From assembly GCA_947626435.1 (NCBI GenBank), contig CANQSB010000005.1, forward strand, positions 1 to 64,000: a stretch of DNA of 64,000 nt, read 5' to 3'. This document shows, in pieces, positions 1 through 64,000 of this stretch (within the stretch, counting starts at the first letter, position 1; each line of letters opens with the position of its first letter). A program made the translations under genes and the position numbers. The stretch comes from an uncultured Lachnospiraceae bacterium (GTDB lineage Bacteria; Bacillota; Clostridia; Lachnospirales; Lachnospiraceae). The notes under the pieces were generated by a model that saw nothing but the letters and a program-made list of their open reading frames with translations, searched no databases and had not been told where the DNA came from.

Positions 1-32
1 AAATGCAACATTTTACATAAAATGTTGCATTT
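1..32. repeat. Perfect 15-bp inverted repeat at the window edge
   Basis: Bases 1-15 are the exact reverse complement of 18-32, with a 2-base loop. The arms are AT-rich and no T-run follows, so it is more likely an operator or a structured leader than an intrinsic terminator. It may extend beyond the window edge. Confidence 0.5.
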
Positions 33-41
33 AGGAAAATC

Positions 42-65
42 ACAGGATGAATAAAACAAGGAGGT
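42..65 (+). promoter_or_regulatory. CsrA-type sites in the csrA leader
   Basis: Two GGA-centred motifs lie just upstream of csrA: ACAGGATG at 42-49 and ACAAGGAGGT at 56-65. The second contains the Shine-Dalgarno sequence. Both resemble the known CsrA recognition pattern (ACA-R-GGA-TG), which suggests autoregulation at translation. This is a motif match only. Confidence 0.4.
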
Positions 66-71
66 TTTTAT

Positions 72-275
72 ATGTTAATGCTCACAGTGCCCAAGGAAGA
101 GTATCTGATGATAGGAAAAAATATCAAGATAACCTTTCTGGGAGGTAATGACAGACAGTTCCGCGTGATGATAGACGCTCCCAAGGATGTGAATATCGCA
201 AGGGGCAAGGCGATAAAAAAGCGTGCCGCGAAAAGAATGGCGAAACAGGGCGAGGAGAATAGACAGGAAGTATAA
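72..275 (+). CDS. csrA: Carbon storage regulator CsrA
   Basis: This 67-residue protein matches CsrA, a small dimeric RNA-binding protein that blocks translation by covering GGA motifs near ribosome binding sites. It begins MLMLTVPKEEYLMIGKNIKI and has the family's typical IDAPKDVNIARGKAI segment near residues 35-50, where the beta-4/beta-5 RNA-binding surface lies. The basic tail (KKRAAKRMAK) continues the C-terminal helix. A strong ribosome site (AAGGAGG, 58-64) fixes the start. It lies 190 bp upstream of the flagellin gene, as in other motile Bacillota where CsrA, antagonised by FliW, controls flagellin translation. FliW is not in the window. Confidence 0.93.
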   Translation: MLMLTVPKEEYLMIGKNIKITFLGGNDRQFRVMIDAPKDVNIARGKAIKKRAAKRMAKQGEENRQEV

Positions 276-421
276 GAAAATAAGGCTGCAAAGTATTGGC
301 AGGAATATCACTAAAACTTAAAAGTTAATAACCAAGGCTGTCTGTAAAAGCAGGCGCGCCAAGAAACAGGCGGCTTTGGATATTATAAATCAAAATTAAA
401 TAAGGAACAAAAAAACAATCG

Positions 422-459
422 GTGGGAAACGGAAATTTCCACGGCAAAAACAAGGAGGT
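422..459 (+). promoter_or_regulatory. Dual CsrA-type site in the flagellin leader
   Basis: A short hairpin at 422-442 (GTGG and AAA pairing with TTT and CCAC around a one-base bulge) exposes CGGAAA in its loop, a classical presentation of a CsrA GGA motif. A second motif, ACAAGGAGGT at 450-459, overlaps the Shine-Dalgarno sequence of flagellin. The arrangement (upstream hairpin site plus SD-overlapping site) parallels the Bacillus subtilis hag leader. Confidence 0.55.
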
Positions 460-465
460 AGTATT

Positions 466-1950
466 ATGGTAGTACAGCACAATTTACAGGCAATGAACTC
501 AAATCGTATGCTCGGTATCACACAGGGCACATTATCAAAGTCAACAGAAAAGCTTTCTTCCGGCTACAAGATTAACCGTGCGGCAGATAACGCGGCTGGT
601 CTTGCTATATCTGAGAAGATGAGAAAGCAGATTAGAGGACTTACACAGGCATCTGCAAATGCTGAGGATGGTATTTCATCTGTACAGACGGCAGAAGGTG
701 CATTGACGGAAGTTCACGATATGCTTCAGAGAATGAATGAGCTGGCAGTTCAGGCGGCAAACGGCACGAACTCACAGGATGACCGTTCATACATTCAGGA
801 TGAGATTGACCAGCTTTCGCAGGAAATAGACCGTGTAGCTGAGACAACTAAGTTTAATGAAACATATCTTTTAAAGGGTGATGCAAATGTTGAAAAAGGA
901 TATACATTTGCTTATGGCAAATCAACTAATTATTTAGCGGCAACGGTTTCAATGAGTAAAGATGCAGCGACGAGTGTAAATGCAGATATCCAATTTGAAA
1001 GTAATGTGTCCTCAACTGCAGATCAGAATAATTTGGCTAAGGCACTTCGCGATCAAGGACTTACAATCACAGCTACAACTGTAAATAATGAAACACAGTA
1101 TTCTATAGAACTCAATGGAAGCGATGCAAAGAGTAGTTATGAAGTAAGGTCCACAAATGATACAAATAAATTTGATATTTATAATGTTGAGGGTGACAAG
1201 ATTGCAACTGTTACGCTTCAGAATCAAACTGGTCTAAAGGCAGGTGACAGCGCAATAATTACAGCGGCAACAGTAAGTGCTGCTGTAAGTAAAAATGAGA
1301 TATTCTCATTTTATGATAAGGATGGCAATAAGATTGCTGCAAATGCGTTAGGTGATTACTTTACGGGTTCAGGTACAGCGGCAAATGCATCGGCGAAAGC
1401 AAGAGCTGATGCAAACAAGGTATATGATGCACTTGGAAGGGAAGTAAAACTGGCGGAGAGTAGTGTAAAATTTAAAGATTCTAAAGGTACAGAAAAAACT
1501 GTGTCGGGTACTGTTGTATCAGCGACTAAAGATAAGATGGGAGCATTAAATCTTAAATTCCATGTAGGAGCAGATGGTACAAACAATAACAAGATTTCTA
1601 TTAGTATTGATGCTCTTACAGCTAAGGGACTTGGAATTAATGGTTTAAGGGTTGATGGAGAGAATGGTGACAAGGCAACAGACGCTATCTCAGTTATCTC
1701 ACAGGCAATCAAGATTGTATCAACACAGCGTTCAGCACTCGGTGCAGTTCAGAACCGCTTAGAGCATACAATCAACAACTTGGACAACATCGTAGAGAAC
1801 ACGACATCTGCAGAGTCAGCAATCCGTGATACAGACATGGCTGACGAGATGGTTAGATACTCTAACAACAACATCCTTTCACAGGCAGGTCAGTCAATGC
1901 TTGCACAGGCTAATCAGTCTAACCAGGGCGTACTCTCATTACTCGGCTAA
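466..1950 (+). CDS. fliC: Flagellin
   Basis: This 494-residue flagellin is the filament subunit, exported through the flagellar type III system. The N-terminal D0/D1 region (about 1-145) and C-terminal D1/D0 region (about 400-494, ending [12 protein letters not shown]) are strongly conserved. The roughly 250 residues between them form a hypervariable D2/D3 region with lower complexity and more AT-rich codons. Residues 87-96 ([10 protein letters not shown]) match the conserved D1 segment recognised by TLR5 in other flagellins; whether it is stimulatory cannot be told. The start is set by AAGGAGG 8 bases upstream. csrA precedes it and a strong terminator follows, so it can be a single-gene unit under CsrA control. 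Confidence 0.96.
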
Positions 1951-1988
1951 TCAGACTTATAGAGAGTTCAAAACAAACAACCATAATA

Positions 1989-2023
1989 AAAAGGCTGCCG
2001 CATAAAAGTGGCAGCCTTTTATA
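1989..2023 (+). terminator. Intrinsic terminator of flagellin
   Basis: An 11-bp perfect stem (AAAAGGCTGCC, 1989-1999, with GGCAGCCTTTT, 2010-2020) is followed by TTTTAT. It lies 39 bp after the flagellin stop codon. Confidence 0.85.
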
Positions 2024-2055
2024 GATTCCCTATATTCAAATACAAAGAGTCATTT

Positions 2056-2177
2056 ATAAAGCTCTATTCGACAACATAGAATTTAGGCAAAATATATAAA
2101 ATAAGCGGCGTCTTGCAGCTTGCTGCACCTAGCCGCGTTTTTATATATTTTGACTAAATTCGGACGGCTTAGAAAAC
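2056..2177 (-). repeat. Palindromic intergenic repeat, family 1, copy 1
   Basis: Read on the minus strand this copy starts with GCCGTCCGAATTTAGTCAAA and ends with ATTCTATGTTGTCGAATAGA. The inner arms (AAAATATATAAAA and its complement, plus GCGG/CCGC segments) fold back on themselves. The same sequence occurs at 9993-10140 and 36726-36877 and partly at 52346-52392. This copy lacks the nested 25-base palindrome found in the two long copies. It lies between the flagellin terminator and the end of the next gene. Confidence 0.8.
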
Positions 2178-2222
2178 ATTTATTTTAAGATATGAGTATG
2201 ACAAAACACTTTTCTCCGTATA

Positions 2223-3923
2223 TCAATTACCAATCAAAACCTCTTTCCCATTAAACGCAAACCCATATTTCCGTATATTCTCATCAGGTATCCCCTTTGC
2301 GAGTAGCGTCTGCTCATACTTTTTATCATTTATCTGCTGCAACGCCGATTTGACGGTGTCCTTTAATGTCTGCTCGTCATCATCGTCATGTACCTTAAAT
2401 TCTATTATAATCGCAACATCACATGCATTTTTGGGTTCAAGCATGATATCATAACGCCCAAAGCCGCTTTCGCGATTGGAAGTGAGCACATAATTTTCCC
2501 TAAGCTCAACTAACAGCCCCAGTACGAAGCCATGGTAAAACCGTTCAGGCTGTGTCTTTGCAGACCCCTTTCTCCCAGTGTCAAAGAAACTGAAAACCTC
2601 ACAAGTGATACGGTTCATATATTCGTTCATAGCCTTAAGCTCACCCTTAAGCAGCGCCTTTATGAAATAATTGTAATCAGAGGCGACAGCGCCAAACCAG
2701 TCCTTAATCATGCCCTCAAACATACAGCGCACCTCAAAATTCGTAAGCGCCAGTTCATAGCGCGGATGCTTCCATTCTTCCAAGCCGATTTCCACGAAGC
2801 CTTCCATATTCAATATTTTCAAATACCCGCATGCGAGCAGGAAACTCCATATGCCGTCCCTTGTGCCGTTAAGGCGGTTGTATACAATCTGCTCGTCAAT
2901 TTCATTTACAACAGGCTTTCCAAGCAGCAGCCCCTTAAAGTCCTCCTTAATTTCAGCCTCAGCCCCCTGTATCAGCTTTGAAACAAGACTGTTTGAGCTG
3001 GTGTTTGCCCAATAGGTATTAAATTTTTGGGTATCAAGATAATTTATTATCGACCAAGGATTATATATGTCGTGCGTGTTTCCAAAGGTAAAACCGTCGT
3101 ACCAGAATTTGACTTTTTCCTTTTTATCAATTCCATATTCGTCCATTGCCGCGAATACTTCGCTTTCAGTAAACCCAAACGCGGCAGCGTATTCATTTGA
3201 AGTGGTAGTTATAACCTTTAGATTGTTCAAATCCGAAAATATTGACTCCTTACTAACTCTGGTTATGCCGGTCATAATGCCGCGCTCAAGCCATTGATTG
3301 GTTTTAAAGGTGGAGTTGAACAGACTTCTGGTAAAAGCGACAAGCTCGTTCCAAAACCCGCCAACATATGCCTCTTGCATAGGCGTATCATACTCATCAA
3401 GCAGGATTATAACATTTTTCTCATAATATCTGTGCAAAAAATCACATAACTGGTTGATTGCAGTGGGCGCGTCAAGCTCCGTCATTTCTCCCGTCATTCT
3501 TTCGTAGTATTCCTTTTCCTGCCTTGACAAAAGCGGGCAGTCAAGAAGAAACCGATTTTGCTCGAAAAGCTTTTTTAGCAGTTCGCATATGCGGTAAACC
3601 GTATTTGGATATGAAACCTCCTTGACATTGGCAAAACTCAGGCTGATAACAGGATAAGTGCCCTGCAGCTCGCGGTATTTCTGCTCATTCCATATGGAAA
3701 GCCCTTCAAACAAATTGCCCCGTCCGGCACATTTTATGGAAAAAAACTTTTCAAGCATACTTATGGTAAGCGTCTTGCCAAAACGCCTCGGGCGTGTGAT
3801 AAGAGTAACGCTGTCGCAGCTCTCCCACCATTCTTTTATGAAAGAAGTCTTATCCACATAAAAGCAGTTGTTTTTGATAATCGTCTCAAAATCCTGAATG
3901 CCGATGCCTACCGTCCGAGCCAT
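2223..3923 (-). CDS. AAA-ATPase-like / PD-(D/E)XK nuclease-like protein
   Basis: This 566-residue protein belongs to the AAA-ATPase-like (PF09820) plus PD-(D/E)XK-like (PF08011) family, common in gut Bacteroidota and Lachnospiraceae and of unproven function. Residues 1-230 hold the ATPase part: the N-terminal GIGIQDFETIIKNNCFYVDK signature, a P-loop variant (RPRRFGKT) near residue 50 and a Walker B-like LDEYDTPM. The C-terminal part has a nuclease-like core, with GFGRYDIMLEP followed by IIIEFKV (D...ExK). The start codon has GGAGG upstream. A close paralogue lies at 18530-20218. The gene is monocistronic, with a palindromic repeat just past its stop. It may be an accessory or defence-type gene, but that is a guess. 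Confidence 0.85.
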   Translation of the reverse strand: MARTVGIGIQDFETIIKNNCFYVDKTSFIKEWWESCDSVTLITRPRRFGKTLTISMLEKFFSIKCAGRGNLFEGLSIWNEQKYRELQGTYPVISLSFANVKEVSYPNTVYRICELLKKLFEQNRFLLDCPLLSRQEKEYYERMTGEMTELDAPTAINQLCDFLHRYYEKNVIILLDEYDTPMQEAYVGGFWNELVAFTRSLFNSTFKTNQWLERGIMTGITRVSKESIFSDLNNLKVITTTSNEYAAAFGFTESEVFAAMDEYGIDKKEKVKFWYDGFTFGNTHDIYNPWSIINYLDTQKFNTYWANTSSNSLVSKLIQGAEAEIKEDFKGLLLGKPVVNEIDEQIVYNRLNGTRDGIWSFLLACGYLKILNMEGFVEIGLEEWKHPRYELALTNFEVRCMFEGMIKDWFGAVASDYNYFIKALLKGELKAMNEYMNRITCEVFSFFDTGRKGSAKTQPERFYHGFVLGLLVELRENYVLTSNRESGFGRYDIMLEPKNACDVAIIIEFKVHDDDDEQTLKDTVKSALQQINDKKYEQTLLAKGIPDENIRKYGFAFNGKEVLIGN

Positions 3924-4048
3924 ATAAGCGCCTCCTTAAATATCTTTTATACACATAGTTTAACACGCTTTACTGCTTATTGCCATTAATATTTGCCATT
4001 ATTTTTAGGTGTTCTTTATTTTCAGTGAAGAAAATATTTCAAAATCTA

Positions 4049-4078
4049 TTTACATCTTATCCCTGCGATTTGTATAAT
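4049..4078 (+). promoter_or_regulatory. Sigma-A-type promoter upstream of the GH27 gene
   Basis: TTTACA (4049-4054) and TATAAT (4073-4078) are separated by 18 bases, about 100 bp upstream of the GH27 start. Confidence 0.5.
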
Positions 4079-4176
4079 AAGCTTATAAGTACAAATATCA
4101 GGGATTTTGTAATACTGCAAGGCGTCGTCGAACTTTTTGCGGCTGCTTAAAAATTTTAGAATGAAGGAGATATAAC

Positions 4177-5472
4177 ATGAAAGCAGAAATGAACAAAAAT
4201 GAATTTGCAAAAACACCGCCAATGGGGTGGAACAGCTATGATTATTATGACACCACAGTGACCGAAGCACAGATAAAGGCAAATGCGGACATTATGGCAA
4301 AAGAGCTGAAAGAATACGGCTGGGAATATATCGTAGTCGATATTGAATGGTATGCGAATAACGCAGGCTCTATGCGCGATAAATTTCAGTATATCCCGTT
4401 TGGCGATTTGGAGATGGACGAGTATTCGCGGCTGCAGCCAAGCCCGAAAAGATTTCCGTCCTCAGCGGGCGGTAAGGGCTTTAAGCCATTGGCGGATTAT
4501 ATACACAGCTTGGGGCTTAAATTTGGCATACATATAATGAGAGGAATACCCCGCTGTGCCGCGGAAGCGCATTCAAAGGTTCTTGGTACGGATATTACCG
4601 CCGATATGATAGCGGATCCCTCATCAATCTGCGGCTGGAATCCGGACATGTACGGCGTGCGCAATACTCCGGCAGGTCAGGCGTATTACGATTCGGTTAT
4701 TCAGATGTATGCCGACTGGGGTGTTGATTTCATCAAGTGCGATGACATATGCGACAGTTGGATGTACCCAAGCGACAGATTTTCAGGCTGGCACGAAACA
4801 CAAATGCTGCACAAGGCAATATTAAAGGCAGGCAGACCGATAGTGCTCAGTCTTTCGCCCGGTCCGGCTCACATAGACAGGGCATGGCAATACTGTGAAA
4901 ATGCCAACATGTGGCGCATAACGGATGACTTCTGGGACAATTGGGAGCTTTTGAAAAATATGTTTTGGCGCTGTGAGCAGTGGCAGGATCATGTAAGGCA
5001 GGGGTGCTTTCCTGACTGCGACATGCTTCCGCTGGGCAGGCTTGGCGGAGGCTTTGGCAATGGAGAATGGGAATGTCGGCTTACACATGATGAGCAGATG
5101 ACAATGCTGTCACTTTGGTGTATGTTCCGCTCTCCCCTTATGCTGGGTGCGGAGCTTACAAAGCTTGATGACAGGACGCGTTCTCTCATCACAAACAGGG
5201 AGCTTTTGAAGCTGCTAGGCGATGGCAGCCATGGCACGCAGCTATTTAGAAACGATGAAATGGCAGTGTGGAAAAATGAAAATAATAAGACGAAAGAGGT
5301 GCAGGTTGCGCTTTTCAACCTGAGTGACGATGACCGGACACTTGAATGGAGGCTTGACCGCGATTGCCAATTGTACGATATATGGAGCGGTGAAAAGAGC
5401 ATGACGAGCGGAGGCATAATAACCGCCGCCGTACCATCTCATGGCGTCAGACATTACAGGCTTGAGCCGTAA
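4177..5472 (+). CDS. GH27 alpha-galactosidase (cytoplasmic)
   Basis: This 431-residue glycoside hydrolase of family 27 is probably an alpha-galactosidase that removes alpha-linked galactose from oligosaccharides; some relatives are beta-L-arabinopyranosidases, and the sequence does not decide this. It opens with the family signature TPPMGWNSYD (13-22) and VVDIEWY near residue 55. The predicted nucleophile is D189 in FIKCDDICD, and the acid/base is about D250 in WRITDDFW. A (beta/alpha)8 barrel is followed by a C-terminal beta domain. There is no signal peptide, so the substrate must be imported. The start follows GAAGGAGAT. It stands alone with its own promoter, with no transporter beside it. 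Confidence 0.9.
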   Translation: MKAEMNKNEFAKTPPMGWNSYDYYDTTVTEAQIKANADIMAKELKEYGWEYIVVDIEWYANNAGSMRDKFQYIPFGDLEMDEYSRLQPSPKRFPSSAGGKGFKPLADYIHSLGLKFGIHIMRGIPRCAAEAHSKVLGTDITADMIADPSSICGWNPDMYGVRNTPAGQAYYDSVIQMYADWGVDFIKCDDICDSWMYPSDRFSGWHETQMLHKAILKAGRPIVLSLSPGPAHIDRAWQYCENANMWRITDDFWDNWELLKNMFWRCEQWQDHVRQGCFPDCDMLPLGRLGGGFGNGEWECRLTHDEQMTMLSLWCMFRSPLMLGAELTKLDDRTRSLITNRELLKLLGDGSHGTQLFRNDEMAVWKNENNKTKEVQVALFNLSDDDRTLEWRLDRDCQLYDIWSGEKSMTSGGIITAAVPSHGVRHYRLEP

Positions 5473-5512
5473 TTGGGAGCAATAATTGGGCTTTAATATA
5501 CGCAAATAACAG

Positions 5513-5541
5513 TTGAAAATTCCAAATTGATTGAGTATAAT
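5513..5541 (+). promoter_or_regulatory. Sigma-A-type promoter of the chemoreceptor gene
   Basis: TTGAAA (5513-5518) and a perfect TATAAT (5536-5541) are 17 bases apart, 48 bp upstream of the chemoreceptor start. No sigma-28 motif is evident here. Confidence 0.65.
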
Positions 5542-5589
5542 TAAAATGTCCGCCGACATGGTGGAAAAATGTAAAAGGAGGGAAGTCCC

Positions 5590-6936
5590 ATGGAGAACAA
5601 GACTTTTAAAAAAGTATCAATCATATTCAAAATCACTGCCATTATGTTTATAGTATTGGCAATAGCATTTGTGCTGAATGATTTTTTGGCATGCAAGCTG
5701 ATAGAGGCAAACATGGCAAAGGATATGAATATTTCTGTGGATGAGGCAGCCGCGGCAGTAAGACGGCTGATAGGAGTGTTCACACTGATAAGCTTTTTGA
5801 TTGGCGTGATAGCGCTCGTAATACTTTCCGCAATTCTTCAAAAGCTGCTTATAATACCATTGAAAAATGCGGTTACGGAGATACATAGAGTGGCAAGATA
5901 TGACCTCACCGAAGGAAATATGGCTGCCGTAAGGGTAAACACTACGCGTACCGATGAGGTGGGCAGCATCTGCAGGAACATAGTCCTTATGCAGGACAAT
6001 CTAAAGGAGATAGTAGAGCAGATAAAGGGTTCTTCCAGCGTGCTTCTCGAAAGCGTAGGTACACTTTCAGACAGGACGGGGCAGGTCAAGAATTCTTCCG
6101 ACGAGATAAGCAATACAATGAACGAACTCAGTCGCGGCGCGATGATGCAGGCGGAGGAAACATCGAGAGGCGCGCAGGAGGTTGCCACGCTTGACGGGCT
6201 TATAGTAAGAAACCTCGACGACACCAAAAATCTCCATAAGAATGCGGAGGAGATGGATAGGGTCAAAAATGACGGACTTGTCACAATACGCGACCTCATA
6301 GAAAAGACTGCAAAGAGCCGCGAGAGCATATCGGTTGTCAAGGAAGCAATGGAGCAGAACAGCGAACAGGCGCACAAGATAGAACTCACGAGCCAAAAGA
6401 TTAACGATATCGCCGACCAGACGAATCTCCTGTCGCTCAACGCGGCAATCGAGGCGGCGCGCGCAGGCGAAGCGGGACGCGGCTTTGCGGTAGTGGCAGA
6501 GGAGATAAGGGGACTGGCGGAGGAGACAAACACCCTTACAAACGAGATAGGCGGCATTATACAGGAGCTTCTTGAAAAGACGGACGATGCGGCAAAAAAT
6601 ATGGAAAATATGGCTCAAATCTTTGAGCAGCAGGAAAAGAGCGTAAGCGAGACGCGTGAGAAGTTCATCCAGATAGAGCAGTGCCTCGGCAGCGTCAAGG
6701 ACAGCGCGGATATGCTTTATGAGTCAAGCAACAATATGATGTCAAGCAAAAATGTCATTGTGTCAATGATAGAGGGCGTGTCAGCGGCAAGCGAGGAGAA
6801 CGCGGCAGGCACGCAGGAGGTGCTTGCCGCAGTAGATTCACAGGGCGGCGTAATCGCGGATTTGGCGGGCATGAGTAAAGAGCTTACCCAAGTAGCCGAG
6901 GGATTAAACGAGCAGGCGCACAAATTCAAATATTAA
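5590..6936 (+). CDS. Methyl-accepting chemotaxis protein without a periplasmic sensor
   Basis: This 448-residue transducer has two transmembrane helices near residues 8-35 and 62-92. They are separated by only about 25 residues, so there is no extracellular ligand-binding domain. A HAMP-like linker (about 92-145) follows, then a full MCP signalling domain. The highly conserved hairpin tip that binds CheA/CheW is present ([20 protein letters not shown], about 280-300). It likely senses membrane or cytoplasmic state, or works with another receptor. The ribosome site AAAGGAGG lies 8 bases upstream. It converges with a c-di-GMP gene across a shared terminator. Confidence 0.93.
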
Positions 6937-6951
6937 AAGCGAACCCAAAAT

Positions 6952-6990
6952 AAAAATCCTCTTTGAGATTTTCTCTCAGAGAGGATTTTT
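6952..6990. terminator. Bidirectional terminator between convergent genes
   Basis: A 17-bp stem (6952-6968 with 6974-6990, one G-U pair) carries an A-run on the left and a T-run on the right. It can end both the chemoreceptor transcript and the opposing PAS-GGDEF-EAL transcript. Confidence 0.85.
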
Positions 6991-6995
6991 TATTT

Positions 6996-8672
6996 TCAGC
7001 CTGTCTTGTCAATGACAAATAAGTTCATAAATTCGTCAAACGGGCAGGGGCGTCCAAAGTAGTAGCCTTGGCAGTAATCGGGCTTTAGCTGCTTGATGCG
7101 CTCCAGCTCCTGCTGCGTCTCCACGCCCTCCACGCATACGCGCAGCTTCATTTTGTGCGCCATATTTATCATAAGCTGCAAAAGGTTGAACTCATAATCG
7201 TTTTCGATTGCCTTTATCGTAAAGCTGCGGTCGATTTTTATGATGTCGGGCTTCAAATCATTGAAATAATGAAAATTTGAATACCCTGTGCCAAAGTCGT
7301 CGAGCGCGAGGCTGATGTGCTGTTCCTTCATGCGCGAGCGCAGCTTGGCGACGCGACTGTCCGGCGTGAGCACGCCGCTCTCGGTAAGCTCGATGATGAC
7401 CGTTGATGGTATGATATTGTAGTCTGATACGGCGGTAAGTATCTCCGAGATAATATTGCTCTTCAATACCTGAATGTATGAGATATTTATGCTGATTTTG
7501 AAATCGGGGTTGACCTTATGTATCTCGGTGCACAGCTCGAGCGACTTGTGCAGCATCCACTTGCCGACGGGTATTATCAGGCATGTCTCCTCCAAAAGCG
7601 GTATAAACACATTTGGCGAAACAGTGCCAAATTCTTCGGTATGGAAACGCATAAGCGATTCCGCGCCGTAAAGCTCTCCCGTATCCGCGCTGAAAAGCGG
7701 CTGCAGATACGCTTCAAAGCCCTCAAAATCGTTGTTGACCGCTTTTCTCAAAAGCTGTATCATCCGCCTGCTTTTCAAAAATTTTTCATAGGCGGGATAG
7801 TTGAATATCCAGCATCGGTTTTTGCCGCCGCGCTTTGCCTCGCTCAGCGCGAACTCGGAAAACTTCATTACATCACTGAAAGTACAGCCTCTGTACGCGT
7901 CGCTCGTAAGTATGCCGCCTGAAATTGTAAATACGGCTTCATAGCGCGATTTTTCGACAAGCTTGTCTATGGAATATCTGATATTCACATATTGTTCAAG
8001 CGCTTCCTCCACATTGCGGTTTGCAAAGTCAATCACAAGGAACTCGTCCGCCATGGCGCGGTAGAGCCTCTGGTCGGGATAGAGGCAATTTGCGATATTG
8101 TCGGCTGTCTTTTTGAGCAGCATGTCGCCGTATTCGATGCCGAGCCGTTCATTTATAGGCTTAAAATCATCGATGCCAAGCCGCAGTATATATCCGCTGT
8201 TCATCATATAGAAGTTTTCTTCAAAATACGCTTTCAGGCTGGAAAGCCCGAGCAGTCCGCTTATGTTGTCCGCCATTTGGCGCGTGCCGATTTCGTTTAT
8301 GCAGCCTATCATATAGAGCGCCTTGCCGTTGTCGCTTACCACGAAGCCGCGACAGTTTATCCATATCGGCTTCTTGTCCTTTGACAGCCAGCGGTACTGG
8401 AGATTGTGAAATTCCTTTTTTCCCTGCGTAATCATGTCCAAATCCTTCTTAAGTTCCGCTATGTCATCAGGATGTACAAAAAGCTCATGGTTTTTGACGA
8501 CATCGTTAAATTCCGAAGCAGGCAGCGCAAAACGCTGTGCGGCGGATGGGGAAATATAATAGTAGTCATTTTGCAGGTCATACACATAGACATAGTCGTC
8601 CATGCAGGGGTGAAGCATATCAATCACATCACATATCTGTTTGACTGAAATGTCTTTATACTTGTCCGACAA
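6996..8672 (-). CDS. PAS-GGDEF-EAL protein, probable c-di-GMP phosphodiesterase
   Basis: This 558-residue protein has a PAS-like sensor (about 15-130), a GGDEF domain (about 140-300) and an EAL domain (about 310-550). The cyclase signature is degenerate: RAMADEF stands where RxGGDEF is expected, so cyclase activity is unlikely. The EAL domain keeps its key positions: GAESLMRF (the ExLxR motif), NISYIQV, IELTES, LDDFGTGYS, KIDRSF, VEGVET and QGYYFGRP. It therefore probably hydrolyses c-di-GMP, a signal that switches between motility and attachment. There is no membrane segment or signal peptide. GGAGG precedes the start. It is convergent to the chemoreceptor gene. Confidence 0.9.
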   Translation of the reverse strand: MSDKYKDISVKQICDVIDMLHPCMDDYVYVYDLQNDYYYISPSAAQRFALPASEFNDVVKNHELFVHPDDIAELKKDLDMITQGKKEFHNLQYRWLSKDKKPIWINCRGFVVSDNGKALYMIGCINEIGTRQMADNISGLLGLSSLKAYFEENFYMMNSGYILRLGIDDFKPINERLGIEYGDMLLKKTADNIANCLYPDQRLYRAMADEFLVIDFANRNVEEALEQYVNIRYSIDKLVEKSRYEAVFTISGGILTSDAYRGCTFSDVMKFSEFALSEAKRGGKNRCWIFNYPAYEKFLKSRRMIQLLRKAVNNDFEGFEAYLQPLFSADTGELYGAESLMRFHTEEFGTVSPNVFIPLLEETCLIIPVGKWMLHKSLELCTEIHKVNPDFKISINISYIQVLKSNIISEILTAVSDYNIIPSTVIIELTESGVLTPDSRVAKLRSRMKEQHISLALDDFGTGYSNFHYFNDLKPDIIKIDRSFTIKAIENDYEFNLLQLMINMAHKMKLRVCVEGVETQQELERIKQLKPDYCQGYYFGRPCPFDEFMNLFVIDKTG

Positions 8673-8858
8673 GATAGCACCTCCTTAAAATTATTTTCAA
8701 TTTCAAAGTTAATGCATCAGATTTTATACAAATTATTATAATTGATAATTATGCTGTGCGCAAGTAAAAGAAAAATTAATTTTTTACGGAATTTGGCGGT
8801 TTGGGAAACGCCATTTATCAGGGTCATTTATCGGGCAGGGATAGTTGCGCGGGCGGCA

Positions 8859-8887
8859 TTGTATTTTTTAGGCGGCGGTGGTATAAT
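8859..8887 (+). promoter_or_regulatory. Sigma-A-type promoter of holA
   Basis: TTGTAT (8859-8864) and TATAAT (8882-8887) are 17 bases apart, 39 bp upstream of the holA start. Confidence 0.6.
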
Positions 8888-8926
8888 ATTGCAGAACACA
8901 AATTTTGAAAGGATAAGCGCCTGAAA

Positions 8927-9919
8927 ATGAAACGCATAGCAGAGGATATAAAAAGCGGCAGGTTCAGCAATGTTTACCTGCTCTACGGGGACGAGGCATA
9001 TCTTAGGAAGCAGTATTGCGAAAAGCTAAGGTCGGCGCTTTCAGCCGAGGGTGATACGATGAACTGCGCCGTTTATTCGGGCAAGGACATCAATATAAAC
9101 GAAGTGATTGATATTGCAGGCACAATGCCGTTTTTTGCGGAGCGCAGAGTTATCGTCATCGAAAATAGCGGGTGGTTTAAAAACGCCAATGAGCAGGCGG
9201 TCGAACTGATAAAGAATATTCCCGATACCACATATATTATTTTTGCGGAGGAAGAAGTTGACAAGCGAGGCAGGCTTTACAAGGCGGCAGCGTCAAAGGG
9301 CTATGCCGCGGCATGTGAGGCACAGGACGAGGCGACGCTGAAAAAATGGGTAATGGGCATGCTGAAAAAAGAAAATAAGCAGATAACTCCCGATGCCTTG
9401 AACCTTTTGCTTGAAAAAACGGGTACGAATATGGAAAACATACGGCGCGAGCTGGAGAAGCTCATTTGCTACAGGTATTATGACGAGGGTATTACGGCGG
9501 GCGATGTGGAGGCGCTGTGCGTCGTTCAGGTACAAAACAAAATTTTTGACATGGTGGAGGCGGTCGCAAGGAAAGACCAAAAGCGGGCGCTTGACCTGTA
9601 TTATGACCTTATTGCACTAAAGGAAGCGCCTATGAAAATTCTTTCACTTATTGCCCGGCAGTTTAATATGCTGCTGCAGGTGAAGGAGATGAAGGGTAAA
9701 GGATACTCTGAGGCAAATATCGCGGCGCAGACAGGATTGAATGCATATTATCTCAAAAAGAAATATATTCCTCAGGCGGCAAGCTTTGAGCTGCCACAGC
9801 TTAAAAGTGCGCTGAAAAGCTGTGTAGAGGCGGATGAAAGTGTAAAGACGGGTAAAATGTCCGATATTATGAGTGTGGAGCTTATTATAGTGGGTTTGAG
9901 CGCAAATCAGGCAAGTTAG
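8927..9919 (+). CDS. holA: DNA polymerase III subunit delta
   Basis: This 330-residue protein is the delta subunit of the clamp loader, which opens the sliding clamp for loading onto DNA. It starts MKRIAEDIKSGRFSNVYLLY with the family's YLLYGDEAYL motif, and continues with the AAA-like fold (PFFAERRVIVIENSGWF) and the C-terminal helical collar domain (about 215-330, MKILSLIARQFNMLLQ). Length is normal for HolA. GAAAGGAT lies upstream of the start. In related genomes it usually precedes rpsT; here the next element is a palindromic repeat and DUF4250. Confidence 0.93.
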   Translation: MKRIAEDIKSGRFSNVYLLYGDEAYLRKQYCEKLRSALSAEGDTMNCAVYSGKDININEVIDIAGTMPFFAERRVIVIENSGWFKNANEQAVELIKNIPDTTYIIFAEEEVDKRGRLYKAAASKGYAAACEAQDEATLKKWVMGMLKKENKQITPDALNLLLEKTGTNMENIRRELEKLICYRYYDEGITAGDVEALCVVQVQNKIFDMVEAVARKDQKRALDLYYDLIALKEAPMKILSLIARQFNMLLQVKEMKGKGYSEANIAAQTGLNAYYLKKKYIPQAASFELPQLKSALKSCVEADESVKTGKMSDIMSVELIIVGLSANQAS

Positions 9920-9992
9920 GATAGATTTACTTGATGAGGGAAATGCTTTCATGGTAAGCGATGTGTGTTATCAATAGGTAATTGTGAAAAGT

Positions 9993-10140
9993 GTTCTCAG
10001 CCGTCCGAATTTAGTCAAAATATATAAAAATCGCGTCAATGTACTGTATCACAGATACAGTACATATGTGCAGCAAGCTACAAGACGCCGCTTATTTTAT
10101 ATATTTTGACTAAATTCTATGTTGTCGAATAGAGTTTCGT
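9993..10140 (+). repeat. Palindromic intergenic repeat, family 1, copy 2
   Basis: A 148-bp copy with outer ends GCCGTCCGAATTTAGTCAAA and ATTCTATGTTGTCGAATAGA. Inner arms with AAAATATATAAAA and its complement make a long fold-back. It includes a nested perfect palindrome, ATGTACTGTATC-aca-GATACAGTACAT, that is absent from copy 1. Confidence 0.85.
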
Positions 10141-10181
10141 AGATGCCTAGATGTATTATTAATTAAAGAGGAGGGGTTGTT

Positions 10182-10355
10182 ATGCTTCCAAAAGACCCGA
10201 TGATGCTTTTGAGCTTTTTAAATTTAAAGCTGCGTGACTTTTACCCAAGCCTTGACGCGCTGTGTGAGGACATGGACGCTGACAAGGAGGCTGTGATTGC
10301 GGCGCTTGAGGCGATAGATTACCACTACGACGGCGACAAAAACCAGTTTGTCTGA
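10182..10355 (+). CDS. DUF4250 family small protein
   Basis: A 57-residue protein beginning MLPKDPMMLLSFLNLKLRDF and ending YHYDGDKNQFV. These are the conserved ends of the DUF4250 family, widespread in Lachnospiraceae and related clostridia. Its function is unknown. The protein is acidic, with no membrane segment. A strong ribosome site (GAGGAGGGG, about 10169-10176) precedes the ATG. It lies alone between a palindromic repeat and a convergent polysaccharide deacetylase gene. Confidence 0.85.
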   Translation: MLPKDPMMLLSFLNLKLRDFYPSLDALCEDMDADKEAVIAALEAIDYHYDGDKNQFV

Positions 10356-10395
10356 TGTGCTGTGGATTGGCGTATCGCAAAAATCATATGGCGCG

Positions 10396-11091
10396 CTAAT
10401 CAAAAAGAATTTCGTCGACGGTCACAAAACTGTATCCCTGTCGTGTAAGCTCATCGATAATCATTAGGGCAGCACTCACTGAGGATGCATAGTAGTCGTG
10501 CAGGAGGATGATGTCGTTTTCCTCAGCCTCCCGTATGACGGAGCGCGCTACCTTGGATGCGTTTGAAGTGCACCAGTCGAGCGGGTCGATACTCCAAAGG
10601 ACGGGAAACATGTTAAGTTCGGCTTCAAGCGCTTTATCCCACAAACCGTATGGCGGGCGGACATACTGTAGTTCTTCGCCTGTGATGTTTTTTACTATTT
10701 CGCTTGTCTGAAGCAGCTCGTTTTTGAATTTTTCGCGGTTGTCGTCAGTGAGCTGTATGTGGCTGTAGGTGTGGTTGCCGATAAGGTGCCCCTCGTCATG
10801 CATGCGTTTTATAATGTCGGGACATTGTTCGGCGTGTTCGCCTGTGACAAAAAAGGTTGCCTTTATGCCGCGTTCCTTTAAGCCGTCAAGCAGCCTTTTG
10901 GTGTAGACTGGATGCGGTCCGTCGTCAAATGTAATCGCTATGCGTTTTATCTCGTCGGCATTGGAAGACATTGTGGCATAGAGCTTGGCTTGCCTGCCGA
11001 GAGCGGACAGCGCGAGGATAAAGCACAGTGCGTATAAAATATTGAAAGTTTTATTTTTCATAACTGAAATGGATTCTGCATATGTTTTCAT
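10396..11091 (-). CDS. Polysaccharide deacetylase (NodB/CE4), membrane-anchored
   Basis: This 231-residue CE4 deacetylase likely removes N-acetyl groups from peptidoglycan or another surface glycan. All five CE4 motifs are visible: AITFDDGPHP (catalytic base and first metal Asp), HTYSH (metal His pair), RPPYG, DPLDW and ILLHDYYA. An N-terminal hydrophobic segment (FNILYALCFILALSALG) acts as signal or anchor, placing the enzyme outside the membrane. No good ribosome site precedes the first ATG. A start ten codons later (at 11061, MKNKTFN) is possible and also lacks a clear site. It is related to the sporulation-type PdaB/PdaA enzymes, but the exact role is not determined. Confidence 0.9.
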   Translation of the reverse strand: MKTYAESISVMKNKTFNILYALCFILALSALGRQAKLYATMSSNADEIKRIAITFDDGPHPVYTKRLLDGLKERGIKATFFVTGEHAEQCPDIIKRMHDEGHLIGNHTYSHIQLTDDNREKFKNELLQTSEIVKNITGEELQYVRPPYGLWDKALEAELNMFPVLWSIDPLDWCTSNASKVARSVIREAEENDIILLHDYYASSVSAALMIIDELTRQGYSFVTVDEILFD

Positions 11092-11197
11092 ATTATTATA
11101 TGCGGAAAATTATGGAAATGGTACAGAAAATAAAGTATAATTGTGAAAGGCGTATAAATTTTAAAATAACCGCGCAGGCGGTGGAAATGAGGTAAAA

Positions 11198-12268
11198 ATG
11201 CTCGAAAAAAATATAGAGCTTGCAGGAAAAACGATATTTGTGACAGGAGTGTCAGGTTTTATAGGCTCAAATCTTGCCTTGTCGCTTTTAAAAAGCTTTG
11301 ATAATGTCCGCATTGTTGGCATTGACAATATGAATGATTACTATGATGTGTCGTTAAAAGAATTTCGTCTAAAGCAGATTTATGAGCTTGAAAAGACTGT
11401 GAGCGGCTGTTTTGAATTTATAAAGGGAAATATCGCGGATAAGCCCGAAATAAACAGAATATTTTCAGAATACAAGCCGCAGATAGTCGTAAACCTTGCG
11501 GCGCAGGCGGGTGTACGCTACAGCATAGAAAATCCTGACGCGTATATTGAGGCAAATTTAATCGGTTTCTACAATATACTCGAAGCCTGCCGCCACAGCT
11601 ATGACGGAGGCGCAGCAGGAGTGGAGCACCTTGTCTATGCAAGTTCGTCATCCGTCTACGGCAGCAATAAAAAAATTCCGTATTCCACAGACGACAAGGT
11701 TGATAATCCTGTGTCACTCTACGCCGCGACAAAAAAATCAAACGAGCTTTTGGCACACGCGTATTCAAAGCTTTATGGCATACCATCAACAGGGCTTCGC
11801 TTTTTCACAGTTTATGGTCCCGCGGGGCGTCCTGATATGGCGTATTTCGGTTTTACAAACAAGCTTGTAAAAAATGAGACGATAAAGATTTTCAATTACG
11901 GGAACTGTAAGCGGGATTTCACTTATATTGACGATATAGTGACAGGCATTACGGCGGTTATGCAGCGTTCGCCGCTGCCAAATGACGACGGCGTCAAATA
12001 CAAGGTCTATAATATAGGCAACAATCAGCCTGAAAATCTCCTTGATTTTGTAGAGATACTGCAGGACGAGCTGAAACGCGCAAAGGTGCTGCCGCAGGAC
12101 TATGATTTTGAGGCGCATAAGGAGCTTGTAGGCATGCAGCCGGGCGATGTAGAGATTACTTATGCGGATGTAAGTGAGCTCGAACGCGATTTTGGATTTA
12201 AGCCCTCGACAAGCCTGCGTGACGGTCTGCGCAGCTTTGCAGAGTGGTATAAAGAGTTTTACGGATAG
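11198..12268 (+). CDS. NAD-dependent epimerase, probable UDP-glucuronate 4-epimerase
   Basis: This 356-residue extended short-chain dehydrogenase interconverts nucleotide sugars. It has the NAD-binding TGVSGFIGS motif (about 17-25), the NMNDYYDVSLKEFRL segment typical of UDP-glucuronate 4-epimerases, a catalytic YAATKKSNE (YxxxK) and a C-terminal GMQPGDVEITYAD stretch also characteristic of that group. The product, UDP-galacturonate, would feed capsule or exopolysaccharide synthesis. GAGGT lies 7 bases upstream of the ATG. No other polysaccharide gene is adjacent except the divergent deacetylase. A GalE-type activity is less likely given these signatures. Confidence 0.88.
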   Translation: MLEKNIELAGKTIFVTGVSGFIGSNLALSLLKSFDNVRIVGIDNMNDYYDVSLKEFRLKQIYELEKTVSGCFEFIKGNIADKPEINRIFSEYKPQIVVNLAAQAGVRYSIENPDAYIEANLIGFYNILEACRHSYDGGAAGVEHLVYASSSSVYGSNKKIPYSTDDKVDNPVSLYAATKKSNELLAHAYSKLYGIPSTGLRFFTVYGPAGRPDMAYFGFTNKLVKNETIKIFNYGNCKRDFTYIDDIVTGITAVMQRSPLPNDDGVKYKVYNIGNNQPENLLDFVEILQDELKRAKVLPQDYDFEAHKELVGMQPGDVEITYADVSELERDFGFKPSTSLRDGLRSFAEWYKEFYG

Positions 12269-12342
12269 TATCGGTTATGAGGAACGTTACCGCTCCTTTA
12301 TAATATATTGCCATATTTTTATAGAAATGGGGGAAGTAAGAT

Positions 12343-13737
12343 ATGAAAAAAGAAAGCCTATGGCTTGGAAAAGCAAAGGAGAACGGCGGGGAACTTGACA
12401 AAATCTGCGACCTTTACAAAAAGTGCCTTGACGAGGGGAAGACGGAGCGGGAATGCGTGGCGCTTTCCGTAAGGATGGCTGAGGAAAAGGGCTACAGAGA
12501 GCTTTACGGCGTGATTGAGCGGGGCGAAAAGCTAAAGGCAGGTGACAAGCTTTATGTGGTTCAGATGAACAAGAGCATCGCGCTCTTTGTGCTCGGCAAA
12601 AAGCCTGTTTCGGCGGGCATGAATATTCTTGGCGCGCATATTGATTCGCCGCGTCTTGATGTCAAGCAGAATCCGCTCTATGAAAAGGAAGGCTTTGCCT
12701 ATTTTGACACGCATTATTACGGCGGCATCAAAAAATATCAGTGGACGGCAGTGCCGCTTGCAATTCATGGCGTAGTGGCAAAAAAAGACGGGACGACGGT
12801 TTCCATAAGCATCGGCGAAAGGGAGGATGAGCCCGTATTCGTTATTACTGATTTGCTCGTGCATCTTGCGGGCAAGCAGCTTGAAAAGAAAGCGACGGAG
12901 GTAGTGACGGGCGAGAATCTTGACATTCTTATCGGCAATTGTCCATTGGATTCGGACGAGGAGCTTGAAAAAGAGGAAAAGGAAAACATTAAAGCGAATA
13001 TGCTCAAAATCCTTGAGGAGACTTATGGAATTGAGGAGGAGGATTTCCTTTCGGCGGAGCTTGAGATTGTACCCGCGGGCAAGGCGTGCGATTTAGGTCT
13101 GGACAGGAGCATGATTTTGGCGTATGGACAGGATGACAGGATATGCGCGTTCACATCGCTTTTTGCCATGCTTGATGTCGAAAATCCCGAGAGTACGACC
13201 TGCTGTCTGCTTGTGGACAAGGAGGAGATTGGCAGTGTCGGCGCTACAGGAATGCAGTCGCGGTTTTTCGAAAATGCGGTCGCGGAGCTTGTAGCGGCTA
13301 CGGAGGGCGAGTCGCAGCTCCTTGTGAGAAGGGCGCTTGCGAGGTCAAGAATGCTTTCATCAGATGTAAGCGCAGGCTATGATCCGCTTTATGCAGATGT
13401 GTTTAACAAAAATAACGCGGCGTTTTTATCCAAGGGCATTTCGTTTAATAAATATACAGGCGCGCGCGGCAAGAGCGGCTCCAATGACGCCAACGCGGAG
13501 TATATCGCGCAGCTTAGAAAGGTTATGGACGAGGCAGAGGTCTCATACCAGTTTTCAGAGCTTGGCAGCGTTGACGCGGGCGGCGGCGGCACGATTGCGT
13601 ACATCATGGCTAAATACGGCATGAATGTGATTGACAGCGGAGTGGCAGTGCTGAATATGCATGCGCCGTATGAGGTCAGCAGCAAGGCTGATGTATATGA
13701 GGCAGTAAGGGGCTACAGGGCATTCTTAAGATGGTAA
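12343..13737 (+). CDS. M18 family zinc aminopeptidase
   Basis: This 464-residue cytoplasmic metallopeptidase of family M18 (aspartyl aminopeptidase/ApeA type) trims N-terminal residues from peptides. Visible are GAHIDSPRLDVKQNPLYE (metal-binding His/Asp, about 100-117), YGQDDRICAF, a VDKEEIGSVG segment carrying the catalytic and metal-binding glutamates, and a C-terminal MHAPYEVSSKADVYE with the last metal His. Length matches the family. A GGGGGAAG ribosome site lies upstream. It is followed by an intrinsic terminator, so it is probably monocistronic. Confidence 0.92.
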   Translation: MKKESLWLGKAKENGGELDKICDLYKKCLDEGKTERECVALSVRMAEEKGYRELYGVIERGEKLKAGDKLYVVQMNKSIALFVLGKKPVSAGMNILGAHIDSPRLDVKQNPLYEKEGFAYFDTHYYGGIKKYQWTAVPLAIHGVVAKKDGTTVSISIGEREDEPVFVITDLLVHLAGKQLEKKATEVVTGENLDILIGNCPLDSDEELEKEEKENIKANMLKILEETYGIEEEDFLSAELEIVPAGKACDLGLDRSMILAYGQDDRICAFTSLFAMLDVENPESTTCCLLVDKEEIGSVGATGMQSRFFENAVAELVAATEGESQLLVRRALARSRMLSSDVSAGYDPLYADVFNKNNAAFLSKGISFNKYTGARGKSGSNDANAEYIAQLRKVMDEAEVSYQFSELGSVDAGGGGTIAYIMAKYGMNVIDSGVAVLNMHAPYEVSSKADVYEAVRGYRAFLRW

Positions 13738-13790
13738 AAACTTGGAAAAGCGGGATCGGCTTAATAATAACAGCCTGATTTATTAAAAAT

Positions 13791-13836
13791 AAAGCGGATA
13801 TAATGCCCTGCGTATAATGGCATATATCCGCTTTTT
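13791..13836 (+). terminator. Intrinsic terminator after the M18 gene
   Basis: Arm AAAGCGGATATAATGCC (13791-13807) pairs with GGCATATATCCGCTTT (13819-13834, one bulge), followed by a T-run. Confidence 0.8.
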
Positions 13837-13872
13837 GCGTAAAGTCTTTAATTGTCTATAAAATAACAATTA

Positions 13873-13919
13873 TTGTCATTTTACGCGTTTCAGTGTAGAA
13901 TAAAATGTAAGGGCTTACA
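13873..13919 (+). promoter_or_regulatory. Promoter with a LacI/CcpA-type operator ahead of the hydrogenase operon
   Basis: TTGTCA (13873-13878) and TAGAATA (-10 at 13896-13901) are 17 bases apart. The perfect palindrome TGTAAGGGCTTACA (13906-13919) sits on the expected transcription start. It resembles a cre box except for its central dinucleotide. Almost the same -10/operator block occurs upstream of kduI (56553-56576). Confidence 0.6.
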
Positions 13920-14011
13920 TGCTTGTAATTGCGCGGTATTTGTGGGGTATTGTATCGTGTCCGGAGTATGTGGTCGAGCATTTTAAAATATTTTATATTA
14001 GGAGGTTAATA

Positions 14012-15844
14012 ATGAGCAGACTTGAAATTCCCGTGCCTGATAAAGCGCAGACAGTGGTAGAGCAGCTTTATAAGGACTTGGAGAGAAGGATCGAGGCAAG
14101 CCCGCTGGGATTATGTCCGATAGATATGACAAAGGCTTTCTTGGAGCTTTGCCATGCGCAGACCTGCGGAAAGTGCGTGCCGTGCCGTGTCGGGCTGAAA
14201 CAGCTGAAAAACATGATTTCAGACGTGCTTGACGGCAAGGCGACAATGGAGACTCTTGACGAGATGAAGGAGACGGCTGTTTCCATTATGGAAACGGCAG
14301 ACTGCGCGATTGGCTATGAGGCGGCAAATATGGTTTATAAAGGGCTTATCGGCTTTTATGACGAGTATGTGTCGCATATCGAGCTTGGCAGATGCAACTG
14401 TACATACAAGCAGCCCGTGCCGTGCGTGTCGCTGTGTCCTGCAGGCGTGGACATACCTGGCTATATCGCGCTTGTGCTTGAGGGGCGCTATCAGGACGCT
14501 ATCAGGCTTATCAGGAAGGACAATCCTTTCCCCACGACCTGCGGCTTTATATGCGAGCATCCCTGCGAGGCGAGGTGCCGCAGAAATATGGTTGACGACG
14601 CTATCAATATCCGTGGCTTAAAGCGCATGGCGGCGGATTTGGCTGGAAAAGTCGCGCCTCCCGCGTGCGAACCCTCTACAGGCAAAAAGGTTGCCATCGT
14701 GGGCGGAGGTCCAGGCGGTTTGAGCGCTGCTTATTATTTACAGCTTATGGGGCATCAGGTGGTAGTATATGAGATGCTGCCAAAGCTTGGCGGCATGCTG
14801 CGCTACGGTATTCCCAACTACCGCCTGCCAAAGGACAGGCTCGACGACGACATAAACGCCATTTTGGAGACGGGCGTACAGGTAAAGCACGGTCTTAGGA
14901 TAGGCATAGATATCACGATAAATGAGCTAAGGGAGCAATATGACGCGGTACTCATCACTATCGGCGCAAGCACGGACAAAAAGCTCGGCATAGACGGCGA
15001 GGACGCAAACGGAGTGATCTCTGCGGTCAAGTTCTTGCGCGATGTCGGAAAGGACGCGGCTATAGACCTCAAAGGGCAGGAGGTATGCGTAGTCGGCGGC
15101 GGCAACGTGTCAATGGACGCTGTCAGGACTGCGGTAAGGCTTGGCGCGAAGAAGGTCAGCATTGTGTACCGCAGGCGCGTCGCTGATATGACGGCGCTGC
15201 ATGACGAGATAGAGGGCGCGATAGCCGAGGGCGTGGAGGTACAGACGCTCAAAGCGCCAGTGAGAATAGAGACAGACGGCGACAACAACGTCAAGGGATT
15301 GTGGGTACAGCCGCAGATGATCAGTGAGATAAAGGGAGGGCGCGCGAGCGTCAAGTCTACGGGCGAGCCAGAGGTGCTTCTGCCCTGCACTACCGTGATA
15401 GTGGCTATTGGTCAGGACATCGAGTCAAAGCACTTTGCGGACGCGGGCGTGCCTGTAAACAGAGGAGTGATTCAGACGGGAAGGAATGCGGGCTTTGATT
15501 TGCTGCCAGGCGTATTTGCGGGCGGCGACTGCGCGACGGGACCTGCCACCGTTATCAAGGCAATAGGCGCGGCTAAGGTTATCGCGGCAAATATTGACGA
15601 GTACCTTGGTTTCCACCATATCATACAGAGCGGCGTGGAGGTGCCGCAGCCAAATCTCGCGGACAGAAATCCGTGCGGGCGCGTGAATATGACAGAGCGT
15701 GAGGCGTGCGAGAGGATATGCGACTTTGACGGCGTAGAGCTGCCTATGACGGAGGCGGAGTGCAAGCAGGAGGCATCAAGGTGCTTACGCTGCGATCATT
15801 TTGGATATGGAGTATTTAAAGGAGGGCGCAAAACATTATGGTAA
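14012..15844 (+). CDS. GltD-like NAD(P)-dependent flavoprotein paired with hydrogenase
   Basis: This 610-residue iron-sulfur flavoprotein probably transfers electrons between NAD(P)H and the adjacent hydrogenase. Residues 1-110 resemble the C-terminal iron-sulfur part of NuoF/HydB (TCGKCVPCRVG). Residues about 115-200 form the GltD-type N-terminal cluster domain (CPAGVDIPGYI, CGFICEHPCEARC). Then come an FAD-binding VAIVGGGPGGLSAAYYL, an NAD(P)-binding VCVVGGGNVSMDAVRTA and the closing GVFAGGDCATGP. The start at 14012 is chosen because TTAGGAGG precedes it; an upstream in-frame extension to 13919 would overlap the operator. It overlaps the hydrogenase gene by 7 bases, implying translational coupling. 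Cofactor preference cannot be read from the sequence. Confidence 0.88.
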   Translation: MSRLEIPVPDKAQTVVEQLYKDLERRIEASPLGLCPIDMTKAFLELCHAQTCGKCVPCRVGLKQLKNMISDVLDGKATMETLDEMKETAVSIMETADCAIGYEAANMVYKGLIGFYDEYVSHIELGRCNCTYKQPVPCVSLCPAGVDIPGYIALVLEGRYQDAIRLIRKDNPFPTTCGFICEHPCEARCRRNMVDDAINIRGLKRMAADLAGKVAPPACEPSTGKKVAIVGGGPGGLSAAYYLQLMGHQVVVYEMLPKLGGMLRYGIPNYRLPKDRLDDDINAILETGVQVKHGLRIGIDITINELREQYDAVLITIGASTDKKLGIDGEDANGVISAVKFLRDVGKDAAIDLKGQEVCVVGGGNVSMDAVRTAVRLGAKKVSIVYRRRVADMTALHDEIEGAIAEGVEVQTLKAPVRIETDGDNNVKGLWVQPQMISEIKGGRASVKSTGEPEVLLPCTTVIVAIGQDIESKHFADAGVPVNRGVIQTGRNAGFDLLPGVFAGGDCATGPATVIKAIGAAKVIAANIDEYLGFHHIIQSGVEVPQPNLADRNPCGRVNMTEREACERICDFDGVELPMTEAECKQEASRCLRCDHFGYGVFKGGRKTLW

Positions 15845-17583
15845 AGCTTACAATAGACAATAAAGCTGTGGAGGTGCCAGAGGGAAGCACCATTATGGAT
15901 GCGGCTAATATCGCGGGTATTCCCATACCAAAGCTCTGCTTTTTAAAGGATATAAATGAAATCGGCGCATGCCGCGTGTGCGTGGTGGAGATAGAGGGCA
16001 AGGAAAAGCTTGTCACGTCCTGCAACAATCAGGTGGAAGAAGGAATGGTGGTCTATACCAACAGCCCCAAGGTGCGCAGAAACCGCAAAAAGACTGTGGA
16101 GATGATACTTTCCCAGCACAACAGCAACTGTGTGACCTGCGCGAGAAACAGAAACTGCTCGCTACAGACAATCACGAGGGATTTGAATATTTTAGACGTT
16201 CCGTATGAGAAGGAGCTTTTCCCGCTGCCGTGGAACAAAAATTTCCCGCTTATCAGAGACGCGGACAAATGCATAAAGTGCATGCGCTGCATACAGGTCT
16301 GCGACAAAATCCAGAGCGTAAAGATTTGGGATGTCGGAGGAACGGGCTCGCGCACGGGCGTCTATGTATCGGGCAACAGAAAGATTGAGGAGTCGGACTG
16401 CGTGCTTTGCGGACAGTGCATCACTCATTGTCCCGTCGGCGCGCTGCGTGAGCGTGACGACACTGAAAAGGCTTGGTGGGCAATCGAAAACAAGAAAAAG
16501 GTGACGGTTGTGCAGGTAGCGCCTGCCGTGCGCGCCGCATGGGGCGAGGTATTCGGCATTCCCAGAGAGGAAGCGACTATGGGCAAGATTGCCGACGCCT
16601 TGAAGCGTATAGGCTTTGACTATGTTTTCGATACTGTATTTTCGGCTGACCTTACTATTATGGAGGAGGGCAATGAGTTTGTAGAGCGTTTTAAAAAGGG
16701 CGACACAAAGCAGATGCCTATGTTTACCTCATGCTGTCCAGGGTGGGTAAGGTTTGTGAAATCACAATATCCCCATCTTGTATCGCGCCTGTCTACGGCA
16801 AAGTCGCCGCAGCAGATGTTTGGCGCGGTTATGAAAAGCTATTTCGCAAAGAAGATCGGCGTAGCGCCTGAGGATATGGTGACTGTTTCGATAATGCCGT
16901 GCGTTGCAAAGAAGGGCGAGAGCAATATGGAGCTTTTCTATGAGGAGTACGCGGGCAAGGATGTTGATATCGTGCTTACTACGAGGGAGCTTACGCGCAT
17001 GATACGTATGGCGCACATTGATCCTAAGACCTTGAAGGACGTGCCCTGCGATGAGCCTATGACGGACGGCACGGGCGCGGGCGTTATTTTTGGCACTACG
17101 GGCGGCGTTATGGAGGCGGCGCTTAGATCGGCTTACTATCTGATTAAGGGCGCAAATCCTGATGCCGATGCCTTTGAGGAGGTAAGAAGCAGCAGGGAGC
17201 AGCCTAAGTGGAAGGAAGCGCTGTTCAAAATTGATGATATCACTGTCAAGACTGCGGTTGTCAACGGACTTGCCAATACGAGGGAGCTTATTGACGCGCT
17301 TGAAAAGGGCGAGGTTCACTATGACTTTGTTGAGGTTATGGCATGTCCTGGCGGGTGTGTCGGCGGCGGCGGTCAGCCGATAAAAGACGGGTATGAGCTT
17401 GCGACGAACAGAAGCGTGAATTTGAGGCAGCTTGACGAGAACGCGCCAATCAGGTTTTCGCATGAAAATCCTTCGGTGCTGAAGCTGTACGAGGAGTTTA
17501 TGGAAAAGCCGCTTTCGCACAAGGCGCATATGCTGCTGCATACGGATCATAATGCTTGGGAGATGCCGCAGGTTAATCGGTAA
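15838..17583 (+). CDS. hydA: [FeFe] hydrogenase catalytic subunit
   Basis: This 581-residue [FeFe] hydrogenase makes or consumes H2 in fermentation. From the N-terminus it has a [2Fe-2S] ferredoxin-like domain (CRVCVVEIEGKEKLVTSC), the His/Cys cluster region (SQHNSNCVTCARNRNCSL), two [4Fe-4S] motifs (CIKCMRCIQVC and CVLCGQCITHCPVGA), and the H-cluster signatures TSCCPGWV, MPCVAKKGE and ACPGGCVGGGGQP. The catalytic domain is complete. There is no twin-arginine or other signal, so it is cytoplasmic. It overlaps the preceding flavoprotein gene, and the pair probably forms a complex that couples H2 metabolism to NAD(P)H, possibly with ferredoxin. Maturases HydEFG are not in the window. Confidence 0.95.
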   Translation: MVKLTIDNKAVEVPEGSTIMDAANIAGIPIPKLCFLKDINEIGACRVCVVEIEGKEKLVTSCNNQVEEGMVVYTNSPKVRRNRKKTVEMILSQHNSNCVTCARNRNCSLQTITRDLNILDVPYEKELFPLPWNKNFPLIRDADKCIKCMRCIQVCDKIQSVKIWDVGGTGSRTGVYVSGNRKIEESDCVLCGQCITHCPVGALRERDDTEKAWWAIENKKKVTVVQVAPAVRAAWGEVFGIPREEATMGKIADALKRIGFDYVFDTVFSADLTIMEEGNEFVERFKKGDTKQMPMFTSCCPGWVRFVKSQYPHLVSRLSTAKSPQQMFGAVMKSYFAKKIGVAPEDMVTVSIMPCVAKKGESNMELFYEEYAGKDVDIVLTTRELTRMIRMAHIDPKTLKDVPCDEPMTDGTGAGVIFGTTGGVMEAALRSAYYLIKGANPDADAFEEVRSSREQPKWKEALFKIDDITVKTAVVNGLANTRELIDALEKGEVHYDFVEVMACPGGCVGGGGQPIKDGYELATNRSVNLRQLDENAPIRFSHENPSVLKLYEEFMEKPLSHKAHMLLHTDHNAWEMPQVNR

Positions 17584-17729
17584 TAAAGGGTATTGGCTGC
17601 GATAAAGTCTGTCAGATATGCCGGATAGACTATCTATGCAGACGCGATATGTTGTAAACAGTCAGGCAGGCTGCCGCATAAAGCGGCGGTCTGCCTAAAA
17701 AGATAGCTTTGGCGCATAAAAATAAATGC

Positions 17730-17758
17730 TTTACATCAAATAAGATGTCTGCTATAAT
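17730..17758 (+). promoter_or_regulatory. Sigma-A-type promoter of the heptad-repeat gene
   Basis: TTTACA (17730-17735) and TATAAT (17753-17758) are 17 bases apart, 47 bp before the start codon. Confidence 0.65.
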
Positions 17759-17805
17759 GATACACACACGAAGGGACGCAGCACGAATACAAGGAGTGGA
17801 ATATT

Positions 17806-18246
17806 ATGACAGATAACGAATTATTGCTGGCTATTTCCAATATGATGGATAAGAAATTGGATTCAAGACTAAAGCCAATAGAAAATGATATTAAATCATT
17901 AAAGGGTGATGTATCAGAGCTAAAGAATGATGTATCAGGCTTAAAGAGCGATGTGTCAGAACTAAAAAATGATGTATCAGTTTTAAAGAATGACGTATCA
18001 GTTTTAAAGAATGACGTATCAAATTTAAATAACGAAGTAACAACCCTAAAAGGCGAGCTGCACAATGTAAAGCTGTTTCAGGAAAATGTTATTTTACCGC
18101 GTTTAAATACGATTGAAGCCTGCTACACAAGTACATACGACCGATATAAAAACTATGCGGAAAGAATGGAAGCCAATTTTGATGATACAGAGCTGTTAAA
18201 GAAGGTAGTCGAGGAACACAGTAAGAAGCTTCAGAAAATTTCTTAA
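17806..18246 (+). CDS. Small coiled-coil protein with heptad repeats
   Basis: This 146-residue protein of unknown function begins MTDNELLLAISNMMDKKLDS. Residues 34-89 are eight consecutive heptads (consensus NDVSxLK) that predict a long parallel coiled coil; hydrophobic V/L positions alternate as a and d. The C-terminal 55 residues (LPRLNTIEACYTSTYDRYKN and on) are less repetitive, with a further helical region. There is no signal peptide or membrane segment. AAGGAG precedes the ATG, and promoter and terminator enclose it as a single-gene unit. Related short coiled-coil proteins with variable heptad number are common in Lachnospiraceae. It may be structural or a partner-binding protein. Confidence 0.75.
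   Translation: MTDNELLLAISNMMDKKLDSRLKPIENDIKSLKGDVSELKNDVSGLKSDVSELKNDVSVLKNDVSVLKNDVSNLNNEVTTLKGELHNVKLFQENVILPRLNTIEACYTSTYDRYKNYAERMEANFDDTELLKKVVEEHSKKLQKIS
17905..18072 (+). repeat. 8 x 21-bp in-frame tandem repeat
   Basis: Eight 21-bp units encode heptads GDVSELK, NDVSGLK, SDVSELK, NDVSVLK (twice), NDVSNLN, NEVTTLK and GELHNVK. The central units are nearly identical at the DNA level, so unit number may vary by slippage or recombination without a frameshift. Confidence 0.85.
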
Positions 18247-18251
18247 AATAT

Positions 18252-18292
18252 CCCCATATAAAAACTGTGACAGGTTTTTGTATGGGGTTTTT
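18252..18292 (+). terminator. Intrinsic terminator of the coiled-coil gene
   Basis: CCCCATA (18252-18258) pairs with TATGGGG (18281-18287), with further AAAAAC/GTTTTT pairing inside, followed by TTTTT. Confidence 0.8.
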
Positions 18293-18529
18293 CTTTTGCA
18301 TCCAGCGCTTTATTGGTGAGGGTGGCTTTACCGGATAATTGACTATGCAAATTGGTTATGTACCTTGAAAATTCCATGCTTTATATCAGAAACTGCTTTT
18401 ATTTGCGTGCTAGTTATGCTAATATTGTAGCATATACAGCGGGCTGCGGAGGGCGTTTGCTGGAATATAAATGATTTAGTATGTTGCTTGGATAGTACAT
18501 TTAAAGCACATTCAATGGAGGGCATAGGT

Positions 18530-20218
18530 ATGGCGAGGAAGGTCAGCATAGGGATACAGGATTATGAAACAATCATATCAAATAACTGTTTCTATATAGA
18601 CAAGACGGCATTTATAAAAGAATGGTGGGAAAGCGGTGACAGCGTGACGCTTATCACCCGCCCGCGCCGTTTCGGCAAGACACTCGCCATGAGCATGTTG
18701 GAATGTTTCTTTTCCGTAAAATATGCAGGACGTGGCGACCTGTTTGAAGGACTTTCCATATGGCAGGACGAGAAATACCGCCGGATGCAGGGGACATATC
18801 CTGTCATTTATCTAAGTTTTTCCGAGATAAAGGAAGAAAATTGTAAAGCGGCGAAAGAAAAAATGTACCAGCTTATAATCAGCCTCTATGCGCAATATTC
18901 GTTTGTGAGAAACAGCAGTGCCATGGAAAATTCGGATAAGCAGATTTTTGACATGGTATCGCCTGATATGAATGATGCCGTTGCGACAATGGCTGTTAAG
19001 CGCCTGTCCGAGTTCCTTTTTAAATATTATGGAAAAAAAGCAATAATAATATTAGACGAGTACGACACGCCCATGCAGGAAGCATATGTCAAAGACTATT
19101 GGGATGAATTTGTCTCATTTATCCGAAGCCTGTTCAATTCTACATTCAAGACAAATCCATGGCTTGAACGCGGCATAATGACAGGCATCACCCGCGTAAG
19201 CAAGGAGTCGATTTTCTCTGACCTGAACAATTTAAAGGTAGTGACGACAACCTCTGACGAATACGCAGATGTCTTTGGCTTTACCGAAACAGAGGTATTT
19301 GACGCGATGGACGAACTGGGGCTGACAAACAAAAACGGCGTCAAGCGCTGGTATGACGGCTTTACATTCGGCAATAAGACCGACATTTACAATCCATGGT
19401 CAATAATAAATTATCTTGACAGCGGGAAATTCGGCACATATTGGGCGGACACAAGCTCGAACAGTCTCATAAACAAGCTTGTGCAGGAGGCAAACGCGGA
19501 CATTAAAAAGGATTTTGAAATCCTGCTTGACGGCGGTACAGTGAAAGCTGACATAGACGAGCAGATCGTCTACAGTCAGCTTGACGGCAGCGCAAGGACT
19601 TTGTGGAGCCTTATGCTCGCATCAGGGTATCTGCGCATTGATAAATACACAAGCTATGACGAGGATGAGGACGACACTGAAAGGGAGTATGTGCTTGCGC
19701 TGACAAACAGGGAAGTGCGCAAAATGTTTGAAACCATGATAAAAGGCTGGTTTCAGGCGGCGGGCGGCTACAGCGATTTTATCAAGGCGCTGCTTTTGGG
19801 CGACATAGATGCGATGAACGATTATATGAATAAGGTATCGCTGCAAACATTCAGCAGCTTTGACACAGGCGGCAGCCCGGACAGCGCAGAACCTGAACGT
19901 TTCTATTACGGCTTTGTCCTAGGGCTTATGGTCGAGCTAAAGGACAGATACGTGATAACCTCAAACCGCGAGAGCGGATTTGGCAGATATGACATAATGC
20001 TAAAGCCGAAAAACGAGGGCGGCAATGCCATTATCATAGAATTTAAAGTGTTTAACCCGCGCCGGGACAAGTCACTTGACGATACCATAAAAGCCGCGCT
20101 GCAGCAGATACAGGAGAAAAAATATGCCGCAGCCCTTACGGCGGAAGGCATCCCGCCAGAAAGGATATTCAGCTACGGTTTCGCGTTTAAAGGCAGGGAA
20201 GTCCTTATCGGGGAGTAG
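18530..20218 (+). CDS. AAA-ATPase-like / PD-(D/E)XK nuclease-like protein, second copy
   Basis: This 562-residue paralogue of the protein at 2223-3923 has the same order: N-terminal SIGIQDYETIISNNCFYIDK, the P-loop variant RPRRFGKT (about residue 50), LDEYDTPMQEAY (Walker B-like), then a C-terminal nuclease-like GFGRYDIMLKP and IIIEFKV. The two proteins are closely similar along most of their length, but differ in the 80-130 region and near residues 370-390. The start at 18530 is preferred over 18488 because GGAGG lies 10 bases upstream. It is followed by a strong terminator. It is flanked by a coiled-coil gene and gene fragments, which suggests an accessory segment. Function is not established for this family. 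Confidence 0.85.
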   Translation: MARKVSIGIQDYETIISNNCFYIDKTAFIKEWWESGDSVTLITRPRRFGKTLAMSMLECFFSVKYAGRGDLFEGLSIWQDEKYRRMQGTYPVIYLSFSEIKEENCKAAKEKMYQLIISLYAQYSFVRNSSAMENSDKQIFDMVSPDMNDAVATMAVKRLSEFLFKYYGKKAIIILDEYDTPMQEAYVKDYWDEFVSFIRSLFNSTFKTNPWLERGIMTGITRVSKESIFSDLNNLKVVTTTSDEYADVFGFTETEVFDAMDELGLTNKNGVKRWYDGFTFGNKTDIYNPWSIINYLDSGKFGTYWADTSSNSLINKLVQEANADIKKDFEILLDGGTVKADIDEQIVYSQLDGSARTLWSLMLASGYLRIDKYTSYDEDEDDTEREYVLALTNREVRKMFETMIKGWFQAAGGYSDFIKALLLGDIDAMNDYMNKVSLQTFSSFDTGGSPDSAEPERFYYGFVLGLMVELKDRYVITSNRESGFGRYDIMLKPKNEGGNAIIIEFKVFNPRRDKSLDDTIKAALQQIQEKKYAAALTAEGIPPERIFSYGFAFKGREVLIGE

Positions 20219-20255
20219 ACATTCATCGGACATACAGCAAATAATCATACAAAGA

Positions 20256-20307
20256 AATCCTGATATAAAGTATGGAATCTACAAGGCTTTATATCAGGAT
20301 TTTTTAT
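20256..20307 (+). terminator. Intrinsic terminator of the second AAA/nuclease gene
   Basis: A perfect 15-bp stem (AATCCTGATATAAAG, 20256-20270, with CTTTATATCAGGATT, 20287-20301) followed by a T-run. Confidence 0.85.
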
Positions 20308-20434
20308 ATTTATACCATAGAGGGCAGTTTTGCCAAGTCTTTTAAAACAGTGTGCAAGCAAAGCCCATTCACATGCATCTATATCAACGGTAAAATATTT
20401 AATTTATTAAATGATATATCAGGAGGAAAACATT

Positions 20435-20580
20435 ATGAACGACAGCGAAATCGTAAAACAGTACCGAAAGTATGAGCCGTTTTTCAACAACCGGCACATC
20501 AAACGCTTTATCTGAGAAGGATGATTTGCAAAGGTATTTCAGACACAGTAGAAACAATGGGCATAGGCAAATACTACTGA
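20435..20580 (+). pseudogene. Degenerate short coding remnant
   Basis: A good ribosome site (AGGAGG) and ATG at 20435 open a frame that stops after 26 codons (MNDSEIVKQYRKYEPFFNNR and six more). After a +1 shift, coding-like sequence continues as ICKGISDTVETMGIGKYY before a second stop at about 20580. This looks like the decayed 5' part of a longer gene whose identity I cannot name. A real 26-residue peptide is possible but unlikely. Confidence 0.4.
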
Positions 20581-20622
20581 TACTGCGATTGTCCAATCGA
20601 AAATTTTATTTTCCAACACTGG

Positions 20623-20667
20623 AAAAACCGCTGGCAGATGCCAAACATTCATCTGCTGGCGGTTTTT
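20623..20667 (+). terminator. Hairpin with T-run inside the gene-remnant region
   Basis: AAAAACCGCTGGCAGATG (20623-20640) pairs with CATCTGCTGGCGGTTTTT (20649-20666) with two mismatches. It is A-flanked on the left and T-flanked on the right, so it could act in both directions. Confidence 0.65.
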
Positions 20668-20715
20668 ATCTATCAGCTCCATGGAAAAAGTTCCAAAATC
20701 GTACTCGCCCCTCTG

Positions 20716-20886
20716 CTATAATTTCTTTGAAAGCCCCTTTATATACGCCGGCACAAGCTGTCTGTCCTCATTGGAAAGCTGCATAAAAAGCGAAAGGCAC
20801 TGCGCCTGTTCGTTCGTCAGCCCGCCAAGGCTCTTGTCAGGCTCAAAAAAATCAGTGATGGAAATGCCAAAGCCGCGGCAGATTGG
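20716..20886 (-). pseudogene. C-terminal fragment of an XRE-type HTH regulator
   Basis: On the minus strand a frame ending at the stop 20718-20716 reads ICRGFGISITDFFEP, then GGLTNEQAQCLSLFMQLSNE, ending YIKGLSKKL. This is the usual C-terminal end of small XRE regulators in this bacterial group. The HTH part is missing: upstream in the same frame there are stop codons, and no alternative frame restores it. The rest of the 20.22-21.15 kb gap (about 20890-21000, plus strand) holds another short coding-like stretch (MKSGSVEEIIGYLNSKASVG) that I cannot assign. Confidence 0.6.
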
Positions 20887-21149
20887 ACTTTAGCAATTTC
20901 ATGAAAAGCGGCTCTGTTGAGGAAATAATAGGTTATTTGAACAGCAAGGCGAGTGTTGGCGAAATAACCGCAAGCTTGGAATGCCTGTGCTAAAAAGCAA
21001 AGCGGTACTGTAAGGAGCATGGCATTGAAGACTGATTGCAGCGATTGATACTGGTCGAAAAATAGTGGAAAAATAGTGAAAAAATAATGGAATTATTTCA
21101 GACAAAAGGATATAATAAAAGCATATAATATAAGACGGAAGTGATTGTC

Positions 21150-22256
21150 GTGATAAAAGTTACTCTTAATAATGATATCCTGAAAAAAATATCAGCTATT
21201 GACAATAACCGCTATTCCCTAAGCAGGACATCCATTCCGCCAAGCGTCATTAATAAGCTTAGGAAAAATTCCAAAAAGAAAAGCTCATTTGCCTCTAACA
21301 AAATAGAAGGCAATCCGCTTACCGAGAAACAGTCTGATGAAGCGATAGACAGTGACGCCCACAGGCATTTTATGAAGCCTGAGCAGGAGATCAGGAATTA
21401 TTATATGGCGCTTAACCTTCTGGAAAAAAAGGTAAAAGAAAATGCCGCGTTTTCAAAGGAGCTGATACTGGAAGTGCAGGCTCTGGTTGAAAAAGGGGCA
21501 TCAAAGGAAAAGACAGGTCTGCGCGGGGAAATGCCCCCGGGCGTATTGTTTGCCGTATATGACTCTGAGACGGGCATTCCGGATTATATTCCGCCGGAGT
21601 ATTCGGATATTCCGCCGCTTTTGGATGAACTGGTCAGATATGTAAATACCACTGACGATCATCCGCTGATAATTGCGGCAGTCGTGCATTATCAGCTCGT
21701 GACAATACATCCGTTTGAAGACGGCAATGGCCGTACAGCGCGTTTATTGTCCGGCTTTATTCTGGATAAATACGGATATGGCTTTAATGGCATTGGCTCT
21801 TTGGAAGAGTATTTTGCATATGATCCGGATGAATACTACAATTCCCTGCAAATGGATTTGCCGACGCTGTATTATTCAGGCAGGGACAACCCGCCGCATC
21901 CTGAAATATGGATTGACTATTTCCTGCGCATGGTTGAGTTGTATTCATCAAAAGTATGCAGTCTGTCGCTGCAGACAAACCATGATGAGCTGTATGCCGC
22001 ACTTTCTTATTTAAGTATGAAAGAAAAAGAATTTTTGTTTTTTTTAGTGGAAAGACATTTGTATGAGTTTACGCCTATCGATGTGAGCAGAATGATGAGG
22101 GTTTCCAATAAAACGATCATAAACAGGTGCGCCAAGCTGTCTGCAAATGGTTTTCTAATTCCCAATATCGTAAAGGAGAGAATAAGGTCATACAGACTTA
22201 GCGATTTTACCAAAGCAAACGAAAAAAATATACTGGAGGAAAAAAGAACATTTTGA
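21150..22256 (+). CDS. Fic domain protein with N-terminal inhibitory motif and C-terminal winged helix
   Basis: This 368-residue Fic protein probably AMPylates or otherwise modifies a target protein. The catalytic motif is intact: HPFEDGNGR at about residue 187. Residues about 49-55 (SNKIEGN) match the autoinhibitory (S/T)xxxE(G/N) motif, so inhibition is built in (class II type). The C-terminal part (about 285-350) looks like a winged helix (PIDVSRMMRVSNKTIINRCA). The GTG start at 21150 is preferred because ACGGAAG lies 8 bases upstream; the frame opens at another GTG at 21141. It is a solo Fic, not a doc/phd pair. It lies beside gene fragments, hinting at an acquired segment. Confidence 0.88.
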   Translation: MIKVTLNNDILKKISAIDNNRYSLSRTSIPPSVINKLRKNSKKKSSFASNKIEGNPLTEKQSDEAIDSDAHRHFMKPEQEIRNYYMALNLLEKKVKENAAFSKELILEVQALVEKGASKEKTGLRGEMPPGVLFAVYDSETGIPDYIPPEYSDIPPLLDELVRYVNTTDDHPLIIAAVVHYQLVTIHPFEDGNGRTARLLSGFILDKYGYGFNGIGSLEEYFAYDPDEYYNSLQMDLPTLYYSGRDNPPHPEIWIDYFLRMVELYSSKVCSLSLQTNHDELYAALSYLSMKEKEFLFFLVERHLYEFTPIDVSRMMRVSNKTIINRCAKLSANGFLIPNIVKERIRSYRLSDFTKANEKNILEEKRTF

Positions 22257-22467
22257 CTTGAAAAAAGGATGAACAAACAAATGCCTGACATTCTCAAAAG
22301 CAGAAAAGATAACGAAAAATATCAGGATTCAATAAGAGGCAGCCGCATACAAGCTTGCTTTCCTGTCAGAGAGGCAGCAAAAATCATGGATGGGGCGCTG
22401 TTTTGCGTTATCAGACGGATTTACAAATGTATAATGCAAAAAAACGCCAACAAGGAGATTTATCAAA

Positions 22468-23604
22468 ATGTCACTACATATATATGCGATGACGCATAAG
22501 CGTTTTGATGTGCCAAATGATGCGCTTTATGTTCCGCTTCATTTGGGGCATGCAAATGCGAAGGAGGATTTTGGTTATATTGGTGATGATACGGGCGACA
22601 ATATATCGGATTTGAACTGTTATTATGCCGAGCTTTCGGGGGTGTATTGGGTTTGGAAAAATGTGCATGACATCGACAGCGTGGGCGTATGTCATTACAG
22701 GAGATACCTCACGCGGGAAGACGGTTATGTGTTTACGCAAAGTCAGTATGAGCAATTGCTTCAAAGCTACGATATAATTACGACAAAACAGCTTGAACTG
22801 CCAAACTCGTATCGCTATGGATTTGGTGCGCATCATGACATATCAACGCTTGACAGGACGGGAGAGATAATCAGGGAAAAATATCCTGAATATTATGACA
22901 CATTTGTCAGTTTAGCCGACAAAAACAAGACATATTTTGGGAATATAATGGTGGCGAAAAAGACGCTTTTTGACGAGTATGCAAAGTGGCTTTTTGATAT
23001 ATTATTTGAGCTGCAAAACCGCATAGATTTAAGCTTTGAGGATGACTACCACAAGAGGGTGTTTGGATTTATTTCGGAGTTTCTTCTCTATGTGTGGGTG
23101 ACTGTGCGAAAGCTTAGAGCGTATGAGTGCCGCGTGGCGATTATCGGGGAAAAGACAGAAACGCGTGAGATAAAGGAAAAGATGGCGGAGTTTTTTCGCA
23201 AAAAGGATGTGGCGGGAGCGAGGGAATATTTCGCTTTGCGCTTAAGGCAGAGACCGGATGTGCTTATGGAGGCGTCTGACATTACGGGTGAATGTAAGCT
23301 GTGCCTGCAGGCGGTTTCTACGGCGGGGTTAGAGCTTGAAACATATGGGCATAGTTTTTTGGAGCGCATAAATAATTATGACGCGGTTGTCATATTTTTC
23401 AGAGGGCTCAATGATATGGCGGTAAAAATCGCCGGTAAAAACTCAGGCATTACGCCGGATGAAATAAGTGAGTATGCGGATTGTCTTAGGAAAAACAATG
23501 TGAGCGACATAGCGCTTAGAGCGGCGGTAAGGATAAATTCGCCGAATAATGATATATTGCAGGAAGCATATAAAATATGCGACATAATGGATATTGATAA
23601 TTAG
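22468..23604 (+). CDS. DUF4422 domain protein, putative glycosyltransferase
   Basis: This 378-residue protein begins LHIYAMTHKRFDVPNDALYV and contains GDDTGDNISDLNCYYAELSG, WVWKN and VGVCHYRRYL. These are the DUF4422 signatures, found in capsule and exopolysaccharide clusters and thought to be glycosyltransferase-like. The DUF covers about residues 1-235. The C-terminal 140 residues are not recognised; they are rich in helix and may be a separate domain. CAAGGAG lies upstream of the ATG. There is no signal peptide. It stands alone, with no wza, wzx or other polysaccharide gene beside it. Confidence 0.75.
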   Translation: MSLHIYAMTHKRFDVPNDALYVPLHLGHANAKEDFGYIGDDTGDNISDLNCYYAELSGVYWVWKNVHDIDSVGVCHYRRYLTREDGYVFTQSQYEQLLQSYDIITTKQLELPNSYRYGFGAHHDISTLDRTGEIIREKYPEYYDTFVSLADKNKTYFGNIMVAKKTLFDEYAKWLFDILFELQNRIDLSFEDDYHKRVFGFISEFLLYVWVTVRKLRAYECRVAIIGEKTETREIKEKMAEFFRKKDVAGAREYFALRLRQRPDVLMEASDITGECKLCLQAVSTAGLELETYGHSFLERINNYDAVVIFFRGLNDMAVKIAGKNSGITPDEISEYADCLRKNNVSDIALRAAVRINSPNNDILQEAYKICDIMDIDN

Positions 23605-23741
23605 TTGGATTTGATTATATCGAAATGTAGGCAGTCGGTTGGCAGTCTGTCTTGACAATAAGATTTAGAAATAAAGCGATTTGATAATATGTAGCCAATG
23701 CAGAATAAAAACACAAGGACATATGATGACGGAGGACTCAG

Positions 23742-25901
23742 ATGATAATCAAAATAGGAAAAAAGCCCAAAATAACAAAGCTTAAAATAGGCGGCAGCGA
23801 CAGTGACAAAAATGAATACGGGGCAAACAGCAAATATTTGACTAAAAACGGCAGACCGATACTGCCTGTAATGGGAGAGTTCCATTATTCGCGTTACGAG
23901 GCAGACGAGTGGAAGAACGAAATCCTAAAAATGCAGGCGGGCGGCATCAGAATACTTGCGACATATGTATTCTGGATTCACCACGAGGAGAAGAAAGGCG
24001 AATTTGACTTTACAGGAAACCGCGATATCAGAAGATTTTTGGAAATATGTAGAGAGGTAAACATGCCCGTATGGCTGCGGATAGGTCCATGGGCACATGG
24101 CGAATGTAGGAACGGAGGCTTTCCCGACTGGCTTGTGGAGGAGCTTGGCGACAGAGGCTTTGGCACTGTGGCAAGGACGGACAGCGAGCCGTATTTAAGC
24201 TATGTGAGAAGCTTTTGGAAAAGGCTTGCCGAGGAGACAAGAGGGCAGATGTGCAAAGACGGCGGCGCGGTGATAGGCATTCAGCTTGAAAACGAATACT
24301 GCCATGTGGGAGGACCAAGCGACAAGGACGAGGGCAGAAAACATATTATGACATTAAAAGCGCTCGCTCGTGAGCTTGGCTTTGATGTGCCGTATTATAC
24401 GACTACAGGCTGGGGCGGCGCGGTTTCGGTATATAATGAAACGCTTCCCGTATTTGGCGGTTATGTCGACGCGCCTTGGGAGGACAGCATAAATGAGCTG
24501 CCCGCATCGGAAAATTTCCTCATCACGCCGCCTGACGAGGAGGCTAAAATGGATAATCCGTACCTTACGGCGGAGCTTGGCGGAGGTCTGCAGGCGACGG
24601 CGCACAGGCGTACATATCCGTTCGCGAAGGATATCGAGGCGCAGAGCTTATGCATGCTTGCCGCGGGTGCAAACCTTTTAGGTTATTATATGTACCATGG
24701 GGGTTTCAATCCCGACGGAAATGGCGAAAATAAATACTCTACATATCAGGAATCAAAGGCGACAAACTATTTCAACGACCTGCCGATAAAAGGCTATGAT
24801 TTTGAGGCGCCTATACGCGAGAGCGGCAGATTCAACGAAAGCTTTCGCAGGCTTAAAAAGCTGCATCTGATGATAAACGCCTTTGAGGAGCGGCTTGCTC
24901 CCGCTGAAGCATATTTTCCCGACGAACAGCCTAAAAGCGCGGAGGATATGCAGACGCCGAGAATAAGCGCGAGATACAATCACGATACGGGCGAGGGCTT
25001 TTTATTCGTAAACAATCACCAGCGGCTTAGAAAAATGAAGGACATAAACGGGCTGGAGGTTGAACTTGAATTTGCGGACGGCAGGAGGCTTTCCATAAGG
25101 GACATAAACTGCGCGGGTGGTGAGTGTGCGGTAATCCCCTTTAATCTGAAAATAGACAAGGGTAGGCTTATAAGTACGAATGCCTCGCTTTTGACAAAAG
25201 CAGGCTCACAGTATTTCTTTTACTATGACAGCGAAAAATTTTCGCAAAAACCGCGTTTTGAGTTTGCGGCTCTGACCGGCAGGAATATTGTGCTTTTGAC
25301 AAAGGAACAGGCGGAAAACGCGTATGTTTTCAAAGATACGCTTTATATTTCTGAGCATCTGTTATATGAAAAGGATGGCGGATTATATATGCTTTTGGAC
25401 GGAGATTGCGGCTCTGTGCGCTATAGCATGTATAAAGAAAATAGTTTTTTGGAAAAGGGCATTAATATAGAAACAGGAGCAGCAAGAATATCTGTGGAAA
25501 CGCAGGAAAGCAGGGACGAGGAAAAGGAAAAGCTACTGGCGGCTGCAGATAAGTACAATGATGTTCCGGCAGATAAAAGCTGCAGAACATACAGAGTGTC
25601 GCTTGATTATCAATGTGAGGAAGCTTTGCCGCAGGGAGCGGCTTTGAATGATGTTTATTTGAATTTATCGTTTGGCGGCGACAAGGCGCAGCTTTTTTGC
25701 GGGGACAGGCTTATTGACGACTGGTTTTCAAACGGCGATGAGTGGTATGTAGCATTGAAAAGATACGGATATCCCAAGGAATTGCAGCTTGTGGTTTATC
25801 CATACAGAGACGAGGTATATTACGATTTGCCGCGCAGGAAAGGTTGTGAATTGCTGTCTGCAGCGGTGCAGGCGGAATTTGCCGTAAAGCTTGATTGGTA
25901 A
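23742..25901 (+). CDS. GH35 beta-galactosidase (cytoplasmic)
   Basis: This 719-residue family 35 enzyme probably removes beta-galactosyl residues from oligosaccharides. The barrel domain shows PVMGEFHYSRYEADEW, YVFWIHHEEKKGEFDF, IGPWAHGECRNGGFPDW, the acid/base in GIQLENEY (about residue 187) and the nucleophile in TAELGGG (about 271). C-terminal beta domains follow. There is no signal peptide, so the substrate is imported. GGAGG precedes the start. The next gene, 86 bp away, is a GH74 protein; together they fit breakdown of galactosylated xyloglucan oligosaccharides, with GH35 clipping galactose side chains. No transporter is in this cluster. Confidence 0.88.
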   Translation: MIIKIGKKPKITKLKIGGSDSDKNEYGANSKYLTKNGRPILPVMGEFHYSRYEADEWKNEILKMQAGGIRILATYVFWIHHEEKKGEFDFTGNRDIRRFLEICREVNMPVWLRIGPWAHGECRNGGFPDWLVEELGDRGFGTVARTDSEPYLSYVRSFWKRLAEETRGQMCKDGGAVIGIQLENEYCHVGGPSDKDEGRKHIMTLKALARELGFDVPYYTTTGWGGAVSVYNETLPVFGGYVDAPWEDSINELPASENFLITPPDEEAKMDNPYLTAELGGGLQATAHRRTYPFAKDIEAQSLCMLAAGANLLGYYMYHGGFNPDGNGENKYSTYQESKATNYFNDLPIKGYDFEAPIRESGRFNESFRRLKKLHLMINAFEERLAPAEAYFPDEQPKSAEDMQTPRISARYNHDTGEGFLFVNNHQRLRKMKDINGLEVELEFADGRRLSIRDINCAGGECAVIPFNLKIDKGRLISTNASLLTKAGSQYFFYYDSEKFSQKPRFEFAALTGRNIVLLTKEQAENAYVFKDTLYISEHLLYEKDGGLYMLLDGDCGSVRYSMYKENSFLEKGINIETGAARISVETQESRDEEKEKLLAAADKYNDVPADKSCRTYRVSLDYQCEEALPQGAALNDVYLNLSFGGDKAQLFCGDRLIDDWFSNGDEWYVALKRYGYPKELQLVVYPYRDEVYYDLPRRKGCELLSAAVQAEFAVKLDW

Positions 25902-25987
25902 AAGCACAGAGGGAAAAGCTTGAAAGTAAATTTTCAAAATGTTTTGATTGACGCATGAGGCGGACAGGGAGCATAAGGAGTATAAAA

Positions 25988-28324
25988 ATGAAAAGTATTG
26001 AGTATATGTATAAAAATCTTCCGATTCCGGGAGGCGGATATGTGACTGGTTTTTTATTTCATAAAAAGCAGAAAGACATATTATATGCGCGTACAGACAT
26101 AGGCGGGACATACCGCTTTGATACAAAAACGCAGACATGGATAAGCCTTATTCCGCATGTTACGGCGGAGGATTTGAGCGAGACATTTCCTATATCGATT
26201 GCGCTTGATGACGGTAAGCCAAATATGCTTTATATAGCATGCGGCGTGAATGCCGAAAAATCGGGAGTGCTTGCGGTTTCCGAAAATTATGGCGAAAGCT
26301 TTACTTACAAAAAAATTCCCGTATTGATTCATGGAAATCTAAATGGCAGAGGTACGGGAGAACGCTTGATAGTTGACAGGTATGACGCGGATACCTTGTA
26401 TTTTGCAAGCCAGCAGGAAGGGCTGTGGGTAAGCCATGATAAAGGCAGTGAATGGAAGAAGCTCGCGGCTTTGAAGGAACAATATCTGACATTCGTGTCA
26501 CAAATTGGCAGTGCGCTGCTTGTAGGAACTGCAGGCGTTTCGACAATGGATGTACAAAATAATATGCGTGGGCACAGTCTGTACATATCATATGATAATG
26601 GCATGAGCTTTGAAGAGCTTGCGCAGCCTGAAAGCAGGCACATAGAGGGGTGTAAGCTTAATGGCCTGGCAGCGCAGAGATGGGCAGCGGATGACAAATA
26701 TTTATATATAACATTTGCTTCTACCGGAAGGCGCTCATATGTGTCAGACAACGGCTACAGCTGTGATTCGGGCGATACGATTGACGGAAGGATAGCCCGG
26801 TATGAAATATGTGCGGACGGTACAATAGGTACATTCAAGGAGATAACGCCGATTTTGAAAAATGGCGCGGATACAAATCCGCAGCCGCTTGAATATGGTT
26901 TTTCGGGTATAGATGTATCGGCGCTTACAAGTGGAATGTTGGTATGCACTACTATAGTGAAGGATGATGGGGACAGTGTTTATCGGTCATATGATTATGG
27001 CGAAAGCTGGGAGGAAATTTTATATGACCTGTCCGTCGGCAGAATGATGTTTAGAGCGTCATATATGCGGCCTGAATACAATGGCGGGCACTCGCTTATA
27101 CATTGGCTGAGCGATATAAAAATAAATCCGCACAATGACAATGAGGCATGGTTTAATTCGGGAACAGGGGTATTCAGGACTACATCACTTAAAGATAATA
27201 AGCGCTGCGAATTTTCAGACTGGTGCGACGGGATAGAGGAAACGGTTCATTTGAATGTATATAGTCTGCCAAAGGGAGAGGTACAGGTAATAGACATACT
27301 TGGCGATTTAGGAGGTTTTGCGTTTTCGGAGCTTGATAAGCCATGTGAAAATTCCTTTGCCGATGAAAATGGAAACCGCTATATTACATGCATAAACGCG
27401 GACTTCTCGGATTTGAAGCCTCAAAACATAATAGTGACTCCTCGCGGCAACTGGACAGGAAAAACAAAGGGCGGGCTTATTATGTCAGAGGATTATGGAA
27501 AAACCTTCAGGCGGCTGGATATGCCGTTTGGAATTTCACCTGAGCTTGATGATGCCCTGAAAGCTATCGAAACGCCGAATGTAAATTCAGGCTGGGCAGC
27601 GCTTTCTCCTGATTCGCGGAATATAGTATGGTCTGTAGCCAAAGGCATAGAGCTTCCGATAAGCAGGCTGATAGCAAGTAATGACATGGGTGTCAGTTTT
27701 GTTAAGTGCATAGTATACGATTTGAATAAAAAGCAGGTAACGGACGGGAATATAAAGGTGTTTTCAGACAGGGTAAGCAGCAGTATATTTTATGGTTTTG
27801 GAAGCCATTCGGAATTTTATGTGAGCAGCGACTGCGGCAGGACATATTATCAGCAAAGGCTCTCTGATGACTTCCCAATAGCGGATTTTGGGCTTATTGA
27901 CTGCGCAAATAAGACAGAGGTGCGTGGTGAGGCAGGAAAAAGCGGAGTGTTTTATATGGCGCTTGGAAAGTATGGCTTGTGGAAGTTGGAATATAAAAGT
28001 GACACAGATGTCATAAAAACTGTACGCCTGAGCAGTGATAAGGATGCCGTATACAGAGTGGGACTGGGAATAGGAAGCGAGGGCGGCGACTATTTCAGGG
28101 ATAAAAAAGCAGTGTATTTTAATGGAGTGATAGATGGCGAATATGGTTTTTACAGGACACTTGACGATGGCAAAAGCTATGAACGCCTGAATACCGAAAA
28201 ACAGATGTATGGCGAGATAAACAGTATAGACGCGGATTGCCGCGTATTTGGCCGATTTTATATTGCGACGGGCTCAAACGGGGTAAAATACGCGGAGCCG
28301 ACGGATGTTTATGCGCATTTATAA
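25988..28324 (+). CDS. GH74 xyloglucanase-type protein without signal peptide
   Basis: This 778-residue tandem beta-propeller protein resembles GH74 endo- or oligo-xyloglucanases. The start reads NLPIPGGGYVTGFLFHKKQK, followed by LYARTDIGGTYRFD; the Asp of RTDIGG is a catalytic residue in GH74. BNR/Asp-box-like repeats recur (SENYGESF, SHDKGSEW, SYDYGESW, SEDYGKTF, TLDDGKSY). The start at 25988 is chosen because AAGGAG lies 7 bases upstream; an in-frame ATG at 25955 has none. GH74 enzymes are usually secreted, but this one has no signal peptide, so it would act on imported oligosaccharides. It is paired with the GH35 gene upstream. Confidence 0.85.
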   Translation: MKSIEYMYKNLPIPGGGYVTGFLFHKKQKDILYARTDIGGTYRFDTKTQTWISLIPHVTAEDLSETFPISIALDDGKPNMLYIACGVNAEKSGVLAVSENYGESFTYKKIPVLIHGNLNGRGTGERLIVDRYDADTLYFASQQEGLWVSHDKGSEWKKLAALKEQYLTFVSQIGSALLVGTAGVSTMDVQNNMRGHSLYISYDNGMSFEELAQPESRHIEGCKLNGLAAQRWAADDKYLYITFASTGRRSYVSDNGYSCDSGDTIDGRIARYEICADGTIGTFKEITPILKNGADTNPQPLEYGFSGIDVSALTSGMLVCTTIVKDDGDSVYRSYDYGESWEEILYDLSVGRMMFRASYMRPEYNGGHSLIHWLSDIKINPHNDNEAWFNSGTGVFRTTSLKDNKRCEFSDWCDGIEETVHLNVYSLPKGEVQVIDILGDLGGFAFSELDKPCENSFADENGNRYITCINADFSDLKPQNIIVTPRGNWTGKTKGGLIMSEDYGKTFRRLDMPFGISPELDDALKAIETPNVNSGWAALSPDSRNIVWSVAKGIELPISRLIASNDMGVSFVKCIVYDLNKKQVTDGNIKVFSDRVSSSIFYGFGSHSEFYVSSDCGRTYYQQRLSDDFPIADFGLIDCANKTEVRGEAGKSGVFYMALGKYGLWKLEYKSDTDVIKTVRLSSDKDAVYRVGLGIGSEGGDYFRDKKAVYFNGVIDGEYGFYRTLDDGKSYERLNTEKQMYGEINSIDADCRVFGRFYIATGSNGVKYAEPTDVYAHL

Positions 28325-28449
28325 AGGTATGAGTGAGAGAAGTATGAAGGCTTTTATATTAAAAAGAAGATTTAAAAGTATTTGGAAAAAATTCTGCATA
28401 ATATTTTCATAATATGGAAAGATAAACAAAAAAGGAGGGTTAAATATTT

Positions 28450-29040
28450 ATGAAGAAAAAATTTATTTTGGCATTTACAGTGATGGCAGTGATGGCGGCT
28501 GTGCTTACGGGCTGTTCGGGAAGTGAACGCAGCTCTGACGAGGTTGAGACACAGCAGGGTATGGACGCTTCGGGAATGGTGCATTTGGAGGGACTTGATG
28601 AGGTTTCGGCACTTTTTGACGAGGTGTATGGGGGAGCGGCGCAGGATCTGCTCCCCGCCAATCTTGAGACATCGGAGCTTGACCTTGCGGACGCGGATAC
28701 GGTTTCATATCATACGGGGCTTGATGACTTGAGCGGTATTGAGAGTATTTATATATCGGAGTCTATGATGAGCTCGGTTGCATACAGTGCAATGTACATC
28801 AGAACTAATGACGAGGCGGACGCGCAGCAGATACTTGATGCGCTTATGGAAAAGGTGAATCCCGCTAAATGGATTTGTGTGACGGCTGAAAAGGAGATTG
28901 GCGCTGTGTTTGGAAACGATGTGTTCTTTGTGATGGGTGCGGCTGACGCAGCTGACGATGTATTTTCAAACGCGTCTAAGGCGGCTGAAAGCAGAGGCAT
29001 GGCTGTTTCTGATAGTGTTGAAAAGGTAAATCCGTTATGA
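28450..29040 (+). CDS. DUF4358-type lipoprotein
   Basis: A 196-residue secreted lipoprotein: a hydrophobic signal peptide (FILAFTVMAVMAAVL) ends in the lipobox LTGC with the lipidated Cys at about residue 22. The mature part is acidic, with a central ESIYISESMMSSVAYSAMYI stretch and an ADAQQILDALMEKV helix, fitting the DUF4358 family. The gene overlaps the MBOAT acyltransferase gene by four bases (ATGA), so the two are translationally coupled. DUF4358 genes often accompany MBOAT and DHHW genes, which suggests a role in acylation of a surface polymer; that role is an inference. AAAGGAGGG precedes the start. Confidence 0.8.
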   Translation: MKKKFILAFTVMAVMAAVLTGCSGSERSSDEVETQQGMDASGMVHLEGLDEVSALFDEVYGGAAQDLLPANLETSELDLADADTVSYHTGLDDLSGIESIYISESMMSSVAYSAMYIRTNDEADAQQILDALMEKVNPAKWICVTAEKEIGAVFGNDVFFVMGAADAADDVFSNASKAAESRGMAVSDSVEKVNPL

Positions 29041-30428
29041 TTTTTTCGAGCATAGTTTTTTTGTATTTTTTTCTGCCCTTTGTCCTGCTTTTGAATTTTA
29101 TCGTGCGGGGGAAGGGCAGAAATTTATTTTTATTCGTGGTGTCTGTGCTGTTTTATGCGTGGGGCGAGCCTAAGTTTGTTTTCCTTATGCTGGCGGAGAT
29201 TGTTTTCTGTTTTTTTATGACGGGGCTAAAGGGTAAGGTTTTTTATGCCCTTTCTGTTATTGTGCCGTTTGGGCTTTTGTTTTTCTTTAAGTTTTCCAGT
29301 AAATTTCCGATTGGGATTTCGTTTTATACTTTTCAGCTTGTGAGCTATTGTATAGATGTACATAGGGGGCGTGTGGAGAGGCAGAAAAATTTGATTACGC
29401 TTGCCGCGTATGTCACTTTGTTTCCGCAGCTTGTGGCGGGGCCTATTGTCAGGTACAGTGATGTTGAGGTGGCGCTTGTCGGTGGCGGCGGGAAGAAAAG
29501 TGACAGTGGTGTCAGTTTTGAATATGGGGTTATGCGGTTTGTGATGGGGCTTGGGAAGAAGGTTTTGCTGGCGAATGTGCTTGGAGAGTTTGTGTCGGAG
29601 GTGTCGGGGCTTTCGGGCAGGGGGCTTTTGGCGTCGTGGTGCTATGCGGTGGCTGTGGCGCTGCAGATATATTTTGACTTTTCGGGGTATTCGGATATGG
29701 CTATCGGGCTTGGGGCGATGCTTGGGTTTAAGTTTCCTGAGAATTTCAGGTATCCGTTTATTTCGGGGAGTATTGGGGAGTTTTGGAGAAGGTGGCATAT
29801 TACGCTGGGGGCGTGGTTTAGGGATTATGTATATATTCCGATGGGCGGGAGTCGCGTCGGGTTTATGAGGTGGATTTTTAATGTTTTGGTGGTGTGGGCG
29901 TTTACCGGGTTATGGCATGGGGCGGAGTGGAATTTTGTGTTGTGGGGGTTGATGTTTGCGGGGCTTTTGGTGTTTGAGAAGATGGTGAGGCGGACTTGGG
30001 AAAGGATGGGTGGCGGTTTTGGGAATGGCGTGGTAGCGGTTGGGGGTTCGGTTGTGAGGCATGTTTATGTGTTGTGGTTTGTGTTGGTGAGTTTTTTGGT
30101 TTTTCATAATACGGATTTGGGGAGGGCGGTTTTGGATATTGCGAGTCTGGTGAATTGTGGCGGGTTGGTTACGGAGGATGCCAATGTGTTGATGGTGTCG
30201 GAGTTTATGGTGAGGAATAGGTGGGTGGTGTTGGCTGTGGGGATTGTGGCGGCTACGCCGGTGCCTGCGATGGTGTGGAAGCGGTTTTGTGGGTGGATTT
30301 TGAGGTATAAGTATGGGAAGGGGGTTTTGCAGGTGGTTGAGGGGCTGGGTGTGGTGATGATTTTGGGGATTTGTACGGCTTATATTATTGATGGGTCGTT
30401 TAATCCGTTTTTGTATTTTCGGTTTTGA
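29037..30428 (+). CDS. MBOAT family O-acyltransferase
   Basis: This 463-residue polytopic membrane protein is of the AlgI/DltB-like MBOAT family and transfers acyl groups onto an extracellular polysaccharide or teichoic acid. It begins MIFSSIVFLYFFLPFVLLLN and has the core IYFDFSGYSDMAIGLG, FWRRWHITLGAWFRDYVYIP and the catalytic-His segment FTGLWHGAEWNFVLWG. About 9-11 membrane helices are evident. Length is slightly short of AlgI-type homologues (about 470-500). The coding strand from about 29440 onward is unusually rich in G and T with few C bases. Its usual DHHW/AlgX-like partner is not adjacent; one lies at 52436. Confidence 0.92.
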   Translation: MIFSSIVFLYFFLPFVLLLNFIVRGKGRNLFLFVVSVLFYAWGEPKFVFLMLAEIVFCFFMTGLKGKVFYALSVIVPFGLLFFFKFSSKFPIGISFYTFQLVSYCIDVHRGRVERQKNLITLAAYVTLFPQLVAGPIVRYSDVEVALVGGGGKKSDSGVSFEYGVMRFVMGLGKKVLLANVLGEFVSEVSGLSGRGLLASWCYAVAVALQIYFDFSGYSDMAIGLGAMLGFKFPENFRYPFISGSIGEFWRRWHITLGAWFRDYVYIPMGGSRVGFMRWIFNVLVVWAFTGLWHGAEWNFVLWGLMFAGLLVFEKMVRRTWERMGGGFGNGVVAVGGSVVRHVYVLWFVLVSFLVFHNTDLGRAVLDIASLVNCGGLVTEDANVLMVSEFMVRNRWVVLAVGIVAATPVPAMVWKRFCGWILRYKYGKGVLQVVEGLGVVMILGICTAYIIDGSFNPFLYFRF

Positions 30429-30452
30429 GAGAGTAGTGGTGTGGCAGGCGGC

Positions 30453-30680
30453 GAAGTCAGCCGGCTATGTCCGCGCGCGTGCGGTGGCGCGAATGGCGGA
30501 TTTTCTAATGTAATGCTTGTAGGTGTTTTCGGGCGGCGAGGAACGGCGCAAGTCGCCTTCCATGGCTCCATGCGCCTCAATTTGCCGTCCGGGCAAATTG
30601 TCCTCTGGGTGTTCTTGCATTACATAAGAAAATATGCCATTCGCGCCAAGGCACTTGCGCGGACATAGCCGGCTGACTTC
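30453..30680 (+). repeat. Structured inverted-repeat element, family 2, copy A
   Basis: This 228-bp element has perfect 24-bp outer arms (30453-30476 and 30657-30680) that continue inward to about 60 bp of paired arm. The core holds three further helices: GAGGA/TCCTC (30538-30542, 30601-30605), GGCGCA/TGCGCC (30545-30550, 30571-30576) around an invariant AGTCGCCTTCCATGGCTCC loop, and CAATTTGCC/GGCAAATTG (30578-30586, 30592-30600). Copies B (60369) and C (60826) share the core but have different outer arms. It lies 24 bp after the MBOAT stop. The rest of the 30429-30854 gap holds only the next gene's promoter. Confidence 0.85.
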
Positions 30681-30805
30681 TTGGTTTTTGGCGGGGACTG
30701 GGGGATGCGTTTGTTTTGGCGGAATGTTTGAGTTTTTATTGTGAAATGAGTCGTTAAAGCGGGATGAGGGGCTTGCTATTTTTTGCTTGTTAGTTATAAT
30801 TATAT

Positions 30806-30834
30806 TTGACGGCAAATTGCTGTTAAAATAATCT
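30806..30834 (+). promoter_or_regulatory. Candidate promoter of the flavin reductase-like gene
   Basis: TTGACG (30806-30811) and TAATCT (30829-30834) are 17 bases apart, 20 bp upstream of the start. The -10 is weak. Confidence 0.4.
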
Positions 30835-30854
30835 ATGGAAAAGGGGTTTTATTT

Positions 30855-31421
30855 ATGAGAAAGAAATTGAATATTACGGAGGGCATTTTTCCTATGCCAG
30901 TGTTGATGATTGCTACTTACAATGAAGATGGGAGTGTGAATGTCATGAATGCCGCGTGGGGTACAATGCAGGAGCGTGACACTGTGGTTCTCAACCTTAC
31001 GGAAACTCACAAGACGGTCGAAAATATAAAGGCACGAGGCGCGTTTACGGTGAGTATTGCCGATGCGGCGCATGTGACGGAGGCAGACTATTTTGGCATC
31101 GCGTCAGGCAACAAGGTCGCAAACAAGCTTGAAAAGGCAGGTCTTACCGCGGTCAGGGCTGAAAGCGTGGACGCGCCTGTTATCAATGAATTTCCGCTTT
31201 GCCTTGAATGTAAATTTATCGAATACCAAAATAACGAATACGGCTGCGGTGTTATCGGCAAGGTCGTGAATGTTACTGCTGACGAGAGTGTTATGCCTGA
31301 CGGAAAGCTTGACATGTCGCTTGTAAATGCCATTGCCTTTGACCCGTATACACATGGATATTACAAGGTGTCGGAGCGTGTCGGCGAAGCATTTCACGAC
31401 GGGACAAAGCTAAATGGATAA
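30855..31421 (+). CDS. Flavin reductase-like / FMN-binding split-barrel protein
   Basis: This 188-residue protein has the flavin reductase-like split-barrel fold. It begins with a short strand, then PMPVLMIATYNEDGSVNVMN, AAWGTMQERDTVVLNL, NIKARGAFTVSIAD and a C-terminal DPYTHGYYKVSERVG. Such proteins bind FMN and act as NAD(P)H:flavin reductases or as redox scavengers; the partner is unknown here. AAAAGGGG lies upstream. It is followed closely by a DNA-repair gene (33 bp), with which it may be cotranscribed. Confidence 0.85.
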   Translation: MRKKLNITEGIFPMPVLMIATYNEDGSVNVMNAAWGTMQERDTVVLNLTETHKTVENIKARGAFTVSIADAAHVTEADYFGIASGNKVANKLEKAGLTAVRAESVDAPVINEFPLCLECKFIEYQNNEYGCGVIGKVVNVTADESVMPDGKLDMSLVNAIAFDPYTHGYYKVSERVGEAFHDGTKLNG

Positions 31422-31454
31422 ACCATGCACTTATGATTGATTAGGAGACCATCT

Positions 31455-32027
31455 ATGGAAAAAAAGAGATGCAGCTTCAGCCTTGGCACAAAGGAACACC
31501 ATGTTTCGGAGAAAGCCATCCTTTACCATGATACCAGATGGTGCAAGCCGGAGCACAATGATAATGAGCTTTACGCGATGCTTGTCCTCGAAGGGATGCA
31601 GGCGGGGGTAAGCTGGGATTTGATTCTCAATAAAGAGGACAATTTCAGAAAAGCCTTTGATGGGTTCAATCCGGAGCTTGTGGCGTCCTATGACGAGGCG
31701 AAAATTGAGGAACTGCTGCAGAACGCAGGCATTATCCGCAACCGAAGCAAAATCATAGCGGCAATCACAAACGCGCAGGCATTTTTAAAGGTACAGAAGG
31801 AGTTTGGCAGCTTTGACAGCTATATATGGGGATTTACCGACGGCAAAGTCATAGACCACCATTTACTTGACTGTAATGAGATGCCCGCTAAAAATGACCT
31901 TTCCGAACAGGTAAGTAAGGACTTGAAAAAGCGCGGCTTTAAATTCGTAGGAGCGACAATAATCTATTCCTATCTCCAAAGCATCGGAGTCATCAATGAC
32001 CATTGGGAATACTGCGAATACAGGTAG
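31455..32027 (+). CDS. tag: DNA-3-methyladenine glycosylase I
   Basis: This 190-residue Tag protein excises 3-methyladenine from alkylated DNA to begin base-excision repair. It has the N-terminal zinc Cys (KKRCSF) and His (YHDTRW), LEGMQAGVSWDLILNKEDNF, the HhH-like helices (AGIIRNRSKIIAAITNA), and the C-terminal zinc pair in NDHWEYCEYR. The start at 31455 is chosen because TAGGAGA lies upstream; an in-frame start 18 bases earlier lacks a site. It sits in a run of housekeeping-type genes between 30.8 and 34.4 kb. Confidence 0.93.
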   Translation: MEKKRCSFSLGTKEHHVSEKAILYHDTRWCKPEHNDNELYAMLVLEGMQAGVSWDLILNKEDNFRKAFDGFNPELVASYDEAKIEELLQNAGIIRNRSKIIAAITNAQAFLKVQKEFGSFDSYIWGFTDGKVIDHHLLDCNEMPAKNDLSEQVSKDLKKRGFKFVGATIIYSYLQSIGVINDHWEYCEYR

Positions 32028-32096
32028 TTAGTGCATGATACTTGATTTTATGCGCTGTCAATGCTTTATGCTTATTTATTGGAGGAAAGTCGGAAA

Positions 32097-32918
32097 ATGA
32101 CAGAAAAAACATATAAAACGCCTTGCGGCACGATTCATTATTGGGTAGAAAAAGAGGCAGACGCTATGGGTGTTTCCCTTGTGTTTCTACCGGGGTTGAC
32201 TGCCGACCACAGATTATTCAATCGGCAGATTGCATATTTTAAAAAGAAGTGTCCTGTTTTTGTCTGGGACGCGCCGGGACATGCCGCGTCGTGGCCTTTT
32301 GATTTGACTTTTTCCCTTGAAGATAAGGCGAAGTGGCTGAATGAGATTCTGATACGGGAAAATATGCAGAATGTTGTCATTGCAGGGCAGTCTATGGGTG
32401 GTTATGTGGGGCAGATGTATGCACAGCTTTTTCCTGAAAAGCTGCAGGGATTTATTTCAATTGATTCTGCCCCTCTGCAGAGAGATTATATTACTGCCGC
32501 AGAGCTTTGGCTGTTAAAGCGCATGGAGCCGGTTTACCGCTATTATCCATGGAAATGGCTTTTGAAGCAGGGGACAAACGGCGTTGCCGTTTCCGGATAT
32601 GGGCGGGCGCTGATGCGGAGCATGATGATGGTTTATGACGGCGACAAGGAGAGATATGTGCGCCTTGCAGGGCATGGATTTAAGATTCTGGCGGAAGCGA
32701 TAGAGAAGGAGCTTCCTTATGAAATCAAATGTCCGGCGCTGCTTATTTGCGGCGAGAAAGACCATGCCGGTTCCTGCATCAGATACAATAAGGCATGGCA
32801 CAAAAAGACAGGCATACCGATTGCATGGATTAAAAACGCAGGACATAATTCCAATACAGACGCACCGAAACGGGTTAATGCGCTGATTGAGAAATTGATA
32901 AATAAGACTGCGCATTAG
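32097..32918 (+). CDS. Alpha/beta hydrolase
   Basis: This 273-residue alpha/beta-hydrolase-fold protein is a probable esterase, lipase or related hydrolase of unknown substrate. It shows the oxyanion-hole region VFLPGLTADHRLF, the DAPGHAAS motif, the nucleophile elbow AGQSMGGYVG (catalytic Ser), the acid in LICGEKDHAG and the catalytic His in KNAGHNSNTDAP. The start at 32097 is supported by GGAGG 12 bases upstream. There is no signal peptide. It lies 70 bp after tag and 58 bp before the MATE gene. Confidence 0.88.
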   Translation: MTEKTYKTPCGTIHYWVEKEADAMGVSLVFLPGLTADHRLFNRQIAYFKKKCPVFVWDAPGHAASWPFDLTFSLEDKAKWLNEILIRENMQNVVIAGQSMGGYVGQMYAQLFPEKLQGFISIDSAPLQRDYITAAELWLLKRMEPVYRYYPWKWLLKQGTNGVAVSGYGRALMRSMMMVYDGDKERYVRLAGHGFKILAEAIEKELPYEIKCPALLICGEKDHAGSCIRYNKAWHKKTGIPIAWIKNAGHNSNTDAPKRVNALIEKLINKTAH

Positions 32919-32975
32919 AAACGGGAATACCGCGTTTTGCAGCGTATAAAAATAAGGACGGAGTGGATATCAAAA

Positions 32976-34364
32976 GTGCCGATGTCTGATGTAAAGAAAA
33001 GCCGTCTGGCTATGTATAAGGAAATTTTAATACTCGCGGGACCGACAATGCTCGAACAGCTTATGCAGACCGCGGTGCAGTATATTGATACGGCTATGGT
33101 CGGCTCGCTGGGCACGCAGGCGATGGCGGCAGTAGGCGCGACAAGCACGGTCAACTGGCTGATTGGCAGTACATTGTCGGCGATTGGCGTGGGTTTTCTT
33201 GCCTATATTGCGCAGGCAATCGGCGCGCGTGACATAGACAGGGCAAGAAAAGCGTCAGGGCAGGCAGTGCTTGTGGTGGTTATCGCGGGACTTCTCTTTA
33301 CGCTTGTGACTACGGGACTAAGCGGAAAAATACCCGTCTGGATGCGTGTTGACGCAAATATCCGTACAATGGCGTCGCGGTATTTTCTGATACTGTATCT
33401 GCCGATGCTGTTTAGGACGGCAAGCATTATTTTCGGCACACTCCTTCGGGCGGCAGGCGACACCAAGACGCCTATGAAGGTAGGCATTATTGTAAATCTG
33501 ATAAATATAGTGCTGAATTTCTTCCTTATTTATCCGACGCGCACACTCAAGTTAGGCGGAATGAGTATAAATGTTTTTGGTGCCGGAAAAGGCATAGAGG
33601 GAGCCGCAATGGCGAGCGCCGTCGCATATACCTTTGGCGGAATAGCCATTACATACATGCTCTGGCGTCATAAAGAAATATCGCCGCGCGGTCAGAGTTT
33701 TTCACCTAATCCGCGAGTACTTGCGCCATGTATGCGGGTCGCGTTCCCCAATATGCTGCAGCGCTTTGCCACATCTCTGGGGTATGTGTTTTTTGCATCA
33801 ATGATTAACTCACTTGGTGAGACGGCTACAGCGGCGCACACCATAGCCAACACAGTTGAATCCGCCTTTTATATCCCGGGCTGGGGTATGCAGACTGCGG
33901 CGGCGACACTGGCGGGAAACGCATGGGGCGCCAAAAACGAGGACAGGCTAAACGGACTTGCCCGCAGCATACTTCCGCTGGAAGTAGGTCTTATGGTGGT
34001 ATCGGGCGGTATGCTTTTTGTCTTTGCGCCACAGCTCATGCACCTGTTTTCAAAGGATACGCAAGTAATCTCCCTTGGCACCTCCGTACTTAGAATGGTC
34101 GCCGTATCAGAACCTTTCTACGGAGTGCCTATAGTAATCGAAGGGATTATGCAGGGTGTAGGCAACACAGTCCCGCCGTTTATCTACAATGTCCTCGGAA
34201 TGTGGTGCGCAAGAATTACAGGCACTTTCATCTGCACACAGGTTTTGGGCTATGGACTCATTTCGGCATGGGGCTGCATGATTGCCCACAACATGCTGCT
34301 TTTCGTAATGTTCACAGTGCATTATCTGAGCGGGCGCTGGAAGCCTCAACATTTGACGGTATAG
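32976..34364 (+). CDS. MATE family efflux transporter
   Basis: This 462-residue membrane transporter of the MATE family exports drugs or metabolites using Na+ or H+ gradients. Twelve helices in two halves are visible, starting YKEILILAGPTMLEQLMQTA with QYIDTAMVGSLGTQAMAAVG, and the second half AFPNMLQRFATSLGYVFFAS. The start is uncertain: GTG at 32976 lies 12 bases after GGAG, while ATG at 32982 (MSDVKKSRL) is the more family-like first residue. The substrate cannot be inferred. Confidence 0.88.
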   Translation: MPMSDVKKSRLAMYKEILILAGPTMLEQLMQTAVQYIDTAMVGSLGTQAMAAVGATSTVNWLIGSTLSAIGVGFLAYIAQAIGARDIDRARKASGQAVLVVVIAGLLFTLVTTGLSGKIPVWMRVDANIRTMASRYFLILYLPMLFRTASIIFGTLLRAAGDTKTPMKVGIIVNLINIVLNFFLIYPTRTLKLGGMSINVFGAGKGIEGAAMASAVAYTFGGIAITYMLWRHKEISPRGQSFSPNPRVLAPCMRVAFPNMLQRFATSLGYVFFASMINSLGETATAAHTIANTVESAFYIPGWGMQTAAATLAGNAWGAKNEDRLNGLARSILPLEVGLMVVSGGMLFVFAPQLMHLFSKDTQVISLGTSVLRMVAVSEPFYGVPIVIEGIMQGVGNTVPPFIYNVLGMWCARITGTFICTQVLGYGLISAWGCMIAHNMLLFVMFTVHYLSGRWKPQHLTV

Positions 34365-34518
34365 TGGTTGGGGCAACAAAATTAGTATACTGTGTTTAAA
34401 TAGTAGGGTAGCTTGCGGAGACACATGCGAAAATGGTAATATATACTGCGCAAAAGAATTAAAACAGTAAATATAATAGAGACTAAAATAGAAAAAAATA
34501 AAGATAGTAAAGAAAATA

Positions 34519-34547
34519 TTGACCAAAATAATTATCGAGCGTATAAT
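34519..34547 (+). promoter_or_regulatory. Strong promoter of the HTH/ImmA/PIN cassette
   Basis: TTGACC (34519-34524) and TATAAT (34542-34547) are 17 bases apart, 45 bp upstream of the HTH gene. Confidence 0.7.
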
Positions 34548-34592
34548 ACAGGAAAGAAAGTGGAAGTCTTACAAGAGAAGGAGACAATTAAC

Positions 34593-34970
34593 ATGATTGA
34601 TATGAATACGGTTATTGCGGGCAATATACTTGAACTGCTTAAAAAACAAAATAAAAAGCAGACTGAGCTTGCAGGCGCTCTTGGAACAAATAAGCAGACT
34701 GTGAACAAGATGCTTAATGGCATGCGCACAATTAGCGCGGCAGAGCTTAAAGCTATTGCAGAGTATCTTGGCGTCAAGATGGAGGAACTGACAAAAATTT
34801 CTTCCAGACATGCAGATACTAATGTTGTTCACGCATTTATGGGAAAGGTTCAGTCTGAACATGCCAAACAGGCGTTGCAGATTGCCGATGAGCTTTCGGA
34901 TATGATTCTGTTCCATAGGCGGGTTCGTGAAAATGGAAATGCCATGATGGATGCGTGGGGTGATGACTGA
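34593..34970 (+). CDS. XRE-type HTH regulator of a three-gene cassette
   Basis: This 125-residue protein has a helix-turn-helix of the XRE/Cro type at about residues 15-65 (KKQTELAGALGTNKQTVNKM, then GMRTISAAELKAIAEYLGV). The C-terminal half is helical and probably mediates dimerisation or contact with the next protein. The start at 34593 has AAGGAG 9 bases upstream; an upstream in-frame GTG at 34560 lacks a site. Its stop overlaps the start of the ImmA/IrrE-like gene (TGATG), so they are cotranslated. It probably represses its own promoter, with the downstream metallopeptidase as its antagonist. Confidence 0.88.
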   Translation: MIDMNTVIAGNILELLKKQNKKQTELAGALGTNKQTVNKMLNGMRTISAAELKAIAEYLGVKMEELTKISSRHADTNVVHAFMGKVQSEHAKQALQIADELSDMILFHRRVRENGNAMMDAWGDD

Positions 34971-35797
34971 TGGGAGATATTTTTGAGGAAAGTTTATTCG
35001 TCAGGCAGCCCAGACAATATGATAAGATAAATACCCAAGCGAAAGCCTTTGCCGCAAATTATTGTGGAAATACGATTATTCGGGATTCAATATTTGGCAT
35101 TATTGAAAATTATGCGAGAAAGCGGGAATTAGCCGTAGAAATACTTAGGTATCCGTTTAAAGATAAAGAATTGTGGGCATTTACATTCGTAAAAAAAGGA
35201 ACGCTGTTTCTTTGCGTGAACTCCGGGCTTGCTATTTGTAAACAGATTTTTGCTGCAGCACATGAGTTATATCATATTCACTGTTATGCGGAAGATATCG
35301 ATTCTGATACGATTGCAAGTGGTTCACTGTTGGATTCAAAAACTGCTGCCGATATGGCAATGACGCAGGAGGATCTTGAAGCAAATGCATTTGCGGGATT
35401 GCTGTTGATGCCCGACATTATGCTGGAGGAGCAGATTATGCTGTATGGCATTGTCGGTGAAAAGATATCGGTAGACGATGTACTGACATTGATGGAGTTA
35501 TTTGCGCTTCCCTATAAGGCGGTTGTGCTTCGTCTTGCTGAAAAGCATGACATTACATTAGCCAAAACTCATGAGCTGTTGGAGGTTGATGCTTCTGCCG
35601 TATCAGAGCGTATACTGCTTACCGGGAAAGCTTATGCGTGGCAGCATGACAGCTTTTCATACTTTGGCAGCCTGCTTGATGATATGGATTATAACAGTGA
35701 AAATGAATTATTGACAGACAGCCGGGAGAAATCTGACAGAGAATACTTGGAAAAAATTAGAAAGGACTTTCTCAGTAAAGGCAAGGCAGGTATATGA
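34970..35797 (+). CDS. ImmA/IrrE-type zinc metallopeptidase (COG2856)
   Basis: This 275-residue protein of the ImmA/IrrE family has the zinc motif HELYH (residues 98-102, within AAHELYHIHC) and the downstream LEANAFAGLLLMP segment whose Glu is the usual third ligand. ImmA-type enzymes cleave cognate XRE repressors, as in ICEBs1 and in the Deinococcus IrrE/DdrO pair. Here the gene overlaps the HTH gene by one base and the following PIN-like gene by four (ATGA). COG2856/XRE pairs have been predicted as toxin-antitoxin modules. Targets are inferred from context only. Confidence 0.88.
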   Translation: MGDIFEESLFVRQPRQYDKINTQAKAFAANYCGNTIIRDSIFGIIENYARKRELAVEILRYPFKDKELWAFTFVKKGTLFLCVNSGLAICKQIFAAAHELYHIHCYAEDIDSDTIASGSLLDSKTAADMAMTQEDLEANAFAGLLLMPDIMLEEQIMLYGIVGEKISVDDVLTLMELFALPYKAVVLRLAEKHDITLAKTHELLEVDASAVSERILLTGKAYAWQHDSFSYFGSLLDDMDYNSENELLTDSREKSDREYLEKIRKDFLSKGKAGI

Positions 35798-36603
35798 CAA
35801 AAGAAAAATATGCTCTTTTGGATACTGATTTTATATCTAAGACTCATCTGATTCGTAAGGATGATAAGAATACGATGATCGATCGTATAATGGAAATGCA
35901 GGGCTATCGGTTTTATTGCCATGAACAGATAAAGGCTGAGTTGGCAAGGCATAATATAAGTAATGCATTTGAGTGGCTGAATACTAAGATTTCAAGCGGA
36001 TTGATTCATTGTATTACAGACGAAGAAATAATAGAGGAACTCCATAGCATTTATTTGAATTCGGCAGAGGCTGCGTATGTGAGTATGCTTAAGAATGGCT
36101 GTGAAGCATTTAAGGGAGGATATTTTGAGGAAAACTTCACGCGTATACAAAAACTGGATTATTTGACGGTGTCAAAGGAGCATTTCCTTAAAGAATTAAG
36201 AGCGGATTGCAGTATAATCGGTGCGAGAAAAAATCTGGGAGAACTAAAGAGTTATGTCCTGCTCCAAATGTTGAGTGCAAAATTGGGCGAACAGATATAT
36301 GTCTTCTGTTCTGATGATAAAAATGCACGGAATGGTATGGTGAGCCTTGGAGGTGCAAGGTGTATCAGTGTGCTTTCTGCTTTTATGCGGCTTAACAGGG
36401 ATGGTAATCTGTCAAAAGCGGATGCAGAACCATATATTCAATCATATCTTGATGAATGCAGAAAACACAATCAGACAGTTTTTAAGGTTTATGATGCCTC
36501 AAAACAGATGCGGGTGTGCAGAGTTTTGTGTGAGCAGCTAATTGAGGAGATGTATGATGGCAAACTGGAAATGTTGCAGAATGGGAATTTGAGATATAAA
36601 TAG
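35794..36603 (+). CDS. PIN-like domain protein, putative RNase effector
   Basis: This 269-residue protein begins YALLDTDFISKTHLIR, with acidic residues (D10, D12) placed as in PIN nucleases. It has NLGELKSYVLL (a conserved Glu and Ser) and VFCSDDKNARNGM (paired Asp), which together make a plausible PIN active site. The last 60 residues form a helical extension. It starts inside the stop of the ImmA/IrrE gene (ATGA) and is closed by a strong terminator, so it is the third gene of one transcription unit. I infer an RNase effector controlled by the HTH and peptidase. The PIN assignment rests on motif spacing, not alignment. Confidence 0.65.
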   Translation: MTKEKYALLDTDFISKTHLIRKDDKNTMIDRIMEMQGYRFYCHEQIKAELARHNISNAFEWLNTKISSGLIHCITDEEIIEELHSIYLNSAEAAYVSMLKNGCEAFKGGYFEENFTRIQKLDYLTVSKEHFLKELRADCSIIGARKNLGELKSYVLLQMLSAKLGEQIYVFCSDDKNARNGMVSLGGARCISVLSAFMRLNRDGNLSKADAEPYIQSYLDECRKHNQTVFKVYDASKQMRVCRVLCEQLIEEMYDGKLEMLQNGNLRYK

Positions 36604-36664
36604 AAAAATTAAATATCGAAAATCAGTTGCAAAATTTTCCTAATAATTATAAAATAAAAATATC

Positions 36665-36699
36665 AAAGCGGTAAAACAATTAGCTTTACCGCTTTTTAT
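36665..36699 (+). terminator. Intrinsic terminator of the HTH/ImmA/PIN cassette
   Basis: A perfect 11-bp stem (AAAGCGGTAAA, 36665-36675, with TTTACCGCTTT, 36685-36695) followed by a T-run. Confidence 0.85.
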
Positions 36700-36725
36700 T
36701 AATAAGTGGTAGATAATTGCGAAAT

Positions 36726-36877
36726 GTTTTCTAAGCCGTCCGAATTTAGCCAAAATATATAAAAATCGCGTCAATGTACTGTATCACAGATACAGTACAT
36801 GGGTGCAGCAAGCTGCAAGACGCCGCTTTGTTTTATATATTTTGTCTAAATTCTACGTTGTCGAATAGAGTTTTGTA
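36726..36877 (+). repeat. Palindromic intergenic repeat, family 1, copy 3
   Basis: A 152-bp copy nearly identical to the one at 9993-10140, in the same orientation and including the nested palindrome ATGTACTGTATC-aca-GATACAGTACAT. It fills most of the 311-bp gap between the PIN-like gene and degV. Confidence 0.85.
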
Positions 36878-36914
36878 AATTCTTATTAATAATATGGAAA
36901 TGCGAGGGTAAACT

Positions 36915-37958
36915 ATGGGCGAATATGTATTAAGCTGCTGCTCTACGGCAGATTTATCAAAAGAATATTTAACAAAAAGAGATATAAAATATTTATGCTT
37001 TCATTTTGCGCTGAACCAGCAGGAGTACATTGACGATTTTGGGGCGTCAGTGCCGCCTCAAGAGCTTTACAGCCGCATGCTTGCGGGCGAGGAGGCAAAG
37101 ACGTCACAGGTGAGCGCGGGCGAGTATTCCGATTTTTTTGAGAAAGCCTTAAAAGAGGGGAAAGACATTCTGCACGTCACGCTCTCCACGGGCATATCAG
37201 GCACATACAATTCAGCCTGCGTGGCAAGGGACATGCTTGCGGAAAACTATCCCGACAGAAAGATATACGTAGTAGACTCGCTTGGCGCTTCCAGCGGATA
37301 CGGGCTCTTTATGGACGCGCTTGCGGATATGCGCGACTCGGGCGCGGGGATAGACGAGCTGTATGAGTGGGCTCTTGCCCACAGGCGTAATGTCCACCAC
37401 TGGTTCTTCTCATCAGACCTCACCTTTTACATCAGGGGAGACTGTCCGAAAACTCAAATGGTGCAAAATTTTCTCCCACTGGTGATGGGAAAATAGAAGC
37501 AAATTCCCAATGTAGATCCCACTTTACGACTAAAAATAGCAATAAAAATGGGATAGAGTCACATCGGCCGTTAGTTTTCGGACAGTCTGAGGGGAGGGCG
37601 TGTTTCCAAGACCGCGGGCTTTATCGGATCGGTCATGGGTATCTGCCCGCTTCTCAATGTGGATTATGAAGGAAAGCTCATACCGCGCGAAAAGGTGCGC
37701 ACGAAAAGCAAGACCATCAAACGCATAGTGGAAAAAATGGAACAGAACGCCCAAGACGGCTTGGACTATTCGGGCAAATGCTTCATCAGCCATTCAGAAT
37801 GTCTTGAAGACGCAAAAGAAGTCGCAAGGCTTGTCGAGGAAAAATTCAAAAACCTTGACGGCAAAGTGAAGATTTTCCCAATCGGCGCAGTGATAGGAAG
37901 CCATACAGGCCCAGGCACTGTCGCGCTGTTCTTTTGGGGCAGCGAGAGGGATAACTAA
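36915..37958 (+). pseudogene. DegV family gene interrupted by an inverted-repeat element
   Basis: The 5' part (36915-37439) encodes a DegV-type start (YVLSCCSTADLSKEYLTKRD) and LHVTLSTGISGTYNSA, up to LTFYIRG. The 3' part (37588-37958) resumes at GRVSKTAGFIGSVMGICPLL, and homologues join these two segments directly. Between them lies a 148-bp element plus an 8-bp duplication. The 156-bp insertion keeps the frame but brings an in-frame TAG at 37494-37496, so only a 193-residue truncated product is made. Without the insertion the protein would be about 295 residues, normal for DegV, a fatty-acid-binding family that supplies acyl groups for phospholipid synthesis. An internal ATG at 37635 is not evidence of a separate gene. 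Confidence 0.88.
37440..37587. mobile_element. 148-bp miniature inverted-repeat element inside degV
   Basis: The element has 15-bp perfect terminal inverted repeats (GACTGTCCGAAAACT at 37440-37454 and its complement at 37573-37587). The flanks TCAGGGGA (37432-37439) and TGAGGGGA (37588-37595) form an 8-bp target duplication with one mismatch. It has no coding capacity, so it must have been moved by a transposase encoded elsewhere. The interruption of a conserved frame shows it is an insertion. Confidence 0.85.
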
Positions 37959-37962
37959 AATC

Positions 37963-38724
37963 CTACTCTCCATAAAAAAGATATTCCAGATACCTGACAG
38001 CCATATCCTTGCGCGGTGAGTTGGCGATAATCCCAAAATAGACGGACTCATCAAATCCTGCCTGTCTGATGAGCTTTGCCTGCGACAAATCCGCGCCCAT
38101 AGGATATTCCTCCGTGACCGCGCTGTACGTAATGGAGGAGTCGAGCAGCACCTCAGAGGAATTATCCTCCTTTATGAAAATGTTATTTTCAATAAAAGGC
38201 GATATGTCGCTGTAAAAATCAGGGTATTCTTCCGAAAGCAGCTCATCAATGCGGCACAGATACCCGTTTTGCGAGAATGCGTCAAACGCCTCCTTGTCAA
38301 GCAGGACAGCATCAAGCATTTCGCCGTCAATTGCAGCCAGAATTTTTACCCGCGACGCATAGGTGTATTCAAAGTAGGGGCTGTCAGCATCATCTGTTAA
38401 GTAAAGCCCTGAGTAAAGCTGAAGCTTATTTGAGGAGGCATCTATGCCAGCGGCATCTAAAAATCCATTCTCGAGCTGCTCTGTCAGGCTTTCACCAGCG
38501 TTTACATTAACCAGAGCGGCATAAAGCGAAGTGTCTTTATAAGTCAAGTGCCTGTATGCTACATATATGACGGCATACAGCAAAACCCCCGTTATAAACA
38601 GCGGCAGCTTGTAGTAATCCCATATGTACTGTAATTTTTTAACTCCATGCAGGCTGCGCAGAGTTTCAAGCGATTTTGTCTTGTCGTTATCTTTTTCATT
38701 ATCTTTTTCATTATCCTGTCTCAT
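37963..38724 (-). CDS. Single-pass membrane protein of unknown function in the fructan locus
   Basis: This 253-residue protein has a very charged N-terminus (MRQDNEKDNEKDNDKTK), one membrane helix at about 45-65 (LPLFITGVLLYAVIYVAYRH) and an extracytoplasmic domain. Part of it (AIDGEMLDAVLLDKEAFDAF) faintly resembles a solute-binding fold. The start at 38724 is preferred because CGGAGA lies upstream; an in-frame TTG at 38754 overlaps the DUF624 stop. It is downstream of the DUF624 and LacI genes on the same strand, so probably in one operon. I do not recognise the family. It ends only 4 bases from the degV remnant. Confidence 0.7.
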   Translation of the reverse strand: MRQDNEKDNEKDNDKTKSLETLRSLHGVKKLQYIWDYYKLPLFITGVLLYAVIYVAYRHLTYKDTSLYAALVNVNAGESLTEQLENGFLDAAGIDASSNKLQLYSGLYLTDDADSPYFEYTYASRVKILAAIDGEMLDAVLLDKEAFDAFSQNGYLCRIDELLSEEYPDFYSDISPFIENNIFIKEDNSSEVLLDSSITYSAVTEEYPMGADLSQAKLIRQAGFDESVYFGIIANSPRKDMAVRYLEYLFYGE

Positions 38725-38750
38725 CTTTTTCTCCGTTTCCGCGCCGCGCT

Positions 38751-39371
38751 TCAATCCTCACCCTTTCCATCGCACATCAGCAGCACGTTTGAGAGCAGAT
38801 AAGAGCATATCAGCGCGCAGAGCCCTTCGCCGAAAATAATGGCGGGCGTAAAAATCCTTATTATAATGACAGCCATAAAAAAGTACACAGCCGCCATCAG
38901 GACGGTACACAACAGAAAGCGCATTCCAATCATAATGGAATTTTTGAACATTGCCATCGTGGTATTCTGAAACCTTGACAGCAGCGGGAAAATATACATT
39001 AAAATAATGGCATACGCGGCGACGGCAATCACAAATACAGCAGTGATAATAGTCCAGAATATATTAGTAAACCTCAGATGATAAAGCGCATATCCGTCAA
39101 CTCCAAGCACTATTCCCACAGCCAGCAGAATAAGCCATATTTTTGTCCCCTGCTTAAAATTCTCTTTAAATGAGTGGAAAAAAGCCCTCGTGATATTTCC
39201 CTCCTCATTCTTTGCCATTTTCAGCGTGACATAAAACAGCGCCGTAGTCGAAGCGCCAGCCGTAAAAATGGGAATACAGCATATAAACCACAAAATATTC
39301 AGGTACGCGCTGTATGTTATCTTGGTGATAAACTGTATTACAGGTCCTTCAGGATTAAACAGATTATTCAT
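38751..39371 (-). CDS. DUF624 (YesL-like) membrane protein
   Basis: This 206-residue polytopic protein begins MNNLFNPEGPVIQFITKITY and contains LNILWFICCIPIFTAGASTT, the DUF624 signature. Five or six membrane helices follow. DUF624 proteins (e.g. B. subtilis YesL) commonly lie beside LplB/YtcP-type sugar ABC transporters, as here, though their function is unknown. It follows the LacI gene by 24 bp on the same strand. Confidence 0.88.
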   Translation of the reverse strand: MNNLFNPEGPVIQFITKITYSAYLNILWFICCIPIFTAGASTTALFYVTLKMAKNEEGNITRAFFHSFKENFKQGTKIWLILLAVGIVLGVDGYALYHLRFTNIFWTIITAVFVIAVAAYAIILMYIFPLLSRFQNTTMAMFKNSIMIGMRFLLCTVLMAAVYFFMAVIIIRIFTPAIIFGEGLCALICSYLLSNVLLMCDGKGED

Positions 39372-39395
39372 AAAATTCCCCTTTCGCGCTGTGCG

Positions 39396-40469
39396 CTAGT
39401 CCTCGGTAGACTCCCTGTATACCAGATTGGTTTCCGTATAGACTGTCCGATAATTCAGTGACGGCTCCTTTATACGTGAGAGCAGAAGCTGCGTCGCGCA
39501 CACTCCCATAATCTGGCTGTGTATGTGGATTGACGTGAGCGAAGGCGTAGTGACTTTTGACTCGGGCGAGTCGTCAAATCCGCAGAGCCATACGTCTTTA
39601 GGCACCGAAATTCCTAGTCTTTTAAATGCCTGCAAGGCGTCTATCGCCACAAAATCATTTGCGCAGATAAATACGTCGGGCAGCTCGTCAAGCTTTTGGA
39701 AGCTTTCATACAGATATTCGCGGTAAATATCATATCCTGGCGTTTTTGCCCCCTCCTTGTTGCCTGTGATACAGTATTCTTCGATAATCGGAAGCTTCAT
39801 CAGGTACATGGCATCCCTAAAGCCCATATACCGCTCGAAAAATGAGCGGCAGTGCAGGTATTCGCCGATAAAGCCAATCCGCTTTTTGCCCCTGCGCAGC
39901 ATTTCCACGACAAAGCTGTATATGCCGTCGCGGTTGTTCATAAGGAGCAGGTCCGATTTTAAAGGCTCGTCTGCGGACACGGGAGTATCGACAAACAGCG
40001 TGGGAGTGCCCAGCTCGCATAGCATCTTATCATAATTGTAATCAAACATTTCAATCCCCAGAACAGCCGCCGTTCTTTCTTTATTAAATGAAATGGGAAG
40101 TCTTAGATTTTCAATTTCCTCAGACGTAACATGATGCATGGTGAGACTGTAGCCTAGCTGCGCTATTTCCTTGTGCAGCTTATCCAGCATAGTGGAGGCA
40201 AAATGCGAACCGCCGAGAAAAGTGGTAGTAAAAAGGGCGATTTCGCACGCTGCGCTGCCGTCTTGCTGCAGGTGCGCTGACTTGTTCAGGTTCATGCTTG
40301 GGACATCAATATATGAAAATTGCTTATATCCCATTTCCACAGCCTTCTGCAGAACCTTTTCCTTGGTTGAATCGGCAAGGATTCCTGTGTTGTTGATTGC
40401 CTTGGACACAGTATTTCTGGAGACGCCAAGCGCGTCGGCTATGTCCTGAATGGTAACTCTATCCGCCAT
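39396..40469 (-). CDS. LacI family regulator of the fructan/sucrose locus
   Basis: This 357-residue regulator has an N-terminal HTH (VTIQDIADALGVSRNTVSKA) followed by the periplasmic-binding-protein-like effector domain, with dimer-region motifs such as DVFICANDFVAIDALQAFKR and DVWLCGFDDSPESKVTTPSL. The start at 40469 is chosen because GGAGG lies 9 bases upstream; the frame stays open to 40562 without a site. It is divergent from the sugar ABC operon, which it presumably represses until sucrose or a fructo-oligosaccharide derivative binds. The shared 427-bp region carries repeated CAAATGTAA-like motifs. Confidence 0.9.
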   Translation of the reverse strand: MADRVTIQDIADALGVSRNTVSKAINNTGILADSTKEKVLQKAVEMGYKQFSYIDVPSMNLNKSAHLQQDGSAACEIALFTTTFLGGSHFASTMLDKLHKEIAQLGYSLTMHHVTSEEIENLRLPISFNKERTAAVLGIEMFDYNYDKMLCELGTPTLFVDTPVSADEPLKSDLLLMNNRDGIYSFVVEMLRRGKKRIGFIGEYLHCRSFFERYMGFRDAMYLMKLPIIEEYCITGNKEGAKTPGYDIYREYLYESFQKLDELPDVFICANDFVAIDALQAFKRLGISVPKDVWLCGFDDSPESKVTTPSLTSIHIHSQIMGVCATQLLLSRIKEPSLNYRTVYTETNLVYRESTED

Positions 40470-40590
40470 AAATAGTTCCTCCGTATAATTAATTACAGCC
40501 GCATGCAGCAGAAAGGAAAGCCCCGTATGCGGAATACGGCTTTTTAAATATGTATTCGGCATAAATATCAGCAGATAAAACGTAAAATAT

Positions 40591-40874
40591 ACAAATGTAA
40601 TACCGATTATTTACATTATATTACATAAGTAAAAAGTAGTCAAATGTAAAAATGTAAATTATTTATGAATAACCTTCAGAAATGTAATAACCGTATGTGT
40701 AATTTGAACACTAATTGTCGTATAATAAAAATAAATTTGTTCAAATGTAAAAGAATTTTAACAAAAAGTGTAAAAATAGTATTGACAATACGTATATCTG
40801 CTGATATTATATAACTACAACAAAAATATTTTATTTTACAAATGCAAAAGAAATAATATATGCATATGTAAAAT
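40591..40874. promoter_or_regulatory. Cluster of CAAATGTAA-like motifs and operator between LacI and ABC operon
   Basis: Repeats of (C)AAATGTAA occur at 40591-40600, 40641-40657 (two in tandem), 40679-40688 and 40741-40750, with related forms near 40834-40849 and 40863-40874. The quasi-palindrome TTTTACAAATGCAAAA (40834-40849) lies just downstream of the ABC promoter and is the best LacI-family operator candidate. Confidence 0.45.
40782..40810 (+). promoter_or_regulatory. Strong promoter of the sugar ABC operon
   Basis: A perfect TTGACA (40782-40787) and TATTAT (40805-40810) are separated by 17 bases, giving an 80-base leader before the first permease gene. Confidence 0.75.
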
Positions 40875-40896
40875 AAAGGAGGAAAGGAGAAAAAGA

Positions 40897-41823
40897 ATGA
40901 AAACAAGTACCAAAACGAAAGACACAAGACTTCACAATACTTTTGTGTATGTGGTACAGCATTGGCAGTTGTACGCGCTTTTTCTGCTGCCAGCATTCGC
41001 CCTGACGATTATTTTCAAGTACATACCGATGGGCGGCATACTGATTGCCTTTGAGAGGTACAACCCGATCAAGGGAATCATTGGGAGCGACTGGGTAGGC
41101 TTAAAGCATTTTAAACGTTTCCTGTCGTCGCCCGACTTTTTAAGCTATCTGGCGAACACCCTGAAGCTGAGCGTTTTCGGTATGCTGTGGGGCTTTCCTG
41201 TTCCCATACTTCTTGCGTTTCTGTTAAACAGGATTGAGAGAACAGGGGTAAAGAAAAAGATACAGCTTGCGCTTTATATGCCGAACTTCATCTCGGTAAT
41301 CGTGCTTTGCGGTATCGTAAGGATTTTCCTGTCGGTTACGGGACCTGTAAACCTTCTGTTTGGCAGCCAGATCAATTTTATGACTATGCCGCAGGCATTT
41401 AGGACAATCTACATAGCGAGCGGCATCTGGCAGGGCGCAGGCTGGGGCTCTATCATCTACACGGCGGCGCTGTCAAACGCCAGCAAGGAGCTGAAGGAAG
41501 CGGCGGTTATCGACGGAGCGAATATCTTCCAGCAGATCAAAGCCGTTGAGTGGCCTGCGATCAAGAGCACTGTAATTATCCAGTTTATTATGCAGGCGGG
41601 CAATATTATGAGTATCGGATTTGAAAAGGCGTATGCACTGCAGACTGACTTAAACCTTGCTTCATCGGAAATAATTTCGACCTACGTTTACAAGAAAGGT
41701 CTTATCGACGGGGACTACAGCTTTTCAACAGCGGTAGGTCTGTTCAACACGATAATCAATGTTATCCTGCTTGTTTCTGTGAATAAGATTGTTTCGCAGA
41801 TGAACGAGGGCCAAGGTCTATAG
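40897..41823 (+). CDS. Sugar ABC transporter permease (LplB type)
   Basis: This 308-residue inner-membrane permease has about six helices, starting YALFLLPAFALTIIFKYIPM and the LplB-like GGILIAFERYNPIKG segment. It carries the EAA loop that contacts the ATPase (EAAVIDGANIFQQIKAVEWP). It is the first gene of a probable operon with a second permease, a binding lipoprotein, GH32, PfkB kinase and GH13. No ATPase gene is present; such systems often share an MsmX-like ATPase encoded elsewhere. GGAGGAAAGGAG lies upstream of the start. Confidence 0.92.
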   Translation: MKTSTKTKDTRLHNTFVYVVQHWQLYALFLLPAFALTIIFKYIPMGGILIAFERYNPIKGIIGSDWVGLKHFKRFLSSPDFLSYLANTLKLSVFGMLWGFPVPILLAFLLNRIERTGVKKKIQLALYMPNFISVIVLCGIVRIFLSVTGPVNLLFGSQINFMTMPQAFRTIYIASGIWQGAGWGSIIYTAALSNASKELKEAAVIDGANIFQQIKAVEWPAIKSTVIIQFIMQAGNIMSIGFEKAYALQTDLNLASSEIISTYVYKKGLIDGDYSFSTAVGLFNTIINVILLVSVNKIVSQMNEGQGL

Positions 41824-41880
41824 AATTGTGCTGCCAGACATACCTATTTGAGCCGCTAAAGCGGCAGAATGGAGACTAAT

Positions 41881-42780
41881 ATGAAAAAGAAAAGCAAATT
41901 TGCAAGATATTCATTACAGGATAAGGCGCTGCTTATGGTGGGGTACATATTGCTGGGACTGTTTGTGGTGGCGATTATAGTTCCTATGATTTATATAATC
42001 GTGGCATCGTTCATCGATCCTATCACGCTGCAGAACAAGGGCATTACGTTTGATTTCAGCAAATGGACGCTTACCGCATACCAGCGCGTGCTTTCCAACA
42101 AGCAGATATGGGTTGGCTTTAAGAATGCGGTTGTATATTCGGTTGTGTTTACAGTCGTTTCGGTTTTGATTACTATGCTTGCCGCTTACCCTATGTCAAG
42201 GGCGGATTTCAGGGGAAGAAAATTCTTCAACGTGATTTTCGTGATTACTATGTTTTTCGGCGGCGGACTAATACCGACATACTTGCTGATCAGCAATATG
42301 GGACTGTTAAACAGTATGTGGGCGATTATCCTGCCTGGCGCGTTCAGCGTGTGGAATATGATAATCGCAAGGACTTATTATCAGGGCATACCTGGGGAGC
42401 TTCGCGAGGCGGCTGACGTGGACGGCGCGAATGAGCTGACGTTTTTCTTTAAGATTTTGCTGCCCGTATGTACTCCGATTATCGCGACATTGGCTTTGTG
42501 GCAGTTCGTAGGAATGTGGAACAGTTACTTTGACGCGATGATTTACCTTGACGACGCGGCAAAACAGCCTTTACAGCTTGTGCTCAGGGCTATTTTGATA
42601 CAGAATCAGCCCGAATCGGGAATGATTTCGGATATGCAGAGCACGGCTCAGCGCGCACAGCTTGCCGAGCTGCTGAAATACGCGACAATCATTATCTCGA
42701 GCCTTCCGCTTTTGGTAATGTATCCTTTCTTCCAGAAATATTTTGACAACGGAATTATGGCGGGCTCCGTAAAGGGCTAG
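41881..42780 (+). CDS. Sugar ABC transporter permease (YtcP type)
   Basis: A 299-residue permease, partner of the preceding one. About six helices are visible, with MFFGGGLIPTYLLISNMGLL, and the EAA loop REAADVDGANELTFFFKILL. The start at 41881 is chosen because ATGGAGACT lies just upstream; an in-frame ATG at 41869 lacks a site. It lies 57 bp after the first permease. Confidence 0.92.
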   Translation: MKKKSKFARYSLQDKALLMVGYILLGLFVVAIIVPMIYIIVASFIDPITLQNKGITFDFSKWTLTAYQRVLSNKQIWVGFKNAVVYSVVFTVVSVLITMLAAYPMSRADFRGRKFFNVIFVITMFFGGGLIPTYLLISNMGLLNSMWAIILPGAFSVWNMIIARTYYQGIPGELREAADVDGANELTFFFKILLPVCTPIIATLALWQFVGMWNSYFDAMIYLDDAAKQPLQLVLRAILIQNQPESGMISDMQSTAQRAQLAELLKYATIIISSLPLLVMYPFFQKYFDNGIMAGSVKG

Positions 42781-42856
42781 GACTTATGCAATTGTGTAAA
42801 GCGTAAAATAATGTGTAAAAGAGAAAATCATAAAACAAAAAAGGAGATGCATTAGT

Positions 42857-44527
42857 ATGAAAAACAGGAATTTCAGACGAATTATGGCTATGGTTTTGGC
42901 AACAGGCATGATATTGTCGCTCACGGCATGCGGCGGCTCTAAAAAGCCTGAGCTGAATACGGGCGAGCTGCAGGAGGTTGACCTGGCGGAGCTTCAGTTC
43001 CCGCTTGCGGAGAAGGCTACTTTGACAGGTATGATAAGCTATCCCGCAAATACGGAGTCAAATCCGAACAACCGTACAATCTTTAAGCGCCTGCAGGAAA
43101 AGACAAACGTAGAGATTGAGTGGACGGCTATTCAGGGCGACCAGTGGGGAGATAAGATTACTCTGGCAATGGCTAATCTTGACACGCTGACGGATTTTGT
43201 GTTTACGGCGGGCTTTGGCGACAACGACCTTTTGAGGTACGCGGATCAGGGAGTAATCATTCCGCTGGAGGAGTACATAGACGCTTATATGCCTAACCTC
43301 AAAACAGTGTTTGACAAATATCCCGAATACAGGTCTATGAGCACGGCTCCCGACGGACATATATGGGCGCTGCCGTGGATTGAGCAGCTTGGCTCTGAAA
43401 AGACGGCAATCCAGACAGTGGGTGATATGAGCTTTATAAATAAGAAATGGCTTGATTTCTTAGGGCTTGATATTCCGCAGACTGTAGACGAGTTTGAGCA
43501 GACCTTGATAGCGTTCCGCGACCACGCATCAGAGCTGCAGGCGGAATTTGGAATTGAGGGAAGCATTATCCCGATGTCATGCATTGTAAACGACGGAAAT
43601 CAGGATCCCGCAATCCTCATCAACGGATTTGGCGAGGGCTACGGCGACTGCGACCAGGGCAGGCATATCGCGGTTACGGACGACTTAAAGGTAATATGCA
43701 CTGCAACGCAGCAGGGCTTTAAAGACGGCATTGCATGGCTTCATTCATTGTATGAGCAGGGGCTGATCGATCCTGAGGCGTTTACGCAGGAATGGGCGAC
43801 ATATGTTGCAAAGGGCAAATCAGGGCGCTACGGCGTATGCTTTAGCTGGGACGTTGCAAATATTGACAACATCACTGACTGGGTTCCGCTCCCCGCGCTG
43901 ACGGCAGACACCAGAAACATCACTCCCGAAAATGGCTCCTTCACAAGCGGATATGACCGCGGCAGATGCGTAGTAACCGCTGTAGCAAAAAATCCCGCGC
44001 TTGTATGCGCATGGCTTGACCAGATGTATGATCCGTTCCAGTCGCCGCAGAACAACTGGGGTACATACGGCGAGGATGACGAGTTTGACATCTTTGTGCT
44101 TGGCAAAAACGACAAGGGCGAGGATATGCTCCAGCATGCGCCTCTGGGCGATGCTTCTCCTGTAGAAGTAAGAGAGGCTGAAAGCGTAAACGGACCTCTG
44201 GCTGTTTTGGATGAGTATTACGGCGTGTATGTGACATGTCCTGACGATGCTCAGTACCGTCTTGACTGGATTAAGGATTATTATACGCCTGACATGAATA
44301 CAAAATATGTTTATCCCAACGTATTTATGAGCCAGGAGGACACAGAGGAGCTGTCAAACCTCCAGACGGACATCACAAAGACAATCAACGCGGCAAGGTC
44401 TGAATGGATTATGAACGGCTTTACAGACGCCGACTGGGACGACTATTTAAAGAGCCTTGACGCATACGGACTCAATGATATGCTTGAGATTTTCCAGAAG
44501 TATCTTGACGCATATTATCAGCAGTAA
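42857..44527 (+). CDS. Extracellular solute-binding lipoprotein of the sugar ABC system
   Basis: This 556-residue binding protein has a lipoprotein signal (MAMVLATGMILSLTAC, lipid Cys at about 25). The mature part has the LipO/LplA-like layout (SNPNNRTIFKRLQEKTNVEI) and a large two-lobed fold with many aromatics, as in oligosaccharide binders. It captures the substrate, probably sucrose or fructo-oligosaccharides judging by the GH32, fructokinase-like and amylosucrase-like genes that follow. AAAGGAG lies upstream. A hairpin just after the stop may raise the abundance of this protein's mRNA relative to downstream genes. Confidence 0.92.
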   Translation: MKNRNFRRIMAMVLATGMILSLTACGGSKKPELNTGELQEVDLAELQFPLAEKATLTGMISYPANTESNPNNRTIFKRLQEKTNVEIEWTAIQGDQWGDKITLAMANLDTLTDFVFTAGFGDNDLLRYADQGVIIPLEEYIDAYMPNLKTVFDKYPEYRSMSTAPDGHIWALPWIEQLGSEKTAIQTVGDMSFINKKWLDFLGLDIPQTVDEFEQTLIAFRDHASELQAEFGIEGSIIPMSCIVNDGNQDPAILINGFGEGYGDCDQGRHIAVTDDLKVICTATQQGFKDGIAWLHSLYEQGLIDPEAFTQEWATYVAKGKSGRYGVCFSWDVANIDNITDWVPLPALTADTRNITPENGSFTSGYDRGRCVVTAVAKNPALVCAWLDQMYDPFQSPQNNWGTYGEDDEFDIFVLGKNDKGEDMLQHAPLGDASPVEVREAESVNGPLAVLDEYYGVYVTCPDDAQYRLDWIKDYYTPDMNTKYVYPNVFMSQEDTEELSNLQTDITKTINAARSEWIMNGFTDADWDDYLKSLDAYGLNDMLEIFQKYLDAYYQQ

Positions 44528-44546
44528 TTAAAATATGAAGAAACAA

Positions 44547-44578
44547 CAAATACCCCGCAGCTCAATGTGGGGTATTTG
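44547..44578 (+). other. Intergenic hairpin without T-run after the binding-protein gene
   Basis: A perfect 10-bp stem (CAAATACCCC with GGGGTATTTG) lies 19 bp after the stop. There is no following T-run, so it is more likely an mRNA-stabilising or processing site than a terminator. Confidence 0.5.
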
Positions 44579-44650
44579 AGCAAATCGGCGCCCGCCCTGC
44601 CTTTGGATATTGGCGCGCGGCGGGCGCGGAGCAAAGACATGGAGGTTGCT

Positions 44651-46138
44651 ATGATAAGTCAAACATTACGCGAAGCGCGAAAATATGAGGAGGTTTCCGA
44701 AAAATTAATAGACAGCAAGGATCGCCCTGCCTTTCATCTGTCCACGCGCACAGGCTGGATGAACGATCCAAACGGTTTTTCGTATTACAACGGCAAATAT
44801 CACCTGTTTTACCAGTATCACCCGTATGACCTGCAGTGGGGACCTATGCATTGGGGGCATGCGGTAAGCGATGACCTTCTGCGCTGGGAGTATCTTCCCG
44901 CGGCGCTTGCGCCCGACGAGGTGTATGACAGGGACGGCTGCTTTTCGGGGAGCGCCATTGAGCTGTCTGACGGCAGGCAGCTTTTGATGTACACGGGAGT
45001 GCTGAGGGAGCGGCAGAGCAACGGCGGGTACCGCGAGATACAGACGCAGTGCCTTGCCACGGGCGACGGCGTGGACTATGAAAAATATGAGTTGAATCCC
45101 GTGCTTGACACGAAGGATTTGCCCGAGGGGTGCAGCAGAAATGATTTCAGAGATCCGAAAATGTGGCGCAGTGAAGACGGTACATATTACTGCGTGGCTG
45201 GAAACCGCCCTGCCGACGGCAGCGGGCAGATATTGCTTTTCACAAGCAGGGACGGCTTTGAGTGGAAGTACAAAAATGTGCTGATAGCCAACAAAAACCG
45301 CTTTGGGAAAATGTGGGAGTGCCCTGATTTCTTTAAATTAGACGGGAAATGGGTGCTGATTACAAGCCCGCAGGATATGCTCCCGTATGAGTTTGAATAC
45401 CACAACGGAAACGGCACGCTCTGTCTTATAGGTGATTTTGACGAGGAAAAGGGAGTTTTTACCGAGCAGCACGACCAGTCGGTTGATTACGGCATTGACT
45501 TTTACGCGCCGCAGACGATGCTCACGCCTGACGGACGCAGGGTGATGATCGGCTGGATGCAGAATTGGGACACCTGTAATTTCAGGGAGCAGGATATATT
45601 GTGGTTCGGGCAGATGAGCCTGCCGCGCGAGCTTTCGATAAAAAACGGCAGACTGTACCAAAAGCCTGTCCGTGAGCTTGAAAACCTGCGCAGTGAAAAG
45701 AAGGAGTACCGCGATGTTGTCTTTTCAGATGAGATAAGGCTTGACGGCGTGAGCGGGCGTATGATTGATATGGAAATAGAGCTTAGGCAGGAGGAAGGGC
45801 AGGACGTTTATCAGAAGTTTGCCATTCACTTTGCGGAGAATGAAAAATACTATACGTCTTTGAGCTTTCACCCGAGCGACTCTATACTCAAAATTGACAG
45901 GAAATTTTCGGGCTCGAGAAGGGCAATCATACACCAGAGGCGCAGCCGCGTAAACAGCAGCGGTGGGAAATTAAAGCTTAGGATAATCCTTGACAGGTTC
46001 AGCGTGGAGATATTCGTAAACGACGGCGAGCAGGCGCTTAGCGCCATTCTCTATACCGAGCAGGAGGCGGAGGGCATTTCCTTCTATGCTGACGGCACAG
46101 TGCATATGGATTTAGTTAAGTATAAAATACAGAATTAG
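44651..46138 (+). CDS. GH32 beta-fructosidase (cytoplasmic)
   Basis: This 495-residue GH32 enzyme hydrolyses sucrose, sucrose-6-phosphate or short fructo-oligosaccharides inside the cell. It has the three catalytic motifs: WMNDPNG (nucleophile Asp), FRDPKMW (transition-state Asp) and WECPDFF (acid/base Glu). It also has SGSAIELSDGRQLLMYTG and a C-terminal beta-sandwich (KLRIILDRFSVEIFVNDGEQ). The start at 44651 is preferred because GGAGG lies 7 bases upstream; the frame is open from 44567. There is no signal peptide. Since the transporter is ABC-type, the substrate is likely unphosphorylated. Confidence 0.93.
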   Translation: MISQTLREARKYEEVSEKLIDSKDRPAFHLSTRTGWMNDPNGFSYYNGKYHLFYQYHPYDLQWGPMHWGHAVSDDLLRWEYLPAALAPDEVYDRDGCFSGSAIELSDGRQLLMYTGVLRERQSNGGYREIQTQCLATGDGVDYEKYELNPVLDTKDLPEGCSRNDFRDPKMWRSEDGTYYCVAGNRPADGSGQILLFTSRDGFEWKYKNVLIANKNRFGKMWECPDFFKLDGKWVLITSPQDMLPYEFEYHNGNGTLCLIGDFDEEKGVFTEQHDQSVDYGIDFYAPQTMLTPDGRRVMIGWMQNWDTCNFREQDILWFGQMSLPRELSIKNGRLYQKPVRELENLRSEKKEYRDVVFSDEIRLDGVSGRMIDMEIELRQEEGQDVYQKFAIHFAENEKYYTSLSFHPSDSILKIDRKFSGSRRAIIHQRRSRVNSSGGKLKLRIILDRFSVEIFVNDGEQALSAILYTEQEAEGISFYADGTVHMDLVKYKIQN

Positions 46139-46181
46139 TGTTGGCGTAAGTGTTAGTGTAAAAAGATGGAGGGATTTATAC

Positions 46182-47138
46182 ATGAAGGTTTTTGATGTTG
46201 TGGCGCTGGGAGAGCTTTTGATTGATTTTACCGAAAACGGAACAAGCGCGCAGGGCAATCCGCTGTTTGAGGCAAATCCAGGCGGCGCTCCGTGTAATGT
46301 GCTGGCGATGCTTTCAAAGCTTGGGCACGGCACGGCGTTTGTCGGGAAAGTCGGGGAGGATTTTTTCGGCACACAGTTAAAGTCCGCGATACAGGAGGTC
46401 GGCATCTGCGCGGATTACCTGCATATGGACAAGGACGTGCATACCACGCTTGCGCTGGTGCATACCTTTCCTGACGGCGACAGGGATTTTTCGTTTTACC
46501 GCAATCCAGGGGCGGACATGATGCTTGCTGAGAGCGAAATTCCCGAGGATTTGATTGCAGGCGCGAAGATTTTCCACTTTGGAACGCTGTCAATGACGCA
46601 TGAGGGCGTGCGCGCGGCGACAAAAAAGGCGCTTGATATTGCAAAGGCGAACAATGTGGTTATTTCCTTTGATCCCAATCTGCGCCCGCCTTTGTGGGGT
46701 TCCCTTGACGAGGCAAAAGAGCAGGTGATGTGCGGCCTGCAGTATTGCGATATTTTGAAGATATCGGACAATGAGATTACGTGGCTTACAGGCGCGGAGG
46801 ATTACACAAAGGGCGCTGAGTGGATAAAGGCGCGCTACCCCCAGATAAAGCTTATTCTCGTGTCAATGGGAAAAGACGGGAGCCGCGCTTATTACAACGG
46901 CGCAATGGTTGAAACGCCCGCAAAGCTCAACGAAAAAACGATTGAAACCACGGGCGCGGGAGATACCTTCTGCGGCTGCGTGCTGCACTATGTATTGGAG
47001 CATGGGCTTGAAGGGCTGACAGAGGAGAACTTAAAGGAAATGCTGCGGTTTGCAAACAGCGCGGCATCGCTTATCACAACAAAAAAAGGCGCGCTGCGCG
47101 TAATGCCCGAGCGTGAGGAGATTGTCCAAAACATGTAG
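46182..47138 (+). CDS. PfkB family sugar kinase, probable fructokinase
   Basis: This 318-residue PfkB-type kinase likely phosphorylates fructose released by the GH32 enzyme. It shows VVALGELLIDFT and the substrate-binding NPGGAPCNVLAML near the N-terminus, SFDPNLRPPLW in the middle, and the ATP-site/catalytic motif ETTGAGDTFCGC near residue 250 (Asp is the base). Length is typical. GGAGG precedes the start. It lies 43 bp after the GH32 gene. Specificity for fructose is inferred from context. Confidence 0.92.
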   Translation: MKVFDVVALGELLIDFTENGTSAQGNPLFEANPGGAPCNVLAMLSKLGHGTAFVGKVGEDFFGTQLKSAIQEVGICADYLHMDKDVHTTLALVHTFPDGDRDFSFYRNPGADMMLAESEIPEDLIAGAKIFHFGTLSMTHEGVRAATKKALDIAKANNVVISFDPNLRPPLWGSLDEAKEQVMCGLQYCDILKISDNEITWLTGAEDYTKGAEWIKARYPQIKLILVSMGKDGSRAYYNGAMVETPAKLNEKTIETTGAGDTFCGCVLHYVLEHGLEGLTEENLKEMLRFANSAASLITTKKGALRVMPEREEIVQNM

Positions 47139-47216
47139 GGCGGCAGGGCGGATAAACAGAAAAATGATATTTGTTTCAAAAGCGGCGAAAGGGCGGCAGA
47201 AAGGCGGTCTGCAGTT

Positions 47217-49079
47217 ATGGAAAAGGCGGCAGAAAATATGGAGCATGAATATGAAAAACGTTTTGCAAGGCACATAGACGAGCTTAAATGGCTGTATATG
47301 GAGCTGTATGACAACGGCGCTATGTTTGCGGAGCTGTGCAGCTCAATGCGGGCGTTTTATGATGAGCGCGGCGGCGCGCTGAAAAGCATGGACAGGGAAA
47401 GGGAGCTCAATCCCGACTGGTATAAGCGCAACGATATGCTTGGCATGATGTTCTATGTTGATAATTTTGCGGGAAATCTTAAAGGTGTAAGAAAAAAGCT
47501 TGACTATATCAAAAAGTGCAATGTCAACTACATTCATCTGATGCCTTTCCTTGACACGCCCGACGACCGCTCGCGCTCTGACGGCGGCTATGCGGTATCT
47601 GATTTCAGAAAAGTAAGGCGGGATTTGGGGACAATGGAGGATTTGGAGGAGGTCACTTGCGCCTGCCACAAAAAGAATATAAATGTCTGCATGGATTTTG
47701 TTATGAATCACACGTCGGAGGAGCATGAGTGGGCAGTGCGCGCCCGCAGGGGAGAGAGCGAGTATATGAGCCGTTATTTCTTTTTTGACAACGCGGATAT
47801 TCCCCAGCGCTATGAGCAGACAGTGCCGCAGGTTTTTCCTACGACGGCGCCTGGGAATTTTACGTATATTCCCGAGATTAGCCATTATGTGATGACTTCG
47901 TTTTATCCGTACCAGTGGGATCTCAATTACAAAAATCCACGAGTATTCAACGAGATGATGTACAATTTCCTGTATCTGGTAAACCGTGGGATTGATATTG
48001 TGCGCATTGACGCTGTGCCGTACATATGGAAAGAGCTTGGGACATCATGCCGCAATCTGAAACAGGTTCACACGATTGTGCGCATGATGCGAATGATTAG
48101 CGAGATTGTCTGCCCTGGCGTGCTGCTTTTGGGCGAGGTTGTCATGGAGCCAAAGAAGGTTGCGCCGTATTTTGGCACTGTAGAAAAGCCCGAATGCCAT
48201 ATGTTGTATAATGTCACGACTATGGCGACTACCTGGCACACGATTGCCACAAGAGACGTTTATCTGCTCAAAAAGCAGCTTGACATCGTCAACAGCCTGC
48301 CCAAAAATTATATATTCCTCAATTACCTGCGCTGCCATGATGACATCGGCTGGGGGCTTGACTACCCCGCGCTTTTGCAGAAGGGAATGGAGGAGGTTCC
48401 CCACAAAAAATACCTTAACGATTATTTCATGGGGCTTGCGGGGAACAGCAGCAGCCGCGGAGAACTTTACAATGACGATCCTGTTACGCAGGACGCAAGA
48501 TTTTGCGGGACAACCGCTTCGATGTGCGGAATTGAAAAGGCAGCTGATGAACAAAACGAGGATATGATGGATAATGCCATAAAAATGGACATAATGCTCC
48601 ACGCATGCATGTTTATGCAGTCGGGCATTCCCGTATTGTACAGCGGAGATGAAATCGGACAGACAAACGACTGCTCCTACAAAAACGATCCGCAGAAATC
48701 ACAGGATTCACGCTATATCCACAGAGGCGCAATGCGCTGGGACAAGGCGGCTCTGGCTGAAAAACAGGGTACTGTGGAAAACAGGATATTTTCAGGTCTT
48801 GGCAGAATTGAGCAGATACGCAGGAGTGAAAAAGCTTTCGTCGCTGCCGCAGATACAAGCACGCTGGACACGGGTGAAAAAGAGATTTTGTGTATCAGGA
48901 GATGCTTTGAGGGGGAGCAGGTGCTTGGAATATTTAATTTCAGCGAGTATGAAAAGACGGCGCGCATAGAGGAAATAGACGGGGAGTATGAGGATTTAAT
49001 CAGCGGGCAGGGTATATCAGCGGCGGAAATAAATATTTCCCCTTATGGATTTTATTATTTAAAGAAAAAAATAGTGTGA
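47217..49079 (+). CDS. GH13 amylosucrase-like enzyme
   Basis: This 620-residue protein resembles amylosucrase (GH13_4), which builds alpha-1,4-glucan from sucrose and releases fructose. It has an N-terminal helical region (about 1-85, LNPDWYKRNDMLGMMFYVD), the barrel motifs SDGGYAVSDF, VMNHTSEEHEWA, the nucleophile in VRIDAVPYIWK, the acid/base in LLLGEVV and LRCHDDIGWG. The order and the GTSCRNL segment match amylosucrases more closely than sucrose phosphorylases. The start is uncertain: ATG 47217 has only AGGCGG upstream, and ATG 47238 is an alternative. With the GH32 and kinase it would split sucrose between glycolysis and glucan storage. Confidence 0.82.
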   Translation: MEKAAENMEHEYEKRFARHIDELKWLYMELYDNGAMFAELCSSMRAFYDERGGALKSMDRERELNPDWYKRNDMLGMMFYVDNFAGNLKGVRKKLDYIKKCNVNYIHLMPFLDTPDDRSRSDGGYAVSDFRKVRRDLGTMEDLEEVTCACHKKNINVCMDFVMNHTSEEHEWAVRARRGESEYMSRYFFFDNADIPQRYEQTVPQVFPTTAPGNFTYIPEISHYVMTSFYPYQWDLNYKNPRVFNEMMYNFLYLVNRGIDIVRIDAVPYIWKELGTSCRNLKQVHTIVRMMRMISEIVCPGVLLLGEVVMEPKKVAPYFGTVEKPECHMLYNVTTMATTWHTIATRDVYLLKKQLDIVNSLPKNYIFLNYLRCHDDIGWGLDYPALLQKGMEEVPHKKYLNDYFMGLAGNSSSRGELYNDDPVTQDARFCGTTASMCGIEKAADEQNEDMMDNAIKMDIMLHACMFMQSGIPVLYSGDEIGQTNDCSYKNDPQKSQDSRYIHRGAMRWDKAALAEKQGTVENRIFSGLGRIEQIRRSEKAFVAAADTSTLDTGEKEILCIRRCFEGEQVLGIFNFSEYEKTARIEEIDGEYEDLISGQGISAAEINISPYGFYYLKKKIV

Positions 49080-49149
49080 AGAATAAATTTTTTGCACGCA
49101 AGTTTATGCTGAAGGCACAAATTCGCAGGTGTATCAAGAATGTGGGGAT

Positions 49150-49175
49150 AGTGTGAAAAATAAATTTTTCACACT
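49150..49175 (+). other. Inverted repeat upstream of the surface GH32-like gene
   Basis: AGTGTGAAAAA (49150-49160) and TTTTTCACACT (49165-49175) form a perfect 11-bp stem with a four-base loop. Similar words (AGTGTGAAGAATAAATTTT and GTGTATCAAGAATG) occur once earlier at about 49073-49143, suggesting a local partial duplication. It lies 25 bp before the start codon and could be an operator or attenuator. Confidence 0.4.
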
Positions 49176-49200
49176 GTGTATCAAGAATGGAGAATTAATT

Positions 49201-50667
49201 ATGAATAAAAAGATTATAATGGCGTGTCTGATAGCGGGCGTGCTGCTTGGCGGCTGCGGGCATGGCGAAAAGGATTTTTCAAAGCTTACTACCGCGAAGG
49301 AGCAGGAGGAGGCGTACACGTACAACCGTTTTTTCCTGCCTGCCGTTGATGGCACAAGCCAGCCCTATGTGGGAGACACGATGCCTTATTACGAGGACGG
49401 CGTCTACTATATTTATTACCTAAAGGATCAGGGCGATTCCTACCACCATTCGGCATACCTTGCGACGACAGAGGATTTTGTGGCATACAAGGAATACGAC
49501 GACCCCATAATCGAAGCGTCGCCCGACGGGGGACAGGACGACTGGATCGGGACAGGTTCGGTGGTAAAGACTGGGGAAACATATTATTTTTTCTATACAG
49601 GGCACACTGATTCGGGAGAATACAAGGAAAAGATAATGGCGGCAAAGGGGGACAGCCCGTACAGCTTTGAAAAGATAGACGGTTGGGAAATCGCGCCTCC
49701 CGATGAGCTTGGACAGAAAAATGATTTCCGCGATTCGCAGGCGTACTATAATCCTGAAAGCGACGCGATTGAGATGACGGTCACAGCGTCAAAAGACGGC
49801 ACGGCAAGAATACTGAAATATACGCTCAGCGCAGACCTGCAGACTGTTTCATATGACGGGATTATATTTACAAATACGCAGGGGGATTTCTGGAATCTGG
49901 AGTGCAGCGATACCTTCCGCATGGGCGATACATGGTACATAACATATTCGGCGCAGGACGATACTCTGTGGTATGCCTCATCTGATACGCCGTATGGACC
50001 TTACGGCGAGGCAAAGCGGATGGACGGCAAGCTGTTTTATGCGGCAAAGCACGTTGAAGACGGCGAAAACGCTTATATGGCGGGCTGGGCGAGAAGGTCG
50101 GAGTCAGTAAGCTCCAACACAAGCGTTTCGGCTTGGGCAGGAAATCTTGTCGTACAGAAAATAGTCCAGAAGGACAACAAAGAGCTTACGCTTGCGCCTG
50201 TCGATAATGTAGCCGCGGATTTTTCAAAGCCCCAGAAGCTTGATTTTGAGGAAACTGACATTGCGGCGGATAATGCTTCAGGGTTCAAATATATTGACGC
50301 ATTTAACTGTTACGAAAGCTTTATGATTACAGGGGAATTTCAGTATGAGGGAGAGGGCGCTTTTGGCTTAAGCTTTGATTACAACGGTGAAACGGAAAAG
50401 AACAAGCTGATATCCATATCGCCCGCCGAAAACAAGCTGCAGCTGCTTTTCAACGAGGGAAGGACGCTGATTGCGGAAACGCAGGTGGATTTGAAGCCTA
50501 ATGAAAAGTATAGCTTTACATATATACAGGAGGGCTCAGTAGGCGTCTTTTATATCGACGGCATGGCGGCACTCACAGTCAGGATATACGGCGCGAGCGG
50601 AAAACCAATCAAATTGTTTGCCGAGGACAATTCAGTGAAATTTTCGGCTTTAAAACAGTATAGATGA
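49201..50667 (+). CDS. Surface lipoprotein with GH32-like five-blade propeller
   Basis: This 488-residue secreted lipoprotein (MACLIAGVLLGGC, lipid Cys at about 18) is related to GH32/GH43/GH68 five-bladed propellers. The canonical WMNDPNG is absent; the matching region reads PYVGDTMPYYEDGVYYIYY. DFRDSQAYY replaces RDP and NLECSDTF carries the acid/base-like Glu. The C-terminal domain (about 335-488) looks like the GH32 beta-sandwich. It is probably an extracellular fructan hydrolase or binder feeding the ABC system. The start at 49201 has GGAG 8 bases upstream. It is the last gene of the fructan locus. Confidence 0.75.
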   Translation: MNKKIIMACLIAGVLLGGCGHGEKDFSKLTTAKEQEEAYTYNRFFLPAVDGTSQPYVGDTMPYYEDGVYYIYYLKDQGDSYHHSAYLATTEDFVAYKEYDDPIIEASPDGGQDDWIGTGSVVKTGETYYFFYTGHTDSGEYKEKIMAAKGDSPYSFEKIDGWEIAPPDELGQKNDFRDSQAYYNPESDAIEMTVTASKDGTARILKYTLSADLQTVSYDGIIFTNTQGDFWNLECSDTFRMGDTWYITYSAQDDTLWYASSDTPYGPYGEAKRMDGKLFYAAKHVEDGENAYMAGWARRSESVSSNTSVSAWAGNLVVQKIVQKDNKELTLAPVDNVAADFSKPQKLDFEETDIAADNASGFKYIDAFNCYESFMITGEFQYEGEGAFGLSFDYNGETEKNKLISISPAENKLQLLFNEGRTLIAETQVDLKPNEKYSFTYIQEGSVGVFYIDGMAALTVRIYGASGKPIKLFAEDNSVKFSALKQYR

Positions 50668-50675
50668 AAAGCGCA

Positions 50676-50817
50676 TGTAACAGTTCAGCCTTTTGATTCA
50701 CTGATACGCATGATGCACACAAAATACTCCAAAGCCGCATTTTGACATTTGCGCAACTCGCAAAATCGCGTACAAAGCGATTTTACCAGCAGAATATCAT
50801 CAGGCTGAACTGTTACA
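50676..50817. mobile_element. 142-bp miniature inverted-repeat element
   Basis: Perfect 15-bp terminal inverted repeats (TGTAACAGTTCAGCC, 50676-50690, and its complement at 50803-50817) bracket non-coding sequence that contains an inner hairpin (AAAATCGC/GCGATTTT). The element lies 8 bp after the surface GH32-like gene. The flanks share GCA on both sides, possibly a 3-bp duplication. No transposase is nearby. Confidence 0.65.
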
Positions 50818-50937
50818 GCATATGCCTATTTTTTAGAGAAGGAAATCCTCTGATACCCCGCAGCTTTGTTGATGGGAGCTTTATTGTTTCTGCTTCGTCT
50901 ATTATTATATATATCGGCTACAGTACATATTTAGGGT

Positions 50938-51957
50938 TTACTTAAGATAAGAAAGCGCTTCTTCCTCTGAAAGCTTATAATTCTTTTGCAATGCTTTCTT
51001 AATTTCAACATTTCCTAAGTTTAAGCTGCGAAGCATTTCGACTGCTACTTTAATGGCGCGTTCTGTAGTTTCCTTTTCAACGCGTTCTGTAGTTTCTTTT
51101 TTAACGCGTTCTGTAGTTTCTTTTTCAACGCGTTCCGCAGTTTCTTTTTTAACGCGTTCTGTAGTTTCTTTTTCAACGCGTTCCGTTGTTTCCCTGCGTT
51201 CCTGCAATACTGCTGTATTTACAACTTCTTCAATCTCTGGTTTCATTATTTCCATCAATGCCTGACACATATCCTCATCCCCCATTTTTAATTCTTCTAC
51301 TATATTCTTGTTTGCCAATGCGCCCACTTCGAATATAGCATCTATCAGTTCCCTTTCCTTCTTGTTACTTACCTTCCTGGAATATTCGATGGCTCTTGCC
51401 ATTTCCTGCTTCGTTACATTATCCGACAGCAGGTTAAACCATTCATGGTTTTCATGGGTAAGCTCTTTTCCTACGATTATCTGTGTCGGGAATTTTAACC
51501 CGCTTTCTATGTAATATATCCCCTTGTAGGGATTTGATACCATGTAGCTGTTTTCTTCAAAATACTTGAACAATCCAATGGGCTTTGACTCGCGTATCAG
51601 TGTAACTGACACTTCATCAAATCCTATAGTATTAATGCCTTCGCCGTATGCCTTATATAAATGAGCATATCCCTGTGTCTTTGATACATCATCTATGGAC
51701 AGTGAAGCTCTCGCTGATTTGTACTCAAGTATGTTGTACTTTTTAAAAAATTTTCCTATCTCGTTCCTGATGATTGCATTCTTTTTCTTTTTTATTACCA
51801 GACAGTCTATCAGCAGGGGCTTTCTGTTGAGGTTATGTTCCATCTCAAATTCCAAGTCGTCCTTATTCTCCCAAAGCTCCATTTCAAGGGCTGCCGCAAA
51901 CGCGGGATGCCACTGCAGCTTTTGTTTCTTTTCTGCCTTTGTTTTCTCTTTCGCCAT
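50938..51957 (-). CDS. PD-(D/E)XK-like protein with 8-residue tandem repeats
   Basis: This 339-residue protein of unknown function has an N-terminal nuclease-like core (LIDCLVIKKKK followed by NILEYKSARASL, a D...ExK pattern), resembling Rpn/transposase-associated PD-(D/E)XK proteins. Residues about 255-300 are tandem repeats (ETTERVEK / ETTERVKK), predicted as a charged helix. The C-terminus (about 305-339) looks like a short helical tail (LNLGNVEIKKALQKNYKLSE). Such proteins occur in many copies in Lachnospiraceae. The ATG is preceded by AAGGGGAGC. It is flanked by a miniature inverted-repeat element and intergenic hairpins. The stop is 120 bp from the inverted-repeat element. Confidence 0.7.
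   Translation of the reverse strand: MAKEKTKAEKKQKLQWHPAFAAALEMELWENKDDLEFEMEHNLNRKPLLIDCLVIKKKKNAIIRNEIGKFFKKYNILEYKSARASLSIDDVSKTQGYAHLYKAYGEGINTIGFDEVSVTLIRESKPIGLFKYFEENSYMVSNPYKGIYYIESGLKFPTQIIVGKELTHENHEWFNLLSDNVTKQEMARAIEYSRKVSNKKERELIDAIFEVGALANKNIVEELKMGDEDMCQALMEIMKPEIEEVVNTAVLQERRETTERVEKETTERVKKETAERVEKETTERVKKETTERVEKETTERAIKVAVEMLRSLNLGNVEIKKALQKNYKLSEEEALSYLK
51057..51192 (-). repeat. 24-bp in-frame tandem repeats
   Basis: Five complete 24-bp units plus a partial sixth (plus-strand consensus CGCGTTCTGTAGTTTCTTTT with CAA/TAA ends) encode the ETTERVEK/ETTERVKK octads. Alternate units are identical, as expected from recent slippage. Confidence 0.85.
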
Positions 51958-52042
51958 TCTGCTCCCCTTATAGTATTTTATTAATTTGTAATTTTATTAT
52001 ACCGTTGCCGGGATAATATGTAAAGGTCTATCTACCTTTGGC

Positions 52043-52079
52043 TTTCCCCATTTTTATAGTGTGGTAAAAAATGGGGAAA
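52043..52079. other. Intergenic hairpin
   Basis: TTTCCCCATTTTT (52043-52055) pairs with AAAAATGGGGAAA (52067-52079). It lies 86 bp upstream of the minus-strand PD-(D/E)XK-like gene in the 478-bp gap 51958-52435. The remainder of this gap contains a terminator-like hairpin and a partial repeat copy, with no gene. Confidence 0.45.
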
Positions 52080-52193
52080 AGTCAAACAAAATAGTTCTTT
52101 ACATCGTAAAAAACAGAGATTATAATAAAGATATATGATTGATGCATATAATAATAGAGGAAATGGAACAACAAAGCCAAAATAAGTTATAGA

Positions 52194-52227
52194 AGAAGTT
52201 AGATAAACAAATCTCTAACTTCTTTTT
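52194..52227 (+). terminator. Terminator-like hairpin in the 51958-52435 gap
   Basis: AGAAGTTAGA (52194-52203) pairs with TCTAACTTCT (52214-52223), followed by TTTT. No plus-strand gene immediately precedes it, so it may end a non-coding transcript or be a remnant. Confidence 0.55.
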
Positions 52228-52345
52228 GCATATATGGTAAATATCGTACTTATTTTGGAAAAAGATAGTCTGAATTTTGGCATTAAGTATTCATTGAATA
52301 GGAAGCTGTTTATAGATATAGTGTTGAATGTACAGGACTATACTC

Positions 52346-52392
52346 ATATATTTTGCCTACCTAAATTCTACGTTGTTGAATAGAGTTTTGTG
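52346..52392 (+). repeat. Partial copy of palindromic repeat family 1
   Basis: Only the right end of family 1 is present (TAAATTCTACGTTGTTGAAT with AGAGTTTTGT after it, preceded by ATATTTTGCC). The left arm is missing, so this is a truncated copy. Confidence 0.7.
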
Positions 52393-52435
52393 AACGCTAA
52401 AAACATTTATAGTTCGAAAGGAGCCGCCAATTGAA

Positions 52436-53569
52436 ATGAAAAATAAAATCACACAATCTAAGGCGTTTTCATTACCTGCAATAGCGTTTTTAACAATAAT
52501 ATTCTTAACCCCTATCATATTCGTTTTAACTCCGAAATCAGGCATTTCATTGTCAGAACGCCGCCATCTCGTCGCTTTTCCGACTTTGGCAGCAGATACT
52601 ATCCAGACAAAGACCTTTATGGACGATACCGAGAGCTACCTCTTAGACCATTTTCCGCGTCGAGAAGTCTTCCGCCGCCTAAAAGCCCTTTACGCATACA
52701 ATATTTTGCATCAAAACGAAAACAACAGCATATACATCACTCAAAACAGTGCCATAAAACTTGAATACCCACTGAATGAAAATTCCGTCCTAAACACAGC
52801 CAAAAAACTAACAGCTCTAAAAGCTCAATATTTTCCAGACACAAAAGCATACTACAGCATAATCCCTGATAAAAATTACTTCACAGCAGCTCAAAACAGA
52901 TATCCGTCAATCGACTACCCGAAAATGACATTACTTTTGCGTGAAAATCTTTCCGAAAACGATTACCGATATATAGATATTTTCGATACCCTGACGCTTG
53001 ACGACTACTATCGAACCGATACCCACTGGCGGCAGGAGGCAATCTTCCCTACGGCGAAAAAAATTGTGGAAGCTTTGGGCGTGGCAGAATATCTTCCAAC
53101 GAATAAATCCGCCTATGAAATACAGACAATCCCCGATTTTTACGGCGTTTACTACGGACAGGCAGCCCTCCCAATGAATCCTGACACAATCACATTATTC
53201 ACAGACGAAGCAATATCCTCCGCCATGGTATGGAACCTTGAATCCAATACTACAACCCAAGTCTATGACTTAAGCAAACTGACGGACGCAAAAAGCGTGG
53301 ACAAATACGACATCTTCCTTGGCGGCGCGCAGGCCCTCCAAATAATAAAAAGCCCCAAAGCCGCCACAGACAGACGCCTGATAATATTCCGTGACTCATA
53401 CGCAGGCAGCCTAGCTCCGCTGCTTTTGGACGCATACAGCGAAATAACCCTCATAGACCTGCGCTATATAAGTTCATCCTTGCTAGGCAATTATGTTGAT
53501 TTTGAAGACGCCGACATACTTTTCCTGTACAACACAATCCTGATTAACAACAGCGCAATGCTGAAATAA
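52436..53569 (+). CDS. DHHW family protein (AlgX/SGNH-like)
   Basis: This 377-residue protein is anchored by an N-terminal membrane segment (LPAIAFLTIIFLTPIIFVL) and has an extracellular SGNH/AlgX-like domain. The catalytic-type motif here reads YYRTDTHWRQEAI, in the position of the DHHW motif of the family, with a Ser-type segment IIFRDSYAGSLAPLL near the C-terminus. Such proteins are usually encoded beside MBOAT and DUF4358 genes for O-acetylation of surface glycans; here those are at 28450-30428. The coding strand is rich in A and C, unlike its neighbours. GAAAGGAG lies 12 bases upstream. Confidence 0.82.
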   Translation: MKNKITQSKAFSLPAIAFLTIIFLTPIIFVLTPKSGISLSERRHLVAFPTLAADTIQTKTFMDDTESYLLDHFPRREVFRRLKALYAYNILHQNENNSIYITQNSAIKLEYPLNENSVLNTAKKLTALKAQYFPDTKAYYSIIPDKNYFTAAQNRYPSIDYPKMTLLLRENLSENDYRYIDIFDTLTLDDYYRTDTHWRQEAIFPTAKKIVEALGVAEYLPTNKSAYEIQTIPDFYGVYYGQAALPMNPDTITLFTDEAISSAMVWNLESNTTTQVYDLSKLTDAKSVDKYDIFLGGAQALQIIKSPKAATDRRLIIFRDSYAGSLAPLLLDAYSEITLIDLRYISSSLLGNYVDFEDADILFLYNTILINNSAMLK

Positions 53570-53715
53570 TACCATAGCAATAATATAAAATGCCGCTAAA
53601 ATAAACTATAGTAAACGACATAGTTTCCCATGCTTAAGTATGTTGAAAATGTTGCAGAATCTATGCTTTTTTGGGAGGCGGAAAAAGTTTTCTCATACCA
53701 CAGAAAGCAGTTACA

Positions 53716-53762
53716 AAAAGGCTCTGAGGCCAATGTCAATACACAGCCCCGAGCCTTTTATA
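53716..53762. terminator. Terminator-like hairpin after the DHHW gene
   Basis: AAAAGGCTC (53716-53724) pairs with GAGCCTTTT (53751-53759), with an inner GAGGC/GCCCC loop region. The A-run and T-run allow action in both directions between the convergent DHHW and uxaC genes. No gene is seen elsewhere in 53570-53867. Confidence 0.7.
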
Positions 53763-53867
53763 AACTTATTACATTGTAGAATTGTAAACAGGCAGAACGA
53801 AAAAATTTATGTCGCACAGGCAAATATGGATGCCTGTTAAATGAAGACATAACTAAAAGCGCAAACC

Positions 53868-55283
53868 TTAAACCGCCTTCAAATCAAACCCAAAATACTT
53901 CACAGCATTATTATAAGAAATCCCCTTTACAATCTCCTCAAGCGTTTCCATATCATCAGGGAATTCTCCGTTTTCAACCCAACCGCCAATCAGGTTGCAC
54001 ATAATCCTCCTGAAATACTCATGCCTTGTATACGACAAAAAGCTTCTCGAATCGGTGAGCATTCCCACAAAGCCCGACAGGTTGCCAAGGTTGGCAAGCG
54101 AAATCATCTGATCCTGCATACCCGTCTTGTGGTCGTTGAACCACCACGCGCTGCCCTGCTGTATCTTGGCGCATGCCGTAGAATCTTGGAAGCAGCCAAG
54201 AATTGTGCCAATCGCCTGATTGTCATTTGGATTAAGGCTGTATATAATAGTCTTTGGCAGCTCGTCAGTCTTAATCAGCGCGTTGAGGAAATCAGCAAGC
54301 TCCGCGGAAGGAGCGTAGTTGTTAATGCAATCATAACCCGTATCAGGTCCAAGCTGGTCATAACGCAGGGTATTATTGTCCCTCTTGCAGCCATAGTGCA
54401 GCTGCATTACCCAGTTGAGCCTGTGGTACTGTCTGCCCACAAACAGCATAAACGCCGTCTTGAATTGCAGCTCCTCCTGCCTTGTCACTGCGGCGCCGCT
54501 CTTTCTCTTGGCGAAAATCTTCTCAATCTCCTCATCGGAAGCAGGCTGGTACATTACATATTCAAGCGCATGGTCTGAAACAGAGCAGCCCATTGACGCG
54601 AAGAAATCAAGCCTCTTTAAGAGCGCCTGCTTCAAGTCGGCGAATGTGTTGATTGCTACGCCGCTCACTTCGCCAAGCTTAGCAAGATAGTCAAAATATT
54701 CAGGCTTTTCAATATTCATAGCCTTGTCAGGACGCCATGCGGGAAGCACCTGCACGTCAAAGCTCTTGTCCTCGGCAATCTGTTTGTGGTATTCAAGCGA
54801 ATCGACAGGATCGTCGGTCGTGCATATCAGCGTCACGTTTGAGCTCTTGATCAGCCCGCGCACGCTCATTGAGCTTTCTTTAAGTTTAGCGTTGCAGAGA
54901 TTCCATACCTCCTCAGCCGTATTTTTATTCAATATGCCATTGTAGCCGAAATACCGCTGCAGCTCGAGGTGTGTCCAGTGATAGAGCGGATTGCCGATGG
55001 CCTTTCCGACGCACTCAGCCCATTTGAAAAACTTTTCCTTGTCAGAAGCGTCACCAGTGATAAACTTCTCGTCCACGCCGCACGAGCGCATGAAACGCCA
55101 TTTGTAGTGGTCGCCGCCAAGCCATACCTGGGTTATCGTGTCAAACTTGCGGTCGTTTGCGATTTCCGCAGGGTTTATGTGGCAGTGGTAGTCAAGCACC
55201 GGGGCAGTTTCCGCAAATTTGTGATAAAGGTCGCTTGCTGTCTTGGTCTGAAGCAAAAAGTCCTTATCCATAAATGGTTTCAT
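53868..55283 (-). CDS. uxaC: Glucuronate/galacturonate isomerase
   Basis: This 471-residue uronate isomerase converts D-glucuronate to fructuronate and D-galacturonate to tagaturonate. It has the amidohydrolase-like metal motif LDYHCHINP (about 30-38), TQVWLGGDHYKWRFMRSCGV, and the conserved FVGMLTDSRSFLSYTRHEYF near the C-terminus. Length is typical of UxaC. It lies 25 bp downstream of a LacI-type regulator on the same strand, so they form an operon. The other steps (UxaA/UxuA, UxaB/UxuB, KdgK, KdgA) are not in the window. Confidence 0.95.
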   Translation of the reverse strand: MKPFMDKDFLLQTKTASDLYHKFAETAPVLDYHCHINPAEIANDRKFDTITQVWLGGDHYKWRFMRSCGVDEKFITGDASDKEKFFKWAECVGKAIGNPLYHWTHLELQRYFGYNGILNKNTAEEVWNLCNAKLKESSMSVRGLIKSSNVTLICTTDDPVDSLEYHKQIAEDKSFDVQVLPAWRPDKAMNIEKPEYFDYLAKLGEVSGVAINTFADLKQALLKRLDFFASMGCSVSDHALEYVMYQPASDEEIEKIFAKRKSGAAVTRQEELQFKTAFMLFVGRQYHRLNWVMQLHYGCKRDNNTLRYDQLGPDTGYDCINNYAPSAELADFLNALIKTDELPKTIIYSLNPNDNQAIGTILGCFQDSTACAKIQQGSAWWFNDHKTGMQDQMISLANLGNLSGFVGMLTDSRSFLSYTRHEYFRRIMCNLIGGWVENGEFPDDMETLEEIVKGISYNNAVKYFGFDLKAV

Positions 55284-55308
55284 ATAAAATTCCTCCTATA
55301 AATTTTAT

Positions 55309-56313
55309 TTAAAGAGTTGTACCTCTTTTTATCAATTCGCCTGAAAAAATAACCTTTTGTGGCATTTCGTTGTCGCTCAAAATGCCTATGAGTGTTTTGA
55401 CTATATGGTGGCAGAGCGTTTCCAGACAGTTGTCTACAGTGGTAAGCTCAGGCTCACAGCACCTTGACAAAATTGAATTGTTGTAGCCTATAATTGACAG
55501 GTCGTTTGGTATGGAAAGCCCTTTTTTCTGCGCAAACTTCATTGCGCCAATCGCAAGGTTGTCATCGCCTGCAATTACGGCATCATACTTGAGCGTGCCG
55601 TCGAGCGCGGACAAAAAATCAGCGATAGCAGTAAGGTTAGCGTGGTTTTCAGGGAAATGCTGCATATATTCAGTCCGCAGCGGCAGTCCCTTTTGTGTGA
55701 GGGCGCTCTGATAACCTGAAAGCTTTTTCAATGCAGAGTATGAATTTGAATTATACAGGTACAGTATATCTTCGATGCCCTGCCCTATAATAAAGTTAGT
55801 CGCCTGCATAGTCGACTTAAAATCATCGCACAGAGCGCAGTAGACGTTTTCACAGTCATAGTCAGCGTTAAGCAGCAAAAGGGGAATGTCTTTGGCTGCC
55901 TCGCGGATATATTCGTTTTCAGCCTCATTGTCGGAAATGAAGGTGGAGCCTATAAGGATAGCGCTGTCAACCTTTTGGTTTACAAGAAGATTAAGGTATT
56001 TCTGCTTATCGGCAAGCCCGTATCCCGTACAGCATAAAAGACAGGTGTAATTATTTTTGTGCAGCTCCTGCTCAATGTAGTAAATGGCGCTTGAAGCATA
56101 CAAATCAGAGGCATCGGCACATAGGATGCCTATAGTGTTCATTGAATTTAATCCAAGCCCGCGGGCGAAAACATTGGGCGTGTAGTCGCATGCTTCAATC
56201 ACGTCAAGAACCCTCTGGCGCGTCTGCGGGCTCACGTTGTCCGAACCGTTTAAAACTCTTGACACTGTCGCTATGGAAACTCCTGCTTTTTCGGAAATAT
56301 CATAAATCGTCAT
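55309..56313 (-). CDS. LacI family regulator of the uronate locus
   Basis: This 334-residue regulator has an N-terminal HTH (MTIYDISEKAGVSIATVSRV and NGSDNVSPQTRQRVLD) and a periplasmic-binding-protein-like sensor domain (IGILCADASDLYASSAIYYI). It precedes uxaC in the same operon and is divergent from kduI, with a palindromic operator between them, so it likely represses uronate genes until an inducer binds. GGGGGAG lies 12 bases upstream of the ATG. Confidence 0.9.
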   Translation of the reverse strand: MTIYDISEKAGVSIATVSRVLNGSDNVSPQTRQRVLDVIEACDYTPNVFARGLGLNSMNTIGILCADASDLYASSAIYYIEQELHKNNYTCLLCCTGYGLADKQKYLNLLVNQKVDSAILIGSTFISDNEAENEYIREAAKDIPLLLLNADYDCENVYCALCDDFKSTMQATNFIIGQGIEDILYLYNSNSYSALKKLSGYQSALTQKGLPLRTEYMQHFPENHANLTAIADFLSALDGTLKYDAVIAGDDNLAIGAMKFAQKKGLSIPNDLSIIGYNNSILSRCCEPELTTVDNCLETLCHHIVKTLIGILSDNEMPQKVIFSGELIKRGTTL

Positions 56314-56534
56314 AGAAAAGCTTGCTCCCCCGTCAGCAAAATATAGTAAAGTAAAAGGCTGGTGCCTATTGCGGCAGATAAAACAAACATCAATGTAAAA
56401 ACAATGTAAGCACTACCATAAACCAACTAAATTGTACTATGAATATACACTAAAATCAAGCGTAAAAATAATAAATATTTGTTTATCTTACCAAAATTTA
56501 TAGAATATTTATAGAGCAATCGGGATAATTTCTA

Positions 56535-56576
56535 TTGACTATGCCGCTGCGATAGGATAAAATGTAAGTGCTTACA
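56535..56576 (+). promoter_or_regulatory. kduI promoter with a LacI/CcpA-type operator
   Basis: TTGACT (56535-56540) is followed after 17 bases by TAAAAT. The perfect palindrome TGTAAGTGCTTACA (56563-56576) overlaps the start site. A second partial copy (TGTAAGCACTACCA) lies near 56404-56417, close to the divergent LacI gene. The rest of the 56314-56638 gap is AT-rich with nothing else recognised. Confidence 0.6.
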
Positions 56577-56638
56577 AAAAATGATGCGGATTTTGGTTAT
56601 TAATTTATTAAATCAAGGTAAAAGGAAGGGTGATATTT

Positions 56639-57499
56639 ATGGAGCTGCGCACAGCGGCATCGCCAAAGGATGTTAAAAATTATACCACACAGAGATTAAG
56701 AGAAGAATTTTTGATTGATGATTTGTTTAAAAAGGGAGAAATCAAGCTTGTATACAGCCATATTGACCGCATTATCACAGGTTCTGCAGTGCCTGTTGAG
56801 CCGATTAAGCTCACAGCGGGAGATGAGCTTAGGGCGGAATACTTCTGCCAGAGGCGCGAGCTTGGCGTCATAAACATAGGACCCGCAGGCACAATCACGA
56901 TTGACGGCAAAAAGTACGAGGTAGGCCATAAGGAGGGCATGTACATCGGCATGGGCTCAAAGGACATCACATTCGAGTCGGCCGACCCTCAAAATCCCGC
57001 TAAATTTTACTTAAACAGTGCGCCCGCGCACAAAGCGTATCCCACTAAGCTTATCAAGCCCGAGGGCGAGCCGAGCGAGGACGTGGTAATCATCAAGGAC
57101 GAAAACAAGGTTGAGCTTGGTTGCCTTGAGGACGCAAACCACAGGGTAATCAACAAATACATATTGCCGGGACAGGTAGAAAGCTGCCAATTGGTTATGG
57201 GCATGACAGCGTTGAAGCCCGGCAGCGTATGGAACACAATGCCATGCCATACCCACGACAGGCGCATGGAGGTATATCTGTATTTTGATATGCCCGAGGA
57301 TGCGTTTGTAATGCACTATATGGGCGAGCCGCAGGAGACAAGGCATATTGTCATGAGAAATGAGCAGGCGGTAATCTCTCCGAGCTGGTCAATCCACTCA
57401 GGCAGCGGCAGCCGCGCGTATACCTTCATATGGGGCATGGTAGGCGAAAATCAGGACTTTGACGATATGGACGGCGTGGCAATGCAGGATTTGATGTAA
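56639..57499 (+). CDS. kduI: 5-keto-4-deoxyuronate isomerase
   Basis: This 286-residue cupin enzyme isomerises 5-keto-4-deoxyuronate, produced from unsaturated pectin or glycosaminoglycan disaccharides, to 2,5-diketo-3-deoxygluconate. It has the conserved N-terminal KDVKNYTTQRLREEFLI and the zinc motif MPCHTHDRRMEVYLYFDMPE, with later ligand PSWSIHSGSG. The ATG at 56639 is preferred (MELRTAAS); a GTG three codons earlier shares the AAGGAAGGG site. Typical KduI length is about 278. It is divergent from the uronate LacI regulator. Confidence 0.95.
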   Translation: MELRTAASPKDVKNYTTQRLREEFLIDDLFKKGEIKLVYSHIDRIITGSAVPVEPIKLTAGDELRAEYFCQRRELGVINIGPAGTITIDGKKYEVGHKEGMYIGMGSKDITFESADPQNPAKFYLNSAPAHKAYPTKLIKPEGEPSEDVVIIKDENKVELGCLEDANHRVINKYILPGQVESCQLVMGMTALKPGSVWNTMPCHTHDRRMEVYLYFDMPEDAFVMHYMGEPQETRHIVMRNEQAVISPSWSIHSGSGSRAYTFIWGMVGENQDFDDMDGVAMQDLM

Positions 57500-57526
57500 T
57501 CCGCGCTTTATTCAGACGGTAAACAT

Positions 57527-57560
57527 ACAGGGTGTTCATGGAAGTGGATGCCCTGTTTTT
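57527..57560 (+). terminator. Intrinsic terminator of kduI
   Basis: ACAGGG (57527-57532) pairs with CCCTGT (57551-57556) with partial inner pairing, followed by TTTTT. Confidence 0.7.
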
Positions 57561-57650
57561 AATTCACGAAGATTGGAAAGCTTTTGTATACAATTTTCAA
57601 CAACTGCATGTGTCAAATTTTGCAAAAAAGAAAACAATATATTGCATTAT

Positions 57651-57678
57651 TTGACAAACTAAAGTAATATAGGAATAT
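57651..57678 (+). promoter_or_regulatory. Candidate promoter of the glycogen debranching gene
   Basis: TTGACA (57651-57656) and GAATAT (57673-57678) are 16 bases apart, 28 bp before the start codon. Confidence 0.5.
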
Positions 57679-57706
57679 ACCAACATTTGTAAAAGGGGGA
57701 ATTCAT

Positions 57707-59818
57707 ATGTTTGGCAGACCCTACATAAATAAGGATATTTATGCCGCGACAGACATAATCAACGGATTTAAGGTAAGGCCGGGGAAGTACCTTAGGAACG
57801 GAGCCATGATTGTTGATGGCGGCGTGAGCTTCACAATACATTCAAACGGAGCGACCTCCTGTAATTTATGTCTGTTTCACAGATATGAGGATGAACCATA
57901 CGCCATCATTCCGTTTCCGGAAAAATTCCGCGTGGGGAATACCTATTCAATGGTAGTACTGGGACTTGATCCCAGTGAGTTTGAGTACGCGTACCAGTTT
58001 GACGGAGAATATAACCCTAAGAAGGGACTTATTTTTGATAAAAACAAATACATACTTGACCCATACGCCAGGGCTGTGTCAGACCAGGGCACATGGGGCG
58101 AAAAAAAGAGCAGCAAAAAGCATCTTTACAAGGCACGTGTCGTGAGGGAGTGCGACGACTGGGGCAATTTTGACCGTCCCAACCTTGAGCCGAAGGACAT
58201 GATTATATACGAAATGCACGTAAGGGGATTTACGATGGATAAGTCTTCCGGCGTGGCAAATAGAGGCACGTTTGACGGCATCAGGGAAAAAATCCCGTAT
58301 CTTCTGGAGCTTGGCGTCAATGCGGTAGAGCTTATGCCGATTTTTGAGTTTGACGAGCTTGAGGACACGAGAGTGGTTGACGGCGAAAGGTTGATAAACT
58401 ACTGGGGTTACAGTCCTGTGTGCTTTTTTGCGCCAAACACGAGCTATGCCTCAAAGCACGAATACAATGAGGAGGGGACAGAGCTGCGCGAGCTTGTGCG
58501 CGAGCTCAACAGCTACGGCATAGAGGTTATCCTTGACGTGGTATTTAACCACACGGCGGAGGGTAATGAGCTGGGACCATGCTTTTCATTCAAGGGGATA
58601 GACAACAATATATACTATATGCTCACGCCTGACGGTAAATATTACAATTTCAGTGGCTGCGGCAATGTCATGAACTGTAATCATCCGATAGTGCAGCAGT
58701 TTATTTTGGAGTGCCTGCGCTACTGGGTGCTTAATTATAGGGTCGACGGCTTCCGATTTGACCTTGCCTCTATCATGGGAAGGAATGAGGACGGCTCGCC
58801 TATGAGCAAACCGCCGCTTTTGCAGAGCCTTGCGTTTGATCCTATTCTCGGGCGCGTGAAGCTTATCGCTGAGGCGTGGGACGCGGGCGGACTTTATCAG
58901 GTGGGCAATTTCCCCTCATGGAACAGGTGGTCGGAGTGGAACGGCAGATACCGCGACGATATGCGCTGCTTTTTGAAGGGCGATTACAATATGGCGCAGG
59001 CGGCGATAAACCGCATCACAGGCTCTCTTGACCTCTACGGCAAGGAAAACCGCGGCGAGAATGCCACGGTCAATTTCCTCAACTGTCACGACGGTTTTAC
59101 TCTTTATGATATGTACGCCTACAATACAAAGCACAATGAAAAGAACGGCTGGAATAACACTGACGGCGCAAACGACAACAACAGCTGGAATTGCGGAGCC
59201 GAGGGCGATACTGATGACGAGGAAATTCTGAAGCTCAGGAACCGTATGCGCAAGAACGCGTTCGCTGTGCTGATGTGCAGCCGCGGTTCGGCGATGTTCC
59301 TTGCGGGTGACGAGTTCTGCAATACGCAGTTTGGCAACAACAACGCCTACTGTCAGGACAACATCATCTCATGGCTTGACTGGACAAGGAAAGAGCAGTA
59401 TAAGGAGATGTTTGAATTTTGCAAGTATATGATTGCATTTCGCAAAAAGCATCCGATACTGCGCGGGCGTTCAGGCCCCAGCGGCTGCGGCTTCCCCGAG
59501 GTGTCAATCCACAACAAGACAGCGTGGAACAGTGTCTGCACTCCTGACACGCATATGATTGGAATTATGTTTGCGGGTCGTACGGAGGGTAACATAGAGG
59601 ATGACATTATTTACATCGGCATAAACACGTTTTGGGAAAATCAGAACATACAGCTTCCAAAGCTCCCACTTGGCAGGGAGTGGCACATTGTCATGAACAC
59701 TGAGTTTGAGCATACGGCGGACACTGATTATCACAAGCTCACTAAATGGACGGGAAGCGATACGCTGCTTATGTGTCCCAGAAGCGTGGTTATCGCGCTT
59801 GTAACAAAGCATAATTAA
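57707..59818 (+). CDS. glgX: Glycogen debranching enzyme (GH13 isoamylase type)
   Basis: This 703-residue GH13 enzyme hydrolyses alpha-1,6 branches in glycogen or limit dextrins. An N-terminal CBM48-like domain (about 15-120) is followed by the catalytic barrel with EMHVRGFT, DVVFNHTAEG, the nucleophile in DGFRFDLAS (about 350), the acid/base in LIAEAWDAGG (about 388) and LNCHDGFTLYD. The insert with DGANDNNSWNCGAEGDTDDE is typical of GlgX/isoamylase enzymes. AAAGGGGG precedes the start. It has its own promoter. With the downstream phosphorylase it would degrade glycogen. Confidence 0.93.
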   Translation: MFGRPYINKDIYAATDIINGFKVRPGKYLRNGAMIVDGGVSFTIHSNGATSCNLCLFHRYEDEPYAIIPFPEKFRVGNTYSMVVLGLDPSEFEYAYQFDGEYNPKKGLIFDKNKYILDPYARAVSDQGTWGEKKSSKKHLYKARVVRECDDWGNFDRPNLEPKDMIIYEMHVRGFTMDKSSGVANRGTFDGIREKIPYLLELGVNAVELMPIFEFDELEDTRVVDGERLINYWGYSPVCFFAPNTSYASKHEYNEEGTELRELVRELNSYGIEVILDVVFNHTAEGNELGPCFSFKGIDNNIYYMLTPDGKYYNFSGCGNVMNCNHPIVQQFILECLRYWVLNYRVDGFRFDLASIMGRNEDGSPMSKPPLLQSLAFDPILGRVKLIAEAWDAGGLYQVGNFPSWNRWSEWNGRYRDDMRCFLKGDYNMAQAAINRITGSLDLYGKENRGENATVNFLNCHDGFTLYDMYAYNTKHNEKNGWNNTDGANDNNSWNCGAEGDTDDEEILKLRNRMRKNAFAVLMCSRGSAMFLAGDEFCNTQFGNNNAYCQDNIISWLDWTRKEQYKEMFEFCKYMIAFRKKHPILRGRSGPSGCGFPEVSIHNKTAWNSVCTPDTHMIGIMFAGRTEGNIEDDIIYIGINTFWENQNIQLPKLPLGREWHIVMNTEFEHTADTDYHKLTKWTGSDTLLMCPRSVVIALVTKHN

Positions 59819-59926
59819 AATTTTAATTTTCTATTCCATTGTATGGCAAAATATGTTATGATAATGGTGGATTTGGAAAGATTGGACTTTATTTTAATAT
59901 ATTTTAGGGTGAAAGGTGGAGTAGTT

Positions 59927-60289
59927 ATGGCTAAGATTTTGGTGGTTGATGATGCGGCATTCATGCGCATGACTATTAAAAAGATGATTGAGCCGCATGG
60001 TCATACTGTTATTGCTGAAGCTGAAAATGGCGTGGAGGCAGTCAAGAAGTTCAGCGAGTTCAAGCCTGACATAGTGCTGCTTGATATTACCATGCCGGAG
60101 ATGAACGGCGTGGAGGCGTTGAAAAGAATTAAGGAAATTCAGCCGGCTGCAAAGGTTATCATCTGCTCGGCTATGGGGCAGCAGGCTATGGTGGCGCAGA
60201 CTATCCAGTATGGGGCTAAGGATTTTATTGTTAAGCCGTTTGTGGAGGATAGGTTGATTGCGGCGATTGATAAGGTTATGTCTAGGTAG
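59927..60289 (+). CDS. cheY: CheY-like single-domain response regulator
   Basis: This 120-residue receiver domain has the acidic pocket VVDDAAFMR, the phosphorylated Asp in IVLLDITMPEMNG, the switch Thr/Ser position in IICSAMGQQ and the lysine in DFIVKPF. It has no output domain and looks like a CheY, which carries the chemotaxis signal to the flagellar motor. It is away from any che operon, so the assignment to motility is probable, not certain. The start at 59927 is chosen because AGGTGGAG lies 8 bases upstream; the frame is open from 59843. Confidence 0.88.
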   Translation: MAKILVVDDAAFMRMTIKKMIEPHGHTVIAEAENGVEAVKKFSEFKPDIVLLDITMPEMNGVEALKRIKEIQPAAKVIICSAMGQQAMVAQTIQYGAKDFIVKPFVEDRLIAAIDKVMSR

Positions 60290-60306
60290 TTTTATATGGT
60301 AATGTG

Positions 60307-60348
60307 AGTCCCTTTAAGCTGCGGGGAGCGGCTTGGAGGGGCTTTTTT
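60307..60348 (+). terminator. Intrinsic terminator of cheY
   Basis: AGTCCCTTTAAGCTGC (60307-60322) folds on GCGGCTTGGAGGGGCT (60328-60343) with G-U pairs, followed by a T-run. The 60290-61232 gap then holds two family-2 elements, a tandem array and the next promoter. Confidence 0.75.
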
Positions 60349-60368
60349 GTGTGGGAACCGAACCGGAC

Positions 60369-60596
60369 GAAACCGCTTAGATATGTCTGCTGCTCATGCG
60401 AGGCTGTGGGGGCGGATTTTCTAATACAATGAATGTAGGTGTTCTAATGCGGACGAGGTCGGCGCTAGTCGCCTTCCATGGCTCCGAGCGCCTCGATTTG
60501 CCGTCCGGGCAAATCGCTCTCTGGGTGTTCGTCATTGTATAAGAAAATCCGCCCCCGCAGCCTAGGCATGCGCAGCAGACATATCTAAGCGGTTTC
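60369..60596 (+). repeat. Structured inverted-repeat element, family 2, copy B
   Basis: A 228-bp element with perfect 25-bp outer arms (60369-60393, 60572-60596) and near-complete pairing further inward. The core holds GGCGCT/AGCGCC (60461-60466, 60487-60492) around the invariant AGTCGCCTTCCATGGCTCC loop, and GATTTGCC/GGCAAATC (60495-60502, 60508-60515). The outer arm sequence is unrelated to copy A, yet the total length is the same. Confidence 0.85.
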
Positions 60597-60824
60597 TGGA
60601 TATTGGCGGACTTAGAAACATAGAAAGTAAAATGTAGAGAATGCTAAGCGGTTTTTGGGTGTTGTTGGGCTTGGAAATATAGAAAGTAAAATGCAAAGAA
60701 TGACAAGCGTTTTTTTAGTGTTGTTTGGCTTAGAAATATAGAAAGAAAAATGTAAAGAATATTAAGCGGTTTCTAGGTGTTGGCAGACTTAAAAACATGA
60801 AAAAGTAAAATGCAGCGAATACCT
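60589..60824 (+). repeat. 4 x 59-bp imperfect tandem repeat array
   Basis: Four consecutive 59-bp units start at 60589, 60648, 60707 and 60766. Each begins GCGKTTTYT and contains a run like ACTTAGAAACATAGAAAGTA followed by AAATG. Units diverge by about 15-25 percent. The first unit overlaps the right arm of element B, and the array ends one base before element C. No coding potential is seen. Confidence 0.85.
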
Positions 60825-60825
60825 A

Positions 60826-61049
60826 GAAGACGGTCAGCATTGGTGCGGGCGGGCATAGGTGGAAACAGCGTATTTCCTTATACAATGGTAGAACACTAGA
60901 GGTCAATTTGCCCGGACGGCAAATTGAGGCGCTTGGAGCCATGGAAGGCGACTAGCGCCGACCTCGTCCGCATTAGAACACTTATATCCATTGTATTAGG
61001 AAATACGCTGTTTTCGCCTCGTCCGCCCGCACCAATGCTGACCGTCTTC
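60826..61049 (-). repeat. Structured inverted-repeat element, family 2, copy C (reversed)
   Basis: A 224-bp element in the opposite orientation, with perfect 25-bp outer arms (60826-60850, 61025-61049). Core helices are GAGGTC/GACCTC (60899-60904, 60960-60965), GGCGCT/AGCGCC (60928-60933, 60954-60959) and AATTTGCC/GGCAAATT (60905-60912, 60918-60925). The conserved loop appears as its complement, GGAGCCATGGAAGGCGACT. Confidence 0.85.
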
Positions 61050-61088
61050 GTCCTTTAGCATTTTTTCCAAAAATTTTTCAAAACCCCC

Positions 61089-61147
61089 TAGACAAATCCA
61101 ATTTTATGTTATATTATTAAGAAAACGTTTTCAGGAAAACGTTTTCC
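61089..61147 (+). promoter_or_regulatory. Promoter with two tandem LacI-type operators
   Basis: TAGACA (61089-61094) and TATTAT (61112-61117) are 17 bases apart. Two palindromes, GAAAACGTTTTC (61121-61132) and GGAAAACGTTTTCC (61134-61147), lie over and just after the expected start site, 86 bp before the LacI-type gene. Autoregulation is likely. Confidence 0.75.
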
Positions 61148-61232
61148 AAAAATTCAAACACATACGACACAAAAGACACACTCCGACCCTATATTCAGTC
61201 AAAAAAATAAAACCGCAAAGGTGGTAAAAATT

Positions 61233-62222
61233 TTGGTTTCAATCAGAGATGTAGCAAAGCGGGCAGGAGTTGCCATCTCTACAGTTTCAAAGGTGCTGAA
61301 CCATTATCCAAACGTCAGCGCAGAGACGCGGGAAAAGGTAAATGTGGCAATAGAGGAGCTTGGCTTCGTGCCAAATTCCATAGCGTCAGCCCTGTCCTCA
61401 AAAAAGACAGGACGGCTGGCTCTGGTGCTCGATATGGATAAGCATGCGCAGAGCGTGGACGAAATCCCTATGCAGTACATCGTAGGCGCGATTAATAAGG
61501 CAAAGGAGCTGGGGCTCGACATAATCACGGTATTTTTCACCATGATACAGGAAATGAGCGTTGATGAGATGATACGCTATTTCCAGTCGCAGAGCATAGA
61601 AGGGCTGATAATATGCGGGCTGTCCAAGCATGACAAAGCAATTTATAAGCTCGTCAAAAGTGGCAAATTCAAGTCAGTGCTTATAGACGCTCCGGGCGTA
61701 GACGCAAATACGTCAAGTATCCATATCGACAACACGAAAGCGCAGTATGAGGTGGCAAAAAAATTCGTACTTGAAAGCGAAAGCAGAAAAATACTTTACA
61801 TAGCGGGTAAAAAAAACGGCTATGTGTCAGAGGAAAGGCTGAAAGGCATAAGGCAGCTTGCCGATGAGCTCGGGCTTACAATCTTTATAAGGACAGGGAA
61901 TTTCAGCGAGCTCGAGGCAAGGAAGCTCACAATGCAGTACGCCAAAAACAAAGACGCGATAATATGCGCTTCGGACCTGATGGCGATAGGCGCTATGAAG
62001 GCGCTGATAGATATGGACATATACCGCCCAGTATGCGGATTTGACGGAGTGAGCCTTATGGGCTACGCTGGCAAGCAGATGCATACCGTAAAGCAGGATT
62101 TCAGCAGCATAGCCGCGAGCGCGGTCGAGGAGCTTTCAAGGCTTATGGAGGGCGAAAGCGGCAGGGAGATAATAATGCCGCACGAGCTTATCAGGATAAA
62201 GTATCTTGATGTCATATCATAA
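61233..62222 (+). CDS. LacI family regulator, probably of maltodextrin/glycogen use
   Basis: This 329-residue regulator has the N-terminal HTH (VSIRDVAKRAGVAISTVSKV followed by LNHYPNVSAETREKV) and a sensor domain (LALVLDMDKHAQSVDEIPMQ, DAIICASDLMAIGAMKALID). The TTG start at 61233 is preferred since AAAGGTGG lies 8 bases upstream and the protein then begins in the usual VSIRDVA way; a GTG at 61221 lies in the ribosome site itself. It lies between glgX/cheY and the phosphorylase gene, so a role in alpha-glucan metabolism is inferred. Two operator-like palindromes in its own promoter suggest autorepression. Confidence 0.88.
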   Translation: MVSIRDVAKRAGVAISTVSKVLNHYPNVSAETREKVNVAIEELGFVPNSIASALSSKKTGRLALVLDMDKHAQSVDEIPMQYIVGAINKAKELGLDIITVFFTMIQEMSVDEMIRYFQSQSIEGLIICGLSKHDKAIYKLVKSGKFKSVLIDAPGVDANTSSIHIDNTKAQYEVAKKFVLESESRKILYIAGKKNGYVSEERLKGIRQLADELGLTIFIRTGNFSELEARKLTMQYAKNKDAIICASDLMAIGAMKALIDMDIYRPVCGFDGVSLMGYAGKQMHTVKQDFSSIAASAVEELSRLMEGESGREIIMPHELIRIKYLDVIS

Positions 62223-62426
62223 GCGGATTGCCGCAGTGTGTTAAAAACGATTGCGAGCGGATATTCACATTGACGGGGTGAGATTATACTAAGACGATTG
62301 TGGGCGGATACGCAAACCAGAAAGCGGAGATGATAGACGGATTTTCATGGAATTTTGTTTCATAAGGCTTCAATTTGGTAAAAATAATATAAGCAAAAGC
62401 GCAGAATGCGCGGAAAGAGGTAAAAA

Positions 62427-64000
62427 ATGAGCGTAAAGACGAATCTTGAGGCAGTGGCGCAGAAAATGTATGGCAAAGCCATCAAAGAGCTTGACGACAG
62501 GCAGCTTTACTTTGCAGTCCTCAACATGACAAAGGACATGATGAGCGGCAAGGGACAGATTAAGGGCACGAAAAAGGTTTACTACATTTCAGCGGAGTTT
62601 CTTATCGGCAAGCTGTTGTCAAACAACCTGATAAATCTTGGCATATATGACGAGCTAGAGCAGGCTTTGAAGGAGGAAGGCAAGTCGCTTAGCGTTATCG
62701 AGGAGATAGAGCCAGAGCCTTCGCTTGGCAACGGCGGGCTTGGCAGACTGGCGGCGTGTTTCCTTGATTCTATTGCAAGCCTTGGACTTGCGGGCGACGG
62801 CATAGGTCTTAACTACCATTTTGGACTTTTCAAGCAGGTATTTAAGGACAGACAGCAGACGGCTGAGAAAAATGGCTGGATTGAGGAGCAGTCGTGGCTT
62901 ACAAAGACAGACATTTCCTTCCCTGTTTACTTTGGCAATAGAAAGGTTATGTCAAGGCTGTACGACATTGACGTAGTAGGCTATGAGCAGGGCGTAAACA
63001 AGCTGCATTTGTTTGACATAGAGACGGTTGACGAGAGCATAGTAGAGGACGGCATAGACTTTAATAAGGAAAACATTGAAAAAAATCTTACGCTTTTCCT
63101 CTATCCCGACGATTCAGACGAGGCAGGGCAGCAGCTCCGTATTTACCAGCAGTATTTTATGGTATGCAACGGCGCGCAGCTTATTTTAAAGGAGATGAAG
63201 GACAACGGCTACGACCTTCACAAGCTCAATGAGCACGCCGTTATCCAGATTAATGATACGCATCCGACAATGGTTATCCCTGAGCTTATCCGAATCCTTA
63301 CGGAGCAGGAGGGCTTTAGCATGGACGAAGCTATTGACGTCGTGAGCAAGACCTGCGCGTACACAAACCATACGATACTTGCAGAGGCGCTCGAGAAATG
63401 GCCCGTCGAGTACCTCGAGAAGGTTGTGCCGCAGCTTATGCCTATTATCAAGGAGCTTGACAGACGCGTGGCGGTTAAACATTCTGAGGAGGCAGTGCAG
63501 ATTATAGACAAGAATGAAAGAGTGCATATGGCGCACATAGATATCCACTATGGTTTTTCGGTAAACGGCGTGGCGGCTATCCACACGGAGATTTTGAAGA
63601 ACAGCGAGCTCAATCATTTTTACAAGCTTTATCCTGAAAAGTTCAACAACAAGACGAACGGCATCACCTTCAGAAGATGGCTGCTTTCGTGCAACAGGGA
63701 GCTTGCGGCTTGCATTTCAAATGCTATAGGCGACGGCTACAAGAAGGACGCGGCAGAGCTTGAAAAGCTTATGCAGCACATTGATGACGAGGCGCTTTTG
63801 TCAGAGATAAAGGTAATCAAGAAAGAAAAGAAAGCTGAGCTTGCCAAGTACATCAAGGAAAATGAAGGGCAGGAGATTAACCCTGATTCAATCTTTGATG
63901 TCCAGATTAAGAGACTTCACGAGTACAAGCGCCAGCAGATGAACGCGCTCTACATCATACACAAGTACCTTGAAATAAAGGGCGGCAAAAAGCCCTCTAC
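62427..64000 (+). CDS. glgP: Glycogen/starch phosphorylase, 3' end beyond window
   Basis: This GT35 phosphorylase is open to the window edge, with 524 codons present. It releases glucose-1-phosphate from glycogen or maltodextrin. The N-terminal half shows [40 protein letters not shown], the [16 protein letters not shown] segment and [16 protein letters not shown], with [13 protein letters not shown] at the end. The PLP-binding lysine lies beyond the window. The N-terminus lacks the long regulatory extension of animal enzymes, typical of the bacterial form (about 750-820 residues). AAAGAGG precedes the start. It follows the LacI regulator by 204 bp. Confidence 0.95.

Follow-up and report, generated by a model that had tools for sequence, protein, structure and literature searches.

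What is the 228-bp hairpin that lies close behind an acyltransferase gene in this Lachnospiraceae genome: a structured RNA, or a piece of DNA that folds on itself and spreads? The window, that is the whole stretch of 64,000 nucleotides analysed here, holds three such elements (copies A, B and C), and the host genome (G000; 3.7 Mb in 98 contigs) holds 19. Judged from one protein, its nearest named relatives are Lachnospiraceae MAGs named Lapin, a word we take to mean rabbit, and a Roseburia MAG. The first-pass annotation had described the three elements as a new family, possibly of structured non-coding RNA, with a hairpin mobilised in trans or a DNA cruciform as alternatives.

Identity and fold of the hairpin

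The features of the window used below are the following.

30453..30680, minus strand (that of the Rfam model): copy A, whole hairpin element, from the fold and the Rfam match
30453..30476, strand not applicable: copy A outer arm on the low-coordinate side, 24 nt, from the fold; outside the Rfam match
30657..30680, perfect complement of 30453-30476: copy A outer arm on the high-coordinate side, 24 nt, from the fold
30484..30649, minus strand: RF01731 TwoAYGGAY match of copy A, 82.0 bits (cut-off 43)
60369..60596, minus strand: copy B, whole hairpin element, from the sequence; Rfam match 60401-60563, 81.9 bits
60826..61049, plus strand: copy C, whole hairpin element and divergent partner of B; Rfam match 60854-61022, 76.7 bits
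60585..60812: 59-bp tandem array (3.8 units) in the B/C gap, its unit holding part of the element's arm and 5' flank
29037..30428, plus strand: MBOAT acyltransferase gene, whose stop codon lies 24 bp before the start of copy A
30855..31421, plus strand: flavin reductase-like gene, downstream of A
59843..60289, plus strand: response-regulator gene, upstream of B
61221..62222, plus strand: LacI-type regulator gene, downstream of C

Copies A, B and C matched the Rfam family TwoAYGGAY (RF01731) over the full model (positions 1 to 168 of 168) with 76.7-82.0 bits, all above the gathering cut-off of 43 bits (covariance-model score). The claim of a new family thus fails, and copy A is a member of a known one. 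Both hairpins of the family are present in copy A. The loops of the three window copies read CCGGAC and ATGGAA, each one letter off AYGGAY; exact AYGGAY loops occur twice in 10 of the 19 host copies, once in 6 and not at all in 3, which are A, B and C themselves. Across the 19 copies, GGA is nearly invariant in both loops. Our copies run about 30 nt farther than the Rfam model on each side, with an extra paired arm outside it.

Much of the earlier structural description held up. The core 19-mer AGTCGCCTTCCATGGCTCC is present at three sites in the window, one in each copy, and is absent from 100 of 100 shuffles. Copy A folds (-140.1 kcal/mol, z -15.3) into a perfect 24-bp outer stem, further paired stretches and a branched core, which agrees with the self-complementary arms and with the long stem closing a multi-helix junction that had been reported. 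Length is near constant, at about 222-235 bp as judged from match extents, with a stem of 22-24 bp around the branched core. What has to be withdrawn is the statement that the outer arms of different copies are unrelated: they align (for instance GAAGTCAGCCGGCTATGTCCGC in A and GAAACCGCTTAGATATGTCTGC in B), and the outer arms of all 19 host copies proved homologous when aligned. About three subfamilies can be told apart by eye among these copies.

In the passages naming the family, the 2010 discovery table gives TwoAYGGAY as "RNA? y, cis-reg n", a probable RNA that is probably not cis-regulatory (Weinberg 2010, PMC2864571), CsrA binding is proposed (PMC4333381), an improved structure is mentioned (PMC11701678 and PMC7657543) and the family is taken into a stability study (PMC11661157); RF01731 is also named in PMC7682815. 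The published passages naming the family contained no reading of it as mobile DNA, and the matches listed for palindromic repeats of Lachnospiraceae or Roseburia held nothing on point. Rfam files TwoAYGGAY as a Cis-reg RNA, whereas the evidence presented here leans to mobile DNA.

Paired changes and wobble pairs

The paired changes seen in the first three copies extend to all 19 copies of the genome. With the full structure laid on their alignment, 97.1% of the cells were paired (compare with 71.9% after shuffling and 34-41% when the structure was slid), 47 of the 60 pairs had changed in both partners, and double-changed cells numbered 297 against 87.9 in shuffles. All 22 outer-arm pairs showed at least two Watson-Crick types. 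A structured RNA is expected to have G-U pairs more commonly than A-C mismatches. The 408 outer-arm cells comprised 401 Watson-Crick, 3 A-C, 4 other and no G-U, and the six counted helices together 1082 Watson-Crick, 12 G-U, 13 A-C and 20 other. The covariation is very strong, yet its form is odd for an RNA: every outer-arm pair varies without a single wobble cell.

Among the near copies, read on the Rfam strand, A-C exceeded G-U (57 versus 29 distinct contexts; 210 A-C and 161 G-U when all mismatches are counted), and the near groups gave 16 G-U versus 27 A-C and 30 versus 50. The corresponding G-U excess on the opposite strand failed in 29 loci from 29 distant genomes across the phylum, where stem-embedded mismatches numbered 25 G-U and 22 A-C (12 copies with more G-U, 7 with more A-C). 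Nine tRNAs gave 12 G-U and no A-C and a TPP helix (8 of the 11 predicted pairs, in 19 aligned sequences out of 43 listed matches) gave 22 G-U and no A-C, but both controls favour G-U by construction, because ARAGORN and RNAalifold accept G-U and not A-C.

Orthologous copies of the host and of its relatives G033 and G034 were compared over 1135 pairs (19 comparisons, into which some host copies entered twice). We found 21 double changes that were still paired, 9 of them from one less similar locus (L012/L016 compared with L176), against about two double changes of any kind expected from independent hits by a rough estimate. Single-sided changes were 10 G-U, 18 A-C and 19 other, and the flanks differed at 821 of 8739 positions. 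At the copy A locus, G033 and G034 have a paired arm change in common.

Template switching in DNA replication can make and repair perfect stems, and patterns of this kind have been explained by it in print (PMC8794818). We infer that one arm of the element may be copied from the other during DNA synthesis, by template switching or by hairpin-primed repair; because of such copying, the arms would stay complementary and both sides would change together without wobble steps. A DNA palindrome spreading through genomes would explain the perfectly matching arms. There is also a point on the other side: in mid stem, where pairing is otherwise good, every one of the 19 host copies retains a T-T mismatch (CTTAT opposite ATTAG), and this mismatch and the conserved loop letters call for sequence-specific recognition, which counts against a mobile-DNA reading.

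Copy number, sites and orientation

The element is dispersed and multi-copy. Carriers make up 12 of the 38 genomes of the genus, with none among the other 26, and per-genome numbers reach 43 in G010 and at least 54 scored matches in G015, a floor since up to 54 candidates were scored in each genome. When 398 genomes of the phylum were surveyed, with up to six candidates scored in each, 51 matched RF01731 at E 0.001 and 34 were above the cut-off. A link to phages or plasmids is unsupported, copy A having no match at blastn sensitivity among 50,697 phage and 72,556 plasmid records; one exact-pattern scan of viral contigs gave 0 matches.

Filled and empty sites were then compared between relatives. 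Of the 12 loci compared, those of G033 and G034 have copy A; the other 10 lack it within about 560 bp behind the MBOAT gene. What follows MBOAT in the relatives lacking the copy is other sequence, apparently one conserved gene in most of them; in G000, G033 and G034, where copy A stands behind it, the content beyond the copy differs. The gap between the response-regulator and LacI-type genes measures about 100-153 bp and has no element in G010, G015, G019 and G031, "empty" referring here to the B/C gap only, because G015 has another such element one gene away. G034 carries both B and C with about 2 kb of other genes between them, including a PadR-like gene (the gene names are our own reading), and in its gap a different short array adjoins C. 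By parsimony, the simplest reading would be a gain of B and C in the line of G000 and G034. The cleanest empty site found lies elsewhere: G035 lacks the element there, G033 and G034 carry it, and a 7-bp direct repeat (TTGATTT) stands at the joint, a pattern that could equally reflect insertion or deletion. Among the loci compared, one flank or both of 15 of the 19 host copies recur at a copy of G033 or G034, so the host copies are not moving fast. Homology between relatives breaks near the element edges. At 3033-7179 of locus L352 (C3 of the host), two direct TwoAYGGAY copies flank genes for a D12 adenine methyltransferase and an AlwI-type restriction endonuclease; the counterpart in G034 and G033 has one copy and neither gene.

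Orientation was scored with a simple ORF finder. In the host genome, the gene on the Rfam 3' side reads into the copy in 14 of the 17 scorable cases (out of 19 copies), and 11 of these 14 genes end 24-48 bp from the copy. The corresponding figures were 66 of 91 for all scorable copies (the usable ones among 111 collected, with three excluded beforehand and orthologues included) and 17 of 27 for the distant loci (27 of the 29 scored). Placement behind stop codons, as in the 14 of 17, would also suit an RNA role and to that extent counts against mobile DNA.

The pairing of neighbours was tallied on 156 listed copies from 12 genomes (155 of at least 185 places totalled, plus one G034 place that was estimated). 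All 13 pairs of opposite-strand neighbours within 3 kb were divergent and none convergent, about 11 of them independent because orthologous pairs are included (B/C in G000 and G034; C23 of G000 and C15 of G033), and 4 neighbours were on the same strand. Only 26 of the 156 copies sit in divergent pairs, B and C forming one. Composite pairs of two unlike hairpins were found eight times in G015 and once in G011; in the G015 composites L196 and L200, the core of one hairpin has been lost, which leaves only a mini-hairpin made of the outer arms. The motif CGTCC stands at one foot of 13 of the 19 host copies and CAG at the other foot of 10, and these tags seem to lie on opposite sides of the stem. 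Copy A has neither and reads CGCCG and CCAAG.

These features recall the CGTC-tagged REPs. The passages on them in Di Nocera 2013 (PMC3733652) describe multi-copy intergenic palindromes, mostly behind coding regions, that form opposite-orientation dimers of like or unlike units, rarely head-to-tail, have no dedicated or known transposase, and are built from a stem of 8-9 bp, a loop of 4-5 nt and an unpaired CGTC at one end; the string "clostridi" does not occur in the main text of that article. TwoAYGGAY is like them in its dispersal, in its divergent pairs, in its position behind genes, in the CGTCC foot and in lacking a known transposase. The two differ in build: an 8-9 bp stem and 4-5 nt loop in the REPs compare with about 230 bp, a 22-24-bp stem and a branched core here, and copy A, whose stem is too long and whose core is branched, lacks CGTCC as well. 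Because size and core differ, we call the element REP-like and not a REP.

Short transposons and competing explanations

A carrier was found in G015. There, 16 of the 39 element rows have both ends GTAACAGTTCAGCC...GGCTGAACTGTTAC with up to two mismatches each. Of 20 scored, 9 had flanking 8-mers that match at 7-8 of 8 positions, five of them perfectly, against none of 380 mismatched combinations; this scoring left out L195b and L250, whose repeat ends were misplaced, as well as L340, took in L346 with a gap, and counted near misses such as L193 and L201 (matching with a shift or across 7 bp) as misses. Carriage of the hairpin inside a short transposon holds for G015. The same ends bound other palindromes, with perfect duplications in 8 of 18, and end sites number 289 in G015, 28 in G019 and 3 in G000. 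The MITE family seen at L332-L350 has GTAACAGTTCAGCC ends, 8-bp duplications, units from 48 bp up and various palindromes. One 140-bp MITE with perfect GTAACAGTTCAGCC ends lies in the window itself (50677-50816), just behind an open frame ending at 50667; it accounts for two of the three G000 end sites, with no TwoAYGGAY inside and no matching flanking 8-mer.

GTAA ends with an 8-bp duplication are, we take it, the mark of IS66. In G027, a remnant of an IS66 transposase (25.1 bits, cut-off 23.1; flanks without a match) lies between the ends seen in G015, and the G015 carrier is probably of IS66 type, its hairpins lying between GTAA-starting repeats with 8-bp duplications. The G000 copies differ in this respect: neither terminal repeats nor 8-bp target duplications were found at them, nor a transposase. 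What could pass for IS66 ends in L203 and L206 appears to be coding sequence and was not used. The IS66 DDE transposase (PF03050) gave 0 hits in G000 and G015, and among the 12 carriers only G013 and G031 were positive. Mobilisation by a Y1 (RAYT-like) transposase is unsupported, PF01797 being absent from seven of the 12 carriers (G000, G010, G011, G015, G019, G035 and G037) and present at 1-4 copies in G012, G013, G031, G033 and G034, all counts being from drafts that may be incomplete. Seven long GTAAC stretches (six in G015, one in G019) had no open frame recognisable by inspection as a transposase, and no autonomous GTAAC transposon was recognised in them.

We favour, with a probability of about 0.6, the reading of TwoAYGGAY as a mobile REP-like DNA palindrome whose covariation would come from DNA copying. 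On this proposal a hairpin of about 230 bp, built on a conserved two-hairpin core, would spread as DNA with enzymes supplied in trans; it may stand in divergent pairs and is often found shortly after a stop codon. The G015 hairpins travel inside a short transposon with GTAACAGTTCAGCC terminal repeats and 8-bp target duplications; the G000 copies may be mobile by the same or a similar route. The fuller statement denies that TwoAYGGAY is an RNA gene and makes it a mobile DNA hairpin of the whole phylum that covaries through arm-to-arm copying; it is put forward tentatively, at somewhat under even odds. The alternatives of a trans-mobilised hairpin or a DNA cruciform, set second in the first-pass annotation, fit the repeat-like spread, the divergent neighbours, the B/C gap and the G015 MITEs better than its leading interpretation, whose novelty is gone.

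A structured RNA as filed by Rfam, trans-acting or cis-regulatory, for example a CsrA-binding sponge exposing GGA in its two hairpin loops, would account for the strength of the covariation (the 297 double-changed cells), for the near-invariant GGA and for the published and Rfam assignments cited above. We nevertheless consider it unlikely, since the Rfam strand has no G-U excess either in the distant set or in the near groups, some genomes hold 19 to at least 54 copies while most sister species have none, and 14 of the 17 scorable host copies have on their Rfam 3' side a gene read in the opposite direction to the model. Those same 14 genes, 11 of them ending within 24-48 bp, are what recommends an element of the other strand, whose hairpin would terminate or stabilise the transcript of the upstream gene. 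The 24 bp that separate copy A from the MBOAT stop codon and the near-copy surplus of A-C on the Rfam strand, which is G-U on the other, point the same way. This is rather less probable again: the asymmetry is absent from the 29 distant genomes, where the orientation falls to 17 of 27, the foot of A showed nothing like a terminator (the sole candidate, 30758-30777, is no better than shuffles), and REPs also sit behind genes (in the passages of PMC3733652).

Two further explanations invoke DNA and appear far less probable. The hairpin might lack an identity of its own and simply be carried by IS66-derived MITEs, as the G015 copies inside GTAACAGTTCAGCC MITEs with 8-bp duplications and the IS66 remnant with the same ends would have it. 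The 3 repeat sites against 19 copies largely refute this for G000; RF01731 matches are found in 51 of 398 phylum genomes, and many such MITEs carry other palindromes, which makes it very improbable. We give slightly less credit still to a recombination or integration site gathering cargo between copies. The methyltransferase and endonuclease genes between the direct copies of G000, absent from the one-copy site of G034 and G033, the 2 kb with the PadR-like gene between B and C in G034, and the breaks of homology near element edges all suit it, but ordinary homologous recombination between repeats gives the same result. Coming back to the mobile palindrome, it would leave TwoAYGGAY with no essential RNA role.

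What may be new is thus the reading of TwoAYGGAY as a mobile palindrome, the family itself being already known. A strong covariation signal has been read as selection on RNA, and DNA copying may be its cause. In that case a mobile palindrome can pass for a structured RNA on covariation tests alone, and counting G-U against A-C would be a simple way to separate the two, one that could be run on other palindromic RNA candidates. The Rfam cis-regulatory listing and the CsrA-binding lead would be misdirected, the two-hairpin core would be the recognition site of some enzyme, and the Clostridia would gain a REP-like repeat family.
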